Source: a bacterium | GTDB lineage: Bacteria; UBP15; UBA6099; DSWB01 | NCBI GenBank assembly: GCA_020061125.1 | Contig: JAGUYV010000452.1 | Coordinates: 1-33,568, forward strand | Length of the DNA: 33,568 nt | Reading direction: 5' to 3' | In this document: positions 1 to 33,568 of the stretch, piece by piece | Layout: each line of letters starts with the position of its first letter | Position numbering within the stretch: the stretch's first letter is position 1 | Notes under the pieces: model-generated | The model's input: only the letters and a program-made list of their open reading frames with translations | The model's database searches: none | Told to the model about the DNA's origin: nothing | Translations under genes and position numbers: made by a program

Positions 1-471
1 CGCCACGCGCGCGGCCTGCCCGCCGGAAAGTTCCGAGACGTTCCTCGACAAATCCACGCTCCCGAGTCCCAGCGCGTTCATGCCCTCACGCAGAGCATCG
101 CGATCAGGAGGCATTTGCCGGGCGCGCACCCTGAATGACCAGGGCAGCATCAGGTTGGCGAACACATCGCCGTCTACAAGTTTCGGGGTCTGGGGATACA
201 GGGCAACGCGGCTGCGCCACTGGCAGGCTCTGAAATCCGATGCCGGAACGCCGTTCAGAAACAGGTCTCCGGAATCAGCGGCGCGCATGCGCGCCAGCGC
301 CCACAGCAGCGTTGATTTGCCAGCGCCAGATGGTCCCGTGACCACACAGATATCCCCGGCGTACAGGTCCAGATTCACGCTGTCGAGCACGCGCAGGCGC
401 GCTCCATCCGAGTCCGTTTCATAGCAAAGGTTTCTCGCCGCCAGCAGCGGCGTTTCCCGGTGTTCCGTCAT
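1..471 (-). CDS. FetA/YbbL-like ABC transporter ATP-binding protein (partial)
   Basis: This is the first 157 codons of an ABC transporter ATPase read leftwards off the window edge; the ORF track misses it because no stop lies inside the window. Translation from the ATG at 471 gives MTEHRETPLLAARNL, a Walker A motif GPSGAGKST near residue 43, a Q-loop region ALYPQTPKLVDGDVFANL, and the ABC signature LSGGQAAR near the cut end. The segments around the Q-loop (PQTP, then a NLMLPW stretch) match the FetA/YbbL iron-export ATPases better than generic importers. In that family the permease FetB is usually the next gene, which would lie left of the window. Walker B, the switch His and the C terminus are not visible. 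The ABC ATPase call is very sure; FetA is a subfamily inference. Confidence 0.85.
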   Translation of the reverse strand, partial: MTEHRETPLLAARNLCYETDSDGARLRVLDSVNLDLYAGDICVVTGPSGAGKSTLLWALARMRAADSGDLFLNGVPASDFRACQWRSRVALYPQTPKLVDGDVFANLMLPWSFRVRARQMPPDRDALREGMNALGLGSVDLSRNVSELSGGQAARVA

Positions 472-650
472 TGTGTCCGCCGCGTTTCGGGCTGTGCGCC
501 CGATCTCATTAAATCATAACGCGGTCATTCGGGAATGATTCGATGGACGGCAAAATCATGGCTGCGGCGTTTTTTTAACTGTTATCCTGTACAGCGTTGC
601 GGTACGGTGATAAAATGGGGCCTGATGGCGGCAAGAACGGAGGCCTGGCA

Positions 651-2201
651 ATGGAATTCGGAAAATCGCGATATTACGAAATAAGAGAAAAGTTGCTATT
701 CGTTTCCGAGGCAAGGCCCGAAGCATACATGACCCGCAAGTATGTCCCCATTCCGGAGCGGCTGGTGCGCTGCATCTGGTACGATCAGAGATTCAACAAG
801 AATAAGCTGTTCACCATGGACGGCCTGCCCGTGAAGGTGTTTTCGCAGGGCGAGTGGAATATGACCGGCGGGCCGGATTTCCTTGAAGCCATGGTGCAGA
901 TCGGAGATGCGGATCCCGTAAAAGCGCCCGTGGAAATTCATGTGCGAAGCAGCGACTGGCACAGGCACGGGCATCATGCCAACAGCGAATTCCGGGATGT
1001 GGCGCTAAATATATCCATGTGGCACGACGACCCGTGCGCAGTCGTATACAACGATTTGAACGAGCCTATCGCGCAGGTGGAATTGTGCGGCGCCATTGAT
1101 GAAGAACTCCTCGATGTGGCGTCGGAAATAGACATGGAGAATTATCCGTTCGCAAGCAGCAGCCGCGTGGGGTTTTGCCACAAAGCCATGACAGGGCGCG
1201 AGGCCAACGCCGCGTTCGTGCTGGAACTTGCGGGCCAGGAGCGGCTCCTCGGCAAAGCGCGGCGATACTGGCGCGAGCTGCTCCGCCGCCCGTTTGCGGA
1301 TGTCATGTACCGGGCCGTGATGGAAAGCATGGGGTACCGGCCGAACAAGCAGGCGTTCCGCCGCCTGGCCGCGTGCGTGCCTGTGGATGTTGTGCGAAGC
1401 CTGGAGCGGGACGCTGCTCCCGAGCAGAGCGCCATTATCCTCGAAGCCCTGCTCTTTGGCGCGTCCGGTCTGTTTTCCAATGTGCCCGTGGATGCGTTCG
1501 ACCGCGAAACCGCGGACTACTGCCAGGCCCTGGCCGCGAACTGGGCCGCACACGAGAACAGCCTTGCCGGTCCGTTTCTGCACAAAAAGGATTGGACGCA
1601 CCGGGGCGTGCGGCCCGCGAATTTTCCCTTGCGGCGCATGGCCGCGGCCGCGCATCTTTGGGCGCGCCTGGGCGTGCGCGGCATGGAGCGCCGCATAATC
1701 GCCCTGGGCGAACAGATCAAACAGGAACGAGACCCCGAGGCGCACCGGAAAATCCTGTCGTCACTGGTGGAAGACCTGCACCAGCCCGCGGAGGGCTACT
1801 GGAAGCATCGCATCAGCCCCGGGGGCGCGGCCACGGAATCCGCACCGTCGCTTATCGGCAAATCCCATGCTCTGTCCATGGCCTTGAATGTCATATTGCC
1901 CCTGCTGGTATGCCGCGCGGGCCGTCAGGGCGACGCGGAGCTGCGCGAGGCCGCCTTGCATTTCTTCGGCAGCGCGCCGCGCCTGGACCAGCACCAGATT
2001 ACGCGCATCATGCGCTACCGGTTGTTCGGCGATGTGAACGGCGGCAGGGAGTTGCTGCGCCGCGAAATCATCCAGCAGGGTCTGATTCAGGTGTTCTTCG
2101 ATTTCTGCGATGAGAATGTGCGGGATTGCGCGCGGTGCCGGTTTCCGGAACTGTTGCGCCTTGGCCCGGAATTGCCGCTCGGGGGCGGAGCGCCGGACTG
2201 A
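651..2201 (+). CDS. DUF2851 family protein
   Basis: This 516-residue cytoplasmic protein belongs to the DUF2851 family, whose function is not known. The diagnostic N-terminal block is present: a GGPDFLEAMVQI segment followed by VEIHVRSSDWHRHGHH and a run like the family's conserved strand 'V.LNI..W'. The C terminus carries a Cys pair in CARCRFPELL. The track starts at 597, but ATG 651 (MEFGKSRYYEI) is preceded by GGAGG at 639-643 with a 7-nt gap, while the 597 start has no such site, so I place the start at 651. The gene stands alone between a divergent ABC transporter gene and a terminator hairpin. Family membership is confident; no function is proposed. The spacer 472-650 holds only presumptive divergent promoters, none convincing. 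Confidence 0.85.
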   Translation: MEFGKSRYYEIREKLLFVSEARPEAYMTRKYVPIPERLVRCIWYDQRFNKNKLFTMDGLPVKVFSQGEWNMTGGPDFLEAMVQIGDADPVKAPVEIHVRSSDWHRHGHHANSEFRDVALNISMWHDDPCAVVYNDLNEPIAQVELCGAIDEELLDVASEIDMENYPFASSSRVGFCHKAMTGREANAAFVLELAGQERLLGKARRYWRELLRRPFADVMYRAVMESMGYRPNKQAFRRLAACVPVDVVRSLERDAAPEQSAIILEALLFGASGLFSNVPVDAFDRETADYCQALAANWAAHENSLAGPFLHKKDWTHRGVRPANFPLRRMAAAAHLWARLGVRGMERRIIALGEQIKQERDPEAHRKILSSLVEDLHQPAEGYWKHRISPGGAATESAPSLIGKSHALSMALNVILPLLVCRAGRQGDAELREAALHFFGSAPRLDQHQITRIMRYRLFGDVNGGRELLRREIIQQGLIQVFFDFCDENVRDCARCRFPELLRLGPELPLGGGAPD

Positions 2202-2208
2202 ACAAGAA

Positions 2209-2236
2209 CGCCCCGGCCTTTTGAGGGGCCGGGGCG
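2209..2236. terminator. Intrinsic hairpin between convergent genes
   Basis: A perfect 10-bp GC-rich stem (CGCCCCGGCC / GGCCGGGGCG) with an 8-nt loop starts 8 nt after the DUF2851 stop. The downstream strand has only a modest T content, so efficiency is uncertain. It lies between the DUF2851 gene and the oppositely oriented YjfB-family gene and may serve both. Confidence 0.65.
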
Positions 2237-2271
2237 CTGTTCGTTTGGGTGAAAACCGGTTGTTTCAGGCG

Positions 2272-2451
2272 TCAGGCTTCGAGGTCCACATTCTGGCCGA
2301 TGCCCACGGATGCATAAAGAAGCTGCATCATAAGTTCGGCGTCGCCCTTGATGGTGTCAAGGGCTTTTTTGGCCACGGCCATGGACACATCGCTCTGCAC
2401 CTGCGCGGCTTTCATCTGAACGATGGCTGATGCCGCCTGGTCCACGTTCAT
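2272..2451 (-). CDS. YjfB family protein (putative motility protein)
   Basis: A 59-residue protein (MNVDQAASAIVQMKAAQVQ...) resembling the YjfB family of small proteins, which Pfam describes as putative motility proteins. The typical features visible are a Gln/Ala-rich amphipathic N-terminal helix, a central AVAKKALDTIKGDAE segment and a terminal GQNVDLEA resembling the family's 'GQNLDI' end. The track begins at a GTG (2460), but the ATG at 2451 has AGGTG spaced 6 nt upstream, and the GTG itself lies within that site, so 2451 is preferred. There is no flagellar or chemotaxis gene nearby. It is monocistronic and convergent with the DUF2851 gene. The function in this organism is unknown. Confidence 0.75.
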   Translation of the reverse strand: MNVDQAASAIVQMKAAQVQSDVSMAVAKKALDTIKGDAELMMQLLYASVGIGQNVDLEA

Positions 2452-2537
2452 GCTCGTCACCTGTCTTCCCCAAAATATGGTTCATGCATTGTATCGGCAA
2501 AAAACGCGGCGAACTTGAGGCCCCGGAGCATATAATA

Positions 2538-2566
2538 TTTTCAGAGTTCGGTTCTTGTGATATGAT
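2538..2566 (+). promoter_or_regulatory. Candidate sigma70-type promoter for the B12-binding protein gene
   Basis: A TATGAT -10 box (2561-2566) lies 17 bp after a weak TTTTCA -35 element (2538-2543). The predicted start of transcription is about 55 nt before the ATG at 2627. Seen by eye only. Confidence 0.4.
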
Positions 2567-2626
2567 ACACAGGCAAAGAACGGAAAACGGCGCGGGCGGG
2601 CAGGCGCCCGCATTACTGGAGGAAGC

Positions 2627-3031
2627 ATGGGCGGTGAAAAAATTCGAGTGGTGATCGCCAAACCGGGCCTGGACGGGCACGACCGGGGCGCCAAGGTTGT
2701 GGCGCGCGCGCTGCGCGACGCGGGCATGGAGGTCATTTACCTGGGGCTGCACCAGACCGCGGAAAATATCGTGAACGCCGCCATCCAGGAAGACGCGGAC
2801 ATCATCGGTTTAAGTTCCCTGGCCGGCGCGCACATGACGCATTTCCCGCGCGTGCTCGATCTCCTCAAGCAGAACAACGCCGCGGACATCAAGGTGTTCG
2901 GCGGCGGCATCATCCCCGACGAGGACCGCGATCAATTGCTCGAACAGGGCGTGGCCATGCTTTTCGGCCCGGGCACGGACACCGAGCATATTGTGGATGA
3001 AGTGCGCCGCATGGCCGCGGAACGCAATTAA
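2627..3031 (+). CDS. Cobalamin-binding subunit of methylmalonyl-CoA mutase type (small, split subunit)
   Basis: This 134-residue protein is a stand-alone B12-binding domain of the type found at the C terminus of methylmalonyl-CoA mutase and related acyl-CoA mutases. The base-off/His-on motif DxHxxG is present as DGHDRG, with His18 as the expected lower cobalt ligand. The SxL motif (LSSLAG, about residues 62-67) and the GG motif (FGGGI, about 91-95) follow in order. GGAGG lies just before the start. A split subunit must pair with a separate catalytic (TIM-barrel) subunit, which is not in this window. With a sucC gene 5 kb away, a methylmalonyl-CoA/succinyl-CoA pathway is plausible but not shown. 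The DUF1285-like gene follows after 21 nt, probably in the same operon. Confidence 0.9.
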
Positions 3032-3052
3032 CACTCACCGGACTCCACGGCA

Positions 3053-3517
3053 ATGGCGCACGACACACACACACCCGGCGGATACCGCATACCGGACATA
3101 TTCATAGCGCGCGACGGCGTCTGGTTCTGCGACGGGCGAGAAGTGGTTCATGAAAAAATCTTCCGCCTGTTCAACGACAGCCTGCACCGTGACGGCGGCG
3201 ATTATTACATCGAGGTCAGCGGGCAGCGCTGTCCCGTGCGCGTGGAACGCGCGCCGTTCGTGGTGCGAAACCTTTACCCCGAGAACACGGATCTGGGCCG
3301 CGACCTGATCTGGCTCGTGCTTAACAGCGGCTGGGCCGAGGCCCTGCGCCCGGAAACCCTGCGGCGTGAAACGGGCGATGAGCTTTTCTGCACTCTGGAA
3401 AACGGGCTGGACGCGGCCTTGAACAGGCACGCGGCGGCTCAACTCTGGCAGTTCCTGGAGCAGGACGAGTCCGGCGCATTCTTCATTTCTCTTAACGGAA
3501 TCAAATACTCGCTGTAA
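3053..3517 (+). CDS. DUF1285-like protein
   Basis: This 154-residue soluble protein has no signal peptide. Its first half carries the pattern of the DUF1285 family: FIARDGVWFCDGREV, then a RLFNDSLHRDGGDYYIEV segment, then an RVERAPFVV strand. Those correspond to the family's 'IARDGtW', 'LF..iL.rdg..Y' and 'v.dAPF' blocks. The second half (about residues 85-154) is less recognisable and ends in a short beta-rich tail, NGIKYSL. DUF1285 proteins have no established function. The gene starts 21 nt after the B12-binding subunit gene and is followed by a terminator, so the two form a probable two-gene operon. Family assignment is moderate because only half of the protein clearly fits. Confidence 0.6.
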   Translation: MAHDTHTPGGYRIPDIFIARDGVWFCDGREVVHEKIFRLFNDSLHRDGGDYYIEVSGQRCPVRVERAPFVVRNLYPENTDLGRDLIWLVLNSGWAEALRPETLRRETGDELFCTLENGLDAALNRHAAAQLWQFLEQDESGAFFISLNGIKYSL

Positions 3518-3568
3518 TGGATGAGCAATCAGCCGGAGAAATACCGGCGCTGCAATCTGCGAAATAAA

Positions 3569-3589
3569 AAATCCCCGTTGCGGGGATTT
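3569..3589 (+). terminator. Rho-independent terminator
   Basis: AAATCCCCG / CGGGGATTT forms a 9-bp stem with a 3-nt loop, followed by TCGTTTTCC. It sits about 50 nt after the DUF1285-like stop and ends the two-gene + strand operon. Apart from the weak 27-codon ORF described under findings, I see nothing in the remaining spacer to 3809. Confidence 0.75.
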
Positions 3590-3809
3590 CGTTTTCCATG
3601 CTTAACAGTGCCCTTGCAGGCCGGGATCGGTTCAATTCTGACTCGATGCTCCGTTATTTGCCTTTGGGCCGGGGTTTGGGGGCCGGGCGCCAGTCCATAT
3701 GTGTTGCCTCCACTGTGTTTTCAATTTCTGCATTCATTTTACGCCATGCAACAGCATTTGTCAAAATGATAAAAAAGCCGGATTATTGAAAAAGTCTGTT
3801 ATGGGAAAG

Positions 3810-4238
3810 TCATTCCCATTTCTTTGAAGTCACGCTGCCGGACGCAGAGTCGTATTCGTACAACAAGCCGTCAACGCAATAGCCGGAGATTACGAATTCG
3901 GTGTCGTTCATAAATTCCAGATAAGGGAATCCGTCCTCGACCCACAGGTTTTTGTCCGTGATCATGTTCTGCACGCCGGGTTGTTCTTGAGCCAGATCTT
4001 CGATGGTGTCCAGCGGTTGGTTCATGGAAATCCTGACTCTGGCGGTGGTTCCCAGGGCGTTGATAATGGTGTTGCATTTTGCGCCCAGAGCTTTCTGCTT
4101 GGACCCCTGCGCTTTTTTTGCGCCGCCGAGTACGCCTGCCTGTCGCATGATGAGAAAACCCACGGCGATCATAATGGCCATGGCCGCGAGCAGCCCGATC
4201 ATGGACATGCCGCGCTGGCTGCGGATTCGCAAAAACAT
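3810..4238 (-). CDS. Pseudopilin-like exported protein with atypical N terminus
   Basis: This 142-residue protein begins with a short basic leader (MFLRIRSQRG) followed directly by a hydrophobic helix MSMIGLLAAMAIMIAVGFLI, the layout of a type IV pilin or type II secretion pseudopilin cut after Gly10. The expected Glu at position 5 of the mature helix is replaced by Gly (MSMIG instead of FTLIE). The C-terminal region holds two cysteines (AKCNTI and GYCVDG), which could form a disulfide. ATG 4238 is chosen because GGAGG sits 6 nt before it; the track start at 4250 overlaps that ribosome site. The gene follows the lipoprotein gene by 25 nt and is the last of the remB operon. No pilus assembly genes are nearby, so the pilin relationship rests on the N terminus only. 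Confidence 0.55.
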   Translation of the reverse strand: MFLRIRSQRGMSMIGLLAAMAIMIAVGFLIMRQAGVLGGAKKAQGSKQKALGAKCNTIINALGTTARVRISMNQPLDTIEDLAQEQPGVQNMITDKNLWVEDGFPYLEFMNDTEFVISGYCVDGLLYEYDSASGSVTSKKWE

Positions 4239-4263
4239 GGTCGCCTCCATCGCGCCGGCCGGA

Positions 4264-5628
4264 TCATGCGCCGGGCATGGTGTTCAGCCGGTCCCGGTAA
4301 TACGCCTCAATGGCTTCTAGATTGTTCCAGCCGTATCCGGCTATCAGGTTCCGGACATTGATGGCGAACAGCTCCTGAAGGGGCGTGATGCGGACATACG
4401 GATCATACGGCTCTCCGGCTGTCTGGTCTGGTGTGTCGTCGAGGCCGATGACTTCATTGAGATACTGAAGAAGATCCTTCTGGAGCGCGGTGTATTCCGC
4501 GGAAGCGGGCAGAGCGGATTGCGCGCCCTGCCCTGCCACGCTTTTGGTGATGCCCGCAGTGGCGAGGTCCACGGCGAATGTGCGCTCGGCGCTGCCGTCG
4601 TTGCGCACATTCACAGTGATGGCGTTGCCGTCTCTTGTTATGGAGGTGTAGCGGTCAAAGCCCTGGCTGTCCGGATCATAAGTTATGAATCGCTGAATGG
4701 CGTTCTGCGAGGGATCGAGAAGAGCGATTGTGGCGTCGTATGCGCCGCTGCCGGTGAAGTATTTCATGTATTGCAGCGCCAGGAGGTAAGCGATGCCGCC
4801 CGTAACCGCGCCGTCGGAGCTGTACAGTTCCGAGTATTTCATGCCCCCGGCGTCCCGCCACAATCGGATGGTTCCGTTGTCGCGAATGTACAGATCCCCG
4901 TTGTTTTCGCCGGTATAGAAGCGGAAGAACCGGTCGCCGTCTTCCATGCACTCGCGGTTGCATTCCACATGAATCCGAGTCTCGGTGTAATCGCCATGAT
5001 CGTCCGTTCCGGATGTGGTCGTGATTTTGTTGTAATGCTTCTCCTTAGCGTCCAGAGATCCGAAAATGGAGAATTCTCGCAGAGACAGGGATTGCGCAAG
5101 TTTCAGCCCGTAGGGGCTGGCGTGTTCGAGGGTTGCGCACACCTTCTGCTGTACGGCGTTGTTCCACGAGGGCAGGGGCTGGTCCAGATTGCCTCCCGTG
5201 TAAACGGCGAGGCTGCTGCCGTCCAGTCCAGTGCCCGCATAGCTCAAGCACAGGGTTGCGCCGCCGTTGGCGAATTGAATGCCGTCAGGCTGTATGTCCA
5301 CCACGGTTCCTGCGATTCCTCCGGGCCTGCCGGACACATAGAATTTTTCATACAGGGTCACGATTTGCGTGGCGGCCAGGGATGCGGTGAGGCTTGCCGA
5401 TGCGCTTGAGAGTGTGGCGCCGTACGGCCCCACGGTCGCGGATGCCGCGGGACGCAGCACACAACCCGCGCCGCAAGAGGCCGCAGCCGTGTTTGCGGAT
5501 GATGCGGCTGTGCCCCCGCCGCCACCCCCGCCGCAGCCGGACAGCATAGCAAAGCCGATCAGCAACAGAGCCGCCCATGCCAGGGGTTTGTTCAATCGAT
5601 ACCGCCGGTTGTGAGGTGTGTGCGTCAT
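4264..5628 (-). CDS. Predicted lipoprotein with poly-glycine linker, unknown family
   Basis: This 454-residue protein has a signal peptide ending in a lipobox, FAMLSGC, with the lipidated Cys at about residue 32. A run of seven glycines and an Ala/Ser-rich stretch follow, probably a flexible tether to the membrane. The rest is a soluble domain with two early cysteines (CGAGC) and further ones in CLSYAG, KVCATL and the pair CNREC. I recognise no family. The track start at 5658 is a TTG without a ribosome site; ATG 5628 places the basic n-region correctly and has a weak GGA upstream. It lies 52 nt after sppA and 25 nt before the pseudopilin-like gene, so probably one transcript. A surface or periplasmic role is inferred from the lipobox only. 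Confidence 0.7.
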   Translation of the reverse strand: MTHTPHNRRYRLNKPLAWAALLLIGFAMLSGCGGGGGGGTAASSANTAAASCGAGCVLRPAASATVGPYGATLSSASASLTASLAATQIVTLYEKFYVSGRPGGIAGTVVDIQPDGIQFANGGATLCLSYAGTGLDGSSLAVYTGGNLDQPLPSWNNAVQQKVCATLEHASPYGLKLAQSLSLREFSIFGSLDAKEKHYNKITTTSGTDDHGDYTETRIHVECNRECMEDGDRFFRFYTGENNGDLYIRDNGTIRLWRDAGGMKYSELYSSDGAVTGGIAYLLALQYMKYFTGSGAYDATIALLDPSQNAIQRFITYDPDSQGFDRYTSITRDGNAITVNVRNDGSAERTFAVDLATAGITKSVAGQGAQSALPASAEYTALQKDLLQYLNEVIGLDDTPDQTAGEPYDPYVRITPLQELFAINVRNLIAGYGWNNLEAIEAYYRDRLNTMPGA

Positions 5629-5680
5629 GCGTTTTCCAAATCTTCTAATAATGTTCAAACGCGCGCCCGGCGCGCAGCCG

Positions 5681-6634
5681 TCAGTGCGGGGCCAGTTCGG
5701 TGACCAGAAGGAGATTCTGAACCATGGAATCCAGGCGGCCCGCAGTGCGCGGGTCCAGAGGCATGCCCGCGATTTTCGAGGCCGCTGTCTGGAAGAATGG
5801 GAAAAAGTCGTCCTCTTTGAGATTGATAAGTTCGGGTTCGCCTTTGATGCGCGCCTTGCGCGCGGCGTAATCCACGGCGTCGTGGTAGGTTCCGATCCGG
5901 TCCACCAGCTTGATCTGTTTGGCCTGCTCGCCGGTGAAGATCATGCCCGTGGCGTACTCGCGGATGTCGCGTTCCTTGACGCCCCGGCCCGCGGCCACAT
6001 CGCGGATGAACTGCGCGTGGATGTTGTCCACGGATTCCTGCAGCAAAGCGCGCTCTTCCTCGGAAATGGGGCGGAACGGTGAGCCGATATCCTTGTGCTT
6101 GCCGGCCTTGATGGTCATGTCCTCCACGCCGTATTCTTTCATGAGGCCGTACCAGTTGAGTGTGCCCATGCGCACGCCGATGCTGCCGGTGAGGGTGGAC
6201 GGATTGGCGAACACGGTTTCACCCGCGGCGGCGATGTAATACCCGCCCGAGGCGGCCACATCGCCCATGGACACCACGATGGGCTTGCCTTTCCCGCGCA
6301 TGGCCATGACCTGGCTGTAGATTTCATACGATCCTGCGGGACTGCCGCCGGGGCTGTTGACATGCAGCAGAATGGCCTTGATGCTTTTGTCTTCCATACC
6401 CTTTTTCAAGGCTCGCACGATGGAGTCGGATCCGGTCGTGCTTTCCGAGAACGGGCCGCCCGTGCTGCCGCCGCTGTGGATCACGCCCGAGATCTCGACC
6501 ACTCCGATCTTGCCGCCCTTTTTGATTTTCGTGCCTTTGAGAAACGCGGACTGCACGAGCACGATAAACACCAGGAGCATGAAAAAGCAGAGCACGATGA
6601 CTCCGCAGCCGAGGAACAGGTGTTTGGGTTTCAT
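5681..6634 (-). CDS. sppA: Signal peptide peptidase SppA (short, ~36K type)
   Basis: This 317-residue membrane-anchored serine protease has one N-terminal transmembrane helix (about residues 7-30) and a ClpP/crotonase-like protease domain in the periplasm. The Ser-Lys dyad can be placed: Ser129 in DVAASGGYYI and Lys181 in AGKHKDIGSP, 52 residues apart as in Bacillus SppA. The family marks VNSPGG and TGSIGV are both present. The length matches the short single-domain SppA rather than the 67K tandem form. SppA degrades signal peptides left in the membrane after cleavage. It follows amrS by 40 nt in the same direction. AGGGG lies 10 nt before the ATG. Confidence 0.93.
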   Translation of the reverse strand: MKPKHLFLGCGVIVLCFFMLLVFIVLVQSAFLKGTKIKKGGKIGVVEISGVIHSGGSTGGPFSESTTGSDSIVRALKKGMEDKSIKAILLHVNSPGGSPAGSYEIYSQVMAMRGKGKPIVVSMGDVAASGGYYIAAAGETVFANPSTLTGSIGVRMGTLNWYGLMKEYGVEDMTIKAGKHKDIGSPFRPISEEERALLQESVDNIHAQFIRDVAAGRGVKERDIREYATGMIFTGEQAKQIKLVDRIGTYHDAVDYAARKARIKGEPELINLKEDDFFPFFQTAASKIAGMPLDPRTAGRLDSMVQNLLLVTELAPH

Positions 6635-6674
6635 TGGTGTCGCCCCTTTCGGGTCTGTGGTGCAAATTGCGGAA

Positions 6675-7682
6675 TCAGGCCGCGCCCGCGATGCGCGCGC
6701 CGCATGCGGCGCAGCGCATTCCTTGTTTGAGGCCGGACAGATCGGTCCTGTATCCTGATCGCGCGATAACGGTCGTGCCGCATTCCGGGCAAAGCGTGCG
6801 GCTGTGCGAGTCGTCGCTCATATTGCCCAGATACACATAATTCAGATGTTTTTTCGCAATGCCGTGCGCGCGCTCCATGGTGGCCGGAGGCGTGGCGGCG
6901 CGCTCCATCTGGAAATTGGGAAAGTAGCGCGACAGGTGCAGGGGGATGTCCGGGGAAACGGACGCGAGCCACGACGCAGCTTCCTCGATTTCTTCATCGC
7001 TGTCATTCAGGCCCGGAACAATGAGCGTGGTGATTTCCACCCAGATCCCGGCTTTCACGGCGGCGGCTATGGTGTTTTTCACAGGCTCCAGCCGCGCTCC
7101 GCAATAAGTTTTGTAGAAATCATCCGAAAAGCTCTTGAGGTCTATGTTCAATGCTGTGACATGCGGCGCAAGCTCCGCGAACGGCTCGGGATTGATGAAC
7201 CCGTTGGAAACAAGCACGGTTGCAAACCCCTCGGATTTCAGGAGCGGAGCGCAATCACGGATGAACTCGAACCAGATCATCGGCTCGTTGTAGGTGAAGG
7301 CCACACCGGTGTTGTCCGGGCCGCAGTTCCGCGCTTCGCGCACCAGTTGCTCGGGCGTTATGGCGCGCGTGGCCGCATTGGCCTGGGAGATGCTCCAGTT
7401 CTGGCAGAACGAGCAGCGCAGATTGCATCCGAAGCCGCCGATGGAAAGAATCGCGGTTCCCGGATGGAAGTGGTAGAGGGGTTTCTTTTCGATGGGGTCC
7501 ACGGCCAGAGATGTGAAACGGCCGTAATTGATGAGCCGCAGTTTGCGGCCTTCGAGGGTGCGCGTGCGGCATTTGCCGGTTTTGCCCTGTGTGATGATGC
7601 ATGCCTGCGGACAGAGCCGGCAACCTGCGTCTCCGTTATCAAGGATTTTGTAATGCGCGGCTTCCACGCCGGTGTGGTCCAT
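6675..7682 (-). CDS. amrS: AmmeMemoRadiSam system radical SAM enzyme AmrS
   Basis: This 335-residue radical SAM enzyme has the cluster motif CNLRCSFC (Cys86, Cys90, Cys93). It has an N-terminal cysteine-rich block CRLCPQAC...GKTGKC typical of AmrS, and a SAM-binding TYNEP region followed by a DLKSF strand. The C terminus has a zinc-ribbon-like pair CPEC...CAAC. AmrS belongs to the AmmeMemoRadiSam set, whose other members are Memo-like and AMMECR1-like proteins; neither gene occurs in this window. Its ATG overlaps the stop of remB (TGATG), which points to translational coupling, and a GAGGA inside remB acts as its ribosome site. The family call is confident; the reaction is not assigned here. 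Confidence 0.92.
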   Translation of the reverse strand: MDHTGVEAAHYKILDNGDAGCRLCPQACIITQGKTGKCRTRTLEGRKLRLINYGRFTSLAVDPIEKKPLYHFHPGTAILSIGGFGCNLRCSFCQNWSISQANAATRAITPEQLVREARNCGPDNTGVAFTYNEPMIWFEFIRDCAPLLKSEGFATVLVSNGFINPEPFAELAPHVTALNIDLKSFSDDFYKTYCGARLEPVKNTIAAAVKAGIWVEITTLIVPGLNDSDEEIEEAASWLASVSPDIPLHLSRYFPNFQMERAATPPATMERAHGIAKKHLNYVYLGNMSDDSHSRTLCPECGTTVIARSGYRTDLSGLKQGMRCAACGARIAGAA

Positions 7683-8002
7683 CAGGCATCGTCCTCTGAT
7701 GCATCGCCGATCTGCGCCATGGCCGCGCTGTACGGCTGGCGCGAACTGTCCAGTGTGTCGCGCACATCTTCGCGCGAGCGCGCCAGCAGGGTGGCCGACG
7801 ATATGCGCGTTATGAAGGTTTTGCTGTCTGTGAGGATGATTGTGGATTCCTTGCCCTCGGAGATGTCTTCGATGTTCCCGCGCTGGCGGATTTCGTTCAG
7901 AAACCGGCGTCCCTTGGTGTCTTCCTGTAACGAGGCCACATTGAAAATGCCGATTATTTCGCTGCTTCTAAGCAATACATTGTTGCCGATGTGCAGAAAC
8001 AT
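7682..8002 (-). CDS. RemB/YaaB-like extracellular matrix regulator family protein (DUF370)
   Basis: This 106-residue protein starts MFLHIGNNVLLRSSEIIGIF, the standard opening of the RemB branch of the DUF370 family, and continues with TIILTDSKTFITRISSATL, which matches the family's conserved second strand. In Bacillus, RemA and RemB affect biofilm matrix genes; outside Firmicutes the role is largely untested. The start is ATG 8002, with GGAGG 7 nt upstream; the track's 8050 start adds 16 unrelated residues. The last ~25 residues are an acidic tail not expected in the core domain. It is the first gene of a probable operon with amrS, sppA, the lipoprotein and the pseudopilin-like gene, and has its own promoter. 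Confidence 0.85.
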   Translation of the reverse strand: MFLHIGNNVLLRSSEIIGIFNVASLQEDTKGRRFLNEIRQRGNIEDISEGKESTIILTDSKTFITRISSATLLARSREDVRDTLDSSRQPYSAAMAQIGDASEDDA

Positions 8003-8049
8003 GAGACGCCCTCCCTGCGGGTCGCGGCCGTGCGGTGAACTTATGTGCA

Positions 8050-8077
8050 ATTATAGCGGATGCCGCGCCGGGGGCAA
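8050..8077 (-). promoter_or_regulatory. Candidate promoter of the remB-amrS operon
   Basis: On the minus strand, TTGCCC (8077-8072) and TATAAT (8055-8050) are separated by 16 bp. The -10 box is perfect. The -35 box begins just after the hairpin at 8099-8079, so the sucC terminator and this promoter abut. The leader before remB is about 40 nt. Confidence 0.55.
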
Positions 8078-8078
8078 A

Positions 8079-8099
8079 GCCGGAGCGGTCCTCTCCGGC
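8079..8099 (-). terminator. Probable sucC terminator
   Basis: The minus strand reads GCCGGAG, a 7-nt loop, CTCCGGC and then TTTGCC, 13 nt after the sucC stop. The T-run is short, so the strength is uncertain, but its position between sucC and the remB promoter fits a transcript end. Confidence 0.5.
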
Positions 8100-8112
8100 G
8101 GCCCGTGCCGGC

Positions 8113-9249
8113 TTACGCCGCGCCGATAAGTTCCACGATTCTGCGCGCTGCGTCCATGCCGCTTTCCTCGAAGGTGTAGCCAGCCTGTTCGAGCAGGGCG
8201 CGGCCTTCGCTCTCGTTGGTGCCCTTGAGCCGGATGACAAGGGGCACTCTGATTTCAAACCGGCCCGCAGCCTCAATGATGCCTTTGGCCACTTCGTCGC
8301 AACGGGTGATGCCCCCGAATACATTAATGAGGATTCCTTTGACATTGGGATCCTTGAGGAGGATGGACAGGGAATTTGCGACCACATCCGCGCGCGCGCC
8401 GCCTCCGATGTCCAGAAAGTTGGCGGGCTTGCGGCCCGCGGCCGCTGCCATGTCCAGCGTGGCCATGACCAGGCCCGCGCCATTGCCGATGACGCCGACT
8501 TCGCCAGTCAGGCGGACATACGCCAGCCCCAGGCCGTGCGCCTCGGCTTCGAGCGCGTCCACTTCGCTCTCTTCCTTGAATGCGTCCAGTTCCTTGTGCC
8601 GGAACAGCGCGTTGTCGTCAAAGTCAATCTTGGCGTCAATGGCCATAAACGCGCCGTCCTTTGTGCGCACCAGCGGATTGATTTCCGCAAGCTGCGCGTC
8701 CATGTCCAGATAACACTTGCAGAGCTTTGCGAGTATCGGGGAAATGCCCTTGATCTCGTCCGCGTCGAACCCGCCCGAATACAGGGCTTTTCGAATCACG
8801 AACGGCTCCGGGCCGATAAGCGGATCAATGGGCGCGCGTCCGATTTTTTCCGGGGTCTGCGCGGCCACCTGCTCGATGTCCACGCCGCCCTCGCGGCTCA
8901 CCAGTATCATGGGCATGCGACTCTCGCGATCCAGGGTCACGCCCAGGTAGTACTCGTGTTCGATGTCCACGGCGCGCACCACGGCTACTTTTTTAACGGG
9001 CAGGCCCTTGATCTCCATGCCCAGAATGTTTCCCGCAACGCCGCTGGCGTCCGCCGGGTTTTGAACCACTTTCACGCCCCCGGCCTTGCCGCGGCCACCC
9101 GCATGCACCTGCGCTTTGATTACCACCGGAGAATTGATTTTCATGGCCAGCGCACCGGCCTCGTCCGCTGTCTCCGCCACATAACCTTCAGAGACGGGAA
9201 TGCCGAACTGTTTGAAAATCTCCCGGCCCTGGTATTCGTGAACTTTCAT
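8113..9249 (-). CDS. sucC: Succinate-CoA ligase (ADP-forming) subunit beta
   Basis: This 378-residue subunit binds nucleotide and succinate and, with SucD, interconverts succinyl-CoA and succinate with substrate-level phosphorylation in the TCA cycle. It opens with the invariant MKVHEYQGREIFKQFGIPV, followed by the ATP-grasp loop GGRGKAGGV (about residues 52-60), the EINPL metal-site region, and the C-terminal ligase domain with FLDIGGGA and NVFGGITRCDEVA. The length is normal for the family. The partner gene sucD, which nearly always follows directly, is absent: the gene ends in a hairpin and remB follows. A good promoter lies upstream. Confidence 0.96.
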   Translation of the reverse strand: MKVHEYQGREIFKQFGIPVSEGYVAETADEAGALAMKINSPVVIKAQVHAGGRGKAGGVKVVQNPADASGVAGNILGMEIKGLPVKKVAVVRAVDIEHEYYLGVTLDRESRMPMILVSREGGVDIEQVAAQTPEKIGRAPIDPLIGPEPFVIRKALYSGGFDADEIKGISPILAKLCKCYLDMDAQLAEINPLVRTKDGAFMAIDAKIDFDDNALFRHKELDAFKEESEVDALEAEAHGLGLAYVRLTGEVGVIGNGAGLVMATLDMAAAAGRKPANFLDIGGGARADVVANSLSILLKDPNVKGILINVFGGITRCDEVAKGIIEAAGRFEIRVPLVIRLKGTNESEGRALLEQAGYTFEESGMDAARRIVELIGAA

Positions 9250-9283
9250 CTGCGCCGTCTCCCATGCTGTTTATTGAATAAAA

Positions 9284-9312
9284 ACTATAACACAGGCCGC
9301 GCGCGCACACAA
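9284..9312 (-). promoter_or_regulatory. Candidate promoter of sucC
   Basis: The minus strand carries TTGTGT (9312-9307), a 17-bp GC-rich spacer and TATAGT (9289-9284). It is back to back with a TATAAT box on the plus strand at 9341-9346 that may serve the DUF4838 gene, which lacks a clear -35 box. Confidence 0.55.
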
Positions 9313-9381
9313 AGAGGCGCAAGCCGCCGCAATGCCGTAGTATAATTCCGGATGAGTGAATACATATTTGGGAGTCGTGCC

Positions 9382-11208
9382 ATGATCAAAAGAAATGTCG
9401 ATCGGTTCGCGGCGGCGTGCCTGCTTGCGGTGTGCGTGCTGTGCCGCGCCGTTCAAGCTGCGCCGCCGCTTGCGGAAAACGGCTCGAGCCAGTATGAGAT
9501 CGTGCTGCCCGCGGACGCCATTGCTTCGGAGCGCTATGCCGCGGAAGAACTGCAATACTTCTTGAAGCAGATTTCCGGCGCGGAACTGCGCATCGTCGAG
9601 GAATCCGCGGCGTCGGGCGGTCCGGCTGTTCATCTTGGATTCACGGTCAAGGCGTTGATTACGCCGTCGGCGAAAACGCGCCCCGCCCCCGGCGCTGAAG
9701 AATTCGTCATGTTTCCAGATCCCGAAGCGGCGGAATTTTTCATCACAGGCGGCCGCCCCCGCGGAGTTCTTTACGGCGTATACGCCTTTCTCGAAGATCA
9801 CCTGGGCTGCCGCTGGTATGCGCCCGGCGTAAGCCGCATCCCGCGCATGGACACCATTCCGTTCCCAGAGATCCGCATGGCGCAAGCCCCCGCGTTCGAG
9901 TACCGCGAGCCGTTCTTTTACCACGCCTTCGACGCGGACTGGGCCGCGCGCAACAGGGTCAACGGCTCGACCCCTAAGCTCACGGACAGGCACGGAGGCA
10001 AAGTCACCTATTCGCATTTCGTGCATACCTTCAACGAACTTGTGCCCCCGGCGCAGTATTTCGACGCGCACCCCGAATACTTCACGCACATCACGGACCC
10101 GAATGTCAAAGATAAAACGCAACTGTGCGTGACCAATCCCGAGGTTCTCGACATCTCGAAGCAGCGGGTCATGCAGTGGATGGACGACGCCCCGCACGCC
10201 ACGATCTTCTCGGTTTCGCAGAACGACAACATCAACTACTGCCTGCGGGAAGGCGATGCAGCGCTGGAAAAAGAGGAAGGCTCCCCCGCGGGGCCTTTGC
10301 TTCACTTCGTGAACGCCATTGCGGATTATATCGCCGAGAAGCATCCCAGCAAATTTGTGGACACGCTCGCTTACCAATACACCGAAACCGCGCCCCGAAC
10401 CGTGCGGCCCAGGGACAATGTTATTATCCGGCTGTGCCACATGGCCCCGTCATGCGACACGCACCCGCTCGACAAATGCTTCTGGAACGCCGCGTACATG
10501 AAGAACCTGCGCGCGTGGACGGACATCAGCAAGCATGTTTTCGTGTGGCATTACGTCACGAATTTCAATCACTATCTGATGCCGTTCCCGGATGTTCGTG
10601 CCGTGGTTCGCGACATTCCCACTTATCACAAATACGGCGTGGACGGCATCTTCGCGCAGGGCAGTTACCAGGGGCACGGCGGCAACTTTGCGGAGCTGAA
10701 AGCCTGGCTCATCGCAAAGCTGCTGTGGAACCCGGATGCGGATGCCAAAGCGCTCATTGAGGAATTCTTTCGCGGGTATTACGGTCCGGCCGCGGCGCCC
10801 ATGCTCGATTACTTCCACGCGCTGCACAAAACCGTGCAGGACCCGAATGCGCATGCGCATCTGTACACGGCGCCGGACAAAACCTTTCTGCCGCGCGAAA
10901 CTCTGGTTTTTGCAGATGAGTGTTTCGACAAAGCCGAAGCCCTGGCCTCGGGCGATGATGCGCTCCTTGCGAGAATCCGGCGCGATCGCCTGGGCCTGAC
11001 ATATCTTAAACTTGTGGCCCCCCATCTCTATGGCTGGACCCGTGAGGATCTCAAACCGGGAAGCGCGCAGGACCAACAGGCGCGGCTTGAACGGTTTGCA
11101 CGCGATCTCGAGACCCTTGGCGTCACGCGCCTCGACGAATGGCATTCCCGTGAGGAATCGTTGCAAAAAATCCGCGAAATCACAGCGGCACAGACATCGG
11201 GTGACTGA
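9382..11208 (+). CDS. Secreted DUF4838 protein (glycoside-hydrolase-like)
   Basis: This 608-residue protein starts with a signal peptide (MIKRNVDRFAAACLLAVCVL, cleavage probably after VQA). Next comes an alpha/beta N-terminal domain of the type preceding GH67/GH20 enzymes (IVLPADAIASERYAAEELQYF, about residues 37-57), then the DUF4838 core with VLYGVYAFLEDHLGCRWYAP, a conserved MAPSCDTHPLDKC segment and HKYGVDGIFAQGSYQGHGG. DUF4838 proteins are common in polysaccharide-degrading bacteria and are presumed carbohydrate-active, but no activity is assigned here. ATG 9382 is preferred over 9352 because GGGAG precedes it and the signal peptide then begins with basic residues. It is probably monocistronic, divergent from sucC. 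Confidence 0.85.
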   Translation: MIKRNVDRFAAACLLAVCVLCRAVQAAPPLAENGSSQYEIVLPADAIASERYAAEELQYFLKQISGAELRIVEESAASGGPAVHLGFTVKALITPSAKTRPAPGAEEFVMFPDPEAAEFFITGGRPRGVLYGVYAFLEDHLGCRWYAPGVSRIPRMDTIPFPEIRMAQAPAFEYREPFFYHAFDADWAARNRVNGSTPKLTDRHGGKVTYSHFVHTFNELVPPAQYFDAHPEYFTHITDPNVKDKTQLCVTNPEVLDISKQRVMQWMDDAPHATIFSVSQNDNINYCLREGDAALEKEEGSPAGPLLHFVNAIADYIAEKHPSKFVDTLAYQYTETAPRTVRPRDNVIIRLCHMAPSCDTHPLDKCFWNAAYMKNLRAWTDISKHVFVWHYVTNFNHYLMPFPDVRAVVRDIPTYHKYGVDGIFAQGSYQGHGGNFAELKAWLIAKLLWNPDADAKALIEEFFRGYYGPAAAPMLDYFHALHKTVQDPNAHAHLYTAPDKTFLPRETLVFADECFDKAEALASGDDALLARIRRDRLGLTYLKLVAPHLYGWTREDLKPGSAQDQQARLERFARDLETLGVTRLDEWHSREESLQKIREITAAQTSGD

Positions 11209-11301
11209 ATGATGGTGTCATGAGCGTTGCTGACGGGAACACAATGCGCGCCTTTGCCATTTCTTTTTTCAGAATAAATGCACAACGGGGAGGCAACGGC
11301 G

Positions 11302-11769
11302 ATGAGCAACATTCTCGATAAATTTCATTACGGCATATATGTGATGGGAGTTCAGAGCGGCGGGGAAATCAGCGCCATGGTAGCCTCGTGGGTCACGCAG
11401 GTGTCCGGGGATCCCGAGATGGTCGGCGTGGCCGTGAAAAAGGGGCGACACACGCTTCAGTTGCTCGACACGGGCAAGAAGTTCACCCTTGCGCTCCTTG
11501 GCCAGGATCAGTCGGACATCATGGATCGTTTCAAGGGCGCCAAGGAAATTGCTGACGGGAAAATCAATGGCGTGCCGTACAAACTTGCGGACAACGGAGC
11601 GCCCGTGCCCGAGCAATGCGTTGGGTACATTGAATTGACGCTGGAAGGCCGGCTCACGCTCGGCAACCACATTTTCTGCATGGGCCGGGTTACGGGCAAG
11701 CACACGGTCAACGATGGCCGGGGCCTGTGCGTCGCCGATTTGGTCGGTCATGTCTACAGGGGAAAATAG
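11302..11769 (+). CDS. Flavin reductase-like (FMN-binding split-barrel) protein
   Basis: This 155-residue protein fits the flavin reductase-like split beta-barrel family. It opens MSNILDKFHYGIYVMG, then a VASWVTQVSGDPEMVGVAV segment that matches the family's substrate/FMN-binding strands, KFTLALLGQ, and a late YIELTLEGRLTLGNHIFCMG region. Such proteins bind FMN as dimers and act as NAD(P)H:flavin reductases or electron carriers; no redox partner gene is next to it. The start at ATG 11302 has GGGGAGG upstream and fits the family's usual N terminus better than the track's 11278. It converges on uvrA across a hairpin. Confidence 0.85.
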   Translation: MSNILDKFHYGIYVMGVQSGGEISAMVASWVTQVSGDPEMVGVAVKKGRHTLQLLDTGKKFTLALLGQDQSDIMDRFKGAKEIADGKINGVPYKLADNGAPVPEQCVGYIELTLEGRLTLGNHIFCMGRVTGKHTVNDGRGLCVADLVGHVYRGK

Positions 11770-11777
11770 GCCTTCAT

Positions 11778-11807
11778 CCGCTGAAGTTTTTTTGTTTCAG
11801 TCAGCGG
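11778..11807. terminator. Possible bidirectional terminator between flavin reductase gene and uvrA
   Basis: CCGCTGA (11778-11784) pairs with TCAGCGG (11801-11807) around a T-rich 16-nt loop. The convergent position supports a terminator role, although no T-run follows the stem on the plus strand. Confidence 0.35.
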
Positions 11808-11812
11808 AATCA

Positions 11813-14665
<2,853 letters not shown>

Positions 14666-14794
14666 ATTCCTCCGTGGCCGAAGCATTTACGGTCCACGAT
14701 AAATTATAAGAAAATAGCACAGATACAGACATGGCGTCCGATAGCTTTGGGACGATGTCCAAGCTGGAAAAGCCGGAAAAACAGAAAAACAAAA

Positions 14795-14821
14795 CCGCCC
14801 CTGCCGTTGAGGCGGGGGCGG
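14795..14821 (-). terminator. Rho-independent terminator of the acidic secreted protein gene
   Basis: On the minus strand an 11-bp stem (one mismatch) with a 5-nt loop is followed by TTTTGTTTTT. It ends transcription about 35 nt after the stop at 14858. Confidence 0.8.
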
Positions 14822-14857
14822 CTGTTTTTCCGGTTTGCGTTCTCTGTCGAAGCCTGG

Positions 14858-16042
14858 TTATTTGATGGTGACTTCGGTGTTGGAGAACACGAGCTGCTGG
14901 TAGTGCGAGCAGTTGAGCGGAATGGGCATGAAGGAATCAATGGAAGCGTTGGCTGCGGTGAGAACGATGATGCGGACCATGTTGCTGGGGTTTGCGTTAG
15001 AACACTCTGTGCATTTCACCGAATCTTTATTCGTTCGGCACTCGACGCATGCATCACTACTGCCCTCAATAGCGCTGCGCTTGATGCTGCCGATGAAGGT
15101 GTTGCCGTCCTGTTTGCCCGTGGGCTTGGCGGCGAACAGCAGGCCGTCCATGATGTTGCCGCTCATGAGTTTGCCGATGTCGAGGACCAGCATGCCGGTC
15201 TTCATGGCTTCGTCCACATCCGCCTGGCTGATGCCTTCGGGAAGGCTGCCGACCTGTCCGAGCAGGCCCTTAATCAGTTCCTGGCCTTCGGGTTCGCGGG
15301 CCAGCGGGAGGTTGACCCACAGCTTGCCCACCATGAGGCCTTCGCTCTGCTCGATGTCGGGGTTGGTCATTTTCACGCCGTAGAAGTGAATGTACGGGGG
15401 ATTCAGAGTCCCGCCGTTGAACTTGCCCTGCACCTTGTAGCCCACATACACGCGCTCGTCATCGAACGCGGCCATGGTGTCGAGAATGTCCATGTCATCG
15501 GGAACGATGTCCACGGAGTTGTCCATATCCGCGGTTCCGGGAATCATGGCGTCCACGGCGGCGGCGGCGTCCGCAACTTTGAACGCCTGTGTGGTGGTGT
15601 TGCCGAAGGTGTCGGCCGCGGAAACGGCCACGGTGACTTTGTCGCCGCTCTTGGCGGGGATTTTGCCCGTGCACTTGAGGCCTTCACAGGTGAGGTCCAC
15701 GGACTTCTTGCCCTTGAGGTCGCCATTGACGGCGTACCAGGCTTTGGCGGCGGCGATCTTGACTTCTTCTTCCTCATCCTCGGCGCCCACGATTTCGAAC
15801 TCGGCCGAGACGGCGCCCGCGGCGTCAACGCTCACATTCACAATCTTGGGATAGGTTGTGTGCATGATGTTGCCGAAAGCGTCTTCTTCTTCCTCTTCAT
15901 CCCAATCGTCCCAGTCGTCCTCGGCGGCGATCACGATGCTGTCGTCCTGCGCGGCTGCGGCTTTGACTGCGGGAAGCAGGGTGGCGCTTACCGCGAAGAA
16001 AAATGCCAGCAGCATCAGAAGGTAATTGCGGGAAAGCTTCAT
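14858..16042 (-). CDS. Acidic exported protein with Ig-like and DOMON-like module and a CxxC-x8-CxxC cluster
   Basis: This 394-residue protein has a signal peptide (MKLSRNYLLMLLAFFFAVSA, cleavage near KAAAA). A very acidic stretch follows (EDDWDDWDEEEEEDAF, residues 41-56), then an Ig-like region (about 64-155) and a beta-rich DOMON-like region (about 184-370) containing DDERVYVGYKVQGK. Four cysteines at 332, 335, 344 and 347 form a zinc-ribbon-like CVEC-x8-CTEC motif inside the second domain. The same two-domain order occurs in the ceramidase-like protein two genes upstream. ATG 16042 has AAAGGAG upstream; the track start at 16204 would extend through a likely untranslated leader. I know no named family. 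The export call is confident; domain names are by visual comparison. Confidence 0.7.
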   Translation of the reverse strand: MKLSRNYLLMLLAFFFAVSATLLPAVKAAAAQDDSIVIAAEDDWDDWDEEEEEDAFGNIMHTTYPKIVNVSVDAAGAVSAEFEIVGAEDEEEEVKIAAAKAWYAVNGDLKGKKSVDLTCEGLKCTGKIPAKSGDKVTVAVSAADTFGNTTTQAFKVADAAAAVDAMIPGTADMDNSVDIVPDDMDILDTMAAFDDERVYVGYKVQGKFNGGTLNPPYIHFYGVKMTNPDIEQSEGLMVGKLWVNLPLAREPEGQELIKGLLGQVGSLPEGISQADVDEAMKTGMLVLDIGKLMSGNIMDGLLFAAKPTGKQDGNTFIGSIKRSAIEGSSDACVECRTNKDSVKCTECSNANPSNMVRIIVLTAANASIDSFMPIPLNCSHYQQLVFSNTEVTIK

Positions 16043-16165
16043 TCTGTGCGTGCTCCTTTCGGGTTTGGGGTTTTTCGGTCCATTTATCCTTACAGGGCTG
16101 ATGTGATCCCCGATTGAAAATGAATCCGGTCTTTCCCGTAAACGGGATCTGTTCCTTATCTCAAT

Positions 16166-16182
16166 CGGCTTGTGACAAGCCG
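16166..16182 (-). promoter_or_regulatory. Hairpin in the long leader of the acidic protein gene
   Basis: A perfect 7-bp stem (CGGCTTG / CAAGCCG, 3-nt loop) lies about 15 nt after the predicted transcription start. A second short palindrome CCCGTAAACGGG follows at about 16136-16147. The leader of roughly 150 nt is long for this genome. I could not match it to a known riboswitch. Confidence 0.35.
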
Positions 16183-16203
16183 CACAATGCAATGACCACG
16201 GCA

Positions 16204-16232
16204 ATTATATTATGTTCCCCTGCATTCGTAAA
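16204..16232 (-). promoter_or_regulatory. Candidate promoter of the acidic secreted protein gene
   Basis: The minus strand shows TTTACG (16232-16227), a 17-bp spacer and a perfect TATAAT (16209-16204). It gives the gene a transcript separate from the upstream hydrolase. Confidence 0.6.
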
Positions 16233-16355
16233 GAGGAAATCATAGTTTGTGGTTCGGCATTGCCGTGTATGTTAAGACCCTCCTTTCGCATGGCCGCTTA
16301 CCGCGGTTTTCCGGCTCTCGGAACTGCACCGTTGAGCCGTTGTACTGCATAATGC

Positions 16356-16386
16356 GGCGGCGGGCGCGCAACTTACATGCGCCGCC
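16356..16386 (-). other. Inverted repeat downstream of the alpha/beta hydrolase gene
   Basis: GGCGGCG (16356-16362) and CGCCGCC (16380-16386) flank a 17-nt loop about 55 nt after the hydrolase stop at 16441. There is no T-run, so it may be a weak terminator or only a stabilising 3' structure. Besides this inverted repeat, the promoter and the leader hairpin, I see no gene in the 398-nt spacer 16043-16440; the 65-codon ORF at 16240-16437 looks spurious. Confidence 0.3.
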
Positions 16387-16440
16387 TCGGTTGTGCGGTA
16401 TTTTTCCAAAATTCCATGGCCGGCTTGTGCGGCTCACGGC

Positions 16441-17454
16441 TCACAATGTGCGTTTGAACCACTTGAGGGCGTCCACCAGAACGCGGTCAAAGGGCAGAAT
16501 GTGCCCGGAGTCGTACCAGATCACAGCCTTTTTCTCCGTGGGGGTGATGGCGTGCAGCTTGTTCATGGCGGGCACGGTCATGGTGGTGTCTTCCTTGCCG
16601 TTCATGAACATGACCGGGCGGTCCGTGATGCGCTTGGCGAACACGGCCGGATCCACGAACTGGAACGCCTCGATAAGCTGTTCGGGCGTGACGCCGTGTT
16701 CGTCCATGTATTTCTGGATGTCGGCCACATCGCCGTACTCGGAATGCTTGAAGATGATGGAGAAATCCGCGGCGCCGTCGGCGATGAGAAGCGTCTTGAT
16801 GCGCGGATCCAGGGCGCATGCTGCCGTGCCTGTGACCGCGCCCATGCTGATGCCCATGTAACCGATGCGCGAGGGGTCAATGCCCTTCCACTGTTCAAGG
16901 GCGTCAAACCCGCGGCGGATATCCTGAATCTGCATCATCATGTGCCGGGCGCTCGTGACGGGATCAGGCATGAGGATGTCCATGCCCTCCTGCTTGCGAT
17001 CCCCGCGAAAGATCCCGTCAATGGCCATGAGCGCAACGCCGTGGCCGGGCCAGGCGCTGAACAGTTCGGCCAGGCTCTTGTCCGACACATGAAAGTGCAT
17101 CAGAAACACGGCCGGATACGCACCCGGAGCGGCCGAGCGCTCCGCTTTCATCGGCGCTATGCGGTCTTTGGGCATATACAGAACCGCGGGCACGCGCCGC
17201 CCGTCGAGGCTGTCGTATTTGAAGAAAATTTTGGTGAACGCGCCCATGTCCTTTTCTTCAGTGATTTCAATGTTGAGAGGCTGCGATTTATCATATTCAT
17301 AGGCTGCGCTGACCTTGTTCCAATCAACATGATCGAACGCAGTGACCGTGTCCACGGCGTCGCCGGGCTGTTCCTGAACGGCCAGCGCGGGCATGGCGAA
17401 CGCGACTATCAGCGCCAACGCGGTCACTATTCTCTTCAGCTTTTCAACATGCAT
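16441..17454 (-). CDS. Exported alpha/beta hydrolase (acetyl-xylan-esterase/dienelactone-hydrolase-like)
   Basis: This 337-residue protein has a signal peptide (cleavage likely after MPALA, residue 25) and an alpha/beta hydrolase fold. The catalytic triad can be placed as Ser203 in GISMG, Asp289 in NGKED and His318 in DSGHIL. The conserved strand VPAVLYMPKD and the later DIRRGFDALEQWKGIDPSRIGYMG fit the acetyl xylan esterase / dienelactone hydrolase group. The substrate cannot be told. It begins 46 nt after the ceramidase-like gene and has GGAGGA 6 nt before its ATG, so the two are probably co-transcribed. Two exported hydrolases in one operon suggest sequential breakdown of an ester- or amide-linked extracellular compound; that is inference. 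Confidence 0.85.
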   Translation of the reverse strand: MHVEKLKRIVTALALIVAFAMPALAVQEQPGDAVDTVTAFDHVDWNKVSAAYEYDKSQPLNIEITEEKDMGAFTKIFFKYDSLDGRRVPAVLYMPKDRIAPMKAERSAAPGAYPAVFLMHFHVSDKSLAELFSAWPGHGVALMAIDGIFRGDRKQEGMDILMPDPVTSARHMMMQIQDIRRGFDALEQWKGIDPSRIGYMGISMGAVTGTAACALDPRIKTLLIADGAADFSIIFKHSEYGDVADIQKYMDEHGVTPEQLIEAFQFVDPAVFAKRITDRPVMFMNGKEDTTMTVPAMNKLHAITPTEKKAVIWYDSGHILPFDRVLVDALKWFKRTL

Positions 17455-17500
17455 GTTGCTTCCTCCATGAAGTGTGTGTTGCTATTCTCGCGACAACGGC

Positions 17501-19633
17501 TCACAGCATGTCCATGAGTTCCATAAGCTGCTTCTGGATGAACGGCCCCTGGTTGGGGCCGAACAGGGCGAAGGTGGACTCGTACACGCGCGCCTGGTAC
17601 GCTTCGGGGGTCACAATGTAGCCGATGCCGTCGTTGGTGAGGCCCAGAAGGAACAGGTTGCCGATGCCCTTGTCCCTGGCCAGCTTCTTGACCGGGTCCG
17701 CGAGTTCCACGAACATCTCGCCGGGAATGGTGAGCATGGCTGTGTCTCCGAAGCGCAGACCAGCCATGGTCACGCGGATGTCGTAATCGGGCTGCAGAAT
17801 GATTTCGCGCGACAGGATCGTGACGGGCAGTTTGTCCTGGGTCTTGATTTTTTTCGCCACGCTCACAGCGATGGCGCCCAGGCCGCGGCCGGTCTTCTCG
17901 GCCCGCTCGAACCCGCCTCCGCAATCGCCGGGACAGGAGGGACTCTGGTTGCCCTGCGTGCCGTTGTTGAACATGGCCACGGCGCCGGGGAACGCATCCG
18001 TGATGGCCGCACGGGCCGGGCCTACGAAATCGGACGAGAATTCCATAACGCTGTCGCCCAGCACCGTGGGATGGGTTCCAAAATTGAACAGTACGGCCAG
18101 GGGCTTTCCGTCCGCCTTGTCCACGCGCATCACGCGCAGATCCGGATCAACGGGGCCTCCCTTGTTCACGCGGTTGCTGGAATACCCGGCGGCGTCTCCG
18201 GTTCCGAATCCGAGGCGCGCGGGCTGAAGCGCGGCATCCGCCTGCCTGACCACGGCGACGAATTTTTCAAGTGTTTCCGCATACAACCCCGGACGCACAT
18301 TGCCACCCAGCAGCGCCAGTTCCGGGAACATGCCGCCGGAGCTGCAATGCGCGTGTGATCCTGAAGCGATGACGAACTCGCGCGGGATGCCAAGCTCGGC
18401 CTCCACGCGCGCGGCGATGTCCTTGTACATGGACCGGCGCATGAGCAGGAAGTCGGAAGTGAGAAACACCATTTTGCGGTCTCCGGCCTGAAGCACCAGG
18501 GCCTGGGCCATGAGCGGATCGTGCACGCCGGTGGAGGGTTTTCCCTGGCGGCCGCCGTAGCCCGCAAGCGGCGTCCCAACGGGCGGGGTGATGTCAATTT
18601 CCGCCGCGCCCGCCTTGAGCGCCAAGGCCTCGGTCTTGCCGCGCGGAGCAACCGTATACGAATGCGTCCGCAGATAGGCGGTGACGAACGGCGAGGCTTC
18701 TTGCGGATACATGGCTTCAAACGAAGTGGCCGCCATGGTCAGAAGCCCGAACTCGATCTTGCCGGATGGGATGTCGCCAAGCGCCGCGCGGTTGAACCGG
18801 AAGTTCAACGAATCCGGCCCTTTCTTGAATTTCACATCCGCGCCCTCGATGCCCTTTTTCGTCTGCATGACTTCCGCGATGCGGAACAGGCCGTACTCGC
18901 CGAAGCCCATCATCTGCCCGAGCATGGGCGCATACGCCAGCATGTCCATGCTCATGAAATCGCCGATGCCCGTTGTCTTGTCCAGGTTCAGAACAGGAAA
19001 TAGATACATGTAAGCGCCCTGCCCCACCATGTTGCCTTTTCCGGGCTTGCCCTGGACTCTGGCCTGCACATAGAAAAACTGATCATCATGACCCACGCCC
19101 AACTCCAGAACATCCACATCCGGATGAAGCGCTTCATCAGGCGCGTCTTCGTCAGTGACGGTGATCAGATTGCGAGGCTGCTCGGGGAATCCCGAGACCA
19201 TGCCGGGCATTTCCGAACTCACGCTCCCGGCCCTATCGTAAGCGCTGACATAATAGAGTACCGTGACGCCTTTGTCCGCGGCGGGCAGCGTGGCGAGGTA
19301 AAAATCCGGGTCGCGGTCGTCGCGCAGCATTTCCAGAGTGGTCCACGAGGCCGCGTTGTCCGTGGAATAGCTGACCGTAACTTTTTTCACGGGCATGCCC
19401 GCAGCCTGTGTGTTGGCGCGCACCAGCGCGGTTACAAGAACTTCCTGCCCCTGCTGCGGCTTCTCGGGAACCTGGCGCACGGACACGATTTCGGGAGTGC
19501 CGGTGTAAAGGAAATTCGCGTAAGGCCCCTGCCGGCCTTCTTCGAACACCGTAACCGGCGGCGCGGCATCAGCAACGCAAGCGAAAAAAGCGGCAAACAC
19601 CGCCACGGAAAGGATTTTCATCGCAGTCTTCAT
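17501..19633 (-). CDS. Secreted neutral/alkaline ceramidase-like hydrolase with N-terminal Ig-like/DOMON-like module
   Basis: This 710-residue exported protein (signal peptide residues 1-23, VADA) has an Ig-like region (about 45-140), a DOMON-like beta domain (about 172-305) and a C-terminal neutral ceramidase-like domain (about 338-710). The last opens GAAEIDITPPVGTPLAGYGG. It carries candidate zinc-site histidines in GVHDPL (His371) and SHAHCSSGG, then FGTHPTVLG, the GTQGNQSPS segment aligned with the nucleophile loop of ceramidases, and PGEMFVELAD with the late Glu. The usual bacterial enzymes lack the N-terminal module. Many relatives in environmental bacteria have no proven substrate, so ceramide is not assured. 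It heads a two-gene operon with the alpha/beta hydrolase. GGGAG lies 7 nt before the ATG. Confidence 0.85.
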   Translation of the reverse strand: MKTAMKILSVAVFAAFFACVADAAPPVTVFEEGRQGPYANFLYTGTPEIVSVRQVPEKPQQGQEVLVTALVRANTQAAGMPVKKVTVSYSTDNAASWTTLEMLRDDRDPDFYLATLPAADKGVTVLYYVSAYDRAGSVSSEMPGMVSGFPEQPRNLITVTDEDAPDEALHPDVDVLELGVGHDDQFFYVQARVQGKPGKGNMVGQGAYMYLFPVLNLDKTTGIGDFMSMDMLAYAPMLGQMMGFGEYGLFRIAEVMQTKKGIEGADVKFKKGPDSLNFRFNRAALGDIPSGKIEFGLLTMAATSFEAMYPQEASPFVTAYLRTHSYTVAPRGKTEALALKAGAAEIDITPPVGTPLAGYGGRQGKPSTGVHDPLMAQALVLQAGDRKMVFLTSDFLLMRRSMYKDIAARVEAELGIPREFVIASGSHAHCSSGGMFPELALLGGNVRPGLYAETLEKFVAVVRQADAALQPARLGFGTGDAAGYSSNRVNKGGPVDPDLRVMRVDKADGKPLAVLFNFGTHPTVLGDSVMEFSSDFVGPARAAITDAFPGAVAMFNNGTQGNQSPSCPGDCGGGFERAEKTGRGLGAIAVSVAKKIKTQDKLPVTILSREIILQPDYDIRVTMAGLRFGDTAMLTIPGEMFVELADPVKKLARDKGIGNLFLLGLTNDGIGYIVTPEAYQARVYESTFALFGPNQGPFIQKQLMELMDML

Positions 19634-19685
19634 TTATTATCTCCCATTGTCATAATTTACAATCCGCATCTATGCAAACAGTTTG

Positions 19686-19714
19686 ATTCTAATTTATCGG
19701 CATTGCAGGATCAA
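19686..19714 (-). promoter_or_regulatory. Candidate promoter of the ceramidase-like operon
   Basis: The minus strand carries TTGATC (19714-19709), exactly 17 bp, then TAGAAT (19691-19686). The leader would be about 45 nt. Confidence 0.55.
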
Positions 19715-19795
19715 GGAACACGCGAGCAGCCGCAGGACATATCCTGACAATTCCGCCTTGCGCAGCCTCCCGGCCATCTGCTGACACCCTTTGAT

Positions 19796-19824
19796 TTGAC
19801 ACTCCCAAATCTGTTCCCTACACT
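19796..19824 (+). promoter_or_regulatory. Candidate promoter of hisH, giving a leaderless mRNA
   Basis: A perfect TTGACA (19796-19801) and TACACT (19819-19824) are 17 bp apart. The ATG of hisH is at 19834, only 9 nt after the -10 box, so transcription would begin at or within a few bases of the start codon. There is no Shine-Dalgarno sequence before this ATG. Confidence 0.55.
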
Positions 19825-19833
19825 CTCTTTATT

Positions 19834-20445
19834 ATGATTGCACTGATTGACTACGAGATGGGCAATTTGGGGAGCGTGAGCAAAGCGCTCGAAAAAGCCG
19901 GGTTCGATGTGCGCATCACGGACAACCCGCAGACCTTGCGCGACGCTGCGGGCATAGTGTTGCCCGGCGTTGGCGCGTTCGTGGCCGCCATTGAAAATCT
20001 GCGCAAGCGGGGCCTGGACACCGTGATCCTGGACGAAATCGCCAGGGGCAAGCCGTTTCTGGGCATCTGTCTCGGACTGCAGATGCTGTTCGAGTCCGGG
20101 GACGAAGGCGCGGGCGCGCAGGGTTTGGGCCTGTTCAAGGGCAAGACCATCCGTTTCTCGCACGGCCTCAAAGTGCCGCACATGGGCTGGAACCAGTTGA
20201 ACTTCAAAAACCGAGGTCCGCTTGGAGCGGACATCCCCGAGGGCGCGTTTTTCTATTTCGTGCATTCTTATCATGTGGCCCCCGAGGATGAGTCCATCGT
20301 CATGTGCACCACGAACTACGGATACGATTTCGTGTCCGCCATAACCAGGGACAATGTCACGGCCACCCAGTTTCACCCCGAAAAGAGCCAGAAATGGGGC
20401 CACAAACTGCTGGCGAATTTTCACCGGCAGGTGACAAAGGATTAA
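19834..20445 (+). CDS. hisH: Imidazole glycerol phosphate synthase, glutaminase subunit HisH
   Basis: This 203-residue class I glutamine amidotransferase frees ammonia from glutamine and passes it to HisF in histidine biosynthesis. The triad is visible: Cys79 in LGICLGLQ, His181 and Glu183 in QFHPEKS. The oxyanion segment PGVGAF (residues 44-49) and the KVPHMGWNQ motif are typical for the family, and the length is normal. It is the first of four his genes in the order H-A-F-I, but 269 nt containing a repeat element separate it from hisA. The start is fixed by the conserved MIALIDYEMGN; no ribosome site precedes it. Confidence 0.97.
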   Translation: MIALIDYEMGNLGSVSKALEKAGFDVRITDNPQTLRDAAGIVLPGVGAFVAAIENLRKRGLDTVILDEIARGKPFLGICLGLQMLFESGDEGAGAQGLGLFKGKTIRFSHGLKVPHMGWNQLNFKNRGPLGADIPEGAFFYFVHSYHVAPEDESIVMCTTNYGYDFVSAITRDNVTATQFHPEKSQKWGHKLLANFHRQVTKD

Positions 20446-20493
20446 CGCAGAGAGCGCAGAGTCCAACAAAGGACGCAGAGGCAAAGCGCTTTT

Positions 20494-20650
20494 CTGAACT
20501 CACAATCATGTAGGGCGGCATCGCCGAATGCCGCCATCGCAAAGCGCAGGAGCGATGTGTGCAATCATGGAATACGGCGGCACGGCGGAACAAATCGTTC
20601 CGAGGGCGGCGCGGGTCGGCGACCACGCCCTACATTGATAAGTTTGAACC
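20494..20650. mobile_element. MITE-like palindromic element, copy A
   Basis: This ~157-bp non-coding element between hisH and hisA has terminal inverted repeats. The left end reads AATCATGTAGGGCGG and the right end, reverse-complemented, reads TATCAATGTAGGGCG. Just inside the left end is a perfect hairpin GGCGGCAT-CGCCGA-ATGCCGCC (20514-20535), and inside the right end an imperfect one around GGTCGGCGACC. No ORF lies within it. A 32-bp stretch (20504-20535) is identical to 22289-22320 (copy B). On its left, short CGCAGAG repeats occur at 20449-20482. The structure fits a MITE/REP-type element mobilised in trans by an absent transposase. No clear target-site duplication is seen. Confidence 0.65.
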
Positions 20651-20714
20651 GGCAGCGGCCGGGAAATCCCAGCGCAGAAGCACGCGGAGTTTCATAGAGG
20701 AAAGAAAACGGCCA

Positions 20715-21464
20715 ATGATCATCTACCCGGCAATTGACATCATGGACGGGCAATGCGTGCGGCTTGTGCACGGCGAAAAGAGCCAGCGCACCAACTACTC
20801 CAACAACCCCGCGGATGTGGCGCTCAAATGGCGCAGCCTGGGCGCGCGCTGGCTGCATGTGATTGATCTGGATGCAGCCATCAACCAGAAGCCGCTGGCC
20901 AATATTTTCACAATCAAGAAGATTCTCACCGCGCTCGGGCCGGGAACCATGAGCGTGCAGGTAGGCGGCGGCATCCGAGAACGCAGCCACATTGAAACCC
21001 TGCTCGACCTGGGCGTGACGCGCGTGATCGTTGGAACCAAAGTGATCGAGTCCGAGAGCTTCGCGCGCGAAATTTTCAGCGAGTTCCAGGAGCGCGTGGT
21101 TCTGGCCCTGGACAGCCGGGAAGGCAAGGTGGCGATCAACGGCTGGACCGGCGTGAGCGACATGCCCACCGAGGAATTCGCGAAAAGAATGGACCGCCTG
21201 GGCGCGCGCACCATGAATGTCACGGACATCACCCGCGACGGCACGCTCACCGAGCCGAACTTCGAGATGATCGAGCGCCTCTGCAAGCTGGTGCGCGCCG
21301 ACATCGTGGCATCGGGCGGCGTGTCCGCGCTCGAACACATCGAGAAACTCAAGAAACTGAAACGCAAAAACATGAACGGCGCCATCGTGGGCAAGGCGCT
21401 CTACGAAGGAAAATTCGACCTCAAGAAAGCCATCGAAAAGTACCAGGACAAGGAGACGCCGTAA
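20715..21464 (+). CDS. hisA: ProFAR isomerase HisA
   Basis: This 249-residue TIM-barrel enzyme, 1-(5-phosphoribosyl)-5-[(5-phosphoribosylamino)methylideneamino]imidazole-4-carboxamide isomerase, catalyses the Amadori rearrangement of ProFAR to PRFAR, the substrate of HisHF. The catalytic aspartates are Asp8 (PAIDIMDGQ) and Asp133 ([10 protein letters not shown]). Phosphate-binding loops are VQVGGGIR and [10 protein letters not shown] 20715 matches the conserved MIIYPAIDI start; the track's 20559 start lies inside the repeat element. A GAGGA lies about 12 nt upstream. Its stop overlaps the start of hisF (TAATG), so the two are translationally coupled. Confidence 0.97.
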
Positions 21465-22219
21465 TGCTGGCCAAGCGCATCATCCCGTGCCTGGATGTGG
21501 ACAAGGGCCGCGTGGTCAAGGGCGTGAATTTCGTGAACCTCGTAGACGCGGGCGACCCCGTGGAGCAGGCGTCAAAATACGAGGAGCAGGAAGCCGACGA
21601 ACTGGTGTTCCTGGACATCACGGCCTCACACGAGACCCGGCACATCATGACCGACATCGTGCGCCGCACCGCCGAGTCCATCTTCATTCCCTTCACCGTG
21701 GGCGGAGGCATCAACGACCTGGACACGGTGCGCGAGATGCTCAATGCGGGCGCGGACAAGGTGTCCATGAACACGGCCGCGGTGAACAACCCGGACCTGA
21801 TTAATGAATCCTCGGAGCGGTTCGGCTCGCAGTGCATCGTGGTGGCCATAGACGCCAAGCGCGAGGGTGATTCCTGGACCGTGTACACGCACGGCGGGCG
21901 CACGCGCATCGAACGCGACGCGGTCCAATGGGCCGTGGAATGCGAACAGCGCGGCGCCGGCGAAATCCTGCTCACAAGCATGGACCGCGACGGCACCAAA
22001 ATCGGATACGACAACGAACTGAACCGCGCCATAGGCGAGCGCGTGAAAATTCCGGTCATCGCCTCCGGCGGCGCGGGCGAACTCGAACACCTGTACGACG
22101 GCATCGCCAGAGGCCTGGCTGACGCCGTGCTCGTGGCGTCCCTGTTCCATTACGGAATTTACACTATCCGCGAAACCAAGGAATACCTGGCAAGCCGCGG
22201 TGTGACTGTAAGAATGTGA
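21464..22219 (+). CDS. hisF: Imidazole glycerol phosphate synthase, cyclase subunit HisF
   Basis: This 251-residue TIM-barrel cyclase uses ammonia delivered by HisH to turn PRFAR into imidazole glycerol phosphate and AICAR. The catalytic residues are Asp11 ([13 protein letters not shown]) and Asp130 (VAIDAKR). Phosphate loops are TVGGGI (residues 78-83) and ASGGAG. The length and N terminus are standard. It starts inside the hisA stop codon. After the stop, a second copy of the MITE-like element separates it from hisI. Confidence 0.98.
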
Positions 22220-22278
22220 GCAGCGTACACAAAAATTGCAGACAGAACAAAGTGCGAAAAGGGAAACTTCTTGTCACT

Positions 22279-22382
22279 TTGAACTTAAAATCATGTAGGG
22301 CGGCATCGCCGAATGCCGCCGCCGCGGGTCGCAGATGCTGTATGCAATCCGGCGTGCATACCCGGCAATGATAAGTTGAACC
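22279..22382. mobile_element. MITE-like palindromic element, copy B (internally shorter)
   Basis: The left end shares 32 identical bases with copy A, including the hairpin GGCGGCAT-CGCCGA-ATGCCGCC (22299-22320). The flanks also match: TTGAACTTAAAATCA here pairs in pattern with the reverse complement of the right ends, GGTTCAACTTATCA. The right end has lost the CGCCCTACA part of the terminal repeat, so this copy looks decayed. It sits in the hisF-hisI gap and carries no ORF. Confidence 0.55.
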
Positions 22383-22435
22383 ATCCGAAACGGTACTATT
22401 CGCCCGCGGGGCGCAGAGGAAAGGAAGAACAGACA

Positions 22436-22753
22436 ATGGTTGAGCTTAAATACGACGCCAACGGATTGATCCCCTGCATCGTGCAGGATGAAAAGGACGG
22501 CGCCGTTTTGATGATGGCGTGGATGAACGAGGAGTCCGTGAAACGCACGCTCGAAGATGGCACCACATGGTTCTGGAGCCGCTCGCGCCAGGAATTCTGG
22601 AACAAAGGCGCCACCAGTGGCAGCAAACAGATCGTGAAAAAGATGTACTACGACTGCGACGCGGACTGCCTTCTGGCCGTGGTCGAGCAACTCGGCTCTG
22701 GCGCCTGCCACACCGGCGAGCGCACCTGCTTCTACCGCGAACTCACCAAATGA
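22436..22753 (+). CDS. hisI: Phosphoribosyl-AMP cyclohydrolase HisI
   Basis: This 105-residue zinc- and magnesium-dependent enzyme opens the adenine ring of PR-AMP to give ProFAR. Family marks are [24 protein letters not shown], the metal-site YDCDADC and the Cys/His run [12 protein letters not shown]. It lacks a C-terminal HisE pyrophosphohydrolase domain, so hisE must be elsewhere. ATG 22436 follows AGGAAAGGAAG and matches the family's N terminus; the track's start at 22313 lies in the repeat element. It ends at a strong hairpin and converges on asd. Confidence 0.96.
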
Positions 22754-22755
22754 AA

Positions 22756-22775
22756 CGGGCGGCTCTCGCCGCCCG
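22756..22775. terminator. Terminator after hisI
   Basis: CGGGCGGC / GCCGCCCG is an 8-bp stem with a TCTC loop that begins 2 nt after the hisI stop, followed by GTTGTTCCGTTTT. It lies between convergent hisI and asd. Confidence 0.7.
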
Positions 22776-22817
22776 GTTGTTCCGTTTTCATTCTCAATAG
22801 AGATGGTTTGGGTAAAA

Positions 22818-23936
22818 TCATCCGGCCAGATGTTCTATGACGATGCGCAACACGCGGCGGATGGGTTCGGCCGCGCCCCACAGAAGCTGATCGCCCACCG
22901 TGAACAGGGTCAGGTATTCGGGACCGATGTTCATTTTGCGGATGCGGCCCACGGGCACGGTAAGCGTGCCGGTCACGGCCGCAGGGGACAGCTCCGCACG
23001 CGTGGCTTCGGGCGTGTTGGGCACCACTTTGACCCACGGGTTGGCCGAGGCGATGATGTCCGTAATTTCATCAAGTGGCGCTTCTTTGGTCAGCTTGATG
23101 GTGAGACCCTGGCTGTGGCAGCGCATGGCGCCGATGCGCACGCACAGGCCGTCCACGGGAATTGGCTTTTCCAGGCCAAGAATTTTGTTGGTCTCGGCGT
23201 AGCCCTTCCACTCTTCCTTGGTCTGGCCCGCGTCCACGAGCTTGTCAATCCACGGGATGAGACTGCCCGCGAGCGGGGCCATGAAATACTGCGTCGGGAA
23301 ATCGTTCGCGCGGATGGCAGAAGCCACGGTCCGGTCAAGCTCCAGAATGCCTTTGGCCGGATCGTTGAGCAGGGGTTCGGCTGATTGGTAAATCGCGCCC
23401 ATCTGGGACACGAGTTCGCGCATGTTGTTGGCGCCCGCGCCGGACGCCGCCTGATAGGTCATGCTGGTGATCCATTCCACGAGACCCTCGCGGAACAGCC
23501 CGCCGATGCCCATGAGCATGAGACTCACCGTGCAGTTGGCGCCGATGAAGTCCTTTTTGCCCTGCCCCAGCGCATTGTCAATCACATCGCGGTTCACGGG
23601 ATCCAGAACCAGCACCGAGCTGTCCTTCATGCGCAGCGTGGAGGCCGCATCAATCCAATACCCCTTCCATCCCTGTGCGCGCAGTTTTTCATACATGGAC
23701 TCCGTGTAGGAACCACCCTGGCAGGTCACGATGACATCCTGCCGGGACAGGCTTGCGACATCGTTGGCGTCCTGCACCGGGGGCGCGTCCAGTCCCACCG
23801 CGGGCGCGGGCTGCCCGGCCTGCGAAGTGGAATAAAATGTGGGCGAAAACCCCGCAAAATCCTTTTCCGCGAGCATTCGCTCCATGAGCACGGACCCGAC
23901 CATGCCCCGCCAGCCCACAAATCCTATGTTCAACAT
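22818..23936 (-). CDS. asd: Aspartate-semialdehyde dehydrogenase
   Basis: This 372-residue enzyme reduces aspartyl phosphate to aspartate semialdehyde for lysine, diaminopimelate, threonine and methionine synthesis. It is of the proteobacterial type: NADP-binding [13 protein letters not shown] at residues 5-17, nucleophile Cys135 in GANCTVSLM and acid/base His274 in RCHSQG, both at the E. coli positions. ATG 23936 has AGGTG 6 nt upstream; the track's GTG at 23945 overlaps that site. A TATAAT box at 23989-23984 is a probable -10 element. It is monocistronic, divergent from the SDR gene. Confidence 0.96.
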
Positions 23937-24096
23937 GACTGTCACCTTTTCCCCGAACCGGCAATATCGTGCAACGGAATATTATTATAGGACCGCGCGC
24001 GGCGCGCGAAAAGTTCTTTTGCGCGCAGGCGTCCGGTTCCGTAATCCGCGCGCCATGGTGTAGAATCTTATGAAAAGCAGCGGGAGGCGCGCGTTC

Positions 24097-24918
24097 ATGT
24101 TCAAGGACAAGACAGTGGTGATCACCGGAGGTTCGTCCGGAGTGGGCCGCGAACTGGCCATGAGACTTGCCAAACGCGGCGCGCGCCTGGCCCTGCTCGC
24201 GCGCGGCAGGGAAATGCTTGAAGAAACCCGGAACGAAATCGCCGATGCGCACCCCGGCGCGCGCGTGGACATATTTTCATGCGATGTTACTGACAGCGCG
24301 GCCGTGGATTCCGCGTTCCGGGCTGTAGCTGATTCGCAACTCGGCGCGCCGCATGTCCTGATCAACAGCGCGGGCATCTTGATAGAGAACTATTTCGAGA
24401 AGCTGCCGCTTGAGGTGTTCCGAAAGACCATGGACATCAACTTCTTCGGCACCCTGCACTGCATCCGCGCGGCCCTGCCCTTTTTCAAAGGTCACGGCGG
24501 CGGGCGCATCATCAATATGAGTTCCCTGTCAGGCGTCATGGGCGTGTTCGGGTATAGCGCCTACTGCGCATCCAAGTACGCGGTCAAGGGCCTGACCGAC
24601 ACCCTGCGCGTGGAACTGGGTCCGCAGAAGATCAAGTTTCATGTGGTGTGCCCGCCCGAATTCGACTCACCCATGGTGCGGGAAATGAACAAGACGCGCA
24701 CGCCCGAAAACCTGGCCATGGCGCATCTGCTGCCCGTGCTCACCATCCCGCAGGTGGCCGATGAAATTCTGTCCGGCGTGCGCGCGGGCCGCTATGAGAT
24801 CGTGCCGGGCGCCATCCCGCGCGCGGCATACTTTCTTGACAAACTCCTGCCCGGCCCCAGCCGCGCGCTCACGGACATGACCATCCGCCGCCATTACAAA
24901 GGCCCTTCCACGGATTGA
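24097..24918 (+). CDS. Short-chain dehydrogenase resembling 3-ketosphinganine reductase
   Basis: This 273-residue NAD(P)-dependent oxidoreductase has the SDR cofactor motif TGGSSGVG (residues 10-17), an NSAG motif, and the catalytic Ser143, Tyr156 and Lys160 (YSAYCASK). After the catalytic region, the segment CPPEFDSPMVREMNKTRTPE resembles the PPDTDTPG...ENKTKPEE stretch of 3-ketodihydrosphingosine reductases, which suggests a long-chain keto-lipid substrate. The C-terminal third contains a hydrophobic RAAYFLDKLLPG region. ATG 24097 has GGGAGG upstream; the track's 24070 start adds nine residues. No serine palmitoyltransferase gene is nearby. The SDR call is certain; the sphinganine link is tentative. 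Confidence 0.85.
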   Translation: MFKDKTVVITGGSSGVGRELAMRLAKRGARLALLARGREMLEETRNEIADAHPGARVDIFSCDVTDSAAVDSAFRAVADSQLGAPHVLINSAGILIENYFEKLPLEVFRKTMDINFFGTLHCIRAALPFFKGHGGGRIINMSSLSGVMGVFGYSAYCASKYAVKGLTDTLRVELGPQKIKFHVVCPPEFDSPMVREMNKTRTPENLAMAHLLPVLTIPQVADEILSGVRAGRYEIVPGAIPRAAYFLDKLLPGPSRALTDMTIRRHYKGPSTD

Positions 24919-24967
24919 TTGTTTATTTGAAAGGTTTCCTCTGAACGAATATTTGCACAACAAAAAA

Positions 24968-24998
24968 GCGCCCGGACCGCGGGAAGCGGTCCGGGCGC
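24968..24998. terminator. Strong bidirectional terminator
   Basis: A perfect 13-bp stem (GCGCCCGGACCGC / GCGGTCCGGGCGC) with a GGGAA loop has an A-run on its left and ATTATTTTG on its right. It serves the convergent SDR and beta-barrel genes. Confidence 0.9.
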
Positions 24999-25022
24999 AT
25001 TATTTTGCGTTGTTTCCTGCGT

Positions 25023-27125
25023 TCAGAAGTCCATGGAATAGCCCATGCGGAAGATCTGCTCGTCGTAGCTCTTGTACATGTTCGTGACATAGCGGTACTC
25101 GTAATCGTAGTTCTCGAACTCGAAATTGATCTTGCGGGATTGATCCAGGTAGTAAATGAAGTTGATGCTGGACTGCTTCTCCATGGGCGCTGCTCCGGTT
25201 GTGACAGTGGTTGCGGTCACCGATGTGGTGGAGGATTTGCGGCCGGTGCGCTTGTAATTGATGTTGGTGATGAACTTGAAGGGCTTGATGTTGAGCTGCA
25301 CGCCGTAGCGGTCCGTGTTGGTTTTGCCAGTGGTGAGAGTGCGAAAGGTCTGCGTGACCAGGCCGGAAGTGGTTTGCATTTGCGTGTAGGAATAGCTCTT
25401 GTTCACTATGGTGTTGTAGGTGAACAGAGCAAAGGCTTTGTATCGTGTGGTTAAGGTCCAGTTGCGGGTGTCGTTGCGCAGAAATGAGAGGCTGCTGATA
25501 AGGCTTGTGTTGGACTGGTCGTAGGACCGCCGGTCCAGGTCATAGCGCTGGAACACGAACACCGCGCTGTTTCCGTTCCAGTTCCCTTGATCGTGGAAGT
25601 CCTGGCGCAGAGTGAAGCTGGCGTTGGTGGATTCGCTGCGGTTGGTGCCCAAAAGGCGCAGGTCCGCGTCGGTTTGAGTGTAGAGTTTGGAGTAGCGTGC
25701 ATCGAGCGTGGGGAAGTGCGGGTAGTTGAGGGTCATGCTGCTGATGGAGTTGGTGGACTTGTCAGTGTAATCGTTGGTGTTCGCGTTGTGGTGCAGATTG
25801 TTGTGATAAGCGTCGAAGAAAGAGCGAAGCGTGATTCTCTGGGAAGGCTTGTACTGCAGGGTGCCGTAGGTTCCTTCGCGATCCGCTTCGGTGAAGGTTC
25901 CGAGAGTGGTGGGTGTGAAGCGCGGTCCGATGGAACGGCGGCCCACATTGCCCGTCCAGCGTTTGCCGGTATATGAGAGATAATATTTGGAGGCGGAGTC
26001 CTTGCCAAGCATGTTCGCGTTTGAGCTTCCGCGCTCGGTGTGGTTGTCATAGACGAACTCGGAATTGAGTTTCCAGAACTTGTTGTAGGTGAAGGCGCTG
26101 GTGATGCCTGCGAGGGTGTCCTTGACGGGCACAAGCGTTGTGCCGGGTTCGCCGTGCTCGCGCGAATGCAGCACGATGATGTCCATTTCATGGTTCTTGC
26201 TGGTGGTGGTGTCGAGCTTGAAGCCGCGGGTATAGCGTTTGTAGCGGCCGCTGTGCGGTTCGCGCGTGCGGCCCGCCAGCCAGGTCAGTTTGTACTTTTC
26301 GTTCAGGTTGCGGATAGCGTACAGTCCGCGCAGGCGCACGCCGTTCATGGTCAGTTCCGAAAAATCATTCAACTTCACTGTTCGGTCGCCCACGGTGATG
26401 GTATCGTTGTTGTCCAGATATTCAAATGTGAAATAATCGTTCGCCCTGCCGGTAATCTGTTCCACGGAGCGCTGGTAATTCCCGTTCAGTGTCTTGCCGT
26501 AAAACTTGTGGCTAAAATCGAAAGTGGAGGTGATGTTGAACGCCTCGGGATACCGGATGTCGGCTTCGGACTCGGCCTCGGGCCTGATGGCTTTGTTGAG
26601 ATGAATGTCCTCGAGCTGCATGGTGAGGCGCCCGTGCGTGGTCGGTTTCTGCGTGGCCGCAGGCGGCGTCACGCGCTCGACGGTCACGCGCTCCACCACG
26701 CGGAAATCCCACTGCACGGGGTCCGTAGAGGTCAAGGAGTTCACATAATAATAAGTGATGCGCACATTGTGATTGCCAAGTTTCAATGGCGCAGCCGGAG
26801 TATAAAAAATATACTCGGTGCTGATGTTGGTTTCCGCGGTCACATCCTCGCCATCCACATAAACTCTGATTGATGTGGGGTTTATGGGAGGATCCGTAAC
26901 CGGGAGCTTGACGCCGATCATGGGCATGCGGTCCGTGATCTGCTCTCCCACGAACGGGTTCAGAATCTGGCCGCCAACCGACGATTCGTCCACGGCCGTG
27001 GCCCCTGCCTGGGCCACAACAATCTGTTCGCCGTCCTGCTGTTTGGCGCCCGCGGGCGAACCGGCCATTACCGCGAACGCAAAAACCAGAATGATGCACA
27101 CGGCAACAACTGATTTTCTCAACAT
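25023..27125 (-). CDS. Predicted outer-membrane beta-barrel protein with N-terminal Ig-like domain
   Basis: This 700-residue protein has a signal peptide (MLRKSVVAVCIILVFAFAVM, cleavage near GAKA-type site). An Ig-like region follows at about 55-145 (SIRVYVDGEDVTAETN, then a LGNHNVRITYYY strand). The rest alternates polar and aromatic residues in short strands rich in Tyr, Thr and Asn, and ends with Phe (FRMGYSMDF), the usual C-terminal signature of barrel proteins recognised by BamA. I recognise no specific transporter family. ATG 27125 has GGGAG 8 nt upstream, while the track start at 27191 lies in the promoter. It is monocistronic with a clear promoter and terminator. Confidence 0.75.
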   Translation of the reverse strand: MLRKSVVAVCIILVFAFAVMAGSPAGAKQQDGEQIVVAQAGATAVDESSVGGQILNPFVGEQITDRMPMIGVKLPVTDPPINPTSIRVYVDGEDVTAETNISTEYIFYTPAAPLKLGNHNVRITYYYVNSLTSTDPVQWDFRVVERVTVERVTPPAATQKPTTHGRLTMQLEDIHLNKAIRPEAESEADIRYPEAFNITSTFDFSHKFYGKTLNGNYQRSVEQITGRANDYFTFEYLDNNDTITVGDRTVKLNDFSELTMNGVRLRGLYAIRNLNEKYKLTWLAGRTREPHSGRYKRYTRGFKLDTTTSKNHEMDIIVLHSREHGEPGTTLVPVKDTLAGITSAFTYNKFWKLNSEFVYDNHTERGSSNANMLGKDSASKYYLSYTGKRWTGNVGRRSIGPRFTPTTLGTFTEADREGTYGTLQYKPSQRITLRSFFDAYHNNLHHNANTNDYTDKSTNSISSMTLNYPHFPTLDARYSKLYTQTDADLRLLGTNRSESTNASFTLRQDFHDQGNWNGNSAVFVFQRYDLDRRSYDQSNTSLISSLSFLRNDTRNWTLTTRYKAFALFTYNTIVNKSYSYTQMQTTSGLVTQTFRTLTTGKTNTDRYGVQLNIKPFKFITNINYKRTGRKSSTTSVTATTVTTGAAPMEKQSSINFIYYLDQSRKINFEFENYDYEYRYVTNMYKSYDEQIFRMGYSMDF

Positions 27126-27161
27126 TTGTTTGACTCCCTTTACATAAATTAATATTGACAG

Positions 27162-27191
27162 ATTATATATTTTTCCCAAACAGTAAATCAA
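27162..27191 (-). promoter_or_regulatory. Promoter of the beta-barrel gene
   Basis: The minus strand has TTGATT (27191-27186), 18 bp and a perfect TATAAT (27167-27162) in a locally AT-rich stretch. The leader is about 30 nt. It is among the best sigma70-type promoters in the window. Confidence 0.7.
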
Positions 27192-27222
27192 GCGGTAATT
27201 TTTGTTTTTCTATGAAATATTT

Positions 27223-27708
27223 TTACATGTCCCGGCGGGCGAGAAACACAGCCAGATTCACCGCTTCAACGGGTGTTCCGGCCATGTGGAAATTGGGATC
27301 CCGGCATCCTGCCGCGGCCAGATCCCAGGTGTGCAGCCCAACAACCGGCTTCCTGCTTTTCAAGGCCAGCGCGATTTCGCTCAATGTGCCGTATTCACCC
27401 TGCACGGCGATGATCGCATGGCTGGACAGGATGTTTATGCTGTTTCTTGCGTGCCCCATGCCTGTGGCGATAATGTGCGTAATGTAGGGATTGGCGTCCG
27501 CATGGCTGGCTCCCGGCAGGATGCCGATGACCGTCCCTCCGGCCTCGAAAGCGCCCCGCGCCGCGGCCCCCATGGCTCCGCCCAGTCCACCGCACACCAG
27601 CACGCAGTCCGCTTCGGCAATGAGCCGCCCCACTTCATGCGCAAGCTCAATTCCCGGCCCGTCCATGCGCCCCGGCCCCATGACGCCTACCTGCGGTTTC
27701 CTTTGCAC
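27223..27708 (-). CDS. TIGR00725 / LOG-like Rossmann-fold protein
   Basis: This 161-residue protein fits the TIGR00725 group of the lysine-decarboxylase-like (LOG/DprA-related) fold. It has VGVMGPG at the N terminus, CGGLGGAMGAAARGA (the PGGxGTxxE-like nucleotide site region), GILPGASHADANPYI and QGEYGTLSEIALAL. Related LOG enzymes release cytokinin bases from nucleotides, but the TIGR00725 branch has no firm function. The start is a GTG at 27708, preceded by GAGGGTG. It lies 39 nt after the unknown 124-residue gene, probably in the same operon. Confidence 0.85.
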   Translation of the reverse strand: MQRKPQVGVMGPGRMDGPGIELAHEVGRLIAEADCVLVCGGLGGAMGAAARGAFEAGGTVIGILPGASHADANPYITHIIATGMGHARNSINILSSHAIIAVQGEYGTLSEIALALKSRKPVVGLHTWDLAAAGCRDPNFHMAGTPVEAVNLAVFLARRDM

Positions 27709-27747
27709 GCACTCACCCTCATATCCTGTTTTCCCAAGAGCATCCCT

Positions 27748-28122
27748 TTATGGCTCCAAACCCAGGCTCTCGGCAAGGTCCAGCAATTCCGCCGCTCGGC
27801 GGCACATGAGCCGGAAAAAATGCGCAGGCTCGCGCGCCTCGATTTCAAGGCGAAGTTCCCATGGATAAAGTTTGTTTTCCACAATGCGCTGGCGCAGTAT
27901 GAAAAACCCCGATGGGGCTTCGACAAAGAGATAACTGCAATAGTCGTCGAAATTCGCTATGGGCGGCTGAAAACTCTCTACGCGCACGAAGTCCAGCCGC
28001 TGCCCGTTCTGGAGCAGGGCGTAATAGCCAAGGCCATAAGCTTCAAAATGCGTGATTTGTTCGTTTCTTCCGCGGATGGCGATGACCATGCCTCCGGCGG
28101 AGCCTGTCTGCGCATCGCTCAT
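27748..28122 (-). CDS. Conserved-looking hypothetical protein (124 aa)
   Basis: This soluble protein without signal peptide or transmembrane segments opens MSDAQTGSAGGMVIAIRGRN. It has a mixed alpha/beta look, with a GYYALLQNGQRLDFVRV strand pair, a GFFILRQRIVENKLYPWELRL segment, and a C-terminal helix (REPAHFFRLMCRRAAELLDLA). I do not recognise a family. ATG 28122 has GAGAGA about 7 nt upstream; ATG 28128 is the alternative. It is followed at 39 nt by the LOG-like gene, and the LptF/G-like gene ends 67 nt upstream without an obvious terminator, so all may share a transcript. Coding is supported by codon usage like that of its neighbours. Confidence 0.65.
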   Translation of the reverse strand: MSDAQTGSAGGMVIAIRGRNEQITHFEAYGLGYYALLQNGQRLDFVRVESFQPPIANFDDYCSYLFVEAPSGFFILRQRIVENKLYPWELRLEIEAREPAHFFRLMCRRAAELLDLAESLGLEP

Positions 28123-28189
28123 ACGCATTCTCTCTAATGTGTCCGGCTCATGTCATGAGGGCGTAACCGGCGCAATGGTCGTGAATGGT

Positions 28190-29293
28190 TTATCTGCGTT
28201 CGGCTTTTGCGCACAGATATACGCCTATGGCGAACACGATGACATTGGGCATCCAGGCGGCGGCCGCAGGGTTGATCATGGATCCGCCCAGGCCGCGGAA
28301 AAGCTGCTGGAACATGTAATAAAAGAATATGATGATCACGCTTACACCCAGGCCCACGGACGAACTGGCGCGCTGCGGGGTCATGGCCAGGGGCGCGGCG
28401 ATGAGCGCAAACGCCAGGCTCGCGAACGGGATCGCCAGTTTGCCGTGAAAGTCCACGCTCTTTTTGCCGATGATGTGTTTCTCGACGCCCTGCTGTTTCA
28501 TGCGCTCGATTTCGAGCCGCAGCTCGCGAATGGTCATCTCCTCGCTCTGTTTCTGCTGCTGGAGCATGTCCTCGAAGCTCTGCGTGAGTTCGAGTTCCAG
28601 GGTGTCGCGGGTTTCCACATGGGTGTAATTTTTGGGGCGGCCCTCGGCGGTGCGGTGCGCCCTGTAGATTTCGGCCTCGTGCATGATGAGCTTGTCGTCG
28701 CGCGAGGCGTGTGCCTGCTCCGCGAACACCACCTGCACGGGCCTGGCGTTTTCATATTCCTGAATGGTGACGCCCAGCAGGCGGCGGCCCTGCACCTGGC
28801 TGATAAGAATGGCTCTCTTGAGCTGCCCCTCTTCTTCTTCCTTGAGAAACATGTTCGTGATCTGGAACCCGGAACTGGTCTTGAGATTGTCTATGAGCCG
28901 GTTGAAACGCAGATTGGACGCGGGCACGGCACGGTCGTTCATGAACAGGGCGAACAGGCTCACGCTGAACGCGAAAACCACGGCCGGGGCCAGCAGGCGC
29001 AGAAAGCCGACCCCTCCGGCGCGGCACGCGATGGTTTCAAGGTCGCTGCTCATGCGGTTGAACACCAGGAGGATGCAGAACAGCGTGGCCATGGGCAGGG
29101 TGTAGGTGATGATTTCGGGCATTTTGTAAATGAACGCCGTTGCCACGACCAGGATATTCACATTGTGGTCCTCGGCCAGGCGGATCATTTTGTATATCCC
29201 GCCCACGCCCAGAATCAGCGCTGTGAACGCCATAATGCCCACCAGGAACAGGGGCGCAAGTTGTCGCAACAGGAATCGGTCAATGAGTTTCAT
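28190..29293 (-). CDS. LptF/LptG family LPS export permease
   Basis: This 368-residue inner-membrane protein has the LptF/G (YjgP/YjgQ) topology. Three transmembrane helices lie at the N terminus (LAPLFLVGIMAFTALILGV, ITYTLPMATLFCILLVF, LAPAVVFAFSVSLFALFM). A large periplasmic beta-jellyroll-type region with a coiled segment around MLQQQKQSEEMTIRELRLEI follows, then three C-terminal helices. Such permeases pair with LptB2 to extract LPS from the inner membrane. It starts at ATG 29293, 19 nt after lptB; the track's 29374 start would overlap lptB. Only one permease gene is here, so the second may be elsewhere. Whether it is LptF or LptG cannot be decided by eye. Confidence 0.88.
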   Translation of the reverse strand: MKLIDRFLLRQLAPLFLVGIMAFTALILGVGGIYKMIRLAEDHNVNILVVATAFIYKMPEIITYTLPMATLFCILLVFNRMSSDLETIACRAGGVGFLRLLAPAVVFAFSVSLFALFMNDRAVPASNLRFNRLIDNLKTSSGFQITNMFLKEEEEGQLKRAILISQVQGRRLLGVTIQEYENARPVQVVFAEQAHASRDDKLIMHEAEIYRAHRTAEGRPKNYTHVETRDTLELELTQSFEDMLQQQKQSEEMTIRELRLEIERMKQQGVEKHIIGKKSVDFHGKLAIPFASLAFALIAAPLAMTPQRASSSVGLGVSVIIIFFYYMFQQLFRGLGGSMINPAAAAWMPNVIVFAIGVYLCAKAERR

Positions 29294-29312
29294 AGGCTTG
29301 GCGGCGCGAGGC

Positions 29313-30065
29313 TCACATGCGGAACCGCTCGCCCAGGTAATGCTTGCGCGCGGACGGGTCCGCAAGGATTTCATCGGACTTGCCCGAAATCAGGATGTTG
29401 CCGTCGTACATGATGTACGAGCGGTCCGTTATCTCCAGGGTCTCGCGCACATTGTGGTCGGTAATGAGAATGCCGAGCGGAGAATCCCCGTCCGGCTCCT
29501 TGACCAGGCTGCGGAGCAAATCCTGGAGTTCCTGCACGGAAATGGGATCAATTCCAGTGAAAGGTTCGTCCAGAAGCAGATAAGTGGGCCTAGTAGCCAG
29601 TGCGCGCGCGATTTCCGCGCGGCGGCGTTCTCCGCCCGAGAGCACATAACCCTTTTGAGAGCGCAGGCGCTCGATGTTGAGCTTTTGAAGAAGGCTGTCC
29701 ACGATCTGCTTGCGGTCCTGCCTTGGCACACCGCGTGCTTCGAGGATCAGCAGCAGATTTTCTGCCACGGTGAGCCTGCGGAAGATGGACGGTTCCTGGG
29801 GCAGATAGCCCACGCCCAAGCGCGCGCGCCGGTACATGGCTTTGCGCGTAACATCGCGCCCGTTCAAATAAATGCGCCCTTTGTTGGGGCTGACCAGGCC
29901 GGTAATCATGTAAAAAGTGGTGCTCTTGCCCGCGCCGTTGGGACCGAGCAGGCCCACGATTTCGCCGGGCTTCATATCCAGACTGACATCGTTGACCACG
30001 CGGCGGCCGCGGTACACCTTGACCAGTTTTTCAGCGCGGATCTGGTTTTCCTGCCCGGCGGCCAT
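29313..30065 (-). CDS. lptB: LPS export ABC transporter ATP-binding protein LptB
   Basis: This 250-residue ATPase has Walker A GPNGAGKSTT (residues 41-50), the LptB-type YLPQEPSIFRRLTVAEN Q-loop region, the signature LSGGERRRAEIARAL, Walker B LLLDEPFTGIDPI and the switch His in ITDHNVRE. These match LptB rather than amino-acid importers. It drives LPS extraction with LptF/G. GGGAG lies 6 nt before the ATG. It is placed between the LptA/C-like gene (20 nt) and the permease gene (19 nt), the common order in bacteria. Confidence 0.95.
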   Translation of the reverse strand: MAAGQENQIRAEKLVKVYRGRRVVNDVSLDMKPGEIVGLLGPNGAGKSTTFYMITGLVSPNKGRIYLNGRDVTRKAMYRRARLGVGYLPQEPSIFRRLTVAENLLLILEARGVPRQDRKQIVDSLLQKLNIERLRSQKGYVLSGGERRRAEIARALATRPTYLLLDEPFTGIDPISVQELQDLLRSLVKEPDGDSPLGILITDHNVRETLEITDRSYIMYDGNILISGKSDEILADPSARKHYLGERFRM

Positions 30066-30085
30066 GAGTTGCTCCCGAAGTGGTT

Positions 30086-31075
30086 TCAGCGCGGCGTTCC
30101 GCTTTGCCCGTTCCCAGTATCTTGAGGGATTTCCATGCGAATGTCCACCGGGCCTTTGACGCGCATGGCGCGCTTGCCCGGCGTGTAGTCCACTTCCACG
30201 CGCTCGCCGGTCATGACATCCGCGCCGCGCGTGGCGCGCACGCCCTTTTCGAACACGGCCGTGCGTTTGCCATAATGGATTTCCGCGCGGCCCGCGGATG
30301 CGGTCATGTCTTTCATTTGCGCGCTGATGCCGCCCGCGGCCTCGATGCGCCGGTCCTTGAGGTTTGCGTTCACATCCGAAGCGTCCAGTGTCAGTTCGGG
30401 AAGTGCGACGCGCACCGTGCCGGCGGCCTTGAGCGCTCCGGTGTCCACATTGTATTGGATTTTCGAGGCCGTGATGCGCGCGGGACTCACCGCTACTTTG
30501 AGGTTTCCGCTGTCCGTCGGGCCGCTTTTTTGTTGCTCACGAAACGCCTTTTCACGGTCTTCGTCGCGATAGACCATCTCGACACCCGAGCGCGCCGCGG
30601 CGTCTCCGGTCTGATAATTGAAATCCAGAGCTTCGCATTTGAATGTGACCGACACGGCGCCGTCCCTGTGCTCGACAAACACGCCGTCCTGTGCTTCGGC
30701 CCTGCGCTCGTCCAGGTTCACGACGATGCGGCCCGCGGTGGCTTTTGTTTTGGGTCCCCGCATCAGAGTCACGGGACTGCCCGTGAGCGCGGCGACATGC
30801 GTGTTGTTGTCGTAAACCAGTTTTGCGCCGCTGACCTTCATGTCCCCGGACTCGATGGAGACCCCGCCCTCAATGGTGATGACTTCCTGCTCCAGGGAAT
30901 ACTGCGCGGAATCGGCGCTGATGCGCACGGTCTGCGTGGCCGCGCCGGGTTTGGCGGCGTTTGATTTTGCGGCTGCGGCCGGCCGCGGCGCGAACACAAT
31001 AGCGGCGCATGCAAACGCCGCAAGCACGGCCGTGCGCGCAAGGAACTGATAAAAAGAGTTTTCGTTTCCGTTCAT
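30086..31075 (-). CDS. LptA/LptC (OstA-like) periplasmic LPS transport protein
   Basis: This 329-residue protein has a signal peptide (cleavage near PRPAAAA, residues 31-36). Two OstA-like beta-jellyroll repeats follow. The first, about 50-140, includes ISADSAQYSLEQEVITIEGG and LTGSPVTLMRG; the second, about 195-315, includes ITASKIQYNVDTGALKAAG and VMTGERVEVDY. Such proteins form the periplasmic bridge that carries LPS to LptD. At 329 residues it is about twice the length of E. coli LptA, so it may combine LptC- and LptA-type domains. AGAAGAG precedes the ATG. It is directly upstream of lptB. Confidence 0.85.
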   Translation of the reverse strand: MNGNENSFYQFLARTAVLAAFACAAIVFAPRPAAAAKSNAAKPGAATQTVRISADSAQYSLEQEVITIEGGVSIESGDMKVSGAKLVYDNNTHVAALTGSPVTLMRGPKTKATAGRIVVNLDERRAEAQDGVFVEHRDGAVSVTFKCEALDFNYQTGDAAARSGVEMVYRDEDREKAFREQQKSGPTDSGNLKVAVSPARITASKIQYNVDTGALKAAGTVRVALPELTLDASDVNANLKDRRIEAAGGISAQMKDMTASAGRAEIHYGKRTAVFEKGVRATRGADVMTGERVEVDYTPGKRAMRVKGPVDIRMEIPQDTGNGQSGTPR

Positions 31076-31103
31076 TTCAGACTCTTCTAATCATAAGTAT
31101 CGG

Positions 31104-31126
31104 CTGAAGATTCGAGTCGTCTTCAG
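31104..31126. other. Inverted repeat between xerD and the lpt operon
   Basis: CTGAAGA (31104-31110) and TCTTCAG (31120-31126) form a 7-bp stem with a 9-nt loop, about 30 nt before the LptA/C-like start. No T-run follows. It could be part of the leader of the lpt mRNA. I see nothing else in the spacer 31076-31313. Confidence 0.25.
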
Positions 31127-31313
31127 AATGGAATCAGCCGGTTTGAGGGCTGAAAAATCCGGGAATCGGAGCGTAAACAGCGGACTTGCGGCAAAATGAT
31201 TTCCCTGCTCCGTTTCAACATCCTCCAGCGTGTTCGCACATTATTCGGCCGCATGGGCCATGGCGCTAATTATTCCACTGATTCGCGCATCTGTACAGAG
31301 TTTAACGCGCGCG

Positions 31314-32204
31314 TTACGCACGGGGATGGCAACGGCGGTAGACTTCGTTCATCTGCTGCAGAGTGACATGCGTGTAAATCTGCGTGGTTGCTATGTCGGC
31401 GTGGCCGAGCATTTCCTGAACCGCGCGGAGATCCGCGCCATTTTCCATGATGTGAGTGGCGAACGAATGGCGCAGGGTGTGCGGAGACACCTTTTTGGCC
31501 AGGCCCGCGTTCAGGGCGGCGCGTCGCACGATATGCCAGCAGGTTTCCCGGCGCATGCCCGCGCCGCGGTTTGTGATGAACAGTTCGGCAGCGCCGGATT
31601 TGTCCCATGCGGGCCGAACCTCGGCAAGGTATTTCGCAATCCACGATAGCGCTTCGCGGCCCACAGGCACGCGCCGCATCTTCCGTCCCTTGCCCCGGCA
31701 GCGGACCATGCCCTGCGCCATGTCCAGATCCCCGGCGCGCAACGAGCATAGTTCACTGATCCGCAATCCAGAGGAATACAGCAGCTCCATCATGGCGCGA
31801 TTGCGGATATCATTCGGGGATGATCCGTCCACGCTCGACAGCAGACGCTTCACCTCGTCCACGCTCAAGGTGTCCGGAAGGCGGACATGCGGTTTCACGG
31901 GTTCGATGCGGTCGAAGGTTCCGGGATCGGCTATGCCCTCGCGGGCCAGGTATTTTGCGAAACTGCGCACAGCGGTGATTTTGCGCGCCACGGTGTTGCG
32001 CTCCGCGCCGCCACGCCGCAGATGCGCGGAAAACGCGCCCATGACTTCGGGCGTGATGCCCTCGGGCGCGTCGGCTCCGGACTGCTCCAGGAATTCGCCG
32101 AACTGAAGCAGGTCGCGGCCGTACGCATCCAGTGTATGCGCGGAACAGTTCTTTTCGACGAGCATGTAATTAAGAAATTCGTCCTGAAGCGAATGGAACC
32201 GCAT
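31314..32204 (-). CDS. xerD: Tyrosine recombinase XerD
   Basis: This 296-residue site-specific recombinase resolves chromosome dimers at dif with XerC. The catalytic set is complete: Arg148 (SSGLRISELCSL), Lys172 (GKGRKMRR), His242 and Arg245 (HTLRHSFATH), His268 (LGHADIATT) and Tyr277 (IYTHV). The N-terminal SAM-like core-binding domain fills residues 1-110. The ending CHPRA copies the XerD C terminus (HHPRA in E. coli), favouring XerD over XerC. Nothing marks it as a phage or integron integrase. ATG 32204 is chosen; a GTG at 32210 is an alternative. It follows the GT39-like gene by about 17 nt. Confidence 0.92.
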   Translation of the reverse strand: MRFHSLQDEFLNYMLVEKNCSAHTLDAYGRDLLQFGEFLEQSGADAPEGITPEVMGAFSAHLRRGGAERNTVARKITAVRSFAKYLAREGIADPGTFDRIEPVKPHVRLPDTLSVDEVKRLLSSVDGSSPNDIRNRAMMELLYSSGLRISELCSLRAGDLDMAQGMVRCRGKGRKMRRVPVGREALSWIAKYLAEVRPAWDKSGAAELFITNRGAGMRRETCWHIVRRAALNAGLAKKVSPHTLRHSFATHIMENGADLRAVQEMLGHADIATTQIYTHVTLQQMNEVYRRCHPRA

Positions 32205-32221
32205 GCTCACGCGCGGCTGGT

Positions 32222-33568
32222 TCAGGGATGCCGAAATGCGTCAGCCGGCGCCGTGGCGCGGACACGCATGAGAATCACGGGCAGCCGGGAGCTGTCCAGG
32301 TCTTTCTCGATAGCCGTGCTCGGGCCGGGAGATCCGGTGTTGAACCGCCGCTCCTCCACTGATATTATCCCGTTTTCCCTGGCGGACCTGACCCAGCGGC
32401 GGACTTCGTCAATATGCGGGGGATCATCGTCATTGCGCGCCTGCACGACCAGCCACGCCTGCCCCTGTTCCTCAACGGCGTTTTCCACATCGTTGTCATA
32501 CGCAAATGTCCGACCGTGAAACGGCTCGATGATGATTCCGGAAAGGTACTTGTTCGAGCCGGGCACATCTATGGGCGCGAAGTCCGGGAACATCAATTCC
32601 AGGCGGTCCCGGTCCTGTTTCATATAAAACGAAAGCGCCGATGCGCCCCACCCGTCAAGCGCGAAAACCTGAACGCCCGGAGGCGCGGACTCGCGGATCT
32701 CGCGCGCCACGGGGCGCCAATCCGCGCTCACCTTTTCATCGGCCCGTACCGACGCCCACCCGCCAAGGAACAGCAGGGGCAGAGCCGCGGCGAACAGGGC
32801 CTTGAGCCTGGCCCCGCCGAAACGGTGAACGCCACCGGCCACCACAATGCTGAAGGCCAGATATGCGGGGATAAGGCCTTCGCGGTACGAGAACCCGAAA
32901 AATGTGGCGCCCGCTCCCAGCGCGCACGCCGTGAACAGTGTGAGAACGAGAAACACGCGCGCACGCAGTCCGTGAGCGTATTCCCGCAATCCATAGAAAA
33001 TGGCCACATGAAACGCGGGCAGAACCGCAAACAGGGCCAGGGCGTCGAACCCGTTCAGTTTCCGATACACCGCGCCCGGGAAAAATGCGCTCAAGGTGAA
33101 AAACGCATTCACATACTTTTCCAGAAAAACAATATTGAACTGCATGGCGCTGGACAGCAGGCGCGGGTCGTACAGTTCCATGAAATGCGAGTCTTTGGCG
33201 AACCCGAGATTGGCCGTGGAGAGCGCCCGCCACTCGGGCATGGACACCGCGAACAATGCGATCACCGGCGCGTTGGCAATCAACCACGCGGGGATGTCCC
33301 AGGCGCGCTTTTCGCGCACTGTGAAAAACACTGCGAAGAACGGAATGATTAGAACGGCAGGAATGAAATGGAACAGAATGGCAGCGAAAAAGGAAACCGT
33401 GTACAGCGCATAACCCCATGCGCCCCCGCGTCCGTTGCAGATGCGCAGAAACGCATAGATGGACACGGAACACAACGCGAGCAACAGCGACTCGTGTCCC
33501 AGGGTGCGGCTCATGACCACCAGATACGGATTGATGCAAAGCAGCAGCAGGGCAATGAGCGACGCGCG
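32222..33568 (-). CDS. GT39-like polytopic membrane glycosyltransferase (partial)
   Basis: The frame stays open to the window end, so the gene starts to the right; the track's GTG at 33520 is internal, since the 16 preceding codons continue a hydrophobic helix (SLIALLLLCINPYLVV). Visible are about eight transmembrane helices, then a C-terminal periplasmic domain with DWRPVAREIRESAPPGVQVF, a motif common after the membrane part of GT39/ArnT-like enzymes that use polyprenyl-phosphate sugars. The first periplasmic loop with the catalytic Asp pair is outside the window. The acceptor is unknown. It precedes xerD by about 17 nt. Confidence 0.75.
   Translation of the reverse strand, partial: RASLIALLLLCINPYLVVMSRTLGHESLLLALCSVSIYAFLRICNGRGGAWGYALYTVSFFAAILFHFIPAVLIIPFFAVFFTVREKRAWDIPAWLIANAPVIALFAVSMPEWRALSTANLGFAKDSHFMELYDPRLLSSAMQFNIVFLEKYVNAFFTLSAFFPGAVYRKLNGFDALALFAVLPAFHVAIFYGLREYAHGLRARVFLVLTLFTACALGAGATFFGFSYREGLIPAYLAFSIVVAGGVHRFGGARLKALFAAALPLLFLGGWASVRADEKVSADWRPVAREIRESAPPGVQVFALDGWGASALSFYMKQDRDRLELMFPDFAPIDVPGSNKYLSGIIIEPFHGRTFAYDNDVENAVEEQGQAWLVVQARNDDDPPHIDEVRRWVRSARENGIISVEERRFNTGSPGPSTAIEKDLDSSRLPVILMRVRATAPADAFRHP

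Follow-up and report, generated by a model that had tools for sequence, protein, structure and literature searches.

The genes remB, amrS and sppA constitute a single operon that is fixed in the bacterial order to which the analysed DNA belongs, a conclusion well supported by comparative evidence. We studied a stretch of 33,568 nucleotides, hereafter the window (GenBank assembly GCA_020061125.1, contig JAGUYV010000452.1; GTDB lineage Bacteria; UBP15; UBA6099; DSWB01), in which this triad encodes a RemA/DUF370 family protein, an AmmeMemoRadiSam radical SAM enzyme and a membrane-anchored signal peptide peptidase. The families are already known, and it is their gene context that is new. We propose that the triad is probably a co-expressed operon of envelope growth, in which roles can be suggested for AmrS, RemB and SppA. 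Radical SAM enzymes of the AmrS type are widespread in bacteria and archaea, and our literature search found no report of its substrate or of the mechanism of the AmmeMemoRadiSam system. By placing AmrS and RemB together with a membrane protease, and with cell-shape genes in two genera, the conserved operon directs attention to the envelope; this context is the first hint tying this orphan AmrS to envelope building.

Organization of the locus

The features of the locus, in the order in which the operon would be read, are as follows.

8050..8077, minus strand: promoter-like site TTGCCC-16-TATAAT, about 50 nt upstream of remB
7682..8002, minus strand: remB, RemB-type member of the RemA/DUF370 family, 106 aa
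6675..7682, minus strand: amrS, cytosolic-type AmmeMemoRadiSam radical SAM enzyme, 335 aa
5681..6634, minus strand: sppA, membrane-anchored signal peptide peptidase, 317 aa
4264..5628, minus strand: lipoprotein gene (ATG 5628), lipobox LSGC and poly-Gly linker; attachment lineage-specific
3810..4238, minus strand: pilin-like gene (ATG 4238), prepilin-type N-terminus without Glu5; attachment lineage-specific
3568..3590, minus strand: terminator-like hairpin, bidirectional, 10 pairs, downstream of the operon

The remB and amrS genes of the window overlap by one base (TGATG), and gaps of 40, 52 and 25 nt follow between amrS and sppA, sppA and the lipoprotein gene, and the lipoprotein and pilin-like genes, the last gap being 13 if the alternative pilin-like start at ATG 4250 is used. 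An earlier sequence-only reading had reported this overlap, these gaps and the promoter-like site before remB, all of which we could confirm on the sequence. We also looked for the internal promoter or terminator before sppA that would have spoken against its proposal, and a signal scan of the window found neither in the amrS-sppA interval. The count of promoter- and terminator-like sites in the window equals the shuffled expectation, and each site alone is weak. A single start before remB is credible because a promoter-like site recurs there in another genus, four genomes of which (L038, L039, L042, L043) possess a better version, TTGACT-17-TATAAT, at the equivalent position. The hairpin at 3568-3590, whose 10 pairs are bordered by T tracts on both sides, could be the end of the operon.

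Downstream of the operon, a near-consensus promoter, TTGACA-17-TAAAAT (3736-3764, minus strand), is aimed at the terminator-like hairpin 150 nt further. A small RNA running from this site (3764-3736) to the terminator (3590-3568) was considered and rejected, its fold being no better than that of shuffled sequences (z -0.28) and belonging to no Rfam family; an Rfam scan of the window returned no match. The neighborhood also contains genes for a free-standing B12-binding subunit of the methylmalonyl-CoA-mutase type (2627-3031), a DUF2851 protein (597-2201) and a YjfB-type putative motility protein (2272-2460), which lie near a convergent DUF1285 gene.

Conservation of the triad

Our sample of the order comprised seven genomes including the window's own (G000-G006), which represent four genera and three families, four of the seven being close relatives within one genus; all others among the 60 nearest genomes lie beyond the order and are listed as "same domain" only. 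In all seven, remB is found directly before, and sppA directly behind, the operon-type amrS on the same strand. Outside the order, neither RemB nor SppA was found beside AmrS at any of 105 loci (80 from named GTDB genomes and 25 from other genomes). The remB-amrS and amrS-sppA gaps are -1 and 40 in the window, -4 and -4 in G001, -4 and 11 in G005, 37 and 1 in three genomes of genus g3, and 16 and 1 in the fourth. The window proteins share 55-58% (AmrS) and 43-46% (SppA) identity with their relatives in the order, and the triad is kept between genera while the flanking genes differ. Hence, on the gene-order comparison suggested in the earlier reading, conservation reaches beyond the closest strains, to families at 55-58% AmrS identity.

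The same comparison restricts the operon to its first three genes. The sequence-only reading had placed all five genes in one envelope-modification unit, to which their short gaps, common strand, the lack of a terminator in the gaps and the terminator-like hairpin after the fifth gene are favorable. However, none of the other order genomes has lipoprotein or pilin-like genes attached behind the triad, and the one clear relative of the lipoprotein, in G001 (43-44% identity), is encoded at a locus without the triad, followed by genes for a purine/uridine phosphorylase and a pilin-like protein. We therefore consider the five-gene unit highly improbable: of the earlier proposal, remB-amrS-sppA stands as one conserved operon, and gene order in the order genomes speaks against membership of the last two genes in the conserved unit.

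Neither of these two proteins matched Pfam or NCBIfam. The lipoprotein has a signal peptide ending in an LSGC lipobox followed by a poly-Gly stretch, and the Cys and poly-Gly are kept in the G001 relative; its structure model, built from two sequences, has a pLDDT of 36. The N-terminus of the pilin-like protein, RG-MSMIG, presents the Gly and the hydrophobic stretch and lacks Glu5, which is likewise absent from GspK-type minor pseudopilins. Its model (pLDDT 76) consists of a long N-terminal helix and a small beta domain, and the best pilin match in a Foldseek search, 4bhr, has a probability of 0.82 but an E value of 0.63, making it weak. Relatives at 22-27% identity stand alone beside an efflux operon in G002, G003 and G004, and the G001 pilin-like protein is 18% identical to that of the window (BLAST E 0.09). 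Possibly, the lipoprotein and pilin-like genes are an old pair of their own.

Continuation into cell-shape genes

A link with the envelope is suggested by what follows the triad in two of the four genera. In G001 a single strand carries remB-amrS-sppA-maf-mreB-mreC-mreD-PBP2-secG, with the first joins overlapping by 4 nt (maf and mreB were confirmed by Pfam, and the later genes were named from sequence and position rather than by profile), and G005 shows remB-amrS-sppA-maf-mreB up to the contig end. Behind the triad in genus g3 stands an alpha/beta hydrolase gene, with maf-mreB elsewhere, and the window genome has maf-mreB-mreC-PBP2-secG at a separate locus. The simplest history would be an ancestral long operon in the order that was split in the window lineage and in g3; given a sample of four genera, the triad and maf-mreB may instead have been joined twice. 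Because the triad runs into maf-mreB in two of four genera, it belongs by context to envelope growth. The envelope connection of the earlier reading thus gains independent support from the genes that follow the triad, maf-mreBCD in G001 and maf-mreB in G005, even as its five-gene envelope-modification unit falls away.

SppA as a membrane protease

The sppA product scores 214.6 bits against TIGR00706 (cut-off 155) and combines an S49 domain with an N-terminal membrane anchor, the latter read from the sequence. The Ser-Lys dyad, S129 and K181, is invariant across the order. In an alignment with the Bacillus subtilis SppA (3RST), K181 falls opposite an alanine of the crystal protein, the site of the catalytic lysine mutated there. 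Each genome of the order has one further S49 peptidase; in the presence of this second enzyme, the operon SppA need not be the housekeeping one. Taken with the maf-mreB continuation, SppA makes a role in envelope growth a reasonable inference.

RemB and its probable relocation

Two RemA-family proteins are encoded in each genome of the order, namely, the operon protein and a much stronger RemA-type match, whose gene precedes gmk, then rpoZ and coaBC where the contig allows (G000, G001, G003 and G005 examined). In profile comparison the operon protein matches RemB, not RemA: it scores 53.3 bits against NF046065 (cut-off 40; 51-59 bits for its relatives in the order) and 28.6 bits against PF04025. 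Detectable RemB outside the order was confined to 3 of 283 genomes, three unrelated ones (L221:4210-4458, L222:776-1060, L223:5426-5662), and all three copies are in the replication cluster, in the contexts recF-remB-gyrB, dnaA-dnaN-recF-remB at a contig end, and directly before gyrB. All seven copies in the order precede amrS, rather than lying between recF/dnaN and gyrB, and remB is absent from the dnaA-dnaN-DUF721-like locus of G001. It thus appears that remB was relocated to the amrS-sppA operon early, at the root of the order.

RemA arginines are required for DNA binding, and RemB has been described as little understood (PMC8481266). In our alignment, the GKESTI of the window RemB (GKESTI or GKQTSI across the order) stands opposite GRRTRA of the genome's own RemA, such that arginines 50 and 51 (and 53) of the outer ring face of RemA are absent from the operon RemB. 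With these residues missing, a RemA-like DNA-binding activator seems the less likely function. The earlier label of a DUF370 regulator thus holds as to the RemA/DUF370 family; being of a RemB type without the DNA-contacting arginines of RemA, the protein is at most a putative regulator.

The contexts of RemB and AmrS outside the order bear on an alternative reading, in which the triad is conserved only through a shared growth-linked expression level while RemB, AmrS and SppA perform unrelated housekeeping. Operon conservation can reflect shared expression without a shared pathway, and bacterial housekeeping operons often combine unrelated genes. Moreover, RemB elsewhere is a neighbor of the replication genes recF and gyrB instead of AmrS or SppA, and AmrS elsewhere has many unrelated neighbors. 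However, the triad is intact in every genome of the order despite changed flanks, and RemB seems to have been brought into it from another conserved site, which makes this reading a rather unlikely one in our assessment.

AmrS and its potential partners

The amrS product scores 334.5 bits against TIGR04337 (cut-off 220), and its CxxxCxxC motif (C86, C90, C93), along with four N-terminal and four C-terminal cysteines, is invariant in the seven genomes; a GTDB scan found no AmrS with more than 54% identity to that of the window. As the earlier reading had observed, neither Memo nor AMMECR1 is encoded beside amrS in the window, and this is also true of every relative in the order. Its premise that AmrS normally sits near those genes did not bear out: in a sample picked by likeness to the window AmrS, which is not a census, either gene was within 3 kb in just 26 of 80 and 6 of 25 loci. 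The local absence is an ordinary one, since most surveyed AmrS loci are without Memo and AMMECR1 within that distance. Following up the suggestion that homologues be located, we found two Memo genes and one AMMECR1 gene on other contigs of the window genome. One Memo is of the cytosolic type (C360), and the AMMECR1 protein (181 aa; C371) has no signal.

In a quick tree of 118 AmrS proteins, the seven operon copies form one group (support 92) beside copies from Selenomonas and Clostridia, and these nearest outside genes mostly adjoin AMMECR1. A second AmrS of the order genomes falls into a separate group (support 98); five of its six copies have a twin-arginine-like signal, and the sixth, that of the window genome, ends at a contig end. 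G001 and G002 encode a Memo-AMMECR1 fusion protein with a lipoprotein-type signal, probably the partner of the Tat-exported second AmrS. A separate Memo of one domain, with no obvious signal, is also encoded in G002, G005 and G006. From this distribution, there would seem to be an exported set, composed of Tat-AmrS and the lipoprotein Memo-AMMECR1, alongside a cytosolic set; the operon AmrS may be a member of the latter, possibly together with the cytosolic Memo.

One possibility, then, is that the operon AmrS serves a cytosolic AmmeMemoRadiSam system with Memo and AMMECR1 acting in trans. This would be compatible with the operon reading, as it concerns the enzyme only. The cytosolic-type Memo and signal-less AMMECR1 of the window genome and the AMMECR1-adjoining outside relatives speak for it, whereas the probable pairing of the second AmrS with the G001 and G002 fusions speaks against it. 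Further, searches of G003 (92% complete) and G004 (67%) turned up neither Memo nor AMMECR1, and both genomes retain the triad and both AmrS proteins; this is only a hint of AmrS independence, as incompleteness could explain the absence. On balance, service in trans is a serious possibility that we place somewhat short of an even chance.

Several further observations concern this family. The Tat-signal second copies (L054, L055-L058) and lipoprotein Memo-AMMECR1 fusions (L239:3065-4732, L240:3196-4890) in one order amount to an AmmeMemoRadiSam set that seems to be extracytoplasmic, in a place where S-adenosylmethionine would be unexpected; in G007 (L072), a Tat-AmrS is likewise near a lipoprotein-type Memo-AMMECR1 protein. 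At L245:3580-4815 and L035:4516-6165, a Memo domain comes with an N-terminal stretch weakly resembling PqqD (E 0.21), and about 260 additional N-terminal residues (in an open frame) that belong to no family are present on the window genome's second Memo. Outside the order, in several phyla, AmrS is recurrently beside ApbE-, NusG-II- and polyprenyl-synthesis-like genes, so named from sequence, not profile (L046, L052, L066, L083, L092, L093).

A model for the operon

Taking these findings together, we favor the triad as an operon of envelope growth, which might function as follows. One sigma-70-type promoter before remB would read remB, amrS and sppA, whose genes overlap or are closely spaced, and in two of the four genera the mRNA would extend into maf-mreB of the elongation machinery (with mreCD, PBP2 and secG in G001). 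SppA would clear signal-peptide remnants and damaged membrane proteins under conditions of high export and wall growth. The cytosolic AmrS would install a radical-SAM modification on some substrate, whether aided by the unlinked cytosolic Memo or acting without it, and RemB, as a small protein of the RemA fold, might be a scaffold or sensor instead of a DNA-binding activator like RemA. In the window genome, the lipoprotein and pilin-like genes are probably on the same transcript, albeit outside the conserved unit.

A stronger version would unite the three proteins in one pathway, with AmrS modifying a membrane or envelope substrate under a RemB ring, SppA processing it and the whole coupled to MreB-driven elongation. 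We regard this as distinctly unlikely, but if true, RemB would be a non-DNA-binding controller of AmrS.

Comparison with known systems

Among known systems, the AmmeMemoRadiSam system shares with the operon an AmrS well over the TIGR04337 cut-off with its CxxxCxxC motif; the locus differs in being without Memo and AMMECR1 and in accompanying AmrS with RemB and SppA. The RemB proteins of Bacillota (dnaA-dnaN-recF-remB-gyrB) are similarly over the NF046065 cut-off, and the outside RemB proteins, like those of the order, have no arginine pair at the RemA arginine positions. However, remB of the order resides in the amrS-sppA operon and encodes a longer and variable tail. The SppA closely follows the Bacillus subtilis type (3RST), with one membrane anchor, an S49 domain, the Ser-Lys dyad and a half-size subunit, differing in its operon partners only. 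The pilin-like protein recalls type IV pilins and minor pseudopilins in the Gly before its hydrophobic N-terminal stretch and in its modelled long helix and small beta domain, but it is without Glu5 and a family match, and its structural matches are weak. Finally, G001 and G005 have the maf-mreBCD cell-shape operon directly joined to the triad, whereas the two lie apart in genus g3 and the window genome.
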